Assembly: GCA_902557145.1 (NCBI GenBank)
Contig: CACDYZ010000001.1
Location: 1-64,000 of the forward strand
Direction: 5' to 3'
DNA length: 64,000 nucleotides
Source: an uncultured Alphaproteobacteria bacterium
Lineage (GTDB): Bacteria > Pseudomonadota > Alphaproteobacteria > HIMB59
Numbering within the stretch: position 1 is the stretch's first letter; every line of letters starts with the position of its first letter. Made by a program: the position numbers and the translations under genes. The notes below the pieces were generated by a model. It was given only the letters and a program-made list of their open reading frames with translations, searched no databases and was not told where the DNA came from. Of this stretch, positions 1 through 64,000 are shown piece after piece.

Positions 1-1
1 G

Positions 2-115
2 GCAATATCTGGTTATCACTCTTTGACTACATTTGGAGTTATCGAATATACTGGATGTGAAGCCGCCTCACTCCCCACAGATATAAATTCAGTTTGTTTG
101 CTAATATCAAAATAA
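2..115 (+). other. Unassigned open frame running in from the left edge
   Basis: A plus-strand frame is open from base 2 to a TAA at 113-115 (37 codons, no start inside the window). It overlaps antisense the end of the YqaA-like gene, exactly where that gene stops resembling its family. I do not recognise the peptide, which contains TFGVIEYTGCE. It could be the tail of a gene entering from the left, a chimeric join, or chance. Confidence 0.2.
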
Positions 116-366
116 AATTGGACAGCGTCAAAAATGAAATACCCAATAAAGTATCCCAAAGCACCCCCAATTACAGAAAAGAATGTACAATTCAAAGCTG
201 TTACTAAAAATTTATTTGGATTGAAATAAACGATTGGTATTAATATCAAATCTGGTGGTATTGGAAAAAAAATACTTTCAATGAAAGCAACTATTGATAA
301 AAAATATTGTGAAAATTTTGATTTAGATTTTTTTTCAACATATATATGTAAGTTCTTCCAAAACAT
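16..366 (-). pseudogene. YqaA/DedA-type (VTT domain) membrane protein, C-terminally truncated
   Basis: This is a small integral membrane protein of the YqaA branch of the SNARE-associated/VTT (DedA) superfamily, whose substrate is unclear. The family motif FIESIFFPIPPD and a glycine-rich GGALGYFIGYFIFD helix are present. The ATG at 366 places the motif at the usual distance from the N-terminus and clears the upstream gene; an earlier in-frame ATG at 411 would overlap it. The reading frame stops at 16, about 116 residues in, whereas relatives are near 190-200. The conserved second half, including the usual TPIPYK segment, is absent: after FDAVQ the sequence no longer resembles the family. It may be a real truncation, a frameshift, or an assembly join near the edge. 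Family assignment is good; intactness is doubtful. Confidence 0.6.
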
Positions 367-389
367 AACGAATTTATAAATAAATAGGT

Positions 390-1517
390 TTAACCTATAA
401 GGTAATACCAAAGATAAGCAATTATAATAGCAGGTATAGCACTATAAAGGGTAGCTACTATTGCGGCCCTCGCTGAAATTGCTATAGCAGGGAAAAGAGC
501 ATCTCCGTCATTCGATATAGAATTACCTATTTGAGCTGACATAGGAATCTGTCCACTCACATACATGGATGTGATCATAATTTGAGGTCCGCATCCAGGA
601 ATAAAACCAATTAATATAGCTAACAGCGGTACAAAAGGTCCAAATAATATCAAAGACTCAAATATTAAACCATTAGTCGACAAATCAATTAATTCGTAAA
701 TAACAAAAGAAATAATTACCCAAACTGTTACAAAACAAGTTGTGTCTACAACTTTTCTATAAGAGTTTTCATGAATTGAAGCCATTTGAATATCTGTTAA
801 AGGATTTAAAACCCATAATAAGACACAGTATATAGCTAAAATAAATGCCATCATTTCAATAAAATTAATTCCAAGAAAAATAAAACTTAAGTCAATATTA
901 AAAGCATTTAACATCCCTAAGGCAAATCCAGGAGCTAAAAATAAAAACCAAATATTATAAAACTTATTAGATGTTTTATTTTTAGGTAGATTTGTTGAAT
1001 TTAAATTTTTATTAATTTTATTTTGTAAAAAATTTTTTGTAAAAGGTTGTGCTATATAACCTGAAATCATACCAACTATAAAAGTTACTGGGAGTATGAT
1101 CAAAGCAGCTTGAGGCTTTGTTGCTATGAGAAGAAATGCAGCATCGCCCATCGTACTTATTAGTGCAGCAAGAACACCTCCAAAAGATACTACTCTTCGA
1201 GTAAATAAACTCATTACCATAATTGCACCACCACACCCAGGTATTACACCTAACAAAGAGCAGATAGGAACTTCAAACTTTTTATTTTGTAAAATTAGTT
1301 TTTGTAAATTAAAGTTTTTCTTTTCAAGAATAACAAATAAAAGAAGAGTTACTCCCACAAAGCTAGATACAGCAATGTAGGCATCACTTGAGGAAGAAAT
1401 TAAAATGTCTCTAGTTTCTTCAAAAAATAGAAGAAGCAGAATGCATATAAAAAGAAATATTTTAGAAAATCGTAAATATTGAAATTTTCTACCTAATTGT
1501 ATTACTAATTCTGCCAT
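390..1517 (-). CDS. Putative manganese/heavy-metal transporter (10-TM, ArsP_2-like)
   Basis: This is a polytopic inner-membrane protein of 375 residues resembling the putative 10-TM heavy-metal exporter family annotated as putative manganese transporter in alphaproteobacteria. It has an internal duplication. The motif IPGCGG occurs near residue 92 and IPGCGP near 306, each followed by an acidic helix motif (MGDA near 124, NDGDA near 337). Cysteine and acidic residues in both halves are plausible metal ligands. It is divergent from mntR across a 94-bp regulatory region holding a perfect palindrome next to its start, which supports manganese-dependent control. Direction of transport cannot be read from the sequence. 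There is no Shine-Dalgarno, and the predicted leader is only about 16-18 nt. Confidence 0.8.
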   Translation of the reverse strand: MAELVIQLGRKFQYLRFSKIFLFICILLLLFFEETRDILISSSSDAYIAVSSFVGVTLLLFVILEKKNFNLQKLILQNKKFEVPICSLLGVIPGCGGAIMVMSLFTRRVVSFGGVLAALISTMGDAAFLLIATKPQAALIILPVTFIVGMISGYIAQPFTKNFLQNKINKNLNSTNLPKNKTSNKFYNIWFLFLAPGFALGMLNAFNIDLSFIFLGINFIEMMAFILAIYCVLLWVLNPLTDIQMASIHENSYRKVVDTTCFVTVWVIISFVIYELIDLSTNGLIFESLILFGPFVPLLAILIGFIPGCGPQIMITSMYVSGQIPMSAQIGNSISNDGDALFPAIAISARAAIVATLYSAIPAIIIAYLWYYLIG

Positions 1518-1521
1518 TATA

Positions 1522-1537
1522 TTTAGCCTAGGCTAAA
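1522..1537. promoter_or_regulatory. Perfect 16-bp palindrome, candidate MntR operator
   Basis: The sequence TTTAGCCTAGGCTAAA is its own reverse complement. It ends 4 bp before the ATG of the manganese transporter and begins directly after that gene's predicted -10. Bound repressor would cover the transcription start and initiation region. Its GC-rich centre stands out in an AT-rich spacer. Assignment to MntR is inferred from the adjacent mntR gene. Confidence 0.65.
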
Positions 1538-1538
1538 C

Positions 1539-1566
1539 AATATAGATATAACTAAAAATTAGTCAA
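1539..1566 (-). promoter_or_regulatory. Predicted promoter of the manganese transporter gene
   Basis: On the minus strand TTGACT (1561-1566) is followed after 16 bp by TATATT (1539-1544), a good sigma-70-type match. The predicted start falls inside the palindrome at 1522-1537. The -35 overlaps that of the oppositely directed mntR promoter. Confidence 0.55.
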
Positions 1567-1588
1567 ACAAATCTTTACTTTTTATAAT
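1560..1588 (+). promoter_or_regulatory. Predicted mntR promoter
   Basis: TAGTCA (1560-1565), 17 bp, then a perfect TATAAT (1583-1588). The start would be near 1595, about 17 nt before the mntR ATG. The -35 hexamer shares bases with the -35 of the opposing transporter promoter, so the two promoters probably compete for RNA polymerase. Confidence 0.5.
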
Positions 1589-1611
1589 TATACAAATAGA
1601 TTTATTTAGCT

Positions 1612-2019
1612 ATGAAAAACACTAGATCTAGTGAGCCATACCAATTTTCAAATATTAGAAGTCAAAATAAAAATGAAATACTCGAAGATTATGTTGAAGC
1701 TATTCAAGAGATTTTACAAAATAAAGGCGATGTTAAAAATGCTGATCTTGCTCAACATTTTGGTGTATCGCAAGCCACTGTTAATAAAAATTTAAAGCGT
1801 TTAATAAACTTTAAATTGGCAAAATCTGAACCTTACCGATCAATATTTTTAACAGAAGAGGGAGAAAAATTAGCAACTCAGTCGAAAGAAAAACATGAGA
1901 TTGTTTATAATTTTTTAATTAAGTTAGGCGTTTCTAGAAAGACAGCAGAAAATGATAGTGAAGGCATAGAACACCACGTTAGTGATGAAACACTAAAGCT
2001 AATGAAAAAATTTAGATAA
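1612..2019 (+). CDS. mntR: Manganese-responsive transcriptional regulator MntR (DtxR family)
   Basis: This is a cytoplasmic Mn(II)-sensing DNA-binding repressor of 135 residues. A winged helix-turn-helix spans about residues 40-82 (DLAQHFGVSQATVNKNLKRL, then the wing PYRSIFLTEEG). The metal- and dimerisation domain follows. All six ligand positions known from Bacillus subtilis MntR are matched by alignment: D26, E29, H95, E117, E120 and H121 (motifs EDYVEAI, KHEIV, EGIEHH). There is no SH3-like third domain, as usual for MntR. It is divergent from the putative manganese transporter and almost certainly regulates it. Its stop abuts the stop of the convergent permease gene with no spacer. Confidence 0.92.
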   Translation: MKNTRSSEPYQFSNIRSQNKNEILEDYVEAIQEILQNKGDVKNADLAQHFGVSQATVNKNLKRLINFKLAKSEPYRSIFLTEEGEKLATQSKEKHEIVYNFLIKLGVSRKTAENDSEGIEHHVSDETLKLMKKFR

Positions 2020-3588
2020 CTATTTTTTCGTTTTTAATAACATTCTTTTTTCCAATACATTATCAAATAAATAAATTACGAAGGATAAAAAGCAAATAAT
2101 TGTTAAGGCATGTAAGCTGCCATACTCAAACATTTCATTTGATGAGTACTCATATAGACTTGTCGCAAGTGTATCAAAGTTAAAAGGTCTAAGTAACAGA
2201 GTAATAGGTAGCTCTTTTACTGTATCAACAAAAACTAAAAAAAACCCTGCCAAAATACTTAACTTTACCTGGGGTAATATAATTCGAAAATATGTTGTTG
2301 ATGATCTTCTCCCAATTAATCTTGATGCATCATCAATTGATTTACCAATCTTTTCCATTCCAGAATCTAAAGAATTATTTGATAGAGCAATTAGTCTAAT
2401 TGTTAAGGCTAAAGACAAGCCCAGTAATGTCGTAGATAGTGAAAGAGCTGTCAAGCGATCAAAGTAGAATAAAAAGAAAAGGACTCCTAAAGCTATAACC
2501 ACTCCAGGTATTGCATAACCTATGTTTACAATTTTTTTATAATATAAAATATAATTGTTATTTGTGAATCTTGAATAATAACTAATTAAAATTGATATTA
2601 TTGCACATCCAACTCCAGCAATAATTCCTAATAAGATTGAATTATACAAAGAGGAAAAATAGTTATTAAAATCAATAAAATTCATATTATTGAAAAATGT
2701 ATAAATGACAAAAATGAAGGGTAAAATAAAGCCAAATAAAATTGGTAAAACACCACTGATTAATACAAATATTCCCATGAATTTTCCCAATTTATATTTT
2801 GACCACTGAACATATTCATAACTATTATTATGAAACTTTCTTTTTCCCCTTATTTTTTGTTCAAAAAAATACAATAAACCCATTAGTAAAATAATAATTA
2901 AGGCCAAAAGAAAAGCCAAAGGTAAGTCATTTAAAATTGCGATATAATGAAAAACTCCAACTGATAGTGTTTGTAAGCCAAAAAAATCTGCAACTCCAAA
3001 ATCATTTACAGTTTCCATTAAAACCAACGCTAAACCTGCAGCTATTCCAGGCAAGGCCATAGGTAAACCAATTTTAAAGAAACATTGATATGGGTTTTTT
3101 CCAAGAGTCTTTGCAGCTTCGATATATCTTGTTGAAAAGTTTATAATTGCAATTCTGGTTAAGATATAAACATAAGGAAAAAAAGATAAAGATATAATTA
3201 GAGAGGCTATTAAACTATTTCTAATAGAGTAACCATCATAGAATAAAAATTTTAAAGAAATAAACCCTCCCGGTTCTAAAATTTCAGCATATGTATATGC
3301 TGAGATATAAGCTGGAACAGCTAATGGCAATATAGCTAGTATCTGTAAAATTCTTCGTCCCCAAAATTCAGTCATAGTAATGACCCATGCTAATGGAACA
3401 CTTATTACAGTTACAAAAATACTTACCATTAATATAAGTTTTGTAGATCCAATCAAATATCTATTTATATAAAGATCTTTTGTTAAAAAAACTGCACCCA
3501 GACCATTTGATATAACTAAGGCAATAGGGGAAAGTAGTAAGAAACTGATTATTAAAAAGAAAATTAATTTAAATAAGTTTACTTTCAT
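2020..3588 (-). CDS. Iron(III)-type ABC transporter permease (FbpB/ThiP-like, fused halves)
   Basis: This inner-membrane permease of a ferric-iron or thiamine-type ABC importer is about 522 residues with two binding-protein-dependent permease modules in tandem. Each half ends in an EAA-type cytoplasmic loop that contacts the ATPase: EAAKTLGKNPYQ in the first half and DDASRLIGRRSS in the second. The ATG at 3588 forms a 4-bp ATGA overlap with the upstream lysE stop and is preferred over an ATG at 3609 that would overlap more. No binding-protein or ATPase gene lies beside it, so partners must be elsewhere. The iron specificity is inferred from the fused two-module layout and the mntR neighbourhood. 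Confidence 0.82.
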   Translation of the reverse strand: MKVNLFKLIFFLIISFLLLSPIALVISNGLGAVFLTKDLYINRYLIGSTKLILMVSIFVTVISVPLAWVITMTEFWGRRILQILAILPLAVPAYISAYTYAEILEPGGFISLKFLFYDGYSIRNSLIASLIISLSFFPYVYILTRIAIINFSTRYIEAAKTLGKNPYQCFFKIGLPMALPGIAAGLALVLMETVNDFGVADFFGLQTLSVGVFHYIAILNDLPLAFLLALIIILLMGLLYFFEQKIRGKRKFHNNSYEYVQWSKYKLGKFMGIFVLISGVLPILFGFILPFIFVIYTFFNNMNFIDFNNYFSSLYNSILLGIIAGVGCAIISILISYYSRFTNNNYILYYKKIVNIGYAIPGVVIALGVLFFLFYFDRLTALSLSTTLLGLSLALTIRLIALSNNSLDSGMEKIGKSIDDASRLIGRRSSTTYFRIILPQVKLSILAGFFLVFVDTVKELPITLLLRPFNFDTLATSLYEYSSNEMFEYGSLHALTIICFLSFVIYLFDNVLEKRMLLKTKK

Positions 3589-4181
3589 AAAATTATAAAA
3601 AATATACAACCTAATAATAACACAGCCATAACCCTATTAAAAAAAATAATTTTTCTTTTATCATTAAGATATTTTCTAAATGAGTGACCAATCGCTGCCC
3701 AAACTATAGCACTTGTAGATGTTGAAATTGTAAAACATATAAATATTAAAACAAACTCTTCTAAATATGAGAATTGGTTTTGAATAAATATTGCAGAGCT
3801 CGACATAGAGACTGATACAGCTTTGGGATTAATTAACTGAAAAAAATAGATATCTCTGAAGGTAAATCTTTTTTTATTACTATTATCTGAAAATTCACTT
3901 GAATTAAAAATTTTATAGGCAAGATAAGTTAAGAAGATTGTTGCTACTATTTTTATAAAGGTCTTAAAATTAGGAAAACTTTCATAAACCTCCCCTATAC
4001 CCAACAAACAAAGACTTAAAACTGACAAAAATCCAAAAAAAACTCCCAATATCAAGGGTATTGTTTCTTTAAAACCATAATTCACAGCATTAGTAGAAAG
4101 AATTATGTTATTAGGTCCTGGAGTAATGGCTGCAGTCATTGCAAAAGTTAGTATAGGTGCCATAAAATAAATGTATTCCAA
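3585..4181 (-). CDS. LysE/RhtB-family amino-acid exporter
   Basis: This small inner-membrane efflux protein of 198 residues belongs to the LysE/RhtB translocator family. The hallmark AITPGPNN is near residues 18-25, followed by hydrophobic helices and a conserved NPKA segment near residue 115. Substrates in this family are amino acids such as lysine, homoserine or threonine; which one is exported here cannot be told. It is the first gene of a two-gene minus-strand unit with the ABC permease (ATGA overlap). The spacer upstream, before tRNA-Leu on the other strand, is about 97 bp. An internal Met at 4163 is a possible alternative start. Confidence 0.88.
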   Translation of the reverse strand: MEYIYFMAPILTFAMTAAITPGPNNIILSTNAVNYGFKETIPLILGVFFGFLSVLSLCLLGIGEVYESFPNFKTFIKIVATIFLTYLAYKIFNSSEFSDNSNKKRFTFRDIYFFQLINPKAVSVSMSSSAIFIQNQFSYLEEFVLIFICFTISTSTSAIVWAAIGHSFRKYLNDKRKIIFFNRVMAVLLLGCIFFIIL

Positions 4182-4278
4182 AGTATCGAGATATTATTCT
4201 TAAATTTAAATAAATACACAATTAGTTATCAATTTGCCTAATTTAACTTAATAATATAAGTAAATAAGATTATTTTAA

Positions 4279-4364
4279 GGCGTTGTGGCGGAATGGTAGA
4301 CGCGCCGGATTCAAAATCCGGTGAGGGCAACTTCGTGAGAGTTCGAGTCTCTCCAGCGCTACCA
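4279..4364 (+). tRNA. tRNA-Leu (anticodon CAA)
   Basis: This is an 86-nt type II tRNA. The acceptor GGCGTTG pairs with CAGCGCT, followed by the TG-GCGGAA D-arm start typical of tRNA-Leu. The anticodon stem CCGGA/TCCGG encloses loop TTCAAAA (anticodon CAA, reading UUG). A long variable arm and GTTCGAGTC T-arm follow, and the 3' CCA is encoded. It lies upstream of the flavin reductase gene. Confidence 0.96.
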
Positions 4365-4378
4365 CTAATAAATAAAAA

Positions 4379-4840
4379 ATGAAAGATTTAACATCAGTTT
4401 TCTCACTTTTCTCTACGGGTATTACAATTGTAACAAATGGCACAAATAAAAAACAATTTTTTGGATGCACGGTAAATTCTTTCTCAAGTCTATCTCTAAA
4501 ACCTCCAAAATTTTTATTTTGTCTTGGAAATGAGAACTTGAATTTAAAAACTTTTAAATTAAATAGTCCTTTAAATGTGAATTTTTTAGCTAAATCTCAA
4601 CTTAAATTATCTAATAAATTTGCAGGATCATTGGAAAATAGATGGAAGGATACAAAATATAATATTTCAGGAAATAAAGTCCCTTACTTTCCTGAGTCCT
4701 TAGGTTTAATCGAGGCGAAAGTTGAAAAAAAAATTAAATCTGGAGATCACACTATAATTATTTGTTTAATTACAAACTATATGAAATTGAATACCAAAAA
4801 ACCTCTCATTTACTTCAAGAGCAAATATCATTCTATTTAA
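4379..4840 (+). CDS. Flavin reductase-like (FMN-binding split barrel) protein
   Basis: This 153-residue protein belongs to the flavin reductase-like domain family (DIM6/NTAB type), which binds FMN and often reduces it with NAD(P)H for a partner oxygenase. The family opening FSTGITIVTN is followed by a short strand pattern with CTVNSFSSLSLKPP, the usual region contacting the flavin phosphate. It is near the short end for the family. It begins 14 bp after tRNA-Leu and ends 8 bp before ribF, which makes FMN/FAD, so a flavin-related mini-operon is plausible. The partner enzyme is unknown. Confidence 0.8.
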   Translation: MKDLTSVFSLFSTGITIVTNGTNKKQFFGCTVNSFSSLSLKPPKFLFCLGNENLNLKTFKLNSPLNVNFLAKSQLKLSNKFAGSLENRWKDTKYNISGNKVPYFPESLGLIEAKVEKKIKSGDHTIIICLITNYMKLNTKKPLIYFKSKYHSI

Positions 4841-4848
4841 TATTTATA

Positions 4849-5784
4849 ATGAAATATTTAAGTAATAGTTTTAATCAAATTAACATTGATGAAAAATTAT
4901 GTTTAACAATAGGTAACTTTGATGGCATTCACGAGGGTCATAGAGAAATAATCGAAAATTTAATACAGCAAACTAAAATATCTAATTTAAAATCTGCAAT
5001 TTTATCATTCACACCGCATCCAAAAATTTATTTTAAAAAACAAAAAAATTTTATGATTAATTCTCAATCAAAAAAAAAAGAGATCCTAGAAGACTTAGGT
5101 TTAGACTATTTAATTGATTTACATTTTAATGATAAATTTACACAATTAAGCCATGTTGAATTTGAAGAAAAAATTTTATCAGAAAAACTTAATTCTAAGA
5201 GAATTTTAATAGGCAAAGATTTCCAATATGGTAACCAAAGAAAAGGAAATATAGAAACTCTTAAAGTATTTTGTGAAAAAAATAAAATTGAATTAGAGGA
5301 AATTGGATTAATTCTGAATGATCACAATAGTAACAAAATATCCTCAAGTGAAATAAGAGAAAACCTTAAAGCTGGTAAAATCGAATTAGCTAATAAGTAT
5401 TTAAAAAGAAATTTTAGTGTTGGTGGTAAAGTCATCAAAGGAGATCAGAGAGGTCGCACAATAGGCATTCCTACTGCTAATTTAGAGTACCCATTAAATA
5501 CAATTACTATTCCATATGGAGTCTATGCAGTTGAAACCATAATTGAGGGAAATACTTATTTTGGTATAGTTAATTTTGGTATTAGACCAACCTTTAATAA
5601 AGATAAACCAATTGTTGAAGCTTATTTATTTGATTTTGATAACGATATTTATGATAAAGATATAGAAATATTATTTCATAAACAAATTCGACAAGAGAAA
5701 AAATTTAATGATATAAAAGAATTATTAAATCAAATTAACATAGATATCGCTGAAGCTAAGAAAATATTAAAATATGGAAATTAA
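4849..5784 (+). CDS. ribF: Bifunctional riboflavin kinase / FAD synthetase
   Basis: RibF phosphorylates riboflavin to FMN and adenylates FMN to FAD in the cytoplasm. The N-terminal FAD synthetase domain carries NFDGIHEGH at residues 23-31 (nucleotidyltransferase HxGH-type site). The C-terminal riboflavin kinase domain begins near residue 190 with GRTIGIPTANLE. At 311 residues it has the usual length. The ATG at 4849 is preferred: an upstream in-frame ATG at 4762 would add 29 non-homologous residues inside the flavin reductase gene. It overlaps ileS by 11 bp, the common ribF-ileS-lspA order. Confidence 0.95.
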   Translation: MKYLSNSFNQINIDEKLCLTIGNFDGIHEGHREIIENLIQQTKISNLKSAILSFTPHPKIYFKKQKNFMINSQSKKKEILEDLGLDYLIDLHFNDKFTQLSHVEFEEKILSEKLNSKRILIGKDFQYGNQRKGNIETLKVFCEKNKIELEEIGLILNDHNSNKISSSEIRENLKAGKIELANKYLKRNFSVGGKVIKGDQRGRTIGIPTANLEYPLNTITIPYGVYAVETIIEGNTYFGIVNFGIRPTFNKDKPIVEAYLFDFDNDIYDKDIEILFHKQIRQEKKFNDIKELLNQINIDIAEAKKILKYGN

Positions 5785-8554
5785 AGACTCTATTACTCTA
5801 CCTAAGACTGAATTTTCTATGAAAGCTGATTTGCCCAAGAAAGAACCAGACATCCTCAATAATTGGATCAAAAATGATATTTATAAAAAGTTAAGAGAGC
5901 AGTCAGCTTCTAAAGAGAAATTTATTCTTCATGATGGACCACCTTATGCAAATGGACATCTGCATATGGGCCATGCACTCAATAAAATCTTAAAAGATAT
6001 AATTGTAAAATACCAACAACTTCTTAATAAAAATTCTATTTATGTCCCTGGGTGGGATTGTCATGGACTGCCTATCGAATGGAAAATTGAGGAGGAATAT
6101 AGAGCTAAAAAGAAAAACAAAGATGATGTTCCTGTTATTGAATTTAGAAAACAATGCAGAGACTTTGCAAGTAAGTGGATATCTATTCAAAAAAAAGAAT
6201 TTCAAAGATTGGGAGTGATTGGTGATTGGGATAATCCCTACACAACTATGCATTTTCATGCGGAGGCCCAAATAGTAAGAGAATTAGGAAAGTTTCTTAA
6301 AAATGGTGGAATCTATAAAGGTCACAGACCAGTTTTATGGTCTGTAGTTGAAAAAACAGCTCTTGCAGATGCAGAAGTTGAATATCATGATCATAAATCA
6401 ACAACTATATATGCATGTTTTCCAATTTCAAAAACTGATAACGATAAATTAAAAGACCACTCAATTGTTATATGGACAACTACTCCATGGACAATACCAG
6501 GCAACAGAGCTTTAGCTATTCATAATGAAATTGAATACAAATCTTTGAGCTTTAAAATTGAAAACAAAAATAAAAATATAATTATTGCTGGTGAATTAGT
6601 TGAAACATTTATTAAAGAAAATAAAATTGAGAATTTTACAGTTAATTTTTCTATCAAAGGCCATGAGCTAACAAATACTCATTGTAAACACACATTATAT
6701 GACTCTGGTTATGATTTTGAAGTTCCAGTTCTTCATGGAGACTTTGTAACTACCGAACAAGGTACAGGTATAGTACACATTTGCCCAGTCCATGGAATGG
6801 ATGATTTTATTTTGGGTAAAAAACATGATTTAGATTTACCCATGACAATAAATGAAAGTGGGATATATTATGATCATATCCCTGTATTTAAAGGTCAACA
6901 TATATTTAAAGTTGATCAAAATGTTTGTGATGAAATTAAAAAAAATAATAATTTGATATCTCAAGGAATATTAGTTCATAGTTATCCTCATTCCTGGAGA
7001 TCAAAAGCTCCTTTAGTTTATAAAAATACTTCGCAGTGGTTTATTTCAATGGAGACTAACGAGTTAAGAGTAAAAGCACTCAAGGCTATTGATGAAACTG
7101 ATTTTTTCCCTAAACAAGGACAAAAAAGATTAAGAAGTATGATTCAAGATCGTCCAGATTGGTGTGTATCAAGACAGAGAGTTTGGGGAGTGCCTTTACC
7201 AATATTTGTGAATAAAAAAACAGGAGAACCTTTGCGCGATCAAAATATTATTGAAAAAATTGCAAAGATTTATGAAGAAGAGGGCGGTGATGCTTGGTTT
7301 AATTCTGAACCTTCAAGATTTTTATCTCCTGAGTATGACCAGAATGAATTTGAACAGGTAAAAGATGTTGTGGAGGTTTGGTTTGATAGTGGCTCAACTC
7401 ATTCTTATGTACTAGAGGCGAGAGAAGATCTTCATTGGCCAGCGTCCATGTATCTTGAAGGCTCAGATCAACACAGAGGTTGGTTTCACTCATCCTTGCT
7501 TGAGTCTTGTGGAACAAGAGATAGGGCACCTTTTGAGAGTATTTTATCTCATGGCTTTGTTGTAGATGGTAAAGGCAGAAAGATGTCCAAGTCCATCGGG
7601 AATGTAATTTCTCCCGATGAAATAATCAATAAATATGGCGCAGATATTTTAAGGATTTGGGTTGTTGCTTCAGATTATTCTGAGGATTTAAAGATTGATA
7701 ATCAAATTATCAGTTATCAAATAGACTCATATAGAAAAATTAGAAATACATTAAGATTTCTTCTCGGAAATCTTAATAACTTTAATAACCAAGATTTAGT
7801 AAAACCAGATCAAATGCCTGAATTAGAAAGGTATCTTTTAACTAGAATTTCAAACCTAAACAATAACCTCAAAGATTTAGTATCAAAACACGATTATCAT
7901 GGTATTTACACTGTATTGTTAAATTTCTGCACCCTTGAATTATCTGCATTGTATTTTGATATTAGAAAAGACTCTTTATATTGTGATGATATAAAAAGTT
8001 TAAAAAGAAGATCAACTTCAACATGCTTGCATATTATATTTGAGTTTTTAACTAAATGGCTCTCCCCAATTGTTTCATTTACATGTGAGGAAGCATGGAA
8101 TTCTAGAAATTATGGTGATAAAGAGAGTATCTTGCTACAAAATATTAAAGAAGAGGAATTCACCTATAAAGATACTTCTTTATTAGGAGTTTTTGATGAA
8201 CTAAAAAGAGTTAGAAAAAGTGTAACTTCAGCCTTGGAGTTAAAAAGAAATGAAAAATTAATTGGCTCCAGCCTTCAAGCTAAGGTAATTTTATTTTTAG
8301 CTCAAAATTCAATTAAGACTATTGAAGATTTAGATTTAGCAGAGATGTGCATTGTTAGTAATGTTGAAATTCAAGATATTTCAAAAAAGTCAGAGGACTC
8401 TATCAATTTTGATGATGAAGATATTTATATAGAGATAAAACTAGCTGATGGGGAGAAATGTGAAAGATGTTGGGCTGTACTAGAAGAGGTATCCTCTAAT
8501 AAAAATAATTTATGTAATCGATGTGAAGATGTTTGGAATTCTCTTCAACAATAA
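5774..8554 (+). CDS. ileS: Isoleucyl-tRNA synthetase
   Basis: This class I aminoacyl-tRNA synthetase charges tRNA-Ile. At 926 residues it is full length. The HIGH-type motif is HMGH at 64-67, preceded by DGPPYANG. The CP1 editing domain lies in the first half. KMSKS is near residue 604. The C-terminal zinc-binding region has cysteine pairs (CERCW near 896, CNRC near 915), as in E. coli-type IleS. It sits between ribF and lspA, overlapping both (11 bp and 32 bp), so the three are probably one transcript. Confidence 0.98.
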   Translation: MEIKDSITLPKTEFSMKADLPKKEPDILNNWIKNDIYKKLREQSASKEKFILHDGPPYANGHLHMGHALNKILKDIIVKYQQLLNKNSIYVPGWDCHGLPIEWKIEEEYRAKKKNKDDVPVIEFRKQCRDFASKWISIQKKEFQRLGVIGDWDNPYTTMHFHAEAQIVRELGKFLKNGGIYKGHRPVLWSVVEKTALADAEVEYHDHKSTTIYACFPISKTDNDKLKDHSIVIWTTTPWTIPGNRALAIHNEIEYKSLSFKIENKNKNIIIAGELVETFIKENKIENFTVNFSIKGHELTNTHCKHTLYDSGYDFEVPVLHGDFVTTEQGTGIVHICPVHGMDDFILGKKHDLDLPMTINESGIYYDHIPVFKGQHIFKVDQNVCDEIKKNNNLISQGILVHSYPHSWRSKAPLVYKNTSQWFISMETNELRVKALKAIDETDFFPKQGQKRLRSMIQDRPDWCVSRQRVWGVPLPIFVNKKTGEPLRDQNIIEKIAKIYEEEGGDAWFNSEPSRFLSPEYDQNEFEQVKDVVEVWFDSGSTHSYVLEAREDLHWPASMYLEGSDQHRGWFHSSLLESCGTRDRAPFESILSHGFVVDGKGRKMSKSIGNVISPDEIINKYGADILRIWVVASDYSEDLKIDNQIISYQIDSYRKIRNTLRFLLGNLNNFNNQDLVKPDQMPELERYLLTRISNLNNNLKDLVSKHDYHGIYTVLLNFCTLELSALYFDIRKDSLYCDDIKSLKRRSTSTCLHIIFEFLTKWLSPIVSFTCEEAWNSRNYGDKESILLQNIKEEEFTYKDTSLLGVFDELKRVRKSVTSALELKRNEKLIGSSLQAKVILFLAQNSIKTIEDLDLAEMCIVSNVEIQDISKKSEDSINFDDEDIYIEIKLADGEKCERCWAVLEEVSSNKNNLCNRCEDVWNSLQQ

Positions 8555-9014
8555 ATTTAATTTAGCTTTATTTTTTTTGTTTCTAACACTTGTTATTTTA
8601 GATCAGGTTACCAAGGCATTAGTTATCAATTTTTTTAATCTTTATGACTCAGTAGTTTTGCTACCTATTGTTAATTTAACATTCGTTGTGAATTATGGTT
8701 TTGCCTTTGGATTATTGAATAACCCATCTCTAAATCAAATATTAGTTTCATTAGTGATTTTAGCAATTATCATATATTTTTTATATTTACTTATAAAAAC
8801 ACAAGATAAAATTTTTCAATTAACTTTAACTTTAATTCTAGCTGGAGCATTAGGCAACTTTATAGATAGGATTTTTAGGGGTTTTGTTATTGACTTTATT
8901 GACATATATATAGGTAAATATCACTGGCCAGCATTTAATATTGCTGATAGCTGTATTACTGTGGGATTTGTAGTATTGATGATAAACATTTTATTTTTAA
9001 ATAAAAAATTATGA
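8523..9014 (+). CDS. lspA: Lipoprotein signal peptidase II
   Basis: LspA is an inner-membrane aspartyl protease that removes the signal peptide from diacylglyceryl-prolipoproteins made by Lgt (also in this window). It has 163 residues and four hydrophobic helices. Catalytic aspartates are D124 (VIDFID) and D141 (NIADS), with the conserved GNFIDR just before. The ORF overlaps the end of ileS by 32 bp; an internal ATG at 8529 is an equally possible start. It overlaps the downstream lipoprotein gene by 4 bp (ATGA). Confidence 0.96.
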   Translation: MKMFGILFNNKFNLALFFLFLTLVILDQVTKALVINFFNLYDSVVLLPIVNLTFVVNYGFAFGLLNNPSLNQILVSLVILAIIIYFLYLLIKTQDKIFQLTLTLILAGALGNFIDRIFRGFVIDFIDIYIGKYHWPAFNIADSCITVGFVVLMINILFLNKKL

Positions 9015-9346
9015 AGAGTATTTTTTTAGTTTTATTATTCTTCCTAATATCTTGTCAAAGAGAAATAAGAAACGAGGTTGGTGTAGGTTATAATAAAGAG
9101 CTTATTATACCTCCAACAAATGATTTACCTCTACCAAATAGTACAGGAGAAGATATATCTAATTCTCAAATTTCAAGTAATCCAGTAATAGACTCAATTC
9201 TTAATGAGACAGAAGCCAACGAGGCAAATTCAAATATAATTGATGAAATTGACTCTGGAGAAGAGCTTGAAACGGATGAGGGTGACATCGAACCAAAAGG
9301 CAATTTTTTTCAGCGTCTTTTCAAAGGTAAAAAAAATAAAAACTAA
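9011..9346 (+). CDS. BamF-like (DUF3035) outer-membrane lipoprotein
   Basis: This predicted lipoprotein of 111 residues has a short signal peptide and lipobox FLISC (Cys15), then a low-complexity acidic region (GEELETDEGD) and a basic tail. The segment ELIIPPTNDLPLP resembles the core of DUF3035 proteins, described as BamF, an accessory of the alphaproteobacterial BAM complex. The position directly after lspA matches the usual place of that gene in alphaproteobacteria. Similarity is short, so the lipoprotein call is firm and the BamF call moderate. Confidence 0.65.
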   Translation: MKSIFLVLLFFLISCQREIRNEVGVGYNKELIIPPTNDLPLPNSTGEDISNSQISSNPVIDSILNETEANEANSNIIDEIDSGEELETDEGDIEPKGNFFQRLFKGKKNKN

Positions 9347-9372
9347 ATTATCATTATAGAGTTTCAAATATC

Positions 9373-10530
9373 ATGAAAATTAAAAACAATTCTAAAAATT
9401 TAACATCAGTTAAACAAAAAAATATTAATTATTCTATTAATGAATTCTTTTCATTAGATATGTTTAATCCAATTACACAGAGAAGTTATTTTAATAAATA
9501 TGACCTAAGTATATTTAAAAAAAAAAAATTTAGAACTCATGTATTTGGTATGGGTGGATCGTCATTAAGTACTAAATTACTTGCTCAATTTCTTGATCCT
9601 TATAGTCTTAGTAAAAATCTTTATATTTATGATAACCCATCACCTGTTATAATTGAAAATGGACTATTAGATCTAAATATAAATAAAAATGATAAATTTA
9701 TATTTATTTCGAAATCGGGTAACACAATTGAAACAAAATATTTTCTTAACTTAATTATTAAAATTTTTAAACAAAAAAGAATTTCAAAGCTTATAAGGAA
9801 CTTCATTTTTATTACTGAAGATAAAAATAATTATATGAGAAAATTTGCAAAAAAAAATAATATTCTATGTTTTGACCATGACCCAAACATAGGTGGAAGA
9901 TTTAGTATATTTTCAATAACCTCACTTCTCCCTTTGATATCAATGGGTTATTCATTACCTAAAATAATAAAATCGTTTATAAAAGCTAAAAAATTATTTG
10001 AGAACAACCATAGTAATTTATCAAACTACATATCGTACTCAATTGCATACGAAAAAAAATTTGATCTAAACATTCTTGTTGGCCTAAGTTATCACGATAA
10101 AATTAATGCTGTTAATGAGTGGTATAGGCAAATTTTTGCTGAGAGTTTAGGTAAAAATAAGAATGCTAAAAACTATATTTCGTCTTATGGATCTATAGAC
10201 CAACATAGTCAATTTCAACTCTACATTGACGGCCCATATGATAAACATTTTAATTTTTTTAAAATTAAAAATAATAACAAAGCAGTAAATTCTAATGCTA
10301 GTCTAATCAAGGGTTATAATTTAATAAGCATCCTAGAAAATGGCGCTATAAAAACTCTCCAACAAAAAAAATTTTTAGTAACACAAATTTCAATAGATGA
10401 TGATTTCAACAGCTATTGCTATTTGTTATTTTATCTAATCTTTGACATTTATTTAAGATCAAAATTTGAGAAAATTAATTTTTTAGATCAACCAGCAGTT
10501 GAAATACTCAAGAAAAATACGAAAGCATAA
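9373..10530 (+). CDS. pgi: Glucose-6-phosphate isomerase, short form
   Basis: Pgi interconverts glucose-6-phosphate and fructose-6-phosphate. The two SIS-type sugar-phosphate domains are visible: GMGGSSLSTKLL near residue 60, the phosphate loop SKSGNTIETK near residue 116, the catalytic-Glu region IFAESLGK near residue 257, and YGSIDQHSQ near 275. At 385 residues it is much shorter than the about 550 of E. coli Pgi but keeps active-site motifs, so it is a compact form rather than a broken one. It is followed by a small membrane protein gene. Confidence 0.88.
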   Translation: MKIKNNSKNLTSVKQKNINYSINEFFSLDMFNPITQRSYFNKYDLSIFKKKKFRTHVFGMGGSSLSTKLLAQFLDPYSLSKNLYIYDNPSPVIIENGLLDLNINKNDKFIFISKSGNTIETKYFLNLIIKIFKQKRISKLIRNFIFITEDKNNYMRKFAKKNNILCFDHDPNIGGRFSIFSITSLLPLISMGYSLPKIIKSFIKAKKLFENNHSNLSNYISYSIAYEKKFDLNILVGLSYHDKINAVNEWYRQIFAESLGKNKNAKNYISSYGSIDQHSQFQLYIDGPYDKHFNFFKIKNNNKAVNSNASLIKGYNLISILENGAIKTLQQKKFLVTQISIDDDFNSYCYLLFYLIFDIYLRSKFEKINFLDQPAVEILKKNTKA

Positions 10531-10531
10531 A

Positions 10532-10825
10532 TTGATAAATAATTTAATAACCTTTTTTGGTGCTAATTCTAAATTACATCTTTTAAAAATATTTATTATT
10601 TTTGGATTAGCAGGTTCTCTTTCAGTATTTTTATCTGATCCATTACTTGAACTGGTTTCAATAGAAAATTTTATTTCTAATAAGTTTTTCTATTGGGTTA
10701 TAAGATTAATATTAATTTTTCCTATTTATCAATTTGTACTGATTGCAGTAGCTTTAGTTTTTGGAGAATTTAGTTACTTTAAAAAGTTTTTTATAAAATT
10801 TATTAATTATTTTAGAATAAATTAA
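10532..10825 (+). CDS. Small two-helix membrane protein (DUF6787-like)
   Basis: This protein of about 97 residues has two hydrophobic stretches separated by a polar loop and a basic C-terminus (FKKFFIKFINYF). The pattern GSLSVFLSD...FGEFSYFKK resembles the uncharacterised DUF6787 family; this is recognition by eye. There is no ATG: candidates are TTG at 10532, one base after the pgi stop, or TTG at 10499 inside pgi. I chose 10532. Its stop shares TTAA with the stop of convergent rsmD. Function unknown. Confidence 0.6.
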   Translation: MINNLITFFGANSKLHLLKIFIIFGLAGSLSVFLSDPLLELVSIENFISNKFFYWVIRLILIFPIYQFVLIAVALVFGEFSYFKKFFIKFINYFRIN

Positions 10826-11352
10826 GTTCTAAAAAAAAATAGGTTTTTATTTTTATATTGTTTCTTTAGAATTAAATTATCTAATTCAATTAAATTATCA
10901 TTTTCTAATATAATAAGGATATCAGAATTGATCTTATCTAAAATTTTATTTTTTATAAGTTCAAATCTGTGATCATAAGGAGGATCTATATAAATTATTT
11001 GGCAGGAATTTAAAAAATCTATTTCTTGTTTGTATGGATCTATATTTAATACCTCATAGTTTTCTTCATTAATATTTTTTATAAACCCCTCAATCTTGTC
11101 GGTATGATTTTTTTCAATATCATTAAATATGACTTTTTTAGCACCTCTAGATAAAGCTTCTATTCCAATTGAACCTGTGCCAGCAAATAAATCACAAAAT
11201 ATAACTTTATTTAGATTTACATCTAAATTGTTATTATGTGATAATAAATTAAATATGTCCTCCCTTACTCTTGTCAATGTTGGCCTGTAATGGCTTTTAG
11301 ACTCTACTAAAATTTTTCTACCCTTGTATTTACCGCTTATAACTCTCATCAA
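10822..11352 (-). CDS. rsmD: 16S rRNA (guanine966-N2)-methyltransferase
   Basis: RsmD methylates G966 of 16S rRNA using S-adenosylmethionine. The N-terminus RVISGKYKGR and the TRVREDIFNLL segment are typical. The SAM site is DLFAGTGSIGIEALSRGA, and the catalytic motif IV is DPPY near residue 125. The length of 176 residues is usual. The start is either the first or second of two adjacent Met codons (11352/11349). Its 5' end overlaps the preceding pseudouridine synthase gene by 23 bp, a frequent pairing. Confidence 0.94.
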   Translation of the reverse strand: MMRVISGKYKGRKILVESKSHYRPTLTRVREDIFNLLSHNNNLDVNLNKVIFCDLFAGTGSIGIEALSRGAKKVIFNDIEKNHTDKIEGFIKNINEENYEVLNIDPYKQEIDFLNSCQIIYIDPPYDHRFELIKNKILDKINSDILIILENDNLIELDNLILKKQYKNKNLFFFRT

Positions 11353-12022
11353 CTTGCATTTCTTTATAATTTCCGTATGTGATAGATTTTAATAGAAATC
11401 GTCCATAAGAAATTCTTTTAAGTTTTTCAACTTTTAAATTAAATAGTGTGCAGATATTCCTTATCTCTCTATTTTTACCCTCAGTGAGATCAAATCTCAA
11501 TACATGTTTATTATTATTGGAATGTACTAAGTTTACATTTGGTTTTTTATAAATTTCTTTTCCATAAATTTTTTTATTCATGGATCTGAGTTTATTTTCA
11601 TCAAATGAACCTATTACATTAACTAGATAAGATCTTTTAATATTGGATTTAGGGAGTTCCATATACCTCTTAAAAGATGTCTCTTTAGTAAATAATAATA
11701 ATCCTTCGGAATTATAATCTAATCTACCAATATAATGATATTGGTGATATTTCTTAGGTAGAAAGTCATAAACAATTTTTCTATCTTTTTCATCTTTTTT
11801 TGAAGTAATACATCCTTTAGGTTTATGAAATAGTAGAATATTTAATTGACTAGACTTTATTTTTTTTATTTCAAAAATATCTTTTTCAGTTACTGATAAA
11901 AAAGGTCTTGTCTCAATATCTCCATTTAGTGTAACTTTTTTATTCTTTATTAGACTTTCTGCTTGCTTTCTAGAAATCTTAAATTTTATAGATAATTTTT
12001 TACTAAATGTTATTTTTTGCAT
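11330..12022 (-). CDS. rluB: RsuA/RluB-family rRNA pseudouridine synthase
   Basis: This enzyme isomerises a uridine in rRNA. An N-terminal S4 RNA-binding domain (ISRKQAESLIKNKKVTLNG) covers roughly residues 15-60. The catalytic domain has the aspartate in GRLDYNSEGLLLFT and a later GKNREIRN motif. At 230 residues it is on the short side for RluB. Whether the target is 23S (RluB) or another site cannot be told by eye. It overlaps rsmD and the downstream amidotransferase-like gene start region in a minus-strand operon. Confidence 0.88.
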   Translation of the reverse strand: MQKITFSKKLSIKFKISRKQAESLIKNKKVTLNGDIETRPFLSVTEKDIFEIKKIKSSQLNILLFHKPKGCITSKKDEKDRKIVYDFLPKKYHQYHYIGRLDYNSEGLLLFTKETSFKRYMELPKSNIKRSYLVNVIGSFDENKLRSMNKKIYGKEIYKKPNVNLVHSNNNKHVLRFDLTEGKNREIRNICTLFNLKVEKLKRISYGRFLLKSITYGNYKEMQVDESYKR

Positions 12023-12710
12023 GATCAGTAAACATCTTGATTATATTTTTATCAAATTCAGTTATTAAAAATTCTGGGTGCCATTGAACTCCCATACATA
12101 AAGGATGTTCATTATGATGAAAAGCTTCAATTATATTATCAGGCGCATAGGCATCAACCGTTAACATTTTTCCAATTTTATTAATTGCTTGATGATGGGC
12201 ACTATTAACATAAATTTTTGAACTTTCTTTGAATATTTTCAGTTTCGACATATCGCTTAAAATAATTTCATGACTAGTTTCATTTCTAGGATTAGGTTGT
12301 TCATGTTCAATAAATGAGTCTATATCTTGAATTAAACTCCCACCAAAAAATACATTAAGAAGCTGGCTACCACCACATATCCCTAAGATAGGTTTATTAT
12401 AAGGAAAGTATTTTTCTATTACCTTAAATTCAAATTTTGTTCTATCTTGAATAGTTTGAATTTTATCTGAATTTATTTTTTCTCCATAATATTTAGGATC
12501 AATATCGAAATCTCCCCCTGAAATAAGTAAACCATCTAAAAAATCCACATTTTCTAAGGTTTCTGTTATCGGAAGTATTACAGGTGTGCATCCAAATTTA
12601 TGAAGGCAGTCTGAATAATGGCGCCTTAAAGCGAACCATGGATACTTAGAATAAGTGTTTTCTTTTTCCTTATAATCAGTTGTAATACCGATGATTGGGG
12701 GTCTGGTCAC
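12003..12710 (-). CDS. Gamma-glutamyl-gamma-aminobutyrate hydrolase-like class I amidotransferase (peptidase C26)
   Basis: This 235-residue cytoplasmic hydrolase of the class I glutamine amidotransferase fold resembles PuuD, which cleaves gamma-glutamyl-GABA in putrescine breakdown. The nucleophile cysteine is in GICGGSQLLN, followed by the LIQDI segment, and the His-Glu pair is in VQWHPEF. The start is GTG at 12710, one base from the ATG of the divergent deaminase. No other putrescine genes are nearby, so the exact substrate is uncertain. Confidence 0.85.
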   Translation of the reverse strand: MTRPPIIGITTDYKEKENTYSKYPWFALRRHYSDCLHKFGCTPVILPITETLENVDFLDGLLISGGDFDIDPKYYGEKINSDKIQTIQDRTKFEFKVIEKYFPYNKPILGICGGSQLLNVFFGGSLIQDIDSFIEHEQPNPRNETSHEIILSDMSKLKIFKESSKIYVNSAHHQAINKIGKMLTVDAYAPDNIIEAFHHNEHPLCMGVQWHPEFLITEFDKNIIKMFTDHAKNNI

Positions 12711-12711
12711 A

Positions 12712-13137
12712 ATGAATAATTTAACAAATTTTATACGTCTTGTACTGAGTCAAAGTAAATTAGCTATGGAAAAAGGTGAAATTCCAGTAGCATCACTGAT
12801 AGTTGATCCTATAAATGAAAGGGTTGTTGCAAGATCTTTTAATCAAGAGATTGCTCTAAATGATCCAACTGCGCATGCGGAAATATTGAGTATAAGAAAA
12901 GCTTGTAAAAAATTAAATCAAAAGAGGTTAGATGGTCTTGTCATGATTTGTAATTTAGAGCCTTGTAATATGTGTAAAGAGGTTATTAAGTCTGCAAGAT
13001 TGTCTAAAGTCTATTATTTATTTAAAAATGATAATCCTCGTCGAAGGACTATATCAACAATAAAATATAAACGAATTGAAAATAATGAAGAAAATTTAAT
13101 TAAAAAATTCTTTAGAAATAAAAGAACTAAAAATTAG
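12712..13137 (+). CDS. tadA: Nucleoside/tRNA adenosine deaminase (CDA fold)
   Basis: This zinc-dependent deaminase of 141 residues has the zinc and proton-shuttle motif HAEIL near residue 61 and PCNMC near residue 93. The GEIPVASLIV opening and the NDPTAHAE context are those of TadA, which converts A34 to inosine in tRNA-Arg; other nucleoside deaminases look similar. The ATG at 12712 fits the family. An upstream in-frame start at 12691 would lie within the divergent gene. The 3' end overlaps convergent purD by 11 bp. Confidence 0.8.
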   Translation: MNNLTNFIRLVLSQSKLAMEKGEIPVASLIVDPINERVVARSFNQEIALNDPTAHAEILSIRKACKKLNQKRLDGLVMICNLEPCNMCKEVIKSARLSKVYYLFKNDNPRRRTISTIKYKRIENNEENLIKKFFRNKRTKN

Positions 13138-14389
13138 CACCAATATCAGATCTATAATATTTTTCAGGCCAGTCAATCATATCAGCTATTTCATAAACTT
13201 TCTTTCTACACTCAAGGTAATCATGTCCAGACGCAACAATTGAAAGAACCCTCCCTCCATTAGAAAATATTTTGTTGTCAATTGATTTTGTCGCTGCATG
13301 AAAAATATAAAAGTCATCATTATTTTCAAATTTACTAATATTTCTTATTTCTGTATTTTTTGGATAATTTTCTGGGTATCCTTTGGTTGCTAAAATTAAA
13401 CAAATAGATTTTTTATTTTCGTAAAATTCAATTTTTGAATATTTTAAATTTTTTGTTGCGGCTGAATGAAGTAAGGATAAGAAGTCTGATTTCACCCTAA
13501 GTGAAATACTTTGAATTTCTGGATCTCCAAATCTAGTATTGTATTCAAGTAAATAAGGCTGATTGTATTCATTAACAATTATTCCAAAAAATATTACTCC
13601 TTGGAATGCTATGTTATCTTGTTTAAGACCATTAATTGTTTTTTTAACTATTTCCTCTTGAATTATCTTGTTTAACTCTTCCTCTAAAATTGGTGCAGGG
13701 CTAATAGTTCCCATTCCTCCAGTATTTGGCCCTGTATCATTGTCTCCGATTCTTTTATAGTCTTGTGCTGAACCAAAATTTAAATAATCTTCTCCATCTG
13801 TTATTGTAAAAAAACTCAATTCTCTTCCTTCAATGAAATCTTCTATTACTACTTTGTTATTTTCTTGGTTAAATTCCTTGTTAATAAATACTCTTTCACA
13901 CGCTTCTATTGCTTCGTTAGTGTCTGCGCAAACAAAAACCCCTTTGCCTGCAGCTAAGCCGTCATATTTGACAACAATAGGCCCACTAAAACTCTCTAAA
14001 TAATTTTTTGCTTTTTCAAAATCAACAAATGTTTGAGATTTTGCTGTTGCTATATTGTGCGATTGGCAAAACTCTTTCATAAACTCTTTAGAGGACTCAA
14101 GTTTTGCACCTTTCGAGTCAGGTCCAAAAACATTTAGACCATTATTTCTAAGTTCTCCAGCTATATTTTCTGATAAATAGTTTTCTGGACCTACGACAAT
14201 TAGGTCGGGATTAATTTTAATACATTCTCTGATAATATCTTCTTTAGTTGAGATATTTCTACACTCGGCAATTAGACTTATTCCATAATTTCCAGGGAAA
14301 CAAAACACTTTTTCACAAAGATATGACTTATCAAGAATTCTACATAAAGCATGTTCACGTGCACCAGATCCTATAACTATGACATTCAT
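13127..14389 (-). CDS. purD: Phosphoribosylamine-glycine ligase (GAR synthetase)
   Basis: PurD catalyses the second step of de novo purine synthesis, joining glycine to phosphoribosylamine with ATP. At 420 residues it is full length: the N-terminal VIGSGAREHAL, the ATP-grasp core with VVKYDGLAAGKGV and NTGGMGTISPAP, and the FGDPEIQ metal-binding motif. It is a single gene with its start 30 bp from the divergent xseA start, so the promoters of both must lie in or near this short spacer. Its 3' end overlaps the deaminase gene. Confidence 0.98.
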   Translation of the reverse strand: MNVIVIGSGAREHALCRILDKSYLCEKVFCFPGNYGISLIAECRNISTKEDIIRECIKINPDLIVVGPENYLSENIAGELRNNGLNVFGPDSKGAKLESSKEFMKEFCQSHNIATAKSQTFVDFEKAKNYLESFSGPIVVKYDGLAAGKGVFVCADTNEAIEACERVFINKEFNQENNKVVIEDFIEGRELSFFTITDGEDYLNFGSAQDYKRIGDNDTGPNTGGMGTISPAPILEEELNKIIQEEIVKKTINGLKQDNIAFQGVIFFGIIVNEYNQPYLLEYNTRFGDPEIQSISLRVKSDFLSLLHSAATKNLKYSKIEFYENKKSICLILATKGYPENYPKNTEIRNISKFENNDDFYIFHAATKSIDNKIFSNGGRVLSIVASGHDYLECRKKVYEIADMIDWPEKYYRSDIGANF

Positions 14390-14419
14390 TTATACAATAT
14401 AATAAAGTATATTTATTTT

Positions 14420-15757
14420 GTGAATAATATTCCTGAATACACTGTATCACAACTGAATAAATCAATAAAAGACCTATTAGAAGAAAACTTTGCTTATTTA
14501 AAGTTAGTTGGCGAGACAGGATCAGTGACTATAGCTGGCTCCGGTCATGTATATTTTTCAATTAAGGAAAATGACGAAGTCATATCATGCATATGTTGGA
14601 AAGGGAGTTATGAAAATTTACAAATTAAAATTGAAGAGGGGACTGAATATAACTTTTATGGAAGGATAACTTCTTATTCTAAATTTGGGAGATCTGTGTA
14701 TCAACTTATTATTGACCAAGTAGAATATAGTGGGACTGGCTCAATTTTAAAACTAATCGAAGATAGAAAAAAAGAATTATCTTCGATGGGATTTTTTGAT
14801 GATAATATAAAAAAAAAACTACCCAAGTATCCAAAATTAATTGGTGTATTAACCTCTGCATCTGGTTCAGTAATTCATGATATAATTCATAGAATTTCTG
14901 AAAGATTTCCCATTACACAAATACAGATCTATCCTATTTCTGTTCAAGGTAAAAACTCTCATATTGAAATTATTGATTTTTTAGATTTGATTGAAAATCA
15001 TGAGACAAAAGATCTATTAAAGCCTGATTTAATTATATTCGCCAGAGGGGGAGGTTCTTTAGAAGAGTTAATGCCATTTAACGAGCCAGATTTAATTAAA
15101 AGAGTTTTTAATTTAAAAATTCCTAATATTTCCGCTATTGGCCATGAGACTGATTATACCTTATTGGATTATGTCTCAGATTTGCGTGCACCAACACCCA
15201 CTGCAGCAGCTGAAATCGCTGTTCCTGATAAAAATCATCTCCTTAATCACATACAGGATTTAAAAGAAAAACTTAATTATTCTATAGATCAAAGATATAT
15301 ACTTGGCGAGCAACTGTTATTGAAATTTAAAAATTCAGTAAACTATTTTTCAAATAAAGTTAAAGATATTGAGAGCAAATTAAGTAAAATAAATAATGAG
15401 AATTTAGAAATTGTTAGTAATTCATTTTACAATAAATCAAATTTATTTAATGATCTTTTTATAAGACTGCAAGAAAGTAGTCCTAAACAAAAAATATCTG
15501 AGATACAAAATAAAATTCAATACATTAATTCTAATAATAAAAATTTTGTCAGGAATAAATTAAAAATATTATCTCAAAAATTATATCTACTTAATAAGAT
15601 ACTTAATACTTCTTCAATAGAGAGAAATCTAAAAAAAGGATATGCAATATTAAAATCAGATAACAAAATTGTTAAAAGTGTTCAATCTCTTAAAAAATTA
15701 GAATTTTTTGATGTTACTTTAAAAGATGGAGTTATAAATATTAAAAAAAAGCTATAG
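14420..15757 (+). CDS. xseA: Exodeoxyribonuclease VII large subunit
   Basis: XseA is the catalytic large subunit of exonuclease VII, which degrades single-stranded DNA to oligonucleotides. An N-terminal OB-fold is followed by the nuclease core (GVLTSASGSVIHDI, ARGGGSLEELMPFNE, AIGHETDYTLLD, RAPTPTAAAE) and a long helical region. The GTG at 14420 begins the conserved N-terminus; an upstream ATG at 14351 would add 23 unmatched residues inside purD. The 445-residue length is normal. The small subunit XseB is not in this window. The 3' end overlaps the acyltransferase gene by 6 bp. Confidence 0.96.
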   Translation: MNNIPEYTVSQLNKSIKDLLEENFAYLKLVGETGSVTIAGSGHVYFSIKENDEVISCICWKGSYENLQIKIEEGTEYNFYGRITSYSKFGRSVYQLIIDQVEYSGTGSILKLIEDRKKELSSMGFFDDNIKKKLPKYPKLIGVLTSASGSVIHDIIHRISERFPITQIQIYPISVQGKNSHIEIIDFLDLIENHETKDLLKPDLIIFARGGGSLEELMPFNEPDLIKRVFNLKIPNISAIGHETDYTLLDYVSDLRAPTPTAAAEIAVPDKNHLLNHIQDLKEKLNYSIDQRYILGEQLLLKFKNSVNYFSNKVKDIESKLSKINNENLEIVSNSFYNKSNLFNDLFIRLQESSPKQKISEIQNKIQYINSNNKNFVRNKLKILSQKLYLLNKILNTSSIERNLKKGYAILKSDNKIVKSVQSLKKLEFFDVTLKDGVINIKKKL

Positions 15758-16627
15758 TTTCCATCTTTGATGTACCCATAACCATTGTGATGGAGAGCGC
15801 ATAATCCATTTCTCAAAATATTTTTTATGGATTATTTCAACTAACTTTTTGGCATCATAGTTTTTATATTGATCATAGTGCATAGGTTTTTCAACGATCA
15901 TTTGAAATGTATCATTTTTATTTCTAATTGAGTATACAGGGCAAATCATCGTTTTGTATTTGATTGCTAAATTAGCAAAACCATCTGTTGCTAAAGCTTT
16001 TCTTCCAAAAAAATCAATTTTAACACCGCTACTATCTCTTTGATCAATTAAAAGTGCTAAATCTTCATTTTGTTTTAGTGCTTTAATCATAGACTTAGCA
16101 CTCTCAGAACCTTTTTTGTAAAAAAAAGCATTATCATTCTTTCTAGATTTTTGAATATAATTATCAATTTTTTCGTTATTAGCGTGTCTATAAACTGAGT
16201 GTAGGGTAAAACCGTTTCGTAATATAAAATTTCTAGTTAGTTCCCAGTTCCCAATGTGTGCAGATATAAAAATTTTTGGACCTTGATGAGATTTGATTTC
16301 ATTAAATATTTCCTTATTTTCAATACTAATATTTTCCCAATCAAATTTATTTAAGTTAAAAAATTCAAAAAAAACTTTACCAGTTTCTCTCAAGTTATTT
16401 TTTACTAAATCTGCACTTGCCTCATTGCTTAAATTTAATACTTCTATATTACGTTTTATTATTTGCTGGTATTTTGAATATTTTCCAAAAAAACAAACTA
16501 AAGCTCCCCCAAAATTTGAGGAAAATTTAAAACTAAATAATCCCATAATATTTTTAAGGATTAGAAAAATTATAAACTCAAAGTAATTTCTAAAAATTTT
16601 AAATATATTTTTCAATTTCAGTAGCAA
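15752..16627 (-). CDS. Lipid A biosynthesis acyltransferase (LpxL/HtrB-like)
   Basis: This 291-residue inner-membrane enzyme adds a secondary acyl chain to Kdo-lipid A. There is an N-terminal hydrophobic segment. The catalytic HX4E motif is HIGNWE near residues 123-128, and a family-typical LIDQRDSSGVKIDFFG segment follows. It is the last gene of the minus-strand lipid A block (msbA, DUF374, waaA, lpxK, this gene), overlapping lpxK by 29 bp. Which acyl position it serves is not visible. It is the only recognisable lipid A secondary acyltransferase of this type here. Confidence 0.88.
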   Translation of the reverse strand: MLLKLKNIFKIFRNYFEFIIFLILKNIMGLFSFKFSSNFGGALVCFFGKYSKYQQIIKRNIEVLNLSNEASADLVKNNLRETGKVFFEFFNLNKFDWENISIENKEIFNEIKSHQGPKIFISAHIGNWELTRNFILRNGFTLHSVYRHANNEKIDNYIQKSRKNDNAFFYKKGSESAKSMIKALKQNEDLALLIDQRDSSGVKIDFFGRKALATDGFANLAIKYKTMICPVYSIRNKNDTFQMIVEKPMHYDQYKNYDAKKLVEIIHKKYFEKWIMRSPSQWLWVHQRWKL

Positions 16628-17564
16628 ATTCTATATTATTATCAGATACTATTTCTCCATAAATAATTCCAACAGAGCTTTTAAACTCTTCAGGTATTCT
16701 TACATGATCTTTCTCAGTCGTTACTAAAAAAGCATCATTTTTATTAGCTTGATCTAATAATAAAAATATATCATCAATGGTATATTGATGATGATCTGGA
16801 AATTCTTTTGTTAATACTAAATTTAAATTTTCAGATTTTAATTGATCAAAGAATTTTTTATTAAAACCTAGACCTGCAAAAGCGATTAATTTTTTTTCTT
16901 TGAATTCTGGACTTATTTCAATCTTAAATTTTAAAATATGTTTAAAGTGACTCTCATTTAAATCATTACATTCTTCAGTATTTATTAAAAAAAATATTTG
17001 AGATTTTTTAATTGCATTTTTTACTGTTTCCCTCAAAGGCCCTGAAGGGACTAAGAGTCTATTCCCAAATGATTGAATAGAGTCATATACATAAATAGAT
17101 ATATTTTTATATACATTATAAGATTGAAGTGCATCGTCTAGAACAAGTATATTTGCTCCATCTTCTTTTGCTGAAAGCATTGCATGAAATTTATTTTTAC
17201 TAACCCATGTTGTAAAATAATTTGACATCATTAAGGCTTCATCTCCTACAAAATTAAAGTCCATATGAGGTTTTACTTTTATAACTTCATCAATAGTTGT
17301 AGACCCCCCATAACCTCTAGAAATAATATGAGGTTTGTAACCCATTTTTTTTAGTTCTCTACAGATGTATAATACTGATGGCGTTTTGCCAGAACCACCA
17401 ATAATAGCACTTCCTACAGCTATCACAGGCAAGTTAATTTTTTGCACTTTTGAAAATTTTCTTTTAATAAAATTTCCAAACGACCATATTATTGATAATG
17501 GAGATAGAAGTAGAGCGTTCAAAGAAATTGATTTTTGATACCAAAATTTTGGAGCTTTTAACAT
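16599..17564 (-). CDS. lpxK: Tetraacyldisaccharide 4'-kinase
   Basis: LpxK phosphorylates the 4' position of the lipid A disaccharide at the cytoplasmic face of the inner membrane. A P-loop IIGGSGKTP is near residue 54, and the conserved HIISRGYGG and DDALQ motifs follow. The N-terminal hydrophobic helix is present. At 321 residues the length is standard. It overlaps waaA by 7 bp and the acyltransferase by 29 bp within a tightly coupled lipid A operon. Confidence 0.96.
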   Translation of the reverse strand: MLKAPKFWYQKSISLNALLLSPLSIIWSFGNFIKRKFSKVQKINLPVIAVGSAIIGGSGKTPSVLYICRELKKMGYKPHIISRGYGGSTTIDEVIKVKPHMDFNFVGDEALMMSNYFTTWVSKNKFHAMLSAKEDGANILVLDDALQSYNVYKNISIYVYDSIQSFGNRLLVPSGPLRETVKNAIKKSQIFFLINTEECNDLNESHFKHILKFKIEISPEFKEKKLIAFAGLGFNKKFFDQLKSENLNLVLTKEFPDHHQYTIDDIFLLLDQANKNDAFLVTTEKDHVRIPEEFKSSVGIIYGEIVSDNNIEFATEIEKYI

Positions 17565-18718
17565 TTTTCAATCATTTCAGTGATATTTTTTAAACTATTT
17601 TTATTAGCGCTAATAAAATTTTCAATTTCTGTTGAATTATGAAAGTCAACTTTTACCAAATTATTAATTTCGTTACTTATCGAGTCTAAGTTATCACTAT
17701 TCATTGTTTTGCAAAGGTTAAGTTTCTCAAGATCAAGGTATATTTCCTCAAAATTATTATTAAAACTTCCCGATAGCACAAAGCATCCATGCGAAAGAGG
17801 TTCTAGTGGATTCTGTCCGCCATGCTCTATCAAAGAACCACCCATAAAAACTATTTTAGAGCGCTCAAATATAGACATGCTATCTCCAAATTTATTATGG
17901 ATTGTTATTTTTTTTAAATTCTCAGATATAACTTTTTCGTTTAAGTTTTCAAAATATTGAATATGACGAGGTATAATCACAACTTCATGTATTTCATTTA
18001 AATTTAAACTTTTTATTATATTCAATACTTTATCATATTCAGTTAGATGAATACTTGCAAAACAGACAATCTTTTTTTTGGACTTGGGTATATTTGTTTT
18101 AATATTAAATTTTAAGTTTCCATAAAAATAAACCAATCTCCCAAATATATTACTAATCTTATTCTGATCTTTTTTACTTTGAGCAAAGATTAAATTATAC
18201 TGACTCCCAATTATTTTGCTTAATTTTGGATATTTAGACCATCTGGCATAACTTTTATCTGAAATTCTACCATTAATTAAAATATTTTTTAAATTTTTCT
18301 GATTTGAAATTAATAACCAATTTGGCCAAATTTCTGAGTCTATCCATAAAATTTTTTTAAAATTAGTTTTTGATAAAAAATTATTTACATTCCAAAAAAA
18401 ATCTAAAGGAAGAAATATACAAAATAGATTAGGATATCTTTTCTTTGATACTTCAAAAGATGATAATGTAGAACATGATAAAACAATTTTATTATTATCT
18501 AAACAATCTATTAAATATTTAATAGAATTTAATTCACCTATACTAGCAAAATGAATTAAGTAGTCACTTCTTCTAATTTGTTCGTAATTTTGATTTGAAA
18601 AAACTTTTTGCATATATGATAGATAATTTTCTTTTTTATTATAAATTCTGATGAGACCAATAAATAAAATTATTGGAAATAATATAACTTGTAATAATCT
18701 ATAGCTAAAAATAAGCAT
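17558..18718 (-). CDS. waaA: 3-deoxy-D-manno-octulosonic acid (Kdo) transferase
   Basis: WaaA (KdtA) attaches Kdo to lipid IVA. The 386-residue protein has an N-terminal membrane anchor, the HFASIGELNS segment near residue 53, WIDSEIWPNW near 125, and the C-terminal GGSLIEHGGQNPLEPL motif. This is a GT-B fold glycosyltransferase. It lies between the DUF374 acyltransferase-like gene and lpxK, with short overlaps on both sides, as in many alphaproteobacteria. Confidence 0.96.
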   Translation of the reverse strand: MLIFSYRLLQVILFPIILFIGLIRIYNKKENYLSYMQKVFSNQNYEQIRRSDYLIHFASIGELNSIKYLIDCLDNNKIVLSCSTLSSFEVSKKRYPNLFCIFLPLDFFWNVNNFLSKTNFKKILWIDSEIWPNWLLISNQKNLKNILINGRISDKSYARWSKYPKLSKIIGSQYNLIFAQSKKDQNKISNIFGRLVYFYGNLKFNIKTNIPKSKKKIVCFASIHLTEYDKVLNIIKSLNLNEIHEVVIIPRHIQYFENLNEKVISENLKKITIHNKFGDSMSIFERSKIVFMGGSLIEHGGQNPLEPLSHGCFVLSGSFNNNFEEIYLDLEKLNLCKTMNSDNLDSISNEINNLVKVDFHNSTEIENFISANKNSLKNITEMIEKC

Positions 18719-19355
18719 CGATTATTTTTAGATTTTTATTTAAATTTTCTATTATGAATTCATTAAATGAATTTTCATCAAAATGACTTGGGTTAATTAC
18801 TTCTTTCTCCCAAAAATAAATACCTTTGCTGAATGGAAGCGGTATTTTTAATTTATCCCAATTGTTTAAACGAAAAAAACGATTTGTCTTAAATGTTAAT
18901 AAAGCAATTTTTAAATCAAATTTTCGAGCTAATTTATAAATATTAGTATTAATTTTATAAGGCGGTCCATGAGGTGCATCTGGAGTTATATAAATGCATT
19001 CCCCATTTTTAACTGCCAGTGATATGTCTTTTATTAGAGCTGTTGGCTTATCTTTTTCACGCAAAAGAGGGTCTAGGCCAAATTTTCTTTGGACCAATGT
19101 GCTTATCTGACCATCTCTATGGGAGGTTGCAACAGGTCTTAATTTTGGCTTAAATTTCCAACTGAAAGTTGAACCCATAAGTTGGTTATGCCATATAAGA
19201 ACAATTATAGACTTATTATCTTGTAATTGTTTTTCAATGATTTCTTCATTTATCCCCGACCAATTACTTGTTTTCTTAATAAATGACAAAGATAAATAAA
19301 TTAAATTTACAAAAATAATTTTGAAAAATTTATTTTTCGATAGCTTTTTAAGCAT
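18705..19355 (-). CDS. Lysophospholipid acyltransferase-like protein (DUF374)
   Basis: This 216-residue protein with an N-terminal hydrophobic helix belongs to the DUF374 group of the acyltransferase superfamily. The conserved IWHNQLMGSTF near residue 55, SHRDGQISTLV near 79, and TPDAPHGPPY near 125 match this family. Its exact reaction is not established to my knowledge. Constant placement between msbA and waaA in alphaproteobacteria points to lipid A or envelope lipid modification. Confidence 0.85.
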   Translation of the reverse strand: MLKKLSKNKFFKIIFVNLIYLSLSFIKKTSNWSGINEEIIEKQLQDNKSIIVLIWHNQLMGSTFSWKFKPKLRPVATSHRDGQISTLVQRKFGLDPLLREKDKPTALIKDISLAVKNGECIYITPDAPHGPPYKINTNIYKLARKFDLKIALLTFKTNRFFRLNNWDKLKIPLPFSKGIYFWEKEVINPSHFDENSFNEFIIENLNKNLKIIDAYF

Positions 19356-21075
19356 TTTTTTTAATCTGTCTTTGATAAAGATTATAGTAATGTTTTTTCC
19401 TTGCCATTAGAGTTTTATGACTACCTTTTTCAATAATTTTACCATTATCTAAATAGTAAATTTCATCAAAATTTTTAATTGAGCTTAATCTATGGGCTAC
19501 CACCACCATCGTAATTTTAGGCACATGATACAGATTATTAAAAAGCTTGGACTCTGTTTTAAGATCTAAATTTGAACTTGGTTCATCAAGAAGCACAACT
19601 GGGCTTTTTTGCGCAAGGGCCCTTGCAATTGAAATTCTTTGTCTTTGCCCACCAGATAACTTAACTCCATTTTCTCCAATTTTTGTATTCAATTTACCTG
19701 GTAGGTTATTTGCAAAATCATTTACACACGCAATGTTAGCAAAATGATTAACATCAGTTAGTTTAATACTGGAATTATATTTTATATTTTCCAAGATAGT
19801 TCCATCAAATAAAACTGTGTCTTGGCTGACAAGGCTAAATATATTTCTAAGATTACTTAGTTTTAATTTTTTGATATCAGTTTCATTTATCCTAATTTCA
19901 CCTTTAGAAATATCAAATAATCTCAAACACAAAGCAGTAAGTGTCGATTTACCACTTCCAGAAGGTCCTACAAGTGCAATTTTTTTACCTTTCTCTACTT
20001 CAAAATTCACCCCATCTATTATATTTTTGTTTGTGTTTTCATATTTAAAAAAAACATTTTTTAAACTTAATGTATTAAATTTTTTAATTGCCTTGGATCC
20101 ACCAATTGTTTCATTTTTATAATCAATATACTCAAATATTCTAGATGCGGCACCCAGACCACTTTGAAGCAAAACATTAACATTTATAAGGCTTCTTAGC
20201 GGTGCATAGGCTAACATCAAACTAACTAAAAAACTCATTAATTGCCCAGCTGACATATTTTCATTGATTACAAAAACACCCCCACCAAATATTGCTAAAC
20301 CAGCTGCCATTGAACCTAGAGTTTCTGTAAAAGGTCTGGATCGGGCAGTAATTTTTTCCTGTTTAAAATTTAATACCCTTGCATGTTCAATTTCTTTATT
20401 AACTCTTTTAATTTCAAAATTTTCTGCGTTAAAAGATTTTACATTCTTTATGCCTCTAAAAACTTCCTCTAAATTTGAAGCTAGTGTCCCAACTTGTTCT
20501 TGTAAATTTTTAGTAACCCTTCTAATTTTTTTTCCTAAAACTCTGACAGGAACAATCGCTAATGGAAAGATAACTATTGAAATACAAGCTAATTTCCAAT
20601 TTTGATAAAACATGTTTCCTATTAAGACTGTTAAAGTCAGAGAATCTTTAATCAACGCAGTATACGTATTAGCCATTGCTCCACTTAGGTAATAGGTATC
20701 TGTAGTAATTCTTGTTATTAAAGATCCTGTTTTATTTTTAATAAAAAACCCGTAATGAACATTAATTATATTCTTAAAAACATCACGTCTAAGTTTCTCT
20801 ATAATCCTATGACTCATAAATTGAAGAGATGTGATTTGAATATAGGTTACTAATCCTTTTATTATTCCTGTAATCAAGATAGCTAAGGGAATAAAATACA
20901 GATAAAATGTATCAGCATTTATTAAAACATTGTCTAATGCTGGTTTAACTAACCAGGCATGAAAACCAGTGCACAAAGCTGCAATAATCATACACAAAAT
21001 AGCAATGAACATCTTTAATTTGAAATTAAGAAATAATTTAGAGATTCTTATAAAATGTTTTCTAGACTCAGACAT
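19348..21075 (-). CDS. msbA: Lipid A exporter, ABC transporter MsbA-type
   Basis: This half-type ABC exporter fuses a six-helix transmembrane domain (about residues 1-320) to an ATPase domain. It carries Walker A GPSGSGKST, signature LSGGQRQRISIARAL, Walker B VVLLDEPSSNLD and the H-loop VVAHRLSS. Such proteins flip lipid A-core across the inner membrane. The ATG at 21075 is preferred; a TTG at 21090 in the same frame lies further inside ubiA. It heads the lipid A block and overlaps the ubiA stop by 8 bp. Confidence 0.93.
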   Translation of the reverse strand: MSESRKHFIRISKLFLNFKLKMFIAILCMIIAALCTGFHAWLVKPALDNVLINADTFYLYFIPLAILITGIIKGLVTYIQITSLQFMSHRIIEKLRRDVFKNIINVHYGFFIKNKTGSLITRITTDTYYLSGAMANTYTALIKDSLTLTVLIGNMFYQNWKLACISIVIFPLAIVPVRVLGKKIRRVTKNLQEQVGTLASNLEEVFRGIKNVKSFNAENFEIKRVNKEIEHARVLNFKQEKITARSRPFTETLGSMAAGLAIFGGGVFVINENMSAGQLMSFLVSLMLAYAPLRSLINVNVLLQSGLGAASRIFEYIDYKNETIGGSKAIKKFNTLSLKNVFFKYENTNKNIIDGVNFEVEKGKKIALVGPSGSGKSTLTALCLRLFDISKGEIRINETDIKKLKLSNLRNIFSLVSQDTVLFDGTILENIKYNSSIKLTDVNHFANIACVNDFANNLPGKLNTKIGENGVKLSGGQRQRISIARALAQKSPVVLLDEPSSNLDLKTESKLFNNLYHVPKITMVVVAHRLSSIKNFDEIYYLDNGKIIEKGSHKTLMARKKHYYNLYQRQIKKNA

Positions 21076-21976
21076 TAAAATGACTACCAATTATTATACT
21101 AAAAAGAAGGCTGATACCGTAATAGTTATTGCGAGAGAAGTATGAGCCAGCATTTTCAGGCTTATTTTTCCATATTATATTAAGATCTATTAAATTTATT
21201 ATAGAAATTGTAAAGACAAGAATATTAAATATAAATCCAAAATCCAAACTACTCCCATAAAAAATTATCAAAAAATATTTAGAGATAATCATTATGTTTA
21301 AAAAAATCATTTTTTTCGATCCAAATAACAAAGTGCTAGAATATAGATTTAAATTCTTATCCTCATTTTCATCCTGCGTTGCATAAATAGTATCGTAAGC
21401 TAAAGTCCAAAAAATTAATGATAAATATAAAATACAAATAGATGAGAAAGGAATGTTTGAACCAAGTGCTGCCCAGCCAATTAAACACCCCCAATTATAT
21501 GTCAAAGCTAAAATAAATTGAGGTAAAATAAAAAATCTTTTCGCTAGAGGGTATAAGGCTATTAAAGGTGTGATAACTATACCTAAAATAATTGCCTCAT
21601 AATTTAACTGTATGAGAATTAAAAATCCTATTACTAAAAGAGCAAAGAAAAGAATTAAAGCATTCTTAATACTAATTTTTGAGGATGCTAAAGCTCTATG
21701 TTTTGTCCTGATTACTTTCTTATCTATATCTGTGTCAATTAAATCATTAACTATACATCCAGCAGATCTCATAATTATTGAACCGAGAAAAAATATAAGA
21801 AATAAAATTAAAACATTATTAGACATAATATCGCCTGAGGAAGCTAAAACAAAGCCAACCGGGTAAAAAAGAAGAAGAAAACCTATTGGCTTATCTAATC
21901 TAACTAAAGAGATATAAGAGTGTGTGAATGGTGGTAATAATTTAAAAATTAAATTATTCTTATAATCAGTATTCAT
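21068..21976 (-). CDS. ubiA: 4-hydroxybenzoate polyprenyltransferase
   Basis: UbiA attaches the polyprenyl chain to 4-hydroxybenzoate in ubiquinone synthesis, in the inner membrane. At 302 residues it has the two aspartate-rich motifs, NDLIDTDID near residue 78 and DTIYATQDENED near 194, set among about eight or nine hydrophobic helices. The opening LVRLDKPIG is typical. Its ATG shares two bases with the ATG of divergent rsmE (CATG). It may be cotranscribed with the lipid A genes downstream. Confidence 0.96.
   Translation of the reverse strand: MNTDYKNNLIFKLLPPFTHSYISLVRLDKPIGFLLLFYPVGFVLASSGDIMSNNVLILFLIFFLGSIIMRSAGCIVNDLIDTDIDKKVIRTKHRALASSKISIKNALILFFALLVIGFLILIQLNYEAIILGIVITPLIALYPLAKRFFILPQFILALTYNWGCLIGWAALGSNIPFSSICILYLSLIFWTLAYDTIYATQDENEDKNLNLYSSTLLFGSKKMIFLNIMIISKYFLIIFYGSSLDFGFIFNILVFTISIINLIDLNIIWKNKPENAGSYFSRNNYYGISLLFSIIIGSHFNV
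21961..21966 (+). promoter_or_regulatory. Candidate -10 of rsmE inside the ubiA 5' end
   Basis: A perfect TATAAT begins 14 bp before the rsmE ATG. If used, transcription would start about at 21973 and give an essentially leaderless rsmE mRNA. No convincing -35 is seen 16-18 bp upstream, so the call is weak. Confidence 0.3.
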
Positions 21977-22682
21977 GAAAAGAGTTTATTGTACTTCAAT
22001 TTTGAAACAGGGTAGCACTTATGAGCTAGAAAAAAAGTATTATATCCACCTTGTGAAAGTAATGAGGTTAAAAGTTGGAGATCAAGTATCTTTATTTAAC
22101 AATACTTCTGGGGAGTGGAAATCTGAAATAGTGGATATTAAAAATAATTTTTTAATCGCAAAAACAATTAGTCAAGTTTCATCTCCTCAAGCAGAAACAT
22201 CAATAGACTTAATGTTTTCTCCAATTAAATATCAAAATAGTGAGTCAGTTATCAGACAATCTACCGAGATGGGCATTAGATCTATATTTCCAACAATATT
22301 TAAAAGAACTATAAACACAAAAATAAATCTAACTAAGTTTAACGCTTATGCTATGGGTGCAGCTCAACAAAGTGAAAGATTATCTATCCCTAATATTCAT
22401 GATTTGAATGATCTAAAAAATCAATCGAAAATCATTTCTAGCAAAACAATTTTAATGTTTGATGAAAATCTCAAAGGAATTCATTTATCTCAAGCTAAAA
22501 TTAAATCAAATAGTGAAATTTTAGTTGTGATCGGGCCTGAGGGAGGATTTGAGGAGGAAGAGAGAGCATTTATTTCTAAATCATCTAAAAATTTCTTGAA
22601 TGTGAGCTTAGGTTCTAACATTCTCAAAGCTGATACGGCAGTTATTGCCGCACTTAGTCTAACATTTCATTATTTTTCTTAA
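21975..22682 (+). CDS. rsmE: 16S rRNA (uracil1498-N3)-methyltransferase
   Basis: RsmE methylates U1498 of 16S rRNA. This 235-residue SPOUT-class enzyme has an N-terminal PUA-like domain (HLVKVMRLKVGDQVSLF) and a C-terminal knot with VVIGPEGGFEEEE near residue 184 and SLGSNILKADTAVIAAL near 213. The N-terminus MKRVYC matches the family start, so the CATG overlap with ubiA is likely real. The spacer to coxB is 56 bp. Confidence 0.96.
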   Translation: MKRVYCTSILKQGSTYELEKKYYIHLVKVMRLKVGDQVSLFNNTSGEWKSEIVDIKNNFLIAKTISQVSSPQAETSIDLMFSPIKYQNSESVIRQSTEMGIRSIFPTIFKRTINTKINLTKFNAYAMGAAQQSERLSIPNIHDLNDLKNQSKIISSKTILMFDENLKGIHLSQAKIKSNSEILVVIGPEGGFEEEERAFISKSSKNFLNVSLGSNILKADTAVIAALSLTFHYFS

Positions 22683-22702
22683 TTATAGCGGGTTTAAGCG
22701 AC

Positions 22703-22720
22703 ATACTGTCAATATACTGT
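22703..22720 (+). promoter_or_regulatory. Direct repeat and candidate promoter upstream of coxB
   Basis: ATACTGT occurs twice (22703-22709 and 22714-22720) with an 11-bp period, one helical turn, as in tandem sites bound by OmpR-type regulators. The second copy overlaps a -10-like TATACT at 22713-22718, 20 bp before the coxB ATG. The -35 is unclear. Which regulator would bind is a guess. Confidence 0.35.
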
Positions 22721-22738
22721 ACCAAAAAGATTACTAAT

Positions 22739-25194
<2,456 letters not shown>

Positions 25195-25197
25195 TTT

Positions 25198-26124
25198 GTG
25201 TTAGAAAAAAAACATCAACAAACTTTCGTACAAACAGAGCAAAATCTGTTTTTTGCTCAAGTTGCAAACTTTTTAAAACAATTATACGTTTTAATTAAAC
25301 CTGGTGTAATTTCTTTAGTTATATTTACTGCTTTATGTGCGATGTTACTTGCCCCCTCAGATAAAAGTTTATTTATCAAAGGTGTAGCTCTGATTCTTAT
25401 AGCTATGGGTGCATCGGGATCAGCTATTTTGAATATGTGGTTTGATAGAATTATTGACTCAAAAATGGATAGAACGAAGTTCAGACCTATTCCCTCAGGA
25501 AATATCTCAGCTAACACAGCACTTGGAATTGGTCTAATTTTTTCTTTTTTTTCTGTAGTGGCATTGTTTTTCTTCACAAATATTAAGGCCTCAATTCTAC
25601 TAGCTTTTACTATTCTTTATTACTCTGTCTTTTACACAATGTATCTGAAGCATCGAACAGCACAAAATATAGTAATTGGAGGTCTGGCAGGCGCTCTCCC
25701 TCCAGTGATTGCTTGGATAAGTATATCTGGTGATCAGATTTTTTATCCTTTAATATTATGTTTAATTATATTTCTCTGGACACCGCCACACTCGTGGGCA
25801 CTAGCTATTTTTAGAAACCAAGATTACTCTGATGCTGATATTCCTATGTACCCAGTCAAATACGGTATTAAGAAAACACTTGTGATGATGAATATTTATA
25901 CTTTTTTTATGGTTGCTTCAGTTAATTTTCTTTATTTTTTTAAATTCGCTGGAATGAGTTTTTTTATAGGATCTAATGCACTCAACGCATATTTTATTTA
26001 CAAGCTATTTAAATTAAATAAATCAAAAAATTTAAAGAAAGACTCAATTAAACTTTTTGGATATTCAATTGTTTATTTATTTCTTATTTTTTCATTAACA
26101 GTAATTGATAAATATTTATTCTAA
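25198..26124 (+). CDS. ctaB: Protoheme IX farnesyltransferase (heme O synthase)
   Basis: CtaB farnesylates heme B to heme O, the precursor of heme A for the oxidase. At 308 residues it is a UbiA-superfamily membrane enzyme with the NMWFDRIIDSKMDRTKFRP motif near residue 80 and the YSVFYTMYLKHRT segment near 142. The start is GTG at 25198, three bases after coxA. It overlaps by one base a tiny ORF that precedes ctaG. Confidence 0.97.
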   Translation: MLEKKHQQTFVQTEQNLFFAQVANFLKQLYVLIKPGVISLVIFTALCAMLLAPSDKSLFIKGVALILIAMGASGSAILNMWFDRIIDSKMDRTKFRPIPSGNISANTALGIGLIFSFFSVVALFFFTNIKASILLAFTILYYSVFYTMYLKHRTAQNIVIGGLAGALPPVIAWISISGDQIFYPLILCLIIFLWTPPHSWALAIFRNQDYSDADIPMYPVKYGIKKTLVMMNIYTFFMVASVNFLYFFKFAGMSFFIGSNALNAYFIYKLFKLNKSKNLKKDSIKLFGYSIVYLFLIFSLTVIDKYLF

Positions 26125-26225
26125 TGAAGAGAAAAAATAAAAATTTATTGGTCCTAGCTTTACTCTTCATGCTTGTTACAGCATTTTATTTTATTACAAT
26201 ATTTAGAATTAAATCTGGTATTTGA
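26124..26225 (+). CDS. 33-residue single-helix protein between ctaB and ctaG (CoxF-like)
   Basis: An ATG at 26124 shares its A with the ctaB stop (TAATG) and opens a 33-codon frame ending in a TGA that overlaps the ctaG TTG start (TTGA). The peptide is a basic N-terminus (MKRKNKN), one hydrophobic helix of about 20 residues, and a short tail FRIKSGI. Many alphaproteobacteria carry a similarly tiny membrane ORF at this place (CoxF). Exact overlap on both sides and the membrane topology support a real gene, perhaps an oxidase assembly or accessory subunit. Confidence 0.65.
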   Translation: MKRKNKNLLVLALLFMLVTAFYFITIFRIKSGI

Positions 26226-26758
26226 ACATATCAAATAAAAACAAAACATTATTTGTTTTAATATTGATACTTGGCTTTATGCTGAGTTTAGTAATTTTTT
26301 CTGTTCCATTATATAAGCTTTTTTGTGACATAACCGGTTTCCAAGGCTTTAATAAAGAAGTTCAAATTCAAGAACAAGACCAAAATATGAATTCAGGACA
26401 ACTTGATATAAAAGTCATATTCTCAGCTCAGGTGAATGATGGTTTGGACTGGATGTTTGAGGCGCCACAAAAAATGAATATTACTGAGGGTGTTAAGTAT
26501 GACGTAGTTTTTAAAGCTAAAAATAATACTGGCATTGAGTCCACTGGCACATCTATTTTTAATATTTTACCACCTAAAATTGGTCCATATTTGTTTAAAA
26601 TAGAATGTTTTTGTTTTATAGATCAGACTATCCAGCCAAATGAAGTTGTTTCGTTTCCTGTCACTTTTTATTTAGATCCCTTAATACTAGAGGATCCTGA
26701 GGCAAGTAGGACAAAGAATGTCACTTTGTCATATACCTTTTTTGAGAAAAAAGAATGA
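26222..26758 (+). CDS. ctaG: Cytochrome c oxidase assembly protein CtaG/Cox11
   Basis: CtaG (Cox11) delivers copper to CuB of subunit I. The 178-residue protein has one N-terminal transmembrane helix, the conserved PLYKLFCDITGFQG just after it, and the periplasmic copper-binding motif CFCF near residue 137. The C-terminal YFLDP-type and LSYTFF segments fit the family. The start is TTG at 26222. It belongs to the oxidase operon and lies 13 bp before coxC. Confidence 0.95.
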   Translation: MNISNKNKTLFVLILILGFMLSLVIFSVPLYKLFCDITGFQGFNKEVQIQEQDQNMNSGQLDIKVIFSAQVNDGLDWMFEAPQKMNITEGVKYDVVFKAKNNTGIESTGTSIFNILPPKIGPYLFKIECFCFIDQTIQPNEVVSFPVTFYLDPLILEDPEASRTKNVTLSYTFFEKKE

Positions 26759-26771
26759 AATACATACCTAA

Positions 26772-27614
26772 ATGGTTGATTTAGTATTCAAAGACTCAGA
26801 AAAGAAACACAAATTTCACCTTGTCAATCCAAGTCCTTGGCCTATCGTTGGTGCTTTTTCAGCTCTTTTTTTAGTTTCTGGTGCTATTTTATATATGCAC
26901 TATGAGATGATATGGCCAATGCTAGCTGGTCTTTTTTTAATACTTTTTACTATGTTCATGTGGTGGAGAGATATCATTAAAGAAAGCACCTTCCTAAAAG
27001 TTCATAATTCAATTACGGAGATTGGTCTTAGGTGGGGGATGGCTCTATTTATCACCTCGGAAGTTATGTTTTTTGTCGCTTTTTTTTGGGCTTTTTTTGA
27101 TGCAAGTCTTTTGCCAAAAACATTTTTAGCTGAATACAAAGAAGTTTTTACAGGCACTCTTGGAATAGGAGTTTGGCCTCCAAAAGGAATTGAAACTTTT
27201 GATCCATTAGACATACCATATTTAAATACTTTAATTTTACTTCTATCAGGCACTACATGTACATGGGCTCACCATGAATTAAGAGAGGGAAATAATAAAG
27301 AGGCACTTAAAGGTTTATATTATACAGTTTTTTTGGGTTTCATATTTTCTCTTTTACAAATATATGAATACCAACATGCAACTTTTGGTTTTACTGAAGG
27401 TATATATCCTTCAACTTTTTACATGGCAACTGGTTTTCATGGATTTCATGTTTTAATTGGTACTTTGTTTTTATTAGTTTGTTTACTGAGAATAAGAAAA
27501 GGTCATTTAACCACAGAAAGACATTTTGGATTTGAAGCAGCTGCATGGTATTGGCATTTCGTCGATGTTGTTTGGTTGTTCTTATACATAAGTATCTACT
27601 GGTGGGGAAAATAG
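26772..27614 (+). CDS. coxC: Cytochrome c oxidase subunit III
   Basis: Subunit III is a seven-helix membrane protein that stabilises the oxidase and its proton uptake. It has 280 residues. Typical motifs are HLVNPSPWPIVGAFSA, WWRDIIKEST, the GMALFITSEVMFF helix, GVWPPKGI, and the C-terminal AAAWYWHFVDVVWLFLYISIYWW-type end. It lies 42 bp before the SURF1 gene in the oxidase operon. Confidence 0.98.
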   Translation: MVDLVFKDSEKKHKFHLVNPSPWPIVGAFSALFLVSGAILYMHYEMIWPMLAGLFLILFTMFMWWRDIIKESTFLKVHNSITEIGLRWGMALFITSEVMFFVAFFWAFFDASLLPKTFLAEYKEVFTGTLGIGVWPPKGIETFDPLDIPYLNTLILLLSGTTCTWAHHELREGNNKEALKGLYYTVFLGFIFSLLQIYEYQHATFGFTEGIYPSTFYMATGFHGFHVLIGTLFLLVCLLRIRKGHLTTERHFGFEAAAWYWHFVDVVWLFLYISIYWWGK

Positions 27615-27656
27615 ACCAAAAATTTTTTTCACTAAAATCACTTCAAATAAGAATCT

Positions 27657-28328
27657 ATGAATAAGTCATCGTTAACATTAGTATTCATTAGTATTTCAAT
27701 TCTAACTTTCATTTTAGGGTCATGGCAATTATTTAGACTTAATTGGAAAAATGATCTAATGGATAATATTAATAATTCAATTATTAATCCTGATCTGTTC
27801 TCTAATGATAATAAATACAATAATTTAGTTTCAGTAAAATTAGACAAAAATTACACAATTTTAGATAAACCAATTTTTATAGAGTCCAAAACATTCAAAG
27901 GAAAGCCAGGATATCACCTGATACTTCCCCTAAAATATAATAACGAGATATATAGTGTAATCAATTTTGGATGGTTTAAAGATAAAGATACTGATCAAGT
28001 CAAAAATATTATTAAAAAATATTTAGCTGTTAATAATGCAAAAGTTTATATAAGAGAATTCAATTCAGATAAGCCATTTTTTACTCCTGAGAATAATTTA
28101 TTAAATAATACCTGGTATTCAGTTAATAAGGATGATTTTAACCAATTTTATAAATATGAATTTCCATCAAAATATTATTTTGTTTTACTAGATGATAGGA
28201 TAACTAAATATAGTTTTAATCCTCTAGTATTTTTGAGAAATAATCATTTGAATTATTCAATAACTTGGTTTTTGTTAAGCTTATCCAGTGTCATAATGCT
28301 GTTAATTATTAGGAAGAAATATGAATAA
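27657..28328 (+). CDS. SURF1-family oxidase assembly protein
   Basis: SURF1/Shy1 proteins assist heme a insertion into subunit I. The 223-residue protein has the two-helix hairpin layout: an N-terminal helix followed by LGSWQLFRLNWKNDL, a periplasmic domain (GKPGYHLILPL near residue 83), and a C-terminal helix with the NHLNYSITWFLLS motif. It overlaps the next gene by 8 bp, so the oxidase transcript appears to continue into the peptidase/threonine genes. Confidence 0.92.
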   Translation: MNKSSLTLVFISISILTFILGSWQLFRLNWKNDLMDNINNSIINPDLFSNDNKYNNLVSVKLDKNYTILDKPIFIESKTFKGKPGYHLILPLKYNNEIYSVINFGWFKDKDTDQVKNIIKKYLAVNNAKVYIREFNSDKPFFTPENNLLNNTWYSVNKDDFNQFYKYEFPSKYYFVLLDDRITKYSFNPLVFLRNNHLNYSITWFLLSLSSVIMLLIIRKKYE

Positions 28329-29760
28329 ACTCAGAGAGTATTTTAAGAATTATTATGTCTTAAATGATGTCAGTGGAGTTTTATTTTGGGATAATGCCAC
28401 TAATTTACCAAAAAAAAGTATCGACTCTAGATCAGAGCAAATGTCTATTTTATCTAAATTTACTGACACAATATTTAGGGGTGAGGAGGTTCAAGAAGAG
28501 ATAGAAAAAGCTGAAAATACAAAATTGACTGAAACAGATAGTAAGTGTTTAAAATTAATGAAGACTATTATCATAAAAGAAAATGCTATTGATCCAGATT
28601 TAAAATCTTTACTGATTAAAAAAAAATTAACTTGTGAACATTCATGGAGAGAAGCTCGAACAAAAAATGATTGCTCAATAATTGAAAAAGACTTCAATGA
28701 TTTATTAGAATTAGTACATGAAGAGGCGAGTCAATTATCTTATGCTACTAACTTAACACCTTATGACTCTCTAATTTCAAAATATGACATAGACTATGAC
28801 TCAGTAAAGATTGACGAAGTTTTCTCTATTATTGATAAAGAAATAATACCTAAGTATAAAAATATACAAAAAATTAAATCTCCTTATATTTATAAATCGG
28901 ATATTTCTGATAAAAAAATAATAAAAGAGATAAAAATAAAATTACAACAACTCAACTTTGATTTTGACAGAGGAAGAATTGACCAATCTCATCATCCGTT
29001 TTGTGGAGGTGCCACAAATGATGTGCGTATAACAACAAGGTTTGAAGAAAATATATTAGAGTCCTTATCAGCTTTGTTTCATGAGACAGGTCATGGTGTA
29101 TATGAGCAAAATCGACCAATTCAATACCTTTACGAGCCATTGGGTCAATCTCGGAGTTTAAGTGTGCATGAAAGTCAATCTCTCTTCTTTGAAAATCATA
29201 TCTTTAAATCGCAGACTTATTTTAAAATTATTAATACCATTTTTGATAACTCTAAAGATTTGGAAAAATCATTTTTAGAGCACTACCACACTGTTAGAAT
29301 TAACCCAATCAGAGTTAGTGCTGACGAATTTTCTTATCCAATTCATGTATTTATTAGATATCAAATTGAGAAGGAAATATTCAAAAATAAAATTAAATTT
29401 AAAGACATAAAAGATTTATGGAATAAGAAATACCTAGATCATTTAGAAATAGATCTAATCTCAGACTCAGAAGGAGTACTACAAGATATTCATTGGTATG
29501 AGGGAATATTTGGTTATTTTCCTACTTACGCTCTTGGTGCAATGATAGCCTCTCAAATCAAATATAATTGTCCTTTGTTTGACATTTTTTTGAAAAACCC
29601 TGATGAAGAAAATATTAAGCAATTAGTTATATGGTTAAATAATAATATTCATCAAAAAGCCTCTTTATATTCTTCTGATGAAATGTTACAAAACATTTCT
29701 GGTGAAAAACTAAATTCAAAATATTATTTAGAGCATTTGGTTGGTAGATTTGTTAAATGA
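28321..29760 (+). CDS. Carboxypeptidase Taq (M32 family metallopeptidase)
   Basis: This is a zinc carboxypeptidase of family M32, cytoplasmic, releasing C-terminal amino acids. At 479 residues it is near usual length. The zinc motif HETGH is at 254-258, with the downstream family motifs SLSVHESQS near 279 and the RVSADEFSYPIH segment near 335. It sits between SURF1 and thrC with short overlaps (8 bp and 4 bp). Its presence within the oxidase-thrC run is not an obvious functional link. Confidence 0.95.
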   Translation: MNKLREYFKNYYVLNDVSGVLFWDNATNLPKKSIDSRSEQMSILSKFTDTIFRGEEVQEEIEKAENTKLTETDSKCLKLMKTIIIKENAIDPDLKSLLIKKKLTCEHSWREARTKNDCSIIEKDFNDLLELVHEEASQLSYATNLTPYDSLISKYDIDYDSVKIDEVFSIIDKEIIPKYKNIQKIKSPYIYKSDISDKKIIKEIKIKLQQLNFDFDRGRIDQSHHPFCGGATNDVRITTRFEENILESLSALFHETGHGVYEQNRPIQYLYEPLGQSRSLSVHESQSLFFENHIFKSQTYFKIINTIFDNSKDLEKSFLEHYHTVRINPIRVSADEFSYPIHVFIRYQIEKEIFKNKIKFKDIKDLWNKKYLDHLEIDLISDSEGVLQDIHWYEGIFGYFPTYALGAMIASQIKYNCPLFDIFLKNPDEENIKQLVIWLNNNIHQKASLYSSDEMLQNISGEKLNSKYYLEHLVGRFVK

Positions 29761-31109
29761 AATATATAAGCACAAGGAATAACAAAACTGATTTTTCTGC
29801 TGAACAGGTTTTAAATTATGGCCTAGCACCAGATGGAGGACTCTTTATTCCAAAAGAAATTCCAAAATTCAGCATTGATCAAATTAATGCACTTAAAGGA
29901 AAAAATTATTTTGATATAGCAAATTTTATTCTATCACCTTTTTTATTAGATTTATTTGATTCTAAAACAATTAATAAGATAATTCACGAGGCCTATAGTA
30001 AATTTGATCAAGAAATCGTCTCAGTATCAAATATAGGAGACAATGAATTATTAAATTTATTTCATGGTCCTACATTAGCTTTTAAAGATTATGCTATGTG
30101 CCTGTTGGCAAAAATATATGAGTACTATTTAAAAAAAGTAGATAAAAAATTATTATTAATTGGCGCAACTTCTGGAGACACTGGTTCTGCAGCGATACAA
30201 GCTTTTAAAGGTATTGATAACATTAGTATTTTTATACTTCATCCTCATAATTCCACATCTCTTTTTCAAAGAAAACAAATGACTACAAGTGGAGCAAATA
30301 ATGTTTTCAATATAGCCTTAAATGGAAGTTTTGATGATTGTCAAAATTTAGTAAAAAAACTTTTTAAAGATAAAAATTTAAATGAAACCTTTAGTTTTAC
30401 TGCTGTGAATTCAATTAATTGGTTCAGGGTATTACCACAATCTATCTATTATGCTTGGTCATATCTAAATTGTAATATTGATAACTTTGTAGTGCCAAGT
30501 GGAAATTTTGGAAATATATATTCTGCTTATTTACTCAAGTCTATGGGATTTCCTATAAATAAATTAATTGTTGCAACAAATGAGAATAATATCTTACATC
30601 GAATTATAAGTAATAATGATCTACATCTCTATAATGTTGTAAAAACTAATAGCCCTAGCATGGATATAACTATATCAAGTAATTTCGAAAGGCTCTTAGC
30701 TGAGTTTCTTGGACCAGAATCAACTAAAGAACTTTTTCAAAATATTCCAAATAATGAACATAATAAAAAATTAGATAGCTCTATACATAATTTATTATCA
30801 GAGAATTTTTTATCAGAAAATGCAACCTCTGAAGAAGTTGAAAATCAAATTAAAAATACCTATGAAAATTACAATATTTTATTAGACCCTCACACGGCAG
30901 TAGGTGTAGTATGTGCTGAGAAATTAAATCTTAAAAAAGTAATGTGTTTAGCCTGCGCTCATCCTGTAAAGTTTCAAGAAACTGTTCAAAAAGTATTGGG
31001 CAATAACATCAACTACAATAAAAATATAGAATTTTTAAATAAAGAAAAATTTGAAATTTTAGATAATAATTTCGAAGCGTTGGGAGATTACATTAAATTA
31101 AATGCCTAA
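29757..31109 (+). CDS. thrC: Threonine synthase
   Basis: ThrC converts O-phosphohomoserine to threonine with pyridoxal phosphate. At 450 residues it is the long form. It starts with the family-typical YISTRN and ADGG-type segment (LAPDGGLFIPKEIP). The PLP lysine is in HGPTLAFKDYAM near residue 110, and the phosphate-binding region GATSGDTGSAA follows. Homoserine kinase (thrB), its upstream partner, lies nearby on the other strand. It overlaps M32 by 4 bp (ATGA) and the M16 peptidase gene by 8 bp. Confidence 0.97.
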   Translation: MKYISTRNNKTDFSAEQVLNYGLAPDGGLFIPKEIPKFSIDQINALKGKNYFDIANFILSPFLLDLFDSKTINKIIHEAYSKFDQEIVSVSNIGDNELLNLFHGPTLAFKDYAMCLLAKIYEYYLKKVDKKLLLIGATSGDTGSAAIQAFKGIDNISIFILHPHNSTSLFQRKQMTTSGANNVFNIALNGSFDDCQNLVKKLFKDKNLNETFSFTAVNSINWFRVLPQSIYYAWSYLNCNIDNFVVPSGNFGNIYSAYLLKSMGFPINKLIVATNENNILHRIISNNDLHLYNVVKTNSPSMDITISSNFERLLAEFLGPESTKELFQNIPNNEHNKKLDSSIHNLLSENFLSENATSEEVENQIKNTYENYNILLDPHTAVGVVCAEKLNLKKVMCLACAHPVKFQETVQKVLGNNINYNKNIEFLNKEKFEILDNNFEALGDYIKLNA

Positions 31110-32355
31110 TATTCATAAATTAAATAATGGGATGACGCTCATAACCGACCATGTGGATACCGTAGAAACAGTTAGTGTGGGTATGTGGAATAAGGTAGGG
31201 GCTAGAAATGAACGTAAAGAGATTAATGGTGTCGCACATTTATTGGAACATATGGCTTTTAAAGGAACTAAAAATAGATCTGCAGCTCAAATAGCGAAAG
31301 AAGTAGAACTGGTAGGAAATTCTCACAATGCATATACATCAAGAGAAATCACTGCCTACTACATGAGTGGCTTAAAAGAAAACGTTGAATTATCAATAGA
31401 CGTTATCAGTGACATATTACAATTTTCAACTTTCGATTCTAAAGAACTTGATAAAGAAAGAGGTGTGATACTTCAAGAAATTGGAATGTATGCCGATGAA
31501 CCAGACAGTATTGTGGGTGATAAATTCGATGAGTTAGCATATCCAGATCAACCCATGGGAAGATCAATTCTAGGTACTGCTGATATTATTAAGTCCATAT
31601 CAAGAGATCAAGTAGAGGGTTTTATGAAAGGTTTTTACAATCCTAAAAAAATGGTTTTTTCAGTATCTGGAAATTTTGAAGAGGAAAAAGTCATTAAACT
31701 TGTTGAAGATAAATTTCAAGACCTACCTCAAGGCAACGACGATTATATTCCTAAATCATCATATTCAGGTGGGGAATACCGAGAGGAGAAAAATTTAGAG
31801 CAGGTTAAATTATTACTTGGTTTTGAGGGAGTAGATATTCACTCTGATCTATATTATGCTACAAGAGTCTACTCAACACTTCTTGGATCAGGCATGTCTT
31901 CAAGACTATTCCAAGAAATTCGTGAAAAAAGAGGTTTAGTTTATAGTATTTATAGTAGTGGTGATTTTTTTTCTGACTCAGGTATTTTTTATGTCTATGC
32001 AGGAACCGGTCAAAAGGAAGTAAAAGAATTAATCCCTGTCCTTTGTGATCAATTAAATATTGATGCCACTACCTTTACACAAGAGGAATTAACGAAGACT
32101 AAAGCAAAATTTAAAGTAGGTATCCTAAAAGGAGAGGAGAGCATTTCCTCAAGGTGTAGATCTAATGCATCTAATTATCTAATGCATAATAAGATTAGGT
32201 CTCCTGAGGAGTTTATTTCAAAAATTGACTCTGTCCAATTAGAGGATCTTGAAAAGGCCAGAAAGAATATACTTGACTCAAATTTAACAGTTTCATCCAT
32301 AGGGCCCATTGAGCACCTTGAAACTGCCGATTTAATTAAACGAAGACTCAGTTAG
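31102..32355 (+). CDS. M16-family processing peptidase
   Basis: This 417-residue zinc peptidase is related to the mitochondrial processing peptidase beta subunit. The inverted zinc motif HLLEH lies at residues 46-50 within NGVAHLLEHMAFKGT, and the distal glutamate region KERGVILQEIGM is near 127. It is cytoplasmic or unattached, as no signal is visible. The position after thrC is conserved in alphaproteobacteria. Its natural substrate is not evident. The 3' end overlaps convergent rnhA by 24 bp. Confidence 0.95.
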   Translation: MPNIHKLNNGMTLITDHVDTVETVSVGMWNKVGARNERKEINGVAHLLEHMAFKGTKNRSAAQIAKEVELVGNSHNAYTSREITAYYMSGLKENVELSIDVISDILQFSTFDSKELDKERGVILQEIGMYADEPDSIVGDKFDELAYPDQPMGRSILGTADIIKSISRDQVEGFMKGFYNPKKMVFSVSGNFEEEKVIKLVEDKFQDLPQGNDDYIPKSSYSGGEYREEKNLEQVKLLLGFEGVDIHSDLYYATRVYSTLLGSGMSSRLFQEIREKRGLVYSIYSSGDFFSDSGIFYVYAGTGQKEVKELIPVLCDQLNIDATTFTQEELTKTKAKFKVGILKGEESISSRCRSNASNYLMHNKIRSPEEFISKIDSVQLEDLEKARKNILDSNLTVSSIGPIEHLETADLIKRRLS

Positions 32356-32775
32356 AGTTTCAGCTGCTTGTCTAGCAAGTTGATCAACTTGGTTATTAAA
32401 CTTATCGACATTATGTGCCTTCACCCAACTCCAAATTATATTTTTACTTAAGTTTAGTTTATCTAATCTTTCCCAAAGTTCTCTATTTTTAACTGCCTTT
32501 TTAGTCGATGTCTTCCAGTTATTTCCTTTCCAGTTGAGTATCCAATTGGTTATACCCTGTCTTACATAATTACTATCAGTATTTAGATTTATGTCGTTAT
32601 ATTTATCAAGAAATTCTATTGCCTTAATTGCTGCCATTAGTTCCATTTGATTATTTGTAGTATTTCTTTCAAAACCAGCTCTGTAGCTAATATCTTTTTC
32701 ATTGATAACAACAAATGCCCAACCACCATTACCAGGATTACCAAGACAAGAGCCGTCTGTGTATACTTTAATCAA
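32332..32775 (-). CDS. rnhA: Ribonuclease HI
   Basis: RNase HI removes RNA from RNA-DNA hybrids. The 147-residue protein has the four acidic catalytic residues in VYTDGSCLGNPG, NQMELMAAI, LNTDSNYV and NNQVDQLARQAA. The length is standard. It overlaps thrB by 4 bp (ATGA), the usual thrB-rnhA pairing. It is the last gene of the long minus-strand run from dciA. Confidence 0.97.
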   Translation of the reverse strand: MIKVYTDGSCLGNPGNGGWAFVVINEKDISYRAGFERNTTNNQMELMAAIKAIEFLDKYNDINLNTDSNYVRQGITNWILNWKGNNWKTSTKKAVKNRELWERLDKLNLSKNIIWSWVKAHNVDKFNNQVDQLARQAAETLTESSFN

Positions 32776-33713
32776 AAAAAGTCCTGTAAATTATTTTTTT
32801 CATGAAATTTAAATATTTCAAAAAATTCTAAAGGGTTTTTATGTTTAACATTACCTTCAACATTAAAATTTAAGTCATAGATTCTTGTTAAGAAAAAACG
32901 AATAGCACTTACTTTTAAGTAAAAATTAAAATTATTTTTTTCTTCAATAGTTAATTCATATTCTTTTTCATATGATCTTAAGAAATTTTTGAAATCCTCT
33001 TCTTGAAATTGGTTATTAAAAAAAAACCATGCATTTACAAATGTTGCCAAATCATAAATTACAGTGTCTGTACAAGAAAAAAAGAAGTCGATAAATCCTG
33101 AAACTTCATTATCAATAAAAAATATATTATCTTTGAACAAATCTGCATGAATATTAATTCTTCTTAAATTTTTTGGAAAACCATCACTCAATTTATTAAT
33201 ATTGCTCAAAATATATTTATATTCACTTAGATTTATTTTTGATTCCTTTTGCGAAAATTGATTAGTTATGAGTTTCCATGAGGGTAATAACATCATGTTT
33301 TCTCTAAACAGTTCCTTGTTATCTCCTGATTGATGTAATTTCGCAATCGATTTTCCTAATGAAACCAGTTGCGCCTGATTGGGTCTTATTACTGGTTTGC
33401 CTTCAATAAAACTATAAATACAGCAAGATCTCCCTTTAACTTTAAATAAGTTTTCATTATTCAATGACAAACTTAGGGGGCAAGACACTCCATTGTCATG
33501 AAATAATTTCATCAAATTATTAAAATATGGTAGGTCCTCTTCTTTGGTTCTTTTTTCAAACAGAGTTAATATAAATTTTTTCTCATTATCTAAATGTACT
33601 AAATAATTTGTGTTTTCTACACCTTCTTTTATACCCTCAAAATTTGTTATTTTCCCAATAGGGAGGAACAGTTCTTGTGCCTCAGAAAGAGATATTTGAG
33701 TATAAACTGCCAT
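32772..33713 (-). CDS. thrB: Homoserine kinase (APH-fold, ThrB type)
   Basis: This ThrB belongs to the aminoglycoside-phosphotransferase-like fold used by alphaproteobacteria and phosphorylates homoserine for threonine synthesis. At 313 residues it contains GVENTNYLVH near residue 31, the catalytic-loop INIHADLFKDNIFF near 185, and GFIDFFFSCTD (metal-binding Asp) near 205. A 71-bp spacer separates it from atpF, so it may have its own promoter. It acts directly before ThrC, encoded in the adjacent plus-strand block. Confidence 0.94.
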   Translation of the reverse strand: MAVYTQISLSEAQELFLPIGKITNFEGIKEGVENTNYLVHLDNEKKFILTLFEKRTKEEDLPYFNNLMKLFHDNGVSCPLSLSLNNENLFKVKGRSCCIYSFIEGKPVIRPNQAQLVSLGKSIAKLHQSGDNKELFRENMMLLPSWKLITNQFSQKESKINLSEYKYILSNINKLSDGFPKNLRRINIHADLFKDNIFFIDNEVSGFIDFFFSCTDTVIYDLATFVNAWFFFNNQFQEEDFKNFLRSYEKEYELTIEEKNNFNFYLKVSAIRFFLTRIYDLNFNVEGNVKHKNPLEFFEIFKFHEKNNLQDFF

Positions 33714-33784
33714 TAGTATTTAACTTTAATGATAAAAATCTGATTGAAAAGATACTTATGATAAGTCTGCGAGATTTTATGTTA

Positions 33785-34270
33785 TTAGTTGATTGATTTA
33801 AGATCAGCAACGCTTTTGTTAAGCATTCTTGCTTTATTATCATCTGATATTTCAGAGAAATAATTAAAAATTAATTTATTAAGCTCAATTGAAGCTTGAT
33901 TTTTTATTGATTGTACAGCAGATAGCTCTATTTGTTTTATTCTGTCAATTGAATTTTTTTCTTTTGATTGAATAGTTAGAGTAGTTTTATCAATTATATT
34001 TTTTGAGATAGACTCAGACTGTTTTTTTGCATTTACAATAATTTCATCAATCTTATTTGATAAATCCTCTGTTTGTTTTTCTGCATCTTTTAATTTAGCT
34101 TCAGCTTCCGTAAAAGACTCTAAAGATTTATTGATATTTTCTTTTATTTCAGCAATTTTTGAGTCCAAGCCACCAATCATCATACTTTTAAATGGCTTAA
34201 TCATTAAAATTATAAATGTGATAAAAGAGATTAATAACCAAAACTTAGGATCTTGAAATAAATAGCTCAT
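33785..34270 (-). CDS. atpF: F0F1 ATP synthase subunit b
   Basis: Subunit b forms half of the peripheral stalk together with b'. The 161-residue protein has an N-terminal transmembrane helix (about residues 10-30) and a long charged amphipathic helix, the standard layout for the family. It is the last of the F0 genes here and abuts b' (overlap of one base). F1 genes are not in the window, matching the split ATP synthase loci of alphaproteobacteria. Confidence 0.9.
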   Translation of the reverse strand: MSYLFQDPKFWLLISFITFIILMIKPFKSMMIGGLDSKIAEIKENINKSLESFTEAEAKLKDAEKQTEDLSNKIDEIIVNAKKQSESISKNIIDKTTLTIQSKEKNSIDRIKQIELSAVQSIKNQASIELNKLIFNYFSEISDDNKARMLNKSVADLKSIN

Positions 34271-34728
34271 TATAAATTTATATTTCCTTTTTCTATGTTG
34301 GTTACTTTCGAGATAAAGTCTGTAGCTGAGTCTTTTAATTGAGTGTTTAACTCAGATAAAGCATCTTCCTTTTCTTTCTGTACTCTAGACTCGGTGAGCT
34401 TAATTTCTTGCTGGATCTTTTCCTCAGTCGCTTTAAGTAACCTCTCGCTTTCATGCAAAGCTTCATCTTTAGCATCATTTATTATCTGTGATGCTTGGTT
34501 CTTAGCTTCAGTAAGTTTTGCCTCATAGTTTTCAATTATTGACTCAGCTTTTTTGATTAATTCATCTTGTTTCGAGATATGTGATCTAACAAAATCATCT
34601 CTTTTGTTCAAAAAAGCTCTAATTTTAGGGAGTGTTATGTATGTTAGTACTGAAAACAGTATTACAAAAAATACACCCAGCCAAAAAAGCTGAGAAATAA
34701 AAAATTCTACTTGCTCTAATTGAGGCAT
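34270..34728 (-). CDS. atpG: F0F1 ATP synthase subunit b'
   Basis: This is the second, divergent b-type stalk subunit typical of alphaproteobacteria and phototrophs. The 152-residue protein has the membrane helix preceded by LPQLEQVEFFISQLFWL-type sequence, then TLPKIRAFLNKRDDFV and a long alternating Lys/Glu/Ala helix. It lies between atpE and atpF. An AAGGAG sequence occurs 12 nt upstream of its start. Confidence 0.92.
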   Translation of the reverse strand: MPQLEQVEFFISQLFWLGVFFVILFSVLTYITLPKIRAFLNKRDDFVRSHISKQDELIKKAESIIENYEAKLTEAKNQASQIINDAKDEALHESERLLKATEEKIQQEIKLTESRVQKEKEDALSELNTQLKDSATDFISKVTNIEKGNINL

Positions 34729-34744
34729 AAGTTACTCAATCTCC

Positions 34745-34972
34745 TTAGGAAAATAATATTACTAAGGCTATAACTAATGCGAATAAAGCAATAGCTTCAA
34801 CAAGGGCAAAACCCAACATTGTCATGGTAAAGACTTCATTTCTTGCAGCTGGGTTTCTTCCAACAGCTGTAATAAATGCAGCAAAAACATTACCAATACC
34901 AATACCAGCACCGATCACACCAATCACGGCTAAACCTGCACCTAAATATTTAAGTCCTTCAACTAGTTCCAT
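34745..34972 (-). CDS. atpE: F0F1 ATP synthase subunit c
   Basis: Subunit c forms the proton-driven rotor ring. The 75-residue hairpin has helix 1 with GAGIGIGNVF, polar loop GRNPAARNE, and helix 2 with the proton-carrying Glu59 in ALVEAIALFA. I see no sodium-binding signature, so proton coupling is likely. The gene is preceded by a perfect Shine-Dalgarno, the strongest I saw in this window, fitting the high copy number of c per complex. Confidence 0.98.
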   Translation of the reverse strand: MELVEGLKYLGAGLAVIGVIGAGIGIGNVFAAFITAVGRNPAARNEVFTMTMLGFALVEAIALFALVIALVILFS

Positions 34973-34977
34973 ATTTA

Positions 34978-34983
34978 CCTCCT
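34978..34983 (-). promoter_or_regulatory. Perfect Shine-Dalgarno of atpE
   Basis: AGGAGG on the minus strand lies 5 nt before the atpE ATG. Most neighbouring genes lack any Shine-Dalgarno, so this points to selectively high translation of subunit c. Confidence 0.8.
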
Positions 34984-34992
34984 TATGTACAT

Positions 34993-35745
34993 CTAGTGTA
35001 AGTGTAAAGCGTCGTTAATATACAAACATGTTAATATCGCAAAGACATATGCTTGCAAAAATGCTATCAGTATTTCTAAACCTGTTAAGGCAATTATAAA
35101 TACTAATGGCAGAATTCCAAAAATTCCTAAAGCAGATACAAAACCTGCAAAAACTTTTAATAAAGTATGACCAGCAAGCATATTAGCAAAGAGTCGAACA
35201 GATAAACTTATTGGTCTAGATAAGTAAGAAATTATCTCTATTGGTATAAGGAGAGGGAGCATATAAATAGGTAAACCAGGAATTACAAAGAAGCTAAAAA
35301 ACTTCACCCCATGTTTTACAAAACCTAAAATAGTGACAAAAATAAAAACACCCATGGCAAGTGCAAGTGTAACAATAATATGGCTAGTAAAGGTAAAACT
35401 ATAGGGGATCATTCCAAAAAGATTACCAAAGAGAATGAACATAAATAAAGTAAATACTAAGGAAAAGTACTTCTTCCCCTCTTTACCAACTGTGTCATTT
35501 AGCAAACTATTAATAAAACTAAAACCTAGTTCTGCTGCAACTTGCATCCTAGACGGGTAAAGATCACTTACAGAATTTGTTTTTTTTGATTTTAAAAAAG
35601 GTGCAGTAAAGAATATCAGTATAAATGCAGTCGTTACAGTCATCCATAAAGCCGAATTGGTAAATGAAATATCTAAACCAAACAGATTTATGTCTATTAT
35701 TGGTTGAATTTCAAACTGTTTAAGGGGACTTTCGCCTTTGGCCAT
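34993..35745 (-). CDS. atpB: F0F1 ATP synthase subunit a
   Basis: Subunit a forms the proton half-channels next to the c ring. The 250-residue polytopic protein contains the essential arginine in SVRLFANMLAGH and the C-terminal QAYVFAILTCLYINDALH motif. It lies between atpI and atpE, 20 bp upstream of atpE. The length and order are standard for an alphaproteobacterial F0 operon. Confidence 0.98.
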   Translation of the reverse strand: MAKGESPLKQFEIQPIIDINLFGLDISFTNSALWMTVTTAFILIFFTAPFLKSKKTNSVSDLYPSRMQVAAELGFSFINSLLNDTVGKEGKKYFSLVFTLFMFILFGNLFGMIPYSFTFTSHIIVTLALAMGVFIFVTILGFVKHGVKFFSFFVIPGLPIYMLPLLIPIEIISYLSRPISLSVRLFANMLAGHTLLKVFAGFVSALGIFGILPLVFIIALTGLEILIAFLQAYVFAILTCLYINDALHLH

Positions 35746-35763
35746 GAAGGTAATAAAACAGAT

Positions 35764-35997
35764 TTATTTGGGATTTTCTATGCGACGTATAAGCCTGTAA
35801 ATATTCAGCAAACCAGCAAAAAAACCCAGTATTATCAATGTTATTAACCCAATGGGTTTGCTGTCAAACATCTTATCTATCAGCAAACCTATAATAACAG
35901 AAACTATTAAGGCACCTAATAACTCTGTTGAGATTCTATATGCAAAGCTAAGACCTTGCATCTTTGGTTTTTTGTCAGGCTCTTCATTATTGTCCAT
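35764..35997 (-). CDS. atpI: AtpI/AtpZ-type ATP synthase accessory protein
   Basis: This 77-residue protein has two transmembrane helices and a polar N-terminus (DNNEEPDKKPK). The motif AYRISTELLGALIVSVIIGLLIDK matches the small AtpI-type protein that precedes atpB in alphaproteobacterial F0 operons and assists rotor assembly or Mg supply. Its ATG shares one base with the smc stop (TAATG), so it appears translationally coupled to smc. Confidence 0.88.
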   Translation of the reverse strand: MDNNEEPDKKPKMQGLSFAYRISTELLGALIVSVIIGLLIDKMFDSKPIGLITLIILGFFAGLLNIYRLIRRIENPK

Positions 35998-38597
35998 TAT
36001 TCAGCGTACTTTACTGCTTCTTCTAATTCAACAGAGACTATTTGAGAAATTCCTTCTTCAGGCATCGTAACACCATAGAGTCTATCTACCCTAGACATGG
36101 TCATTCGATTATGAGTAATAATTATAAATTTAGTTTGCACTTTTTCAGAAATTTCCTCAACCATACTACAAAATCTATCAACATTATTGTCATCTAAAGG
36201 GGCGTCAACCTCATCTAATATACAAAAAGGCGAGGGGTTCGCCATAAATACAGCGAATAATAAAGAAATCGCAGTTAAGGCCTGCTCACCCCCTGATAAA
36301 AGAGTTATATTTTGCATTTTTTTTCCAGGAGGACTTGCAAATATCTCTAGACCTGAATTTAGTGGGTCCTCATCATTCTGTATAAGTTTTAAATAAGCTT
36401 TCCCTCCACCAAATAACTTTGTGAAGAGTCTTTCAAAATTTTCATTAACAATTTTAAAAGCATCTTTTAACCTTGTGACACCCTCTTTATTAATTTTATT
36501 TATTGCCTCGTGAAGCTTTTCAATAGACTCTTGAATCTCATTTTTATCTTTGATCGTTTCATCAACTTTTTCTCTTAATTTAACATATTCATCTTCAGCA
36601 AGTAAATTTACAGCACCAATTCTCTCTCTTTCAGCATTCAATCTTGAAACTCTTTTTTCTGCAGTCTCTAAATCTTCATCTTTCTTAAATTTTTCTACTT
36701 CATTTTCTAAATTTAATAAATCGACATTTATTTTTTCTCTGCAAGATTGTGTGAGCTGAGCTAAGTTGTTTGAATAATTTGAAATCTCCGATTCTTTTCG
36801 AATTAACTCCTCTTTAACAACCGAGTAATTTTGTTCTTTACTTCTCAACTCTTTGGAGAGTTTTTCTAAAAGGTTTTCTTGTTCTTGTAATTCATTATCA
36901 AAAAGTTTTTTTTCACCATCTAGTTGATTAATTTTATTTAGTAAAAACTGTCTTTTACTATCAATATCTCCAGGATTATTCTCTGATACTTCTAATTCTT
37001 CCTTTGTAGTTTTTATTCTTTGATTTAAATCTTCAGTTTTCTGATTTGTGACTTCTAAAATTCTTTCCCATTCAATAATTTGCTTTTTGAGATCATTCAG
37101 TCTTTTTTCCTTTAATTCTGAGAGTATTGTAGAAATATTTGCTTCATAACTACTTGAAATAAAAAGGCCATCCCACCTCCACAAATTACCCTCTAAATCA
37201 ACAATAGCTTGACCGATATCTATTTTACTATGATTTTCTGTTCCTTCTTTTTTTGTCGATACGATTGCTACATTTTCAAGTTTATTAATTACTTGGTTCG
37301 GGGCTTTTATAACATTTGAAGCTAACTCACAATTAAAATTAAATTTTTTTGTAACGTTCTCTCCTAAATGCTCACTCCAATAATATATATCATCTGGCTC
37401 AAGTGATGCCAAAAGCTCTTTACCAAAAATAGCAGCTACTGCATTTTCATATTTTTTATCAAAGGAAATATTATTTAATAAACTTTTATCAGATTGATTT
37501 ATGGGGTTGTCACGATTTTCTGCTTCAAATTCCTTAGAAGACAAATCCTCAATATCTTTTTTTATTGTCTTAATTTTATTATTGGTATCTTCAAATTGTT
37601 TTTGTTCGATTTGTAAGTCTTGATTTAGTTGTTTTACTCGATGCTCTAAATTTATTTTATGTTCTTCAAAACGCAATTCTTCTTGTTTTAGATTTTCTAC
37701 TGTCATATTCAATCTATCAAGTTCGCTATTCAATGAGTAAGATTTTTCTCTCATTGGGGGAATTTTAACTTTTAAATCCTCATAAGCTTGATCTTGGATT
37801 GATACATCTCCTTGAAAGTCAGCAAGCTTTATTTTTATTTTATCTTTTTCCTCATTCAGTTTTTTAATAATAAGTTGAAGTTCGTTTCTCTTAACAAAAA
37901 ATACTGAAGCTTCAGCATTTTTGATTAATGTTGATATATTTCTAAATCTTTCTGCTTCCTTGGCTTGTTTTTTAAGAATAGCTAATTGTTCTTCGTATGT
38001 CTCAATCACATCTTCTACTCTGAGTAAATTATTGTTAGCGCCTTTTAACCTTAACTCTGCATCATGCCTTCTAGACTGTAAACCTAATATTCCTGCGGCT
38101 TCTTCTAAAACCATTTTCCTATCTTCTGGTTTGGCCTGAGTTATAGCTCCTATTCTTCCTTGGCTAACTATAGAGGTAGACCTTGCTGATGTAGACGCAT
38201 CTGCAAAAAGTAATTGTATATCTTTTAATCTAACCTCTTTACCGTTTATAAAGGAATTCGTTCCCTCTCCCCTCCAAATTTTCCTAGCAATTTCTAATTG
38301 TTTGGACTCAAATTTATTTTCTAAATCGCTTCCTTCAATATTTACAAATAATCCTACCTCTGCAATATTCCATGAGGGACGATTGTCAGTTCCATTAAAA
38401 ATCAAATCATCAATTTCTTTACCGCGAAGTTGTTTCGCAGAGACCTCTCCCAAACCAAACCTAATTGCCTCAACTATATTTGACTTTCCACAACCATTAG
38501 GACCTACAATCCCAGTAAGCCCATTTTTTATCTCAAAATCTGTAGGCTCAACAAAAGATTTAAAACCTTTAATTGAGAGTTTATCTAAAGATAACAA
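35997..38597 (-). CDS. smc: Chromosome segregation SMC protein, short-armed
   Basis: SMC is the ATPase of bacterial condensin and organises the chromosome with ScpA/B. Walker A GPNGCGKSN lies near residue 33, the signature LLSGGEQAL near 770, and Walker B FCILDEVDAPLDDNN near 800. The hinge-like globular region spans about 365-505. At 866 residues it is well below the usual about 1,150-1,190. Each coiled-coil arm is about 190 residues instead of some 320. Heads and hinge are intact, so this looks like a functional shortened form. It follows dsbA with one base between. Confidence 0.93.
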   Translation of the reverse strand: MLSLDKLSIKGFKSFVEPTDFEIKNGLTGIVGPNGCGKSNIVEAIRFGLGEVSAKQLRGKEIDDLIFNGTDNRPSWNIAEVGLFVNIEGSDLENKFESKQLEIARKIWRGEGTNSFINGKEVRLKDIQLLFADASTSARSTSIVSQGRIGAITQAKPEDRKMVLEEAAGILGLQSRRHDAELRLKGANNNLLRVEDVIETYEEQLAILKKQAKEAERFRNISTLIKNAEASVFFVKRNELQLIIKKLNEEKDKIKIKLADFQGDVSIQDQAYEDLKVKIPPMREKSYSLNSELDRLNMTVENLKQEELRFEEHKINLEHRVKQLNQDLQIEQKQFEDTNNKIKTIKKDIEDLSSKEFEAENRDNPINQSDKSLLNNISFDKKYENAVAAIFGKELLASLEPDDIYYWSEHLGENVTKKFNFNCELASNVIKAPNQVINKLENVAIVSTKKEGTENHSKIDIGQAIVDLEGNLWRWDGLFISSSYEANISTILSELKEKRLNDLKKQIIEWERILEVTNQKTEDLNQRIKTTKEELEVSENNPGDIDSKRQFLLNKINQLDGEKKLFDNELQEQENLLEKLSKELRSKEQNYSVVKEELIRKESEISNYSNNLAQLTQSCREKINVDLLNLENEVEKFKKDEDLETAEKRVSRLNAERERIGAVNLLAEDEYVKLREKVDETIKDKNEIQESIEKLHEAINKINKEGVTRLKDAFKIVNENFERLFTKLFGGGKAYLKLIQNDEDPLNSGLEIFASPPGKKMQNITLLSGGEQALTAISLLFAVFMANPSPFCILDEVDAPLDDNNVDRFCSMVEEISEKVQTKFIIITHNRMTMSRVDRLYGVTMPEEGISQIVSVELEEAVKYAE

Positions 38598-38598
38598 A

Positions 38599-39216
38599 TT
38601 AATTATTCAATTTTTTTTTAATTATTTTTATAAATTCTGAGGCTGGCCTATTGCCTTGAACTTTTTCTCCATTAATTAAAAATGTTGGTGTGCTCTCAAC
38701 TCCAAAAATGTTTTGAGCATCAACTTGTAGAGATAGAAGTCTGTTGTGGGAGTCCTCATCTTTTAAACAAGATTGCAACTCTTCATCTCCAAGTCCATGT
38801 TGCAATCCATAACTATTGAGTAATTCAATTATCTCTTCTCCCGAACTTGCTTTTGTCCAAACATCATAGTTTCCATAAACAGAGTCGACATAGCTTGGAC
38901 GAATACCTTCGTTACAATTTGCTAGTATTGTTGCATAAAAAGCGGCTTGGTTTAATGGAAAGTCAATTAAGTAAAAATTAATATTCTTGTATACACTGCT
39001 TTCTTTTAATTCTTGAAGCGTTTGGTTATGGAATTCAGCACAATGCGAACAGCTAAATGAAGAAAACTCAATTATATCAACCGTATTTTCCTCTAATGAC
39101 TCAACTAAAGGCTTTATATTGTTTTCATCAATATATTGTTTATATTCGTAATCTTTCGATGTTGCCGAGTTTAAGAAAAGCACTCCCCAAACAAGTATTA
39201 AACTAATTATTCTCAT
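38599..39216 (-). CDS. Periplasmic DsbA-family thiol-disulfide oxidoreductase
   Basis: This is a thioredoxin-fold protein exported by a signal peptide (starting MRIISLILVWG, ending near ATSKD). The active-site pair is CSHC near residues 56-59, with the cis-proline region ESTPTFLINGEKVQG near residue 175. It probably introduces or isomerises disulfides in the periplasm. The ATG at 39216 puts the signal peptide at the very N-terminus; an ATG at 39240 would add 8 residues and lengthen the overlap with dciA. The dciA-dsbA-smc order is common in alphaproteobacteria. Confidence 0.9.
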   Translation of the reverse strand: MRIISLILVWGVLFLNSATSKDYEYKQYIDENNIKPLVESLEENTVDIIEFSSFSCSHCAEFHNQTLQELKESSVYKNINFYLIDFPLNQAAFYATILANCNEGIRPSYVDSVYGNYDVWTKASSGEEIIELLNSYGLQHGLGDEELQSCLKDEDSHNRLLSLQVDAQNIFGVESTPTFLINGEKVQGNRPASEFIKIIKKKLNN

Positions 39217-39655
39217 ATAACTTTTTATTAATATTTTCAAAAATAGATCTTACTTCTTGATCTTTTATATCATTAAATTTTTGATTATTAAGGGTTTTTC
39301 CAGAAGCTTTGTTGGATAAGTTAGTATTATTATCAAACTTTGAATTACTATGAGAAAGGTCTTGAAAAAATACGATTTTATTTACTCTTGCTCCAGTCAC
39401 TTCCTCAATTTTTATAATAATTTCATTTGTATTTGAGTGCATCTCAAATGATTTACTAGGGTTCACTCTAAATTCAAAGATAACAGATTCTATTTTATTA
39501 TTAATTATAGTTTTTTTTAATTTAACAAATTTATTATTTTTACCAAAAATATACTCCCAATTTTTAAGAAGAAGAGTATTTATTTTTAGTTTTTTTTTAT
39601 TTACTTTATTAACTAGATGAAAAGCAATGTCATTGAGCTTGGAGAGTTTTTTCAT
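39203..39655 (-). CDS. DUF721 / DciA-like protein
   Basis: This 150-residue protein of the DUF721 family includes DciA, a loader of the replicative helicase DnaB. The DUF721 core is visible in LLKNWEYIFGKN near residue 29 and the hydrophobic strand pattern around VIFEFRVNPSKSFEMH. The C-terminal half is polar and low-complexity. The place upstream of dsbA-smc and beside mutY matches other alphaproteobacteria. Its start overlaps the mutY 5' end by 39 bp on the opposite strand. Confidence 0.8.
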   Translation of the reverse strand: MKKLSKLNDIAFHLVNKVNKKKLKINTLLLKNWEYIFGKNNKFVKLKKTIINNKIESVIFEFRVNPSKSFEMHSNTNEIIIKIEEVTGARVNKIVFFQDLSHSNSKFDNNTNLSNKASGKTLNNQKFNDIKDQEVRSIFENINKKLYENN

Positions 39656-40615
39656 AAAAATAGATTTATTCCGTTAATTCTATATTGGTTTAAAAAAAAT
39701 CAAAGAAACTTATATTGGAGAAGAAATAGAAATTTATATCTAACTTATTTATCAGAAATTATGCTTCAACAAACTACTGTGAAAACAGTAGAAAACAAAA
39801 TACTAGAAATAATAAATATTTTTCCAAATTTTAATTCCTTTAAAAATAAAAAATTAGAACAATTGCTCAAAGTTTGGTCAGGTTTAGGTTATTACAACAG
39901 GGCTGTAAATTTATTCAAAGCAGTAACTATTATTAATAAAAAATTTAATGGAGTCTTACCAGATAATAGGGATTCGCTAATTTCTTTACCTGGTGTTGGT
40001 ATATACACTTCAAGTGCAATATTAGCTATAGGCCATAACCAAAAAGCATTCCCTATTGATGTAAATGTAAAAAGATTAGTAGAAAGAATATCTGGAGCTG
40101 AATTTAAAGATAAAGAAATTGAAAGTATATTAAGTTTGGCTTGTAAAAAAAAGATTTCCTATAGAAGTTTAGCTGAGTCTATGATGGATTTTAGTTCAAT
40201 AATTTGTAAAAAAAATAATCCTGATTGTGATATATGTAAATTTTCTAATTTTTGTAAATCAGCTTTTCAAAAATTTGAAAATAATCAAAATACAAAAAAA
40301 ATTAATAAGAAAATAGACTTCTATATATTAAACTCCCCTTTACACATTTGTTTTATAAAAAAACCAAAATTTCAATTTTACAAAAATTTTATCCATTTAC
40401 CCTCAAATTTGGATGAAGAATTTATCTCAAATATAAAATTAAAAAAAAAAGAGAAGATTAAAAGTTTTAAATTTGTAATTACAAATAACCTTTTTCAAGT
40501 TAACGTTTATAAACTAAATCAAAAAAAATTAAAAATTGAAAATACAGTATGGATCGAAAAGATAAAAACAAAAGAACTTGCTTTACCGACATTATTTAAA
40601 AAAATACTTAGCTAA
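39617..40615 (+). CDS. mutY: A/G-specific adenine glycosylase
   Basis: MutY removes adenine mispaired with 8-oxoguanine. The 332-residue protein has the catalytic core SEIMLQQTTVKTV near residue 47, helix-hairpin-helix LPGVGIYTSSAI with downstream FPIDVNVKRLVERISG (catalytic Asp), and the iron-sulfur cysteines CX6CX2CX5C near residues 197-213. A shorter C-terminal MutT-like region is weakly conserved. The only ATG giving a full N-terminus is 39617, inside the divergent dciA gene. The stop shares CTAA with the ccrM stop. Confidence 0.95.
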   Translation: MKSNVIELGEFFHKNRFIPLILYWFKKNQRNLYWRRNRNLYLTYLSEIMLQQTTVKTVENKILEIINIFPNFNSFKNKKLEQLLKVWSGLGYYNRAVNLFKAVTIINKKFNGVLPDNRDSLISLPGVGIYTSSAILAIGHNQKAFPIDVNVKRLVERISGAEFKDKEIESILSLACKKKISYRSLAESMMDFSSIICKKNNPDCDICKFSNFCKSAFQKFENNQNTKKINKKIDFYILNSPLHICFIKKPKFQFYKNFIHLPSNLDEEFISNIKLKKKEKIKSFKFVITNNLFQVNVYKLNQKKLKIENTVWIEKIKTKELALPTLFKKILS

Positions 40616-41676
40616 CCTCTCATTTTTTTTCTTATTATATCTATAGATATTAAATTCTTTTTTTTATCTTCGTAATGCCAGAAATCCCATCCATTAAAAC
40701 TTGATGTCTTATTTACTTTTGCAGCTATTTTATGAATTGATCCTCTATCATTTTTGTATGTTATGCTTCCATCTGGAAGTACGGTAGCTTTATAGTTTTT
40801 GTTATTATTATAAAGTGAAGATCCTGGTTTTAAGTGACCATTATCAATTAAACTTGCGAAAGGTATTTTTTGAACTGGTTTATCTTTTTCATTAACTTCT
40901 AATAAGTTATTTTTAAGAGATTTAATTTTTTTTAATCTTTTTTCAGCTAAATTAAAATAATCTTTATCCTTTTCAAAACCTATATAATTTCTACCTAAAT
41001 ATTTCCCCTCAGCACAAAAACTTGCCGTCCCCGCAAATGGTTCTAAAATTAGATCTCCTTGAATTGACGATTGAAGTATTATTTTTTTCATTAAAGCTAA
41101 AGGTTTTTGGGTAGGGTGTGCTGTTTGGTTTGTTTTATTTTTGATTCTTTCTTTACCTGAACAAATCGGAAAATTCCAAATACTTCTCTCTTGTTTATCT
41201 TCGTTTGCAACTTTTAAAGTGTGATAATTAAATTGGTATTTTGACTTAGGTTTTTTTGAACACCATATAAGAGTTTCATGAGCATTTGTAAGTCTTGTTG
41301 CTCTGAAATTTGGTAAAGGATTTGATTTAGCCCAAATTACATCATTCAAAATCCAAAAGTTTAGATCTTGGAGAATTTTCCCAATTCTAAATATATTGTG
41401 ATAAGACCCTATAATCCATAATCCACCATCTGGTTTTAAAACTCTTTTACACTCGCGTAAATATGAAAGGGTAAATTCATCATAGCTAGCGTAATTATCA
41501 AATTTGTCCCAATCTTGATTTACTCCATTGACAACGGAATGGTTTGGTCTGGTTAAAACTTTATTTAGTTGCAAATTGTAAGGGGGGTCTAAAAAGATTA
41601 AGTCTATAGTATGGTCTTCAACTTTTTCAAATAGATCAATGCAATCACCTAGGTAAAGACTATTTTGTTTTAACAC
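40612..41676 (-). CDS. ccrM: Cell-cycle-regulated GANTC adenine methyltransferase CcrM
   Basis: CcrM methylates adenine in GANTC and controls gene expression over the alphaproteobacterial cell cycle. At 354 residues it has the beta-class order: catalytic DPPYNLQL near residue 31, target-recognition region, then HPTQKP and the SAM motif LEPFAGTASFC near residue 216. The CcrM-specific C-terminal domain (about residues 265-350, PDGSITYKNDRGSIHKIAA) is present, making it CcrM rather than a restriction-linked enzyme. No restriction enzyme is nearby. The start is GTG. Two GANTC sites lie directly upstream. Confidence 0.95.
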   Translation of the reverse strand: MLKQNSLYLGDCIDLFEKVEDHTIDLIFLDPPYNLQLNKVLTRPNHSVVNGVNQDWDKFDNYASYDEFTLSYLRECKRVLKPDGGLWIIGSYHNIFRIGKILQDLNFWILNDVIWAKSNPLPNFRATRLTNAHETLIWCSKKPKSKYQFNYHTLKVANEDKQERSIWNFPICSGKERIKNKTNQTAHPTQKPLALMKKIILQSSIQGDLILEPFAGTASFCAEGKYLGRNYIGFEKDKDYFNLAEKRLKKIKSLKNNLLEVNEKDKPVQKIPFASLIDNGHLKPGSSLYNNNKNYKATVLPDGSITYKNDRGSIHKIAAKVNKTSSFNGWDFWHYEDKKKNLISIDIIRKKMRG

Positions 41677-41680
41677 TATG

Positions 41681-41704
41681 GAATCTTATTACTAATAAAG
41701 AATC
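41681..41704. promoter_or_regulatory. Two GANTC (GAATC) sites just upstream of ccrM
   Basis: GAATC occurs at 41681-41685 and 41700-41704, in the 61-bp spacer before the ccrM GTG at 41676. Methylation of such sites by CcrM itself could feed back on its own promoter, as described for Caulobacter ccrM. I saw no GANTC in the short spacers before mntR, coxB, petA, xseA, the YbjN-like gene or ilvE. Confidence 0.55.
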
Positions 41705-41737
41705 ATGTGTAAAAAAAGCATTGCAGTCTGTTGATAA

Positions 41738-42343
41738 CTAAGTAGATAACTTTTTGATAAGTTTACTTATTGGTTGATAAGTTGTCCGATGAAATCTACT
41801 GACACCATGTGAATAAATAGCATCTAAATGATTTTTAGTTCCATAACCTGCATTTTTATTCCATTGATAAACATTATCTTTTAAGTGAAGTTTGGTGATT
41901 AATTTGTCCCTATATACTTTTGCAATAATAGAAGCTGCAGAGACTTGATTTATTTTATCATCTGCTTTGACTAGGGCTTTTACTTTATAATCCTCCATAC
42001 CATTTGGGATAAACTTCCCATCAATAATGACTGTATCCGTTTTTTTAGATAACAAAATAATTGATTGCTTCATGCATTGCAAAACTACATTGTGAATATT
42101 AAATTTCTCAATAAATTTTTTTTTTCCAACAATAATTTGATAATTAAAATTAAAGCCCCTATTTAATTTGAAATAATTATAAATTTCCTCTCTCTTTTTT
42201 TTATTTATTTTTTTTGAGTCAGTAACATCAAAAGGAAGTACTTCAAAGAAAGAATTTTGAGATCTAAATGCACAAACTATTGCACTTCCAACAAGAGAAC
42301 CTCTGCCAACTTCATCAACACCAACGACATATTCACTCATCAA
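41738..42343 (-). CDS. rnhB: Ribonuclease HII
   Basis: RNase HII cleaves 5' of ribonucleotides embedded in DNA. The 201-residue protein has GVDEVGRGSLVG near residue 7 (catalytic Asp-Glu), VIIDGKFIP near 99, and KADDKINQVSAASIIAKV near 120 (two further acidic ligands). The gene lies between moaB and ccrM. It overlaps the moaB stop by 11 bp. A 61-bp spacer with possible ccrM control sites follows. Confidence 0.97.
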   Translation of the reverse strand: MMSEYVVGVDEVGRGSLVGSAIVCAFRSQNSFFEVLPFDVTDSKKINKKKREEIYNYFKLNRGFNFNYQIIVGKKKFIEKFNIHNVVLQCMKQSIILLSKKTDTVIIDGKFIPNGMEDYKVKALVKADDKINQVSAASIIAKVYRDKLITKLHLKDNVYQWNKNAGYGTKNHLDAIYSHGVSRFHRTTYQPISKLIKKLST

Positions 42344-42854
42344 GTCTTGGTATCAATTCGATAAAATTACATGGTTTGTGTCTTATATCTAATTGATGAA
42401 AAAGAATATCATTCCAAGCATCTCGAACAGCAGAAGTAGATCCAGGCAAGCAAAAAATATAAGTTTGATTTAATAAAAAGGCACTTGCTCGAGATTGTAT
42501 GGTTGAAGTTCCAATTTTTTGATAACTGAGTTGTCTAAATAATTCACCAAATCCTGGTATTTCAATTTGAGATACTTTTTTCAAAGCATCAATTGTATTA
42601 TCTCTTCCCGTTAAACCAGTTCCTCCTGTTGTAATTATTACATCGTTTTCAACAGAGTTAGTTAAGCCTTGAATTATAGGTATAAAGATTTCTGGTTCGT
42701 CTTCGATAATTTGATAATGAGAAACATCATGTCCTTTTTGAAGTATTAGATCCTTTAATGTATTACCAGATTTATCATCGCTCTTTTTTCTTGTGTCCGA
42801 TAAAGTAATGACGGCAATATTTATTTTTTTAAATGTTATTGTTTCGTCAATCAT
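42333..42854 (-). CDS. moaB: Molybdenum cofactor biosynthesis protein B
   Basis: This MoaB/MogA-fold protein adenylates molybdopterin in molybdenum cofactor synthesis. At 173 residues it carries the family motifs AVITLSDTR near residue 14, the signature ITTGGTGLTGRD near 74-85, and FCLPGSTSAVRDAW near 133. No other moa/moe genes are in the window. It overlaps the lytic transglycosylase gene by 8 bp. Confidence 0.93.
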   Translation of the reverse strand: MIDETITFKKINIAVITLSDTRKKSDDKSGNTLKDLILQKGHDVSHYQIIEDEPEIFIPIIQGLTNSVENDVIITTGGTGLTGRDNTIDALKKVSQIEIPGFGELFRQLSYQKIGTSTIQSRASAFLLNQTYIFCLPGSTSAVRDAWNDILFHQLDIRHKPCNFIELIPRLDE

Positions 42855-44526
42855 TAATCAAAATCGTATTAGTTGCTATCAATTCATCAGCATAATCAAA
42901 AGAATTATGATTTATTAATTCATAAATAACAAGATTAGTTAGAACTCGCTCTACAAATAATCGAGTTTCTCTTGATGGAATAGATTCAATTAAAAGAAAG
43001 CTATCATTATTAAACGTAGTTTTTTTCATCCATTTTGAAAGATTTCCAGGCCCAGCATTATAAGAGATTAGTGCTTTCAATAAATCACCCTCAATATAAT
43101 TTATGGATAATAAATTTTGTAAATAAAGACTTCCTGTTTCGACGTTAATTTCAGGATTATACAATATTCTAGGATTTGACTTAAATTGATGTTTTTTATT
43201 TACCATACGGGCTGTGGAGGGAAGAATTTGCATTAATCCATATGCACTTTTCCCACTTTTTGCAAAAGCGCTAAATTGAGACTCCTGTCTTATCATGCTT
43301 ATGATAATAGTTGGATCTATGTCGTTGAAATTATAATTTTGAATCCATTGTGGTGTTGGATAAAGATAATCTATGGGAGCATCATCTTTAAATAAATATT
43401 TTGCTGTTTTAATTTGAAGAGAACTTAAGTCGTTTTTAATAGAAAAATTTAAAATTAGTCTTTTAAATCTATCATTAGTAATGTTTTGAAGTCTATTTAA
43501 TTCAATCTCTGCAATTGGCAGTTCATCAATGTCTATTAATGCCTGAATTCTCTTACCTAATTTTGTATCTAAAAATGAGTCAAGATCCGAGTTCATTATA
43601 GAGGTGTTAAATTCAAAGTCCTGAATGGTCTTATCAATTATTCTACAAGATAAAATGGAATAAATATTAAAACTTGGCCTACAAGATTTATTTAAAGCCT
43701 CTAACGAAGCTTTAAAGGTAATAACATCTTCAGCATCTTTTGTTGATGATAAAAATGACCAATATGCTCCAGCATCGCTGAGCCATTTGTTATCTGAAAT
43801 TTTTGAGAGTATTAAAAACTGCCTTGAAGCTTTCTGATATTTACCTTTTCTATAATACGAGAGACCCTTAATCCACAAGCCTTCAGAGTAAGGTTGACTT
43901 AAAAATGCCTGATCGTTAAGCACATTAATAGCCTTATCATCTAAATCTGCAAGATAATACCCATTGGCAATTTTTGATAATAAAAATGACTTTTCTTTTT
44001 GATTAAAATATTTTATGTGGTGATTCAAATATTCTAAAGCTCCAGTTGGCCATCCTCTACCAACTCTTGATCTTACAGTGTTATAGATACTAATTTTTTT
44101 TGAGTAATTTTTATTTGAAAATATTTTATTTGATTTACTTGAATTGGTAGCATCTGTTTTATCTTTTTGAAAGATTTCATTAAAGAGGGGGTAAGAATTT
44201 TTTTTTGGTCTTTTTGCTCCATCTGGCATTCTACGCACACCTAATTTATAAATCCTTCTCGCTTCATATTGATCACTGTATTCACTTAACCAATCTCGTA
44301 GTTCTAAAAAACTGGATCGATGTGCTGTAGGATGGAGGAGTTTTAAAGCTTGAACATGACCCATGAGTATTAAATCATCAAGTTTTGCAATATTATTATC
44401 ACCTCTAGAAAAATTACCATCTCTGTAATCGTTAAAAATACTTTTGTAGAGACCTATATCTTTTGAACTAAGGGCAAATATAGTTTGTGAGTAAAAAAGT
44501 GAGATTAATATGAGAACAATTTTCAT
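42847..44526 (-). CDS. Soluble-type lytic murein transglycosylase
   Basis: This periplasmic enzyme cleaves peptidoglycan to 1,6-anhydromuropeptides. It has an Slt70-like layout: a signal peptide (start MKIVLILISLFYS), a long alpha-helical superhelix of TPR-like repeats (residues about 60-400), and a C-terminal SLT lysozyme-like domain. The catalytic glutamate is in IRQESQFSAFAKSG, followed by SAYGLMQILPSTA. The ATG at 44526 gives a proper signal peptide and lies 2 bp after the UDG stop; an upstream ATG at 44571 would place a basic 15-residue tail before it. Confidence 0.92.
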   Translation of the reverse strand: MKIVLILISLFYSQTIFALSSKDIGLYKSIFNDYRDGNFSRGDNNIAKLDDLILMGHVQALKLLHPTAHRSSFLELRDWLSEYSDQYEARRIYKLGVRRMPDGAKRPKKNSYPLFNEIFQKDKTDATNSSKSNKIFSNKNYSKKISIYNTVRSRVGRGWPTGALEYLNHHIKYFNQKEKSFLLSKIANGYYLADLDDKAINVLNDQAFLSQPYSEGLWIKGLSYYRKGKYQKASRQFLILSKISDNKWLSDAGAYWSFLSSTKDAEDVITFKASLEALNKSCRPSFNIYSILSCRIIDKTIQDFEFNTSIMNSDLDSFLDTKLGKRIQALIDIDELPIAEIELNRLQNITNDRFKRLILNFSIKNDLSSLQIKTAKYLFKDDAPIDYLYPTPQWIQNYNFNDIDPTIIISMIRQESQFSAFAKSGKSAYGLMQILPSTARMVNKKHQFKSNPRILYNPEINVETGSLYLQNLLSINYIEGDLLKALISYNAGPGNLSKWMKKTTFNNDSFLLIESIPSRETRLFVERVLTNLVIYELINHNSFDYADELIATNTILIND

Positions 44527-44528
44527 TT

Positions 44529-45206
44529 CTAACCACCCAGTTGTTTTTTTATTTCTTTTAAATCTTCCCAAGCATCTTTTTTGAGATCTGGGTTGTTAAT
44601 AAGCAAAGATGGCTCATAGAGTACACGGCATTTTTTTGGGACTACGTCATTTGGGGTATTAAAGTCAAACCACTTACCTCGAAGAGACATTGAGGATAAA
44701 TCTGCAGCTAACAACATCTTAATACAATAATTTGACATAATTATTAAATATTTTGGATTAATCAATTCAATCAAACGATAATTTATCAATTGTAAAGTTG
44801 TAATCATTTTATGATCATTCTCAAACTCACCTATGCCTCTAGGTATATAAGAAGCTAAGCTTATTTGTTTCCTATCTAGTTTTATTGAGGAGAGCATTTT
44901 ATCAAATAACTCACCATTTTTGTTATCTATTATTTTTGTGTCTGAAATATCACATTTACCATAAAAGAATAAAATCTTGGAATTTTTATTCCCCTCTACT
45001 AGTTTAATTGATTTATCTATATTTAATTTTATTAATTCTTCCTTCAAAAAATCCTCAAGCTGGTTAATATTACTGGCCTTGCTCGGACTTGTTATATTAC
45101 TTGAAATTATTTTTTCAGTTTTATTTTCAACGAAATCTTTTTGTTTAAATTCTTCAAGATTCATCAATTCCAAAAGAATATTTTTTTGGTAGTCTAGCTG
45201 TTTCAT
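44529..45206 (-). CDS. Uracil-DNA glycosylase superfamily protein, degenerate
   Basis: This 225-residue protein resembles family 4 uracil-DNA glycosylases in its C-terminal two thirds: GELFDKMLSSI, the region around LRGKWFDF, and LLINNPDLKKDAWEDLKEI. Two key motifs differ. The usual GEAPG-type water-activating loop reads GKCDISDT, and the usual HP of motif 2 reads EPS. The four iron-sulfur cysteines of family 4 are not seen. It may lack glycosylase activity or do another job. The N-terminal 65 residues are low-complexity. Its start overlaps the divergent TPR gene start (CATG). Confidence 0.75.
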   Translation of the reverse strand: MKQLDYQKNILLELMNLEEFKQKDFVENKTEKIISSNITSPSKASNINQLEDFLKEELIKLNIDKSIKLVEGNKNSKILFFYGKCDISDTKIIDNKNGELFDKMLSSIKLDRKQISLASYIPRGIGEFENDHKMITTLQLINYRLIELINPKYLIIMSNYCIKMLLAADLSSMSLRGKWFDFNTPNDVVPKKCRVLYEPSLLINNPDLKKDAWEDLKEIKKQLGG

Positions 45207-46797
45207 GTTTAAAAAATTATCTATATTTTATTACAGTATATGTTTTTTGGGATTTATTGTATATGCATATGGGTCTCAATTAAAAAATACATTTGATAAT
45301 CAACTTCTAAGTTCTATATATGCCGAATACAATAATGATTATTTAACATGGGAGAAATTACCCAAGTACGAATTATCAAGTGACCAGTCCTCAGATCTAC
45401 TAAGTAAAATTATTATAGGCGATTACAAATTAAATAGTATGAATGAAAATAAAAAGGGATTTGTTTATGAAATTCTGCACTTTTTGAATAATTTGAGCGA
45501 AAATAATTGTTCAAATCTTCCAAATAAAAAACAAATTTACATTTTTGAGGAGTCTATTTTAAAAAGCATAAATTTTTGGATGTCATTTTGTAATAATAAA
45601 AATATTGAGAGTAATTTACAAAATTTAAATACTATTGATAGTAGATTTATAAATTTAATATACATAAACAAAATTTATTACTACCACTTAAGAAAAGATA
45701 TAAGCCGTTTAAGTAAGATAAATAAAGAATTAACTACCAACCTTGAATCCCTCTCTATTTTTAATTCAAAAGAAATAAATCTATTGAATAATACTTTTAG
45801 CTCTAATGACCTAAATTTTCCAATTACAAAATTTATTAAATCGTCGACTATGTTAAATAATTTATCTTTAGAATTAGATAAGGACTTTATAATTAAAGAT
45901 TATAAAGACGTTATATATCTTCAACTATTTCAAACTAGTACTTATTATTTTTATGCAGGTGAGTATAAAAGTGCTCTTGCATTATTATCTTATTTAATTC
46001 AAATTGACTCAAAAAATAAAGATTATTACAATTATAAAAAACTCTCATTCTTAGCTGAATTAAATCCTAATAAAGACATACTTGATTTAATAAAAAACTT
46101 TAATTCAAGTAATACTAATTTCAATTTTTTTAGAAACTACCTATTTATTTCATCTTCCATCAAATTAGATAGTAATTTGAGTGAATTAGTCTACTTCTTC
46201 AATAACATAAATCATGATAGTGACTGGACTCATTTGGATTTAGCATTCATTTTAGCAATGGAAATGTACCGTTCAAATGACGATCAGGCAGCTTTAGATT
46301 TTATCAATAACTGTTGTTTGAATATCTTAAAAAAATCAGATGATCCTATCCATTTATTTAAATATGGCATTTTGCTTGAGAGAAATCATGAAATTAAAAC
46401 TGCTGAAGATTTCATCCAAAGGAGTATTGATATCTCTGACAGTTCATATCCCTATGTGTTAAACTATCTTGCATATTTATGGGTTGAAAATGAAAGAAAA
46501 TTGGATCTTGCAGAGGATATGCTTCAAAAAGCAGTCAAAGACTCTGACTATAATAATGGAGCTATACTCGACAGCTTAGGTTGGCTTTATTATAAGAAAA
46601 ATGATCTAAATTTAGCTGAAAAATGGATTTATAACGCATATACGTTAGAGCCCTCAGAGCCAGAAATAATTGATCATTTGTCACAAATTTATTATCAACA
46701 AGGCAGATATAAAGAAGCTAAATTTCTTGATAACAAAATCTTATTATTTCACAAAGACTATTTTAAATTTGATGAAGTTTTAAATAGAAATGAATAA
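45205..46797 (+). CDS. Exported tetratricopeptide-repeat protein
   Basis: This 530-residue protein has an N-terminal signal or anchor helix (about residues 5-22), a long Asn/Ser-rich helical middle, and clear TPR units in the last 150 residues (AEDFIQRSIDISD, LDLAEDMLQKAVKDS, DLNLAEKWIYNAYTLEPSEPEIIDHLSQIYYQQGRYKEA in sequence order, given as segments). TPR proteins at this position, upstream of ispE, are common in alphaproteobacteria. It is probably periplasmic or membrane-anchored. Its partners are unknown. It overlaps ispE by 8 bp. Confidence 0.85.
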   Translation: MFKKLSIFYYSICFLGFIVYAYGSQLKNTFDNQLLSSIYAEYNNDYLTWEKLPKYELSSDQSSDLLSKIIIGDYKLNSMNENKKGFVYEILHFLNNLSENNCSNLPNKKQIYIFEESILKSINFWMSFCNNKNIESNLQNLNTIDSRFINLIYINKIYYYHLRKDISRLSKINKELTTNLESLSIFNSKEINLLNNTFSSNDLNFPITKFIKSSTMLNNLSLELDKDFIIKDYKDVIYLQLFQTSTYYFYAGEYKSALALLSYLIQIDSKNKDYYNYKKLSFLAELNPNKDILDLIKNFNSSNTNFNFFRNYLFISSSIKLDSNLSELVYFFNNINHDSDWTHLDLAFILAMEMYRSNDDQAALDFINNCCLNILKKSDDPIHLFKYGILLERNHEIKTAEDFIQRSIDISDSSYPYVLNYLAYLWVENERKLDLAEDMLQKAVKDSDYNNGAILDSLGWLYYKKNDLNLAEKWIYNAYTLEPSEPEIIDHLSQIYYQQGRYKEAKFLDNKILLFHKDYFKFDEVLNRNE

Positions 46798-47608
46798 AAC
46801 TAAACTAATTAGCCCTGCCAAGATAAATTTTGATTTAAAAATAAAATATTATGATGAAAATTATGAAAAACATAAAATTTCTTCAAAGGTTGTATTATTA
46901 AAAATAAAAGATTTAATTTTTGTTTCAGATCATTCAAAATTACAGATTACTTATCATGATCATCATAATAAAATAATAAATTTAAAAAATGATATAATAA
47001 AAAAAACAATTACATTTTTCGATCGAAGATATAAAACTAGAACTAAATTAAAATTTTTGGTTCATAAAAATATACCTACCGGATATGGTCTAGGAGGAGG
47101 GTCTTCTAATGCTGCCTCAATTTTAAAGTTTCTGTATAAATATCATCAAATTAAATCAAATAATTTTAAAAAAGATGCCCCATTAATTGGATCAGATGTA
47201 CTTTTATTTATTGATAAATATCCAAAAATTATTGATGGATTAAATAAATTTAATTATTCCAAAGCTAAAATTAATTCATGGAAGAAAATTTTTATAATTT
47301 TACCCTTAAAAAAAAATTTAACTAAAAATATTTATAACCACTTTAAAAATTATAATTCACAAATAAATAGTAAGTATAATTCTCAAAATAATTTAACTAG
47401 GTCCTCAATGATTTTAAATCAAGAATTTAAGGAGATATTTATGTATCTTTCATCTTTTAGGAGAGATTTTCTAAAATTTGGTATGAGTGGTAGCGGGTCT
47501 TCTATTTTTCTATCTTTTAAGGAAATTTCGAAAGAAAGGCAAATTTTGAGGAATATCAATAAATTTTACCCTCTAGTTAGAATTGAAAAATCTCTTTATT
47601 TCGGATAA
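46790..47608 (+). CDS. ispE: 4-diphosphocytidyl-2-C-methyl-D-erythritol kinase
   Basis: IspE phosphorylates CDP-methylerythritol in the MEP isoprenoid pathway. It is a GHMP kinase of 272 residues. The SPAKINFDLKI start, ATP-binding PTGYGLGGGSSNAAS near residue 96, and the C-terminal FGMSGSGSSIFL near residue 231 are all present. Isoprenoids made here feed UbiA and CtaB, both encoded in the window. tRNA-Gln follows after 16 bp and may be cotranscribed. Confidence 0.95.
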   Translation: MNKTKLISPAKINFDLKIKYYDENYEKHKISSKVVLLKIKDLIFVSDHSKLQITYHDHHNKIINLKNDIIKKTITFFDRRYKTRTKLKFLVHKNIPTGYGLGGGSSNAASILKFLYKYHQIKSNNFKKDAPLIGSDVLLFIDKYPKIIDGLNKFNYSKAKINSWKKIFIILPLKKNLTKNIYNHFKNYNSQINSKYNSQNNLTRSSMILNQEFKEIFMYLSSFRRDFLKFGMSGSGSSIFLSFKEISKERQILRNINKFYPLVRIEKSLYFG

Positions 47609-47624
47609 GTTCATTAATTCCTGA

Positions 47625-47699
47625 TGGGGCGTAGCCAAGCGGTAAGGCACCGGTTTTTGGTATCGGCATGCGTAGGTTCGAATCCTACCGCCCCAGCCA
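47625..47699 (+). tRNA. tRNA-Gln (anticodon TTG)
   Basis: This is a 75-nt tRNA. Acceptor TGGGGCG pairs with CGCCCCA, with D-arm TAGCCAAGCGGTAAGGCA, anticodon stem CCGGT/ATCGG around loop TTTTGGT (anticodon TTG), and T-arm GTAGGTTCGAATCCTAC. The 3' CCA is encoded. It lies between ispE and the ABC-F gene. Confidence 0.96.
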
Positions 47700-47724
47700 T
47701 TTCTGAGCTATATATTAAAATAAT

Positions 47725-49542
47725 ATGAATCAACTTATATTTTCACTGAAAGAGGGATCAATCAGTTACCATAAAAATGAAATTTTTAAGGAACTAGATT
47801 TAAATATTCATAGAAAAGATTTTATTGCTCTTGTTGGTAAAAATGGGGCAGGGAAATCTACTTTAATGAATGTCATATCTGGTCAACATGAGATTGACTT
47901 AGGTGAAATATGGAGCATTGACAACATTGCAGTTAATTACTTTAACCAAAATTATAAATTACAAAATGAAAATAATACCGTAGAAAAAGAGATTTTATCA
48001 GCGATTACTAATCAAGATGATATTTACGAAATAGACATCTTCTGTAATAAATTAAGTGTAGATAAAAATAGTTTAATTAAAAATTTATCTGGAGGTCAAA
48101 AAAGAAGAGTAGGTCTAATCAAAACATTAATAAGACCATCTGACCTTTTGCTCTTGGACGAACCAACCAATCACCTAGACCTAGATACAATAGTATGGCT
48201 AGAAAATTATTTGAAAAAACTAGATAGTGCTATTTTATGTGTAAGTCATGATCGACAATTTCTTAAAAATTTTACTAATAAAATATTATGGATAGACCGA
48301 TCCAGAGTGAAAGTAAATAACAGCGGATACATTGATTTTGAAAACTGGTCTAATACTTTGTTATCACAAGAAGAAAGAGAATTACAGAATAGAAAGCAAT
48401 TTGTTAACCTAGAGGTTAATTGGGCTAACAAAGGAGTAAAAGCAAGAGTAAAACGAAACACTAGAAGGTTAGAGCAAGCAAAAGAGCTCAAGGACAATTT
48501 AGATAAAGATATAAGTGAATTTAAAAAAGCAACAAGAAAAATAGAAATTAACCAAATATATGAAAATTCAAAGAATTTTAAACATGTTGCTGAATTTCAT
48601 AATGCCGAATTTTATTTTGGCACTGAAGATAAAAACTTAATTTTAAAAAATTTTAGTTTGAAAATCAGCAAAAAGGACAGAATAGGACTTTTAGGAAGTA
48701 ATGGCTCAGGTAAATCAACATTTTTAAAAATCTTACTTAATGAGCTCCATTTAAAATCAGGGACTTTAAAACTTAGAAAAGAGTTGGAATTTTCATATTT
48801 TGACCAGTTAAGAAATGATTTAAAAGACAATCTTCCAATAAAAAAAATATTAGTACCCTCTGGTGGGGATTATCTTAAAACACAAGGCAAGGAAAGACAT
48901 GTATGTAGTTACTTGAAGGATTTTCATTTCGATCCATCTAAAGCAAATGATCCTGTTGGTAGTTTATCTGGAGGAATGAAAAATCGATTACTCTTATCGA
49001 AGGTTTTATCAAATCCTAAAAGTGGTCTAATATTAGATGAACCAACAAATGATCTTGATATAGATACTTTAGATTTAGTAGAGTCAATATTATCAGGCTA
49101 CAATGGAACTTTAGTGGTCGTATCTCATAATAGGGATTTTTTAGATAAATTAGTGAATAAAATATTATTTTTTAAGGGAAATGGAGAGGTTGTTTTATTT
49201 AATGGAGGCTATCATGATTTTCTTAACAATAAAGATCTTCTAATAAATGATAGCGATGACTCTTTAAAAATTGATCATAAAGCTGAAAAATATAAAAAAC
49301 ATTCATCAAAAGTTACTAAGAAGAAATTAACTTTTAAACTACAATATGAGCTTAATAATTTACCCAAACAAATAGATCTCTTAAAAGAACAAATAGATCA
49401 TTTTGAAAAAATTTTAGAGGCACCAGATCTATATAAAAAAGATTATGATTTATTTATAACTTCTAGTGAAAAATTAGGATCTCTTCAATTAGAATTAGAT
49501 ACTAAAGAACAAAGATGGTTAGAGCTGATGGAACTTACTTAA
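47725..49542 (+). CDS. uup: ABC-F family ATPase (Uup-like)
   Basis: This soluble ABC-F protein has two ATPase domains. The first has Walker A GKNGAGKST near residue 38, signature LSGGQKRR, and LLLDEPTNHLD. The second has GSNGSGKST near 329, LSGGMKNR and LILDEPTNDLD. The linker between them and a C-terminal coiled coil of about 80 residues are as in Uup. ABC-F proteins act on ribosomes or, for Uup, affect transposon excision and replication intermediates. The length of 605 residues is typical. Confidence 0.92.
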   Translation: MNQLIFSLKEGSISYHKNEIFKELDLNIHRKDFIALVGKNGAGKSTLMNVISGQHEIDLGEIWSIDNIAVNYFNQNYKLQNENNTVEKEILSAITNQDDIYEIDIFCNKLSVDKNSLIKNLSGGQKRRVGLIKTLIRPSDLLLLDEPTNHLDLDTIVWLENYLKKLDSAILCVSHDRQFLKNFTNKILWIDRSRVKVNNSGYIDFENWSNTLLSQEERELQNRKQFVNLEVNWANKGVKARVKRNTRRLEQAKELKDNLDKDISEFKKATRKIEINQIYENSKNFKHVAEFHNAEFYFGTEDKNLILKNFSLKISKKDRIGLLGSNGSGKSTFLKILLNELHLKSGTLKLRKELEFSYFDQLRNDLKDNLPIKKILVPSGGDYLKTQGKERHVCSYLKDFHFDPSKANDPVGSLSGGMKNRLLLSKVLSNPKSGLILDEPTNDLDIDTLDLVESILSGYNGTLVVVSHNRDFLDKLVNKILFFKGNGEVVLFNGGYHDFLNNKDLLINDSDDSLKIDHKAEKYKKHSSKVTKKKLTFKLQYELNNLPKQIDLLKEQIDHFEKILEAPDLYKKDYDLFITSSEKLGSLQLELDTKEQRWLELMELT

Positions 49543-49546
49543 ATAC

Positions 49547-50272
49547 ATGAATTTAAAAAACAAAGTTAAAGAACTCATAAACATTTCTTTTTTAAACGAA
49601 ATTTGTAATGTTCTCCCATATGAAGACAAAGATATTTATCTTATTGGAGGTGCTACTAGATCCATACTTTCTGATAAATATGAAAATAAAGATATTGATT
49701 TGGTCATACCAGATTTAGACAGTTTTACAGTTGATAAAATTTTAGATAAATACGATAATGCAAAATATTACCCAGGATATAAAAGTATATCCTTGGTATT
49801 TAATGATTTTGAATATCAAATAAATTCATTCAGAAAAGATATAGCCCCATCTGGAAGACACTCTAAAGTAGCTAAAGCTTCTAGCATCAAAGAAGACTCC
49901 CTTAGAAGAGATTTTACCTTCAACAGTGTATATATAAATTTAAAAGGAGATGTTTATGATTTTTATTTGGGCATAGAACATTATCAAAATAGCTATTTAA
50001 AATTTATTTTTGATCCGATAGTTCAAATTCAAAAAGATTATTTAAGGGCAATACGATATATAAGATTTTTATCATTATTTGAAAATACAAAAACATTTCC
50101 TGCTGATATGGAGGCAATAACTATTCTCTCTAAAAATATTACAGATTTTGTGAAAGAGAAAAAGATAACTCAAGAGTTAAACAAAATCCAAAAGATGCCA
50201 TTTCCTGAAAATACTATTTCCTTTTTAAAAAAAAATAATGAGCTAAATTATCTTATAGATTTCTTAAACTAA
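49547..50272 (+). CDS. CCA tRNA nucleotidyltransferase / poly(A) polymerase family, short
   Basis: This class II nucleotidyltransferase head carries IGGATRSIL near residue 34, the metal motif NKDIDLVIPD near 50, DSLRRDFTFNS near residue 118, and DYLRAIRYIRF near 163. At 241 residues it lacks most of the helical body seen in CCA-adding enzymes (about 380-410). Nothing continues past the stop: trmL occupies the other strand directly. It may be a minimal enzyme for CCA repair, as both tRNA genes here encode CCA. The exact activity, CCA or poly(A), cannot be read. Confidence 0.8.
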   Translation: MNLKNKVKELINISFLNEICNVLPYEDKDIYLIGGATRSILSDKYENKDIDLVIPDLDSFTVDKILDKYDNAKYYPGYKSISLVFNDFEYQINSFRKDIAPSGRHSKVAKASSIKEDSLRRDFTFNSVYINLKGDVYDFYLGIEHYQNSYLKFIFDPIVQIQKDYLRAIRYIRFLSLFENTKTFPADMEAITILSKNITDFVKEKKITQELNKIQKMPFPENTISFLKKNNELNYLIDFLN

Positions 50273-50724
50273 AAATTACCTTTAATCTTTGAAACGATGA
50301 TTGCAACGGAGGTTGCTAAATTTAATGATCTTGTTTTACTGCTCATCGGTATTGTAATTTTTTCATCAACTATATTATGAATTGTATCCGGAACTCCTGC
50401 TGTTTCTTTACCAAATAAAACGATATCATTTTCCTTGAATTTAAAATCATAGAGATTGTTGTTAGTTTTAGTAGTAGCTAGAATAACTCTCTTATTATTT
50501 TTTTCGCAATAAGAGTAAAAATTGTCCCAATTTTCATGATTTAAAATTTTGCAATGATCTATGTAATCCATTACAGCACCTTTAAATCTTTTGTCTGACA
50601 TTGAAAAAGGAAGAGGCTTCACAATGTGTATAGGAAATTCTAAACAAGCTGCTGTTCTGATAATTACGCCAAGATTTTGAGGCATATCAGGCTGATAGAG
50701 ACATATTGCAAATTTATGCGTCAT
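50269..50724 (-). CDS. trmL: tRNA (cytidine/uridine-34 2'-O)-methyltransferase
   Basis: TrmL methylates the wobble ribose of tRNA-Leu isoacceptors. It is a SPOUT-class enzyme of 151 residues. The N-terminal LYQPDMPQNLGVIIRTAACLE, the knot segment LFGKETAGVPD near residue 101, and the C-terminal RSLNLATSVAI near 135 identify the family. The tRNA-Leu(CAA) in this window would be a plausible substrate, as CAA is a known TrmL target in E. coli. The stop overlaps the nucleotidyltransferase stop (CTAA). Confidence 0.95.
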   Translation of the reverse strand: MTHKFAICLYQPDMPQNLGVIIRTAACLEFPIHIVKPLPFSMSDKRFKGAVMDYIDHCKILNHENWDNFYSYCEKNNKRVILATTKTNNNLYDFKFKENDIVLFGKETAGVPDTIHNIVDEKITIPMSSKTRSLNLATSVAIIVSKIKGNF

Positions 50725-50757
50725 GATGACTACTACTTATGCTACATCTTACTAATA

Positions 50758-50773
50758 AAATCTATAAAGATTT
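50758..50773 (+). promoter_or_regulatory. Short inverted repeat before petA
   Basis: AAATCT-ATAA-AGATTT (6-bp arms, 4-nt loop) ends 8 bp before the petA ATG. It could be a small hairpin in the leader or a protein site near the bc1 promoter. AT-rich arms make chance a real alternative. Confidence 0.25.
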
Positions 50774-50781
50774 AAAATCAA

Positions 50782-51306
50782 ATGTCAGACAGTAGAAAAC
50801 CAAGAAGAGATTTTATAAAATTATCTGCAATGACTCTGGGAGGGGTCGGAGCTGCTAGTTTGCTAATACCTTTCATATCTAGCATGAATCCAGGAAAAGA
50901 TACTCTTGCCTTAGCATCGACAGAGATAGATTTATCCCCTCTTGAAGAAGGTCAAAGTTTGACAGTAATATGGAGAGGCAAACCAGTTTTTATAAAGCAT
51001 AGAACTAAAAGTGAAATTGATATAGCAAAAAACACATCTCTAGATGAACTTCCGGACGCTGAAGAGGACTCTGCAAGAGTTCAAAAAGATAATTGGTTAG
51101 TTGTTCTTGGAGTTTGCACTCATTTAGGTTGCGTTCCTCTCGGTCAAAAAGCTTCAGATACAAAAGGAGATTACGGTGGGTGGTTCTGCCCATGTCATGG
51201 TTCTCATTATGATACTTCTGGAAGAATCCGTAAGGGACCTGCACCAACTAATTTGCCTGTTCCCCCGTATGTATTTTTAACAGATAATAGAATAAAGATT
51301 GGATAA
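50782..51306 (+). CDS. petA: Ubiquinol-cytochrome c reductase iron-sulfur (Rieske) subunit
   Basis: The Rieske subunit carries the 2Fe-2S cluster that takes electrons from ubiquinol at the bc1 Qo site. The N-terminus has a twin-arginine signal/anchor ([21 protein letters not shown]). Cluster ligands are CTHLGC near residue 113 and CPCHGSHYD near 133. At 174 residues it is normal. It starts 57 bp from divergent trmL and heads the petABC operon. Confidence 0.98.
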
Positions 51307-51311
51307 AATTA

Positions 51312-52556
51312 ATGAGCTCAGATCAATTACAAGGATATAAAAAAACATTAAACTCTCCCTATACTGGTATAAAGGGTTGGATTGACTCTAGGCTCCCACT
51401 GATAAGAATGATGGAAGCTGAATATCTAAAATTTCCAGTTCCAAAATCATTAAATTATTTTTGGTCTTTTGGTGGTATTGCTATGTTTTGTTTAATTGGT
51501 TTAATTTTAACAGGTATATTTTTAGGATTTCATTATAAGCCCTCAGCTGAAGACGCTTTTGACTCTGTAGAAAGGATCATGAGAGATGTCAGTTTTGGTT
51601 GGTTAATAAGATACCTTCATGCCAACTTAGTTTCATTTTTCTTTATAGCTACTTTTATTCATATCTTTAGAGCCTTATATTTTGGGTCATACAAAGCCCC
51701 TCGTGAGTTAGTATATATTTTCGGTTTGACGATGTTCATGTTAATGATGGCAACTGCTTTTTTAGGATACACACTTCCATGGGGTCAGATGTCATACTGG
51801 GGAGCTACTGTTATAACAAATCTTTTCTCAGCTATCCCTGTTGTGGGTGATGCAATATTACAGCTACTTCTTGGTGATTTTACCGTTGGGGACTCAGCTG
51901 TTAACCGATTTTATGTATTGCACTGGTTGTTAGCTTTTGCGATCGTAGGTTTAGTTGTATTTCATGTTATTACACTCCACATGACAGGTTCAAATAATCC
52001 AACTGGTTCAGAACCTCAAAGCTGGGATGAAACAGTTAGCTTTCATCCTTACGTAACAATAAAAGATTTAAATGCTGCTCTATTTTTCTTTATTATTATG
52101 GCTTTCATTTTATTTTATTATCCAAATATTTTAGGACATTCAGATAATTATATTAAAGCGAATCCCATGATAACTCCTGCACATATTGTGCCTGAATGGT
52201 ATTTCTTACCCTTTTACGCTATTCTGAGAGCCATTCCTGATAAGCTTGGCGGGGTAATAGCGATGTTTAGTTCTATTCTTGCACTAGGATTACTTCCTTG
52301 GCTTGACACATCAAAAGTTAGATCATGTTTGTTTAGACCTATTTGGAGATATTGTGTTCTTTTATTTGCTGTAAACTTTTTGGTCTTAATGTATGTAGGA
52401 GGTAAACCTGCTGAAGATATTTATGTGCTTATCTCCAGGATTGGAACCGCATATTGGTTTTTATTTATTTTTGTATTGGCTCCACTTGTAGGATTTCTTG
52501 AAACCCCTAGACAACCACTTACCATTACAAATTACTTGCAAAGCAAAAAAGCTTAA
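51312..52556 (+). CDS. petB: Cytochrome b of the bc1 complex
   Basis: Cytochrome b holds hemes bL and bH and both quinone sites. The 414-residue protein has eight or so transmembrane helices, heme-binding histidines in LHANLVSFFF and VFHVITLHMTGS, the conserved Qo segment TPAHIVPEWYFLPFYA (PEWY), and LPWGQMSYWGATV. It lies 5 bp after petA and 2 bp before petC. The length matches bacterial cytochrome b. Confidence 0.99.
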   Translation: MSSDQLQGYKKTLNSPYTGIKGWIDSRLPLIRMMEAEYLKFPVPKSLNYFWSFGGIAMFCLIGLILTGIFLGFHYKPSAEDAFDSVERIMRDVSFGWLIRYLHANLVSFFFIATFIHIFRALYFGSYKAPRELVYIFGLTMFMLMMATAFLGYTLPWGQMSYWGATVITNLFSAIPVVGDAILQLLLGDFTVGDSAVNRFYVLHWLLAFAIVGLVVFHVITLHMTGSNNPTGSEPQSWDETVSFHPYVTIKDLNAALFFFIIMAFILFYYPNILGHSDNYIKANPMITPAHIVPEWYFLPFYAILRAIPDKLGGVIAMFSSILALGLLPWLDTSKVRSCLFRPIWRYCVLLFAVNFLVLMYVGGKPAEDIYVLISRIGTAYWFLFIFVLAPLVGFLETPRQPLTITNYLQSKKA

Positions 52557-52558
52557 AT

Positions 52559-53311
52559 ATGAGAAAAGCTCTCCTGGCCTTTTTTTTACTTTTCAGTTTT
52601 AACTCCTATGGCGCAGGTGCAAAAATTGACATTCCAAAATATGACTGGTCTTGGAAAGGGTTTTTTGGAACATATGATCGCGCCTCAGCTCAACGCGGCT
52701 TAAAAGTATACAGAGAGGTTTGTGCAGGGTGCCATTCTATGAATTATCTTGCTTACAGAAATCTAGGAGATCTTGGTTTTAGTGAAGATCACATTAAGGC
52801 AATAGCTGCAGAGCATTTAATTTTGGACGGACCCGATGATGAAGGTGAAATGTTTGAAAGAGATGGAATCCCATCAGATCAATTTGCAAATCCCTATCCA
52901 AATGTTAAAGCTGCTCGGGCTGCAAACAACGGTGCTTATCCTCCAGATTTATCTTTAATAGTCAAAGCTAGACCAAAAGGTGCAGATTATGTTAAAGCAT
53001 TATTGCTTGGTTACGTCGATCCACCAGAAGATATAAAAGTACCCAAAGGCCAACATTATAACAAGTATATGGCAGGTAATTTAATTGCGATGACATCACC
53101 ATTGTCTGATGGTTTAGTTGATTATGATGATGGCACCGAAAGTTCTATGGACCAAATGACAACTGATGTTACAACTTTTTTAGCTTGGGCTGCAGAGCCA
53201 AGTTTAGAGGATAGAAAAAGAATGGGTTTAAAGGTTATTCTGTTTTTAATAGTTTTATTTGTACTTGCTTATATTTCAAAGCAACAGATTTGGAAAGATA
53301 TCAAACATTAA
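52559..53311 (+). CDS. petC: Cytochrome c1 of the bc1 complex
   Basis: Cytochrome c1 passes electrons from the Rieske protein to cytochrome c. The 250-residue protein has a signal peptide (cleaved near SYGAGA), the heme motif CAGCHS near residue 55, the axial-methionine region NLIAMTSPLSDGLVDYDDG near 180, and a C-terminal membrane anchor (about 223-243). The 3' end overlaps the convergent ychF gene by 11 bp with no terminator space. Confidence 0.98.
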   Translation: MRKALLAFFLLFSFNSYGAGAKIDIPKYDWSWKGFFGTYDRASAQRGLKVYREVCAGCHSMNYLAYRNLGDLGFSEDHIKAIAAEHLILDGPDDEGEMFERDGIPSDQFANPYPNVKAARAANNGAYPPDLSLIVKARPKGADYVKALLLGYVDPPEDIKVPKGQHYNKYMAGNLIAMTSPLSDGLVDYDDGTESSMDQMTTDVTTFLAWAAEPSLEDRKRMGLKVILFLIVLFVLAYISKQQIWKDIKH

Positions 53312-54386
53312 ACAAAAAGTGCATGACATCCCCGTCATTAACTTCATATTCTTTACCTTCTAATCTTAATTTTCCTTTTTCCTTCGCACCACTCTCCCCA
53401 TTGTATTCAATATAATCCTCATAAGATATTGTTTCAGCCCTAATGAAACCTTTCTCCATATCAGTATGTATTTCACCAGCAGCACCTGGTGCTAATGTAC
53501 CTTTTGAAATTGTCCAAGCTCTTAATTCTTTCTCACCAGCAGTAAAAAAATTAATATAATTTAAAAGGGCATAGCCTTTTTTTATAACTCTTTTCAACCC
53601 AGTTTCTTTAAGGCCCATACTATCAAGAAACATTTTTTTTTCTTCATCGTCACTTATTTGCGAAATTTCTGACTCAATTTTTGCACTTACAAGTAGCGTT
53701 TCTGAATTATTCAATTTTGAATATTCTTCAATAGATTTTGTATGCGAATTTCCATTTACTGAGGAATTTTCATCAACATTACATACATATACAACAGGTT
53801 TTATAGAAATTAATTGAAATATACTCAAATATTCAATCTCTTCTTTATCTAAATTATTTAATATTCGTTGTTCTTTAGAGATGAGCTCAATTGCCTTTTC
53901 AATTACTGATATTTTTTTTTTATCATCTTCTGTTTTTTGAGTTTTTTTTAATTTTTGATAATTTTTTTCTAAAATTTCTAAATCAGATAAAGCTAATTCT
54001 GCATTAATTATTTTAATATCTTCAAGGGGATCAATTCTATTTTCGACATGTTGTATATCATCATCTTCAAAACATCTTACTATATGAAATAAAGCATTTA
54101 CTGATCGGATATGAGATAAAAATGCATTTCCCAAGCCTTCTCCTTTAGAGGCACCTTTGACTAAGCCTGCAATATCTACAATTTCAAAAGCTGCAGGGAT
54201 AATTTTCTGAGGGTTGCATATTTTAGATAATTTTTGGATTCTATCATCTGGCACCCTTACTAGAGAACTATTAGGATCAATAGTAGCAAAAGGGTAATTT
54301 GCTGCCAGAGCTTGTTCATTTTCACATAATGCGTTAAACAAAGTAGATTTTCCTACGTTTGGAAGACCTATGATCCCACACTTCAT
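53301..54386 (-). CDS. ychF: Redox-regulated ATPase YchF (Obg family)
   Basis: YchF is a conserved Obg-like P-loop protein that prefers ATP to GTP and interacts with the ribosome. The 361-residue protein has the P-loop [14 protein letters not shown] at residues 6-19, [17 protein letters not shown] near 70, a coiled-coil insertion, and the C-terminal TGS domain with [17 protein letters not shown] and [12 protein letters not shown]. It is adjacent to pth and rplY, the usual order. Confidence 0.97.
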
Positions 54387-54935
54387 TTAAATACCTAGAT
54401 TGGATAAATGTTTAGAAACAAATATCTGTGATAAATTTAAGTATATGACTTCAAATAATAAAAAAAGTTTTTTCTTTTCTTCAACTTTGAAGTTACCCAA
54501 TACATGCCGTGTTACTTTATCTTTTTCCCCAGGATGACTAATACCAATTCTGAGCTTCCAATAGTTATCTCCAATTTTACCACTAATGCTTCTAAGTCCG
54601 TTGTGACCAGCATTACCTCCAGCATATTTTATTTTGATTTCACCTAAATCTAAATCTAGCTCATCGTATAAAACAAATATTTCATCAGATTTACTTAATT
54701 TATTAGTTTTTAAACTCAATATGCCATTTCCAGACTCATTCATATAATTCTCAGATAAGGCAATCTGACATTGATGACCATCTAACTGAAAAGTGTTAGT
54801 CAATTTAAAATTTTTAAATTTTTTTAATTTAAGTTCTAACTTATCAACAAGAAATTCGCCAAGTAACAAACCAGCGTTATGACGATTATTTTTATGTTTG
54901 ATAGTGGGATTGCCTAAGCAAAATAGAGTAAGCAT
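54387..54935 (-). CDS. pth: Peptidyl-tRNA hydrolase
   Basis: Pth releases peptides from peptidyl-tRNA lost from ribosomes. At 182 residues it shows the conserved FCLGNPTIKHKNNRHNAG start with catalytic His, YMNESG, the DELDLDLGEIKIKYAG region, and GHNGLRSI. The initial GLGNPG of other Pth reads CLGNPT here. It lies between rplY (14 bp) and ychF (no spacer). Confidence 0.95.
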   Translation of the reverse strand: MLTLFCLGNPTIKHKNNRHNAGLLLGEFLVDKLELKLKKFKNFKLTNTFQLDGHQCQIALSENYMNESGNGILSLKTNKLSKSDEIFVLYDELDLDLGEIKIKYAGGNAGHNGLRSISGKIGDNYWKLRIGISHPGEKDKVTRHVLGNFKVEEKKKLFLLFEVIYLNLSQIFVSKHLSNLGI

Positions 54936-54949
54936 ATAGGAAGACTATA

Positions 54950-55603
54950 TTATTCGGCTGCTTTTTCTTCTTCTTTTTTATCTTCAGCTTTTTCTGCTGT
55001 TTCTTCAGTGCTTTCTTCTGTCTCTTCAGGTTCAGGTTCTTTTTCAACTTTTGGTGCTTGAACAGTGGCTAACATGAAGTCTCTACCTTGAATTGTAGGC
55101 TTCATTCCTTCTGTTAAAGTTACGGCGCTCAATCTTATATCATCACCAATTTCCTTGCCTTCTAACGATATAACAAATTTTTCAGGTATGTTATTAGCCA
55201 GACAAGTAAGTTCAATTTCTCTTCGGACTACGTTTAAGATGCCACCTTGTTTCAATCCAGGGGATAATTCTTGATCAGTGAATTCAACAGGCACAGCAAT
55301 GACTATTCTTGTTTTTTCATCAACTCTTTGAAAGTCCACATGAATAGGATTGTGTTTAACTTTATGCCTTTGAATACTTTTTACAATTACAGCTTCTTTT
55401 TTGTCACCAAACTCTACCTCAAATATTTTTGAATAAAAGCCACCTTCTTCAAATCTTTTTTTAAGCTGAATAGTGTCCACTGCAATCATAACAGGATCAT
55501 TGTTCCCTCCATATATGATAGAGGGTATTAAACCTTCATCAAAATAGGGATTAGTATTACCTTTTTTACGTTCTTTTGCAGGTATATTTCCACTGATTTT
55601 CAT
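54950..55603 (-). CDS. rplY: 50S ribosomal protein L25 (Ctc type)
   Basis: L25/Ctc binds 5S rRNA in the large subunit. The 217-residue protein has the L25 domain (about residues 1-95, with IYGGNNDPVMIAV and HKVKHNPIHVDFQRV) and the Ctc C-terminal beta domain (about 100-180). It ends in a long Glu/Lys/Ala tail (EETEESTEETAEKAE) typical of alphaproteobacterial L25. It sits between prs and pth. Confidence 0.97.
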   Translation of the reverse strand: MKISGNIPAKERKKGNTNPYFDEGLIPSIIYGGNNDPVMIAVDTIQLKKRFEEGGFYSKIFEVEFGDKKEAVIVKSIQRHKVKHNPIHVDFQRVDEKTRIVIAVPVEFTDQELSPGLKQGGILNVVRREIELTCLANNIPEKFVISLEGKEIGDDIRLSAVTLTEGMKPTIQGRDFMLATVQAPKVEKEPEPEETEESTEETAEKAEDKKEEEKAAE

Positions 55604-55632
55604 AGGCTGAGTTTATACAATAAAAACTAAGA

Positions 55633-56559
55633 TTAATCAAACAGAGAAGATATAGATGTTTCGTTATTTATCCTCATTATAGCCTCTCCAAATAGTGGGG
55701 CCACAGACAAATATCTCATACCAGACGGAACTTCAAATGTGGGCTTAATAGTATTGGTACAAACCATTTCTTCTAAAACAGAATTATTAATGTTTTCTAA
55801 AGCTTTTCCGGAGTATACACCATGCGAACAATAACCATAAACATGAGTAGCTCCCTTTTCTTTTAGAGCCTTAGCTGCGTTACAAATAGTTCCTCCTGAG
55901 TCTACTAAATCATCAACAATGATACATTTCTTGCCATCGACTGATCCTATAACATTCATAGCATTCGAGACACCAGGAGCATCCCTACGTTTGTCTATTA
56001 TAGCTAAGTCAGCGTTAAGTTTTTTTGCAAATGCTCTGGCCCTGAGAACACCACCAACATCTGGAGAGACAAATACTAAGTTCTCATCTCTTTTATTTGA
56101 TTTGATATCATTTACAAACATATTTAATGCATAAAGATTATCCAATGGGATATCAAAAAACCCTTGAATTTGTCCTGCGTGTAAATCCATAGTTAAAACT
56201 CTATTGGCGCCTGCTGTTGTAATTAAATTAGCCACTAGTTTAGCCGAAATAGGAGTTCTTGGCCCAGTTTTTCGGTCCTGTCTGGCATAACCAAAATATG
56301 GTAATACAGCAGTAATTCTTTTAGCAGATCCTCTTTTTAAAGCATCAATTGCAACTAACAACTCCATTAAATTGTCATTAGCAGGGAATGAAGTTGATTG
56401 TATTAAAAAAACATCCTCTCCTCTTACGTTTTCAGCAATTTCAACAAATATCTCCTTATCAGAAAATCTTGTCATAGTTGTTTCAGATACGGGTATTTTA
56501 AGATATTCTGAAATCTCTTTAGATAACTCAATGTTACTATTTCCAGAAATAATTTTCAT
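55633..56559 (-). CDS. prs: Ribose-phosphate pyrophosphokinase
   Basis: Prs makes phosphoribosyl pyrophosphate, which feeds purine synthesis (purD in this window), pyrimidines, His and Trp. At 308 residues it is full length. It contains [10 protein letters not shown] near residue 32, [10 protein letters not shown] near residue 92, and the PRPP motif [11 protein letters not shown] near residue 215. It lies in the ychF-pth-rplY-prs minus-strand run, 30 bp before rplY. Confidence 0.98.
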
Positions 56560-56601
56560 AAGTTAACTGAGTTATATAGTAAAATATATATCCATACAAA
56601 G

Positions 56602-57315
56602 TTAATTTATTGATACTAGGCTAATATTTCTTCCATAATCTTTTAATCTTTGATGAATACTCCTTCGATAACTAAAGTAATTTTTGTTTTTATAAGTATC
56701 TATTTTGGAATCTACAATTTTGAAAACCCCTAAGCTGTTTAATTTAACTTTAGCAAGCTTAGGAAGGTCAAAAAAATACCTATTATTTTTTCTAGTATAA
56801 AAATCTGTGTCGTTTAAATTCATGTCATTAATAAATTCTATTGATACCTCATAAGAGTATTTTCTGATACAAGGGCCAATAAAGGCTCTTAAATTAGATC
56901 TTTTTGAGCCAATTTTAAGCATTTTATCTACAGTATTTTCAATAATTCCTTTCTTTAAACCTTTCCATCCTGCATGGCAAATCCCTATAACTTCATTTTG
57001 GTAATCAATAAATATTATTGGTAAACAATCTGCTGTTGTAATTCCAAGTACAAAATTATCACCCTGTGCTACAATACCGTCACAATTATATTCAAATATA
57101 TTTTTCCTCACTATAAGACATTTATTTGAGTGTAATTGGTTGGGAATAATTAAAGTCTTTTCTTTTTTAGATATGCTCAATTTTGCAATTTCAATATTTT
57201 TTTTAACATTTTGTAAATTATCTTGAGATTTTAATCCACAATTAAGAGAATTATAAATACCTTTTGATTTACCATTTTTATTATTAAAAAATTTAAATTT
57301 TATAGATTTACTCAT
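56602..57315 (-). CDS. pgeF: Peptidoglycan editing factor PgeF (DUF152, laccase-like domain)
   Basis: PgeF-type proteins remove misincorporated peptidoglycan precursors, and homologs are also described as purine-nucleoside enzymes. The 237-residue protein has the metal-site pattern TTADCLPIIF near residue 94, ICHAGWKGLKKGI near 113, and IGPCIRKYSYEV near residue 148 (His/Cys ligands). It overlaps midA by 8 bp. The order lgt-midA-pgeF is conserved in alphaproteobacteria. Confidence 0.93.
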   Translation of the reverse strand: MSKSIKFKFFNNKNGKSKGIYNSLNCGLKSQDNLQNVKKNIEIAKLSISKKEKTLIIPNQLHSNKCLIVRKNIFEYNCDGIVAQGDNFVLGITTADCLPIIFIDYQNEVIGICHAGWKGLKKGIIENTVDKMLKIGSKRSNLRAFIGPCIRKYSYEVSIEFINDMNLNDTDFYTRKNNRYFFDLPKLAKVKLNSLGVFKIVDSKIDTYKNKNYFSYRRSIHQRLKDYGRNISLVSIN

Positions 57316-58324
57316 TTTTTTTAAAAGAAAAGTTTAAAAATGATGTACCCATACCTCCAAACTTTTTCCCACTAATTAAGTCAATCATCTCTTTAATATT
57401 CTTATCAGACGATTTTAAATACTCACTTGGAAGATTATTAAGAATTAGATCTTTTTGATAGATTATTGATGGATTATTTTTCAGAAAAAAGCTATTCATT
57501 AATTCAAAATTAACACCAAAGGAATAGTCTACATTTTCAAATTTATCAAATAAGTTTAATTTTTTATGATTAGATAATAGTCTAAGAGTGCTTTTAAAAG
57601 GTAATTTTGTATAACCATAATCAGTTGTAGTAAAAAAATATTTTTTACACTCTAATTTTTGAATATCACTAAGTATGTTTAATATTAAATTTGAGTGCTC
57701 TAAAATGTCATTATCTTTAAAGTTGTAACTTGAATAGTAATTTAATAATTCCTTAGAGATTATTGTACTATCCTTAATTAGTAAATACTCGTCATTATTT
57801 TTTGATATTTTTATCTCGTTGAAATTACCATTGTTGTAAATAAATTGCTTTGACCCGATAGCATCAAAAAATTCATTTGAATAAATAAATACTACATCTC
57901 CATTATTAATTTTATAATCGTATATATTTTTTATAAAATTTACTTTGACTTCTGATTTCTCTGAAATTTTTTCCCTAAAGTATTCACTTTTCTCCAATAA
58001 AGTAAGATCATTTACATTGATATTCTTTGACTTAAGGTAATAATATATATCCATAGATAGTAGCCCATTCCCAGGCCCTAACTCAAATAAATTTACATTT
58101 TTTACTTTTGGAAACTCTTTTAAAAACTGATTAGTAATGGCGATACTAAAAAGAGAGGATATCTCTGGAGATGTAATAAATTGGCCACTTGTACCAATTT
58201 TTTCAATATTAGGTTTATTATAAAAACCTGATGTTTTATCAAAATTAGAGAGCTCAACAAAATCTTGTATATTAATTGAACCAACCGACTTAATAATAGT
58301 ATCTATCTTTTTTTGTATTGACAT
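57308..58324 (-). CDS. MidA/NDUFAF7-type SAM-dependent methyltransferase
   Basis: This 338-residue methyltransferase is of the DUF185/MidA family, related to NDUFAF7, which methylates an arginine of the complex I NDUFS2 subunit. The SAM site is LFELGPGNGLLSMDI near residue 83. The N-terminal DKTSGFYNKP with GTSGQFITSPEIS and the C-terminal GMGTSFLNF segment are family hallmarks. The bacterial target is unconfirmed. It overlaps lgt by 22 bp. Confidence 0.92.
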   Translation of the reverse strand: MSIQKKIDTIIKSVGSINIQDFVELSNFDKTSGFYNKPNIEKIGTSGQFITSPEISSLFSIAITNQFLKEFPKVKNVNLFELGPGNGLLSMDIYYYLKSKNINVNDLTLLEKSEYFREKISEKSEVKVNFIKNIYDYKINNGDVVFIYSNEFFDAIGSKQFIYNNGNFNEIKISKNNDEYLLIKDSTIISKELLNYYSSYNFKDNDILEHSNLILNILSDIQKLECKKYFFTTTDYGYTKLPFKSTLRLLSNHKKLNLFDKFENVDYSFGVNFELMNSFFLKNNPSIIYQKDLILNNLPSEYLKSSDKNIKEMIDLISGKKFGGMGTSFLNFSFKKNE

Positions 58325-59079
58325 AAATATAGAAATATAAAACCAAGAATAACAATTGGAACTGATAATATTTGCCCTTGAGATATAAAATCAAATTTTA
58401 AGCCTAATTGAAAGTCTGGCTCCCTAAAATTTTCAATAATTATTCTAGATAATCCATAATTAATTAAAAATATAGAAGTTATTAAACCATTTTTAATCTT
58501 AAATTTATAAAAAATTATTAAAAGTAGAATAGCAGGTATTAATCCTTCAAAAATTGCTTCATAAATCTGGGAAATGTGTCTATAGATATCTTCATTTGGA
58601 TAACTAATACTTAAAAAAAACTCTGTTGGTCTACCAATTAGTTCTTGGTTTAGAAAATTAGATATTCTTCCTAAAAACAATCCCACTGGTGCTGTAATAC
58701 TTAGAAGATCAGATAGTAGAAAAATAGAAATATTATTTCTTTTTGAATATACAATAGTTGTTAAGATAATACCAATTAAAGCTCCATGAAAAGACATACC
58801 TCCTTGCCAAACTTTAAGTATTTCAAATGGGTTTTTTAAATAGAAATTTATATCGTAAAAAATTATATATCCTAATCTCCCACCAATTATTACTGATAAA
58901 AATAAATAAAAAAATAAATCTTCAAGTTTTTTCTTATTCAAATTAAATCGATTTAAATTACTTAAGGCAAAAAAATAGAAGTAAATAAATCCAATTATAT
59001 AAGATATGCTGTACCATCTAATGGTTAAACCAAATAGTTCAAAAGCAACAGGTGATAAAAAATTTGGATACTCAAACAC
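58303..59079 (-). CDS. lgt: Prolipoprotein diacylglyceryl transferase
   Basis: Lgt adds diacylglycerol to the lipobox cysteine of prolipoproteins before LspA acts. The 258-residue membrane protein shows IRWYSISYIIGF near residue 20, WQGGMSFHGALIG near 91-102 (conserved His), and the signature GRISNFLNQELIGRP near 137. The start matches the family and forces an antisense overlap with the small plus-strand gene beginning at 59006. Confidence 0.97.
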   Translation of the reverse strand: MFEYPNFLSPVAFELFGLTIRWYSISYIIGFIYFYFFALSNLNRFNLNKKKLEDLFFYLFLSVIIGGRLGYIIFYDINFYLKNPFEILKVWQGGMSFHGALIGIILTTIVYSKRNNISIFLLSDLLSITAPVGLFLGRISNFLNQELIGRPTEFFLSISYPNEDIYRHISQIYEAIFEGLIPAILLLIIFYKFKIKNGLITSIFLINYGLSRIIIENFREPDFQLGLKFDFISQGQILSVPIVILGFIFLYLCQYKKR

Positions 59080-59239
59080 TTTTAAAACTAATAATACAAC
59101 TTACGTCTCACACAAAGATAAACTTTACCTAAAGTTATCAAAATTTCTTTATAATTCAGTTGAAGTGGCTCAGATCTTCAATGATATAAAATCAGATTTT
59201 TTAAAATTAAAGAAATATTTAATCAACAGAAAAGATTAA
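59006..59239 (+). CDS. Small BMFP/UbiK-like accessory protein (start uncertain)
   Basis: This short protein (77 residues from the ATG at 59006) has a C-terminal helical part LSKFLYNSVEVAQIFNDIKSDFLKLKKYL that resembles the BMFP family, including UbiK, a ubiquinone-synthesis accessory factor. The place divergent from lgt matches the usual alphaproteobacterial position. No ATG, GTG or TTG is in frame between the end of the lgt overlap and this helix, so the start is at 59006 or 59021, inside lgt, or non-canonical. Family call moderate. Confidence 0.5.
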   Translation: MLYHLMVKPNSSKATGDKKFGYSNTFKTNNTTYVSHKDKLYLKLSKFLYNSVEVAQIFNDIKSDFLKLKKYLINRKD

Positions 59240-59312
59240 ATTTCAACAATAACATGCCTTATAATACTATATATAGTGTTTACTAAGAGAGTTAATGTGA
59301 TACATATTGTGT

Positions 59313-59768
59313 ATGAGTGATAAAAACATTGATTCTAGCCCTATTTCTCTTCTCGAAGATATATTTAATGTGAAACAGTCATCTAAAAGTTACAAAAATA
59401 ATGATATTTCACTTTTAACTGAAATACATGAACAAAAAGTTATCATGGATTTTCAATGGATCGATGACTTAAAAGTCCTCATATCATCATTCAGTATTGA
59501 TAATTATGAGTATAGCTTTCTTACTAATCGTATGAACAAAATTAACAATAATCTCGTAATTGGAACATTGAAACAAAATAATAATAATAAAATTATTTAT
59601 AAACATAGTCTCCCAATTTCTGGGAAAGTAACTGCAGAAGATATAAGAAGTTATTTAGAAAATATTTTATCTGAATTTAACCACTTAGTCTCTGTCCTAC
59701 TAAAAGGAGATAAAGTTGTTGAGACTACACAAACTTTAATTAATCAAAAAATTGTTGGCCACGCTTAA
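59313..59768 (+). CDS. YbjN-domain protein
   Basis: This 151-residue protein has the alternating strand/helix pattern of YbjN-like proteins in alphaproteobacteria, with ISLLEDIF near the start and WIDDLKVLISSFSID in the middle. YbjN family members are chaperone-like folds of unclear role. The location directly before proC matches other alphaproteobacteria. The ATG at 59313 is chosen over a TTG two codons earlier. It overlaps proC by 17 bp. Confidence 0.65.
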   Translation: MSDKNIDSSPISLLEDIFNVKQSSKSYKNNDISLLTEIHEQKVIMDFQWIDDLKVLISSFSIDNYEYSFLTNRMNKINNNLVIGTLKQNNNNKIIYKHSLPISGKVTAEDIRSYLENILSEFNHLVSVLLKGDKVVETTQTLINQKIVGHA

Positions 59769-60552
59769 GCCAAAAGCTCTTTTTATTGGTTATGGACACT
59801 TAGCTAAATCATTAATTTCCAAAAAACTATTAAGTCTATTAAATATCTATGCTTTAAACTCAAAGAGTGAATTAAAAAATATTAATTTAAAAAAAAAAAT
59901 ATTTAAAAATAATTACACTTATAATTATGTTTTTCTTCTTACTAGACCTAAGACTTTTTTAAGTACTGGAACTCAATTTCAAAAATACCTCTCAAAAGAT
60001 ACAATAGTTATCTCTTGTATGGCCGGTATAAAATTAAGCACTATAGAGCAAATTTTAAAAACTAAAAAAATTATAAGAATTATGCCAAATGTTATGGCAT
60101 CGAATAACAAATCTCAAACTCATCTTTATGTAAAAAATAAAAAATTAATGAGTAATAATCTAATAAAATTATTATCCTCTTTTGGAAAAATAATAAATGT
60201 TAGAAATGAAGACCAAATTAACCTTGCTACATCAGTTTATGGAAGTGGGCCAGCATTTATTGCTTATATAGTAAGTAGTTTTGTTAAAGCAACAAAAAAA
60301 CTTGCTAAGCCATTTTACATAAATGAATTAGAAGTGTTAGAATTATTCAAAAATGTACTAGAAATTAACACCACATCAAAAATGTTAGATAGTTTTATTA
60401 GTTCTATTTCTAGTAAGAAAGGCACTACACAGGCAGGTGTTAATTATATAAAGTCACAAAAAATAGAAAAAATAATATACACAACACTACATAAGGCTTA
60501 TAAACGAGCTAAGGAAATTGATAGTGAACAAAAAAGCGCAAAAACTAAATAA
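59752..60552 (+). CDS. proC: Pyrroline-5-carboxylate reductase
   Basis: ProC reduces pyrroline-5-carboxylate to proline with NAD(P)H. At 266 residues it has the nucleotide-binding FIGYGHLAKSL near residue 11, RIMPNVMASNN near 118, and the C-terminal GSGPAFIAYIVSSF (about 163) and KGTTQAGVNYI (about 222) motifs. The start is TTG at 59752 or the next TTG at 59755; no ATG is available. It is followed by an overlapping COQ9/TetR-like gene. Confidence 0.95.
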   Translation: MLATLKPKALFIGYGHLAKSLISKKLLSLLNIYALNSKSELKNINLKKKIFKNNYTYNYVFLLTRPKTFLSTGTQFQKYLSKDTIVISCMAGIKLSTIEQILKTKKIIRIMPNVMASNNKSQTHLYVKNKKLMSNNLIKLLSSFGKIINVRNEDQINLATSVYGSGPAFIAYIVSSFVKATKKLAKPFYINELEVLELFKNVLEINTTSKMLDSFISSISSKKGTTQAGVNYIKSQKIEKIIYTTLHKAYKRAKEIDSEQKSAKTK

Positions 60553-61021
60553 GACAAACCTAAAAAAGCTTAACAATATTGCGCATTTGAAGAGTTTTCA
60601 TACAAAAATTAAATCAGTAAATTCAGATTATGACGACTTCAATATTTTCATAAAAGATTTTGAATATTTTATTTCAACAGAGTTAAAAACTCCAGCTAAT
60701 GACCTTTCATTAGAAGATAAGATATTTGAAGGTATTATTAACAGATTAGATTTTCTTAATAATTACAAAAATATAACACTACGAATTTATTTAGAATCTC
60801 AAAAAAAGCCAAAATATTTCTTAAATTTATCTAAAAATATAAATTCATATTTTAATTTATTTTTAAATACTCACTTGGAAAAAACGATTAGTAACATAAT
60901 TTATATTTATGCTTTTAATGTCTGGATAGAAGATAATAATAGTCTTGATAAAACTATGGCCTCCATTGGACATGCATTCGAGAATATAAATAGAGTAAAG
61001 TCATTTATAAGTAAAAGATGA
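60524..61021 (+). CDS. COQ9/TetR-C-terminal-like protein, reduced N-terminus
   Basis: The C-terminal two thirds of this 165-residue protein (DKIFEGIINRLDFLNNYK, then AFNVWIEDNNSLDKTMASI) resembles the helical ligand or dimer domain of alphaproteobacterial TetR-like/COQ9-type proteins. No helix-turn-helix of normal length is seen at the N-terminus, so DNA binding is doubtful. A lipid-binding, COQ9-like role in ubiquinone synthesis is possible. The start is GTG at 60524 or TTG at 60518, both inside proC. The stop overlaps the next ATG (ATGA). Confidence 0.5.
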   Translation: MNKKAQKLNKTNLKKLNNIAHLKSFHTKIKSVNSDYDDFNIFIKDFEYFISTELKTPANDLSLEDKIFEGIINRLDFLNNYKNITLRIYLESQKKPKYFLNLSKNINSYFNLFLNTHLEKTISNIIYIYAFNVWIEDNNSLDKTMASIGHAFENINRVKSFISKR

Positions 61022-61350
61022 TAGGCTACTCTGACTTTGAAAAAGTTGATATTAGGGTTGGTACAGTAGTAGAAGCAAAAATAAATAAAAAATCTAATAA
61101 ACCTAGTATATATTTGGTTATAGATTTTGGAAGTGATATTGGACTAAAAAAAACTTCTGCTCAACTCACTAAGAACTATCTACCAGAAGAGCTCATTGGG
61201 AAGCAAGTAGCTGCAGTAACAAATTTTCCACCTAAACAAATTGGTAAAATGATTTCTGAAGTATTAGTATTAGGTTTTCCTGATGATAATAATGATCCTA
61301 TATTGGTTATGCCAACAACTAACATATCTAATGGGGGAAAGCTCTTTTAG
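61018..61350 (+). CDS. csaA: CsaA-type tRNA-binding-domain protein
   Basis: This 110-residue protein consists of a single tRNA-binding OB-fold, as in CsaA. The motif DIRVGTVVEA near residue 10 and the C-terminal SEVLVLGFPDDNNDP with NGGKLF end identify it. CsaA has been linked to protein export and chaperoning. In alphaproteobacteria it is often found near this proC region. It ends 2 bp before the convergent histidine kinase gene. Confidence 0.92.
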   Translation: MIGYSDFEKVDIRVGTVVEAKINKKSNKPSIYLVIDFGSDIGLKKTSAQLTKNYLPEELIGKQVAAVTNFPPKQIGKMISEVLVLGFPDDNNDPILVMPTTNISNGGKLF

Positions 61351-61352
61351 AC

Positions 61353-62594
61353 TCAAATTTGTAATATCACAGTTACTTTTAATCCACCATGTGATGATTT
61401 TTGGAAATTTAATTCTCCATTATTTAATTTTATTAATTTTTGAACAATTGATAGTCCTAATCCTGTACCCTGATTCAATTGATCAGATCCTTTAACAAAA
61501 GGTCTTATCAATTCTTCTTGTGATAAAGTTGTGCCTGGGCCATTGTCTTCAATGTCTATTTCCCACTTATTATCGATTAAATTAGAACTTATAAATATTT
61601 TTTCGGCAAATTTATCAGCATTGTCTAAGATATTCATTACAGCTCTTGTGATTTGATTTTTTCTGATAAATATTTTGCTTTCATTGTTAACTAAAACCTC
61701 AAGTTTTTGATAATTTTGAGCAATATTGGATATAAAATTTTTAGTATTTATCTCATCTAAATTTTCATTTTTTTCATTTTTAATAAAATCTAGATAATGA
61801 TTTAGCATGATATTCATATCTGAAATATTTTGAGATATTGAATTTCTCAATGTTTCATTATTAATCTCATCAATCATTAAATTTATTCTCGTTAATGGTG
61901 TTTTTAAATCATGGCTGATACCAGCTAACATATTTCGTTGATTATCTAGTGTAGAATTAATGTTATTGTGCATGTTATTAAAATCTTTAATCAATCCTCT
62001 AACTTCTGAAGATCCTGTAGGTTTCAAATTTGGAGTCTCAATACCTCTTCCAAAACTTCTTGTAATTATGCCAAGTCTTTTTAGTGGTTGAATTTGTTTT
62101 TTTATAAATAAATATGAAATTAATGATAAAATAATACTTACAGCAATCGTCCATAAAAAAAATCCAGCAACAGTTTTTGTTTCAACTCTTTTCTTTGGAA
62201 CTAAATAAAAATATTCTAATTTTTTTTTGTCAAAAAATATGAAGTGATTTTGATTTTGTAGAACTTCAAAATCTCCTGATATTTGGTTGAGTGAGTTTTT
62301 TATTCGCTTTCTAAATATCCAATTTGTAACTTCTTCTGCTTCACTGATATCTAAGTTATCAGTTCTTATGATTTGTAAAGTATTTGCATAATTATTTATT
62401 GAGGACGAGTCCTTTTGCATTTCTAAAATCTTTATTTCATTTGAAATAGATTGAGCACTTCTTTTTAAGACTAAATCCCAGTGTAATTCAAAAAATATCA
62501 CTATTCCTATTATTTGAACTAATACTATTGGTATTGTAATAAGATAAACAGATCTTATTAAAAGGCTCTCTGAAAAATTACTCCATTTAAACAT
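61353..62594 (-). CDS. EnvZ-like sensor histidine kinase
   Basis: This inner-membrane two-component sensor of 413 residues has TM1 (about 14-36), a periplasmic sensor region (about 40-140), TM2 (about 143-163), a HAMP segment, then DHp with the phosphorylated His228 in GISHDLKTPLTR. The ATPase domain carries NILDNADKFA, EDNGPG and GTGLGLSIV. It is paired with the response regulator upstream (TAATG overlap). Its signal is unknown. Confidence 0.95.
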   Translation of the reverse strand: MFKWSNFSESLLIRSVYLITIPIVLVQIIGIVIFFELHWDLVLKRSAQSISNEIKILEMQKDSSSINNYANTLQIIRTDNLDISEAEEVTNWIFRKRIKNSLNQISGDFEVLQNQNHFIFFDKKKLEYFYLVPKKRVETKTVAGFFLWTIAVSIILSLISYLFIKKQIQPLKRLGIITRSFGRGIETPNLKPTGSSEVRGLIKDFNNMHNNINSTLDNQRNMLAGISHDLKTPLTRINLMIDEINNETLRNSISQNISDMNIMLNHYLDFIKNEKNENLDEINTKNFISNIAQNYQKLEVLVNNESKIFIRKNQITRAVMNILDNADKFAEKIFISSNLIDNKWEIDIEDNGPGTTLSQEELIRPFVKGSDQLNQGTGLGLSIVQKLIKLNNGELNFQKSSHGGLKVTVILQI

Positions 62595-63262
62595 TAAATG
62601 AAAATTTTGTATCCTTTTCCATGAACCGATCTGATTATGTCTTTTAAATTACATTCTTTTTTTAATTTTAATCTCAATCTGGAAATTTGCATATCACCAC
62701 TTCTTGATAAATAATCTAATCCTAACTCTGTGTTTAACAGGTCTCTCGTTAAATATTGGTGTGAATTACTTATTAGTAATTTCAAAATTTTTACTTCATT
62801 GCTCGAAAGATTAATATTTTGTTTTTTAAATAGTAATTGTTCTCTTTTTAAATCAAATACTGTTTCACTACTAAAATTTATTGTATCCAGAGATTGTTTT
62901 TTCGAGATATTTTTTTTTATTTTGAGCAATAACTCTCTTGAATCGAATGGTTTGCCAATATAATCGTCAGCACCTAATTCTAAACCAGTTACTCTATCGT
63001 CTACATTGCTTAATGCGGAGAGAAAGATTACTGGTGTATTAACTCTATTTTTAATTGTATTTTCATAAAAATCTAGACCTGTGCTGTCAGGGAGCATTAC
63101 ATCTAAAACAATCAAATCAAACAAGAATAGTTTTACTAATTTTTTTGCTTCTTCAATGTTTACAGCTTTAGAAACGATATAATCATTATTTACTAATAAT
63201 TTTTCAATAAGCGCTTGGAGAGTTTCATCATCTTCAACTAAAAGTATATGCTTATCATTCAT
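62594..63262 (-). CDS. petR: OmpR-family response regulator (PetR-like)
   Basis: This 222-residue regulator has a receiver domain with acidic pocket E10-D11-D12, phosphorylated D54 (LDVMLPDS) and K104 (YIGKP), followed by an OmpR-type winged helix (about 125-222). Its place between a MarR-type gene and an EnvZ-like kinase, beside ilvE, resembles petP-petR of Rhodobacter, where PetR is needed for cytochrome bc1 expression. The PetR identity is inferred from this context. Confidence 0.8.
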   Translation of the reverse strand: MNDKHILLVEDDETLQALIEKLLVNNDYIVSKAVNIEEAKKLVKLFLFDLIVLDVMLPDSTGLDFYENTIKNRVNTPVIFLSALSNVDDRVTGLELGADDYIGKPFDSRELLLKIKKNISKKQSLDTINFSSETVFDLKREQLLFKKQNINLSSNEVKILKLLISNSHQYLTRDLLNTELGLDYLSRSGDMQISRLRLKLKKECNLKDIIRSVHGKGYKIFI

Positions 63263-63678
63263 TACAATGACTCTATAATATTAATAAAACCAGACATATT
63301 TTTTGGATCTATCTTTTTAAATATTTTTATAATTTTTTCATTTATTCTATTTGTTGTTTTTTCAATTAACTCTTCCCCGTTTTTGGTTATTGAAATTGTC
63401 TTATTATCTAAATTTAATATATTTTTTATCTGTAAATCTTTTAGTATTAAATTTAAATTTTGTTTCTTTAAAAATACTTTATTTGCAATATCAATCTTCT
63501 TTTTAAATCCCTTTTTAATCTCTAAAATCACTATTAACTCATTAAATGTTAAATTATTTAATTCACAACAAATTTGGATCTCTCTTTGAAGAGATTTATA
63601 AGATCTATGTAAACCTAAAATTATCTCTAGAGTATTTTCTTTTTTAAAATATAAAGTATCGGCAAAACTTAAATTCAT
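63262..63678 (-). CDS. petP: MarR-family regulator (PetP-like)
   Basis: This 138-residue protein has a winged-helix pattern consistent with MarR regulators: CELNNLTFNELIVILEI, then KKIDIANKVFLKKQNLNLILKDL and the wing KTISITKNGEELIEKT. In Rhodobacter petP, a MarR-like gene, precedes petR, and the same order is seen here. Similarity by eye is modest, so the family call is fair and the PetP name is contextual. It is divergent from ilvE with a 59-bp spacer. Confidence 0.65.
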   Translation of the reverse strand: MNLSFADTLYFKKENTLEIILGLHRSYKSLQREIQICCELNNLTFNELIVILEIKKGFKKKIDIANKVFLKKQNLNLILKDLQIKNILNLDNKTISITKNGEELIEKTTNRINEKIIKIFKKIDPKNMSGFINIIESL

Positions 63679-63737
63679 AAGATATAAATATAATTATATT
63701 GTGAATTTTAATAAATAATATTACATTATTTCGAATT

Positions 63738-64000
63738 ATGGAAATTATCCCCTTTGATAAGAGAATTGGTTTTATCTGGTATAACGGTGAATTTGTTGAA
63801 TGGCAAAATGCCACTACTCACGTGCTTAACCATGGTTTGCATTATGGAAGTTGTGTTTTTGAAGGTTTAAGAGTTTATGGGGAAAAAATTTATAAATTAG
63901 AAAAACATACTGATAGGTTGTTTTTTTCTGCTCAAAGAATGGGCATCGATGTACCTTATACTAAAGATGAGATAAATAGAGCCCACGAGGAAACCATTAG
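63738..64000 (+). CDS. ilvE: Branched-chain amino acid aminotransferase, 5' part
   Basis: The frame starts at an ATG at 63738 and runs off the window, giving 87 residues. The segment GFIWYNGEFVEWQNATTHVL is followed by NHGLHYGSCVFEGLRVYG, the class IV aminotransferase start, and a second arm DRLFFSAQRMGIDVPY. IlvE transfers amino groups between branched-chain amino acids and 2-oxoglutarate. The PLP lysine lies beyond the edge. It is divergent from the MarR-type gene. Confidence 0.93.
   Translation, partial: MEIIPFDKRIGFIWYNGEFVEWQNATTHVLNHGLHYGSCVFEGLRVYGEKIYKLEKHTDRLFFSAQRMGIDVPYTKDEINRAHEETI

Follow-up and report, generated by a model that had tools for sequence, protein, structure and literature searches.

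Paired GANTC sites in the putative core promoter of ccrM in a HIMB59-type alphaproteobacterium suggest methylation-gated control of the methylase gene

Why would the gene for a GANTC methylase carry two GANTC sites directly in front of its own start codon? The question arises in a window of 64,000 nucleotides (the whole stretch of DNA that was analysed) from an uncultured alphaproteobacterium of the HIMB59 group, whose assembly measures 1.19 Mb at 28.6% GC, with uncultured marine single-cell genomes as its closest named relatives. Here, ccrM is encoded on the minus strand with its GTG at 41676, and rnhB is the gene upstream. The 61-bp spacer between them (41677-41737) reads, on the ccrM strand and into the GTG, TTATCAACAGACTGCAATGCTTTTTTTACACAT-GATTC-TTTATTAGTAATAA-GATTC-CATAGTG. 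The original prediction placed GAATC at 41681 and 41700, and these coordinates are right, the word being GATTC on the ccrM strand. The two sites are 19 bp apart and occupy the positions 5-9 and 24-28 bp before the GTG (Table 1). Considered jointly, the comparative data suggest that ccrM has a methylation-gated sigma70/GcrA promoter, in which selection has kept both GANTC sites as parts of the core and a conserved DnaA-box-like element lies upstream. We place the probability of this reading at about 0.68.

Table 1. Features of the ccrM upstream region, in window coordinates
Feature	Position	Strand	Remarks
ccrM, GANTC adenine methyltransferase	40612..41676	-	354 aa, GTG start; N6_N4_Mtase and RAMA domains
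Putative transcription start (first GTG base, leaderless mRNA)	41676..41676	-	7 nt past the -10
Downstream CcrM target GATTC	41681..41685	-	positions -9 to -5; overlaps 3' half of -10 and discriminator
Inferred -10 TAAGAT (sister family AAAGAT)	41683..41688	-	17-bp spacing from sister-family TTGACC; A-11 and T-7 kept
Upstream CcrM target GATTC	41700..41704	-	positions -28 to -24; just 3' of -35
Putative weak -35 TACACA	41706..41711	-	sister family TTGACC in same place, same 7-bp offset to upstream GATTC
Conserved tandem GTTATCTAC-TTA-GTTATCAACAG, DnaA-box-like	41728..41750	-	overlaps rnhB 3' end
rnhB (ribonuclease HII), gene upstream of ccrM	41738..42343	-	PF01351 1.2e-30; synteny retained in relatives

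The assignment of the predicted protein as CcrM, a beta-class N6 methyltransferase with a DPPY motif and a C-terminal RAMA-type domain, is solid. It rests on the Pfam matches (PF01555 at 2e-59, and PF18755, RAMA) and on an end-to-end alignment with the Caulobacter CcrM structure 6PBD (residues 16-362, E 6e-113), in which DPPY is retained. The NCBIfam model for CcrM matches the protein below its cut-off, with 490 of 830 bits. SAM motif I reads EPFAGTAS (or EPFAGTGS) in this genus and is fixed in all 30 of the 30 loci read, as compared to DPFFGTGT in most other alphaproteobacterial CcrM proteins. This altered motif counts against taking the activity of the genus's predicted enzyme for granted.

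One explanation for the pair would be chance in an AT-rich spacer. GANTC occurs 129 times in the 64-kb window, or once per 496 bp, where base composition predicts one per 383, and dinucleotide shuffles of the window contain 185 +/- 12 copies; the word is therefore depleted. This depletion supports, indirectly, the proposal that GANTC is methylated by CcrM in this organism. Only 0.51% of 61-bp segments of the window hold at least two sites, which bears out the earlier claim that two in this spacer exceed expectation. Besides the rnhB-ccrM spacer, a single other spacer of at least 20 bp has two GANTC (4182-4378, 197 bp, with sites at 4308 and 4345), and the arrangement GANTC-N14-GANTC has only two occurrences in the 1.19-Mb assembly. 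Because 15 such spacers were available to choose among, the rarity of the pair within the window is modest evidence and suggestive only.

The decisive sequence evidence that the pair is not accidental is its conservation. The comparison set contained 49 ccrM genes from Alphaproteobacteria that we place as HIMB59-type, 32 of them from genus members in which the region could be read and 17 from a sister family. Aligned across these relatives, as the original prediction had suggested, the spacer keeps its pair: GANTC-N14-GANTC is found in 39 of the 49 genes (24/32 in the genus, 15/17 in the sister family), N13 spacing (18 bp) in three more, all from the genus, and the downstream site in 48 (31/32 and 17/17). 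The sequence between the sites mostly differs between the two families (TTTATTAGTAATAA here, CATATCTGCTTAAA in the sister family), and in the 26 aligned genus members the mean conservation is 0.99 for GANTC columns versus 0.85 for the other spacer columns. With two families sharing the spacing and an analogous arrangement across the class, described below, a chance origin is refuted; its probability is negligible, even with about 0.5% of 61-bp segments holding two sites and 15 spacers to draw from. The central N of the upstream site varies (GATTC/GAATC) among deep members of the genus and within SAR11 while GA-TC stays constant, which fits the target of a GANTC methylase. Neither site is strictly essential, because some relatives have lost one: the upstream site is missing from four genus members (L013, L025, L026 and L137) and the downstream site from one (L008). 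In addition, a third GANTC, about 30 bp beyond the upstream one, is present in all 17 sister-family members (L119-L134, L138).

Next, the sites can be placed relative to a promoter. A canonical -35 is recognisable in the sister family, in the arrangement TTGACC-T-GATTC-N14-GATTC. This element and a 17-bp spacer position the -10 at AAAGAT in that family and at TAAGAT here. In this genus the -35 (TACACA) is weak, and its deep members show no clear one, which makes the -35 assignment uncertain here. Both GANTC sites would thereby sit within the core promoter of ccrM, the conserved GANTC falling inside -40 to +40 of the putative promoter. The start codon is tightly constrained, since an in-frame TAA (in TAAGATTCCATAGTG) immediately 5' of the downstream GATTC rules out any longer protein, so that the GTG is the sole possible start. 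As this GTG also follows only 5 nt after the downstream GATTC, the ccrM mRNA in this genus is probably leaderless, with the GTG at +1. A missing Shine-Dalgarno motif says nothing alone, because few genes in the window have one (5 of 48). The original prediction had likened the sites to those of the Caulobacter ccrM leader. With the start as predicted from sequence, the TAA and the adjoining GTG leave no room for a Caulobacter-like leader location, and the analogy gives way to sites in a putative core promoter whose transcript probably has no leader.

Fixed positions also emerge upstream of ccrM in 87 additional alphaproteobacterial genomes, mostly from different families. At least two GANTC lie within 130 bp upstream of ccrM in 59 of the 87, as compared to 10.8 in shuffles (maximum 17). 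The offset from TTGAC to GANTC is exactly +19 in 37 genomes and +18 or +20 in none, and 39 of the set have a GANTC at +8 to +10; among control TTGAC words elsewhere, 2 of 101 have GANTC at +19. A 200-bp reach yields 40 promoters of the +19 type, whose second site occupies -16 to -12. In all 40, A-11 and T-7, the bases that matter most in a -10, are invariant, and neither base was among the selection criteria. The first in-frame start codon falls at index 35-38 (+1 to +4) in 14 of these 40 promoters, a result that speaks for the assigned start as well as for ccrM mRNAs without a leader. Whole-genome counts of the +19 pattern exceed the reversed control only somewhat (0-22 versus 0-10, forward strand), too little to mark it as a general regulon signature.

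SAR11 uses a different spacing. Across 31 distinct SAR11 promoters, GANTC is found at +8 in 26 and at +20 in 27, with a -10 of TCTAAT at 17 bp in 27. Extra GANTC occur in SAR11 ccrM promoters at offsets -24 and -52 from TTGAC, and an exception in this group, Pelagibacteraceae isolate CP.15 (L048), lacks GANTC throughout the 150 bp read upstream of ccrM. The HIMB59 register of +7/+26 is thus a third, beside +8/+20 in SAR11 and +8 to +10/+19 in the class. The three registers are one theme, with predicted CcrM sites incorporated in the core promoter of ccrM. As some class members (L217, L172 and L103) carry sites at +19 and +26 together (GANTC-AT-GATTC), the HIMB59 +26 site may be the relic of a three-site promoter. 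GANTC is a promoter feature of most ccrM genes examined in the Alphaproteobacteria, so the arrangement is not peculiar to this streamlined genome.

The differing registers also bear on whether the GATTC words are kept merely as promoter sequence, as part of the -10 and of the spacer, with methylation incidental. The downstream GATTC does overlap the -10, such that its GAT is doubly constrained, and the relative that lost this site (L008) retains TAAGAT but not the C. However, the upstream site is in the spacer, which is usually unconstrained, and GANTC recurs at fixed but differing offsets in HIMB59, SAR11 and the rest of the class while its N is free and other bases change. Together with the depletion of GANTC in the window, this makes conservation as promoter sequence alone very unlikely.

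If the sites are read as methylation marks, they could act on RNA polymerase directly, without GcrA, by changing duplex stability or sigma contacts. The HIMB59 GATTC at -9 to -5 lies in the predicted bubble, which would place the downstream N6-methyl-adenines (-8 on the non-template strand, -6 on the template strand) in the melted -10/discriminator; the N of this site is also fixed to T, as demanded by T-7 of the -10. The class as a whole argues for a different reader. In most of its members the second site, at -16 to -12, is fixed although it falls beyond the bubble, and a protein reader fits such a position better. This, and the co-occurrence of GcrA with CcrM, make a direct effect on the polymerase improbable.

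GcrA is the leading candidate for that reader. Its gene is present in this genome (PF07750, 6.6e-32) and in each of 17 near-complete relatives, and the protein matches the Caulobacter structures 7YE1, 5YIU and 5YIX, with its DNA-binding and sigma-binding segments both represented. Most sister-family genomes (G037-G059) contain a second short ORF, an open frame of 76-106 aa whose match to GcrA is confined to the C-terminal, sigma-binding segment (profile 107-152). GcrA is a sigma70 cofactor that drives methylated promoters (PMC7403470), and mutation of promoter GANTC sites lowers the activity of GcrA targets by 60-80% (PMC3667746). Caulobacter promoters with GANTC between the -10 and -35 form a distinct temporal class that is activated (PMC4287350). 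The extended Caulobacter GcrA motif YGAKTCG is unmatched in HIMB59 ccrM promoters, where the upstream site reads TGATTCT or AGATTCT and the downstream site AGATTC[CAT]; the motif was likewise not found for Brevundimonas GcrA (PMC7987155).

Control of ccrM through these elements would involve: initiation by RNA polymerase carrying the housekeeping sigma factor at or beside the GTG, from the poor -10 TAAGAT; one CcrM site fused to that -10 and the other between the -35 and -10; and GcrA, on sigma region 2, reading the N6-methyl marks and thereby altering open-complex formation. The output of ccrM would then follow the methylation state that CcrM sets, in a cycle in which CcrM methylates the sites, passage of the fork leaves them hemimethylated, and new CcrM remethylates them. 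CcrM thus very probably regulates its own production. In this respect the original prediction of methylation-dependent self-control is supported by order-level conservation, fixed positions across the class and the presence of GcrA, although, as judged from sequence, not by way of a leader; the "switch" and "self-timing" that it named would describe predicted behaviour.

The likeliest sign of this control is activation of ccrM by (hemi)methylation, as with Caulobacter GcrA promoters. Activation is favoured because the Caulobacter class with -10/-35 GANTC is activated and because GANTC mutation lowers GcrA targets. The chief rival is shut-off by full methylation, a negative feedback in which the promoter would fire when hemimethylated after the fork and be silenced by full remethylation. 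In Caulobacter, leader GANTC sites are reported to affect the late-cycle shut-off of ccrM transcription. Consistent with such feedback, Caulobacter ccrM is listed as most probably methylation-controlled (PMC3973325) and ctrA P1 is activated by hemimethylation (PMC4287350); homeostasis of an enzyme that is toxic in excess would also favour it. In contrast, a core-promoter position of the sites corresponds to the class that in Caulobacter is associated with activation at 40-60 min (PMC4287350), and GcrA acts as an activator at such promoters. We regard negative feedback as somewhat unlikely and activation as the preferred sign.

In Caulobacter, CtrA activates ccrM and the GANTC sites are located in the transcribed leader. 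Here, a CtrA ortholog was not recognisable in 40 genomes searched with an approximate query: the best matches are 28-33% identical to Caulobacter CtrA, the level of any OmpR-type regulator. Within that scope, CtrA control of this ccrM was set aside, and the Caulobacter analogy loses a second element. A replication input would probably come instead from the DnaA-box-like element. Upstream of the ccrM promoter, GTTATCTACTTAGTTATCAACAG holds two DnaA-box-like repeats, and the AAG TTA TCT codons of rnhB within the tandem are 100% identical. The element is kept as DNA, because it is intact in L026, whose rnhB stops earlier. In the sister family, an inverted copy, CTGTTGATAAC, or a near-copy is positioned just upstream of the ccrM -35. 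GTTATCAACAG occurs twice in this genome (G000), the other exact copy (23229-23239) being inside coxB, and dnaA is 270 kb from ccrM in a single-contig relative (G030, 1.41 Mb). In Brilli et al. 2010 (PMC2877005), predicted DnaA motifs precede ccrM chiefly in cases without CtrA sites. An IHF site was also considered and rejected: a single stretch near the end of rnhB (CTTATCAAAAAGTTA) fits WATCAAN4TTR, and deeper relatives do not conserve it.

A broader reading is more tentative, and we would bet against it in full: that ccrM has a self-methylation-gated promoter at fixed positions throughout the class and that, in HIMB59, the downstream methyl-adenines would lie in the melted -10/discriminator and form part of a leaderless, CtrA-independent methylation memory loop. 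The findings point to direct, promoter-level self-control of the master cell-cycle methylase in most Alphaproteobacteria examined, and such control would extend to abundant ocean bacteria without the CtrA circuit. If this is true, the cell-cycle network in such lineages reduces to DnaA, GcrA and CcrM. GcrA-dependent, methylation-controlled promoters and the probable self-control of Caulobacter ccrM are already known (PMC3973325, PMC3708114). In the openly accessible full texts searched, neither a fixed place for GANTC in the -35/-10 frame of ccrM promoters of the class nor a study of ccrM-promoter GANTC in HIMB59 or SAR11 was found. Likewise not found stated in the literature searched is the testable base-by-base rule that emerges here, namely GANTC at +19 from TTGAC with A-11 and T-7.

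Three known systems offer comparisons. The predicted DnaA-box ccrM promoters of Brilli et al. 2010 (PMC2877005) resemble this one in having a DnaA-like motif upstream and in the absence of CtrA control; that work, unlike the present one, left GANTC control without a conclusion and described no fixed promoter spacing. The Caulobacter GcrA/CcrM sigma70 promoters (mipZ, ftsZ, podJ P2 and ctrA P1) have GANTC in or near the -35/-10; as there, GcrA and CcrM are both encoded here and the site is conserved among relatives. In contrast to those promoters, the target here is ccrM itself, two sites lie 19 bp apart with one over the -10, YGAKTCG is unmatched, and the role of GcrA is read from sequence. 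Finally, Caulobacter ccrM, whose leader sites were reportedly described by Stephens et al. 1995, a study cited in PMC3973325, shares with this locus two CcrM sites by the gene start and likely self-control through methylation. There, the gene is CtrA-activated and the sites are in the leader; here, no CtrA ortholog was found, and the sites would instead belong to the core promoter, the mRNA probably being leaderless.
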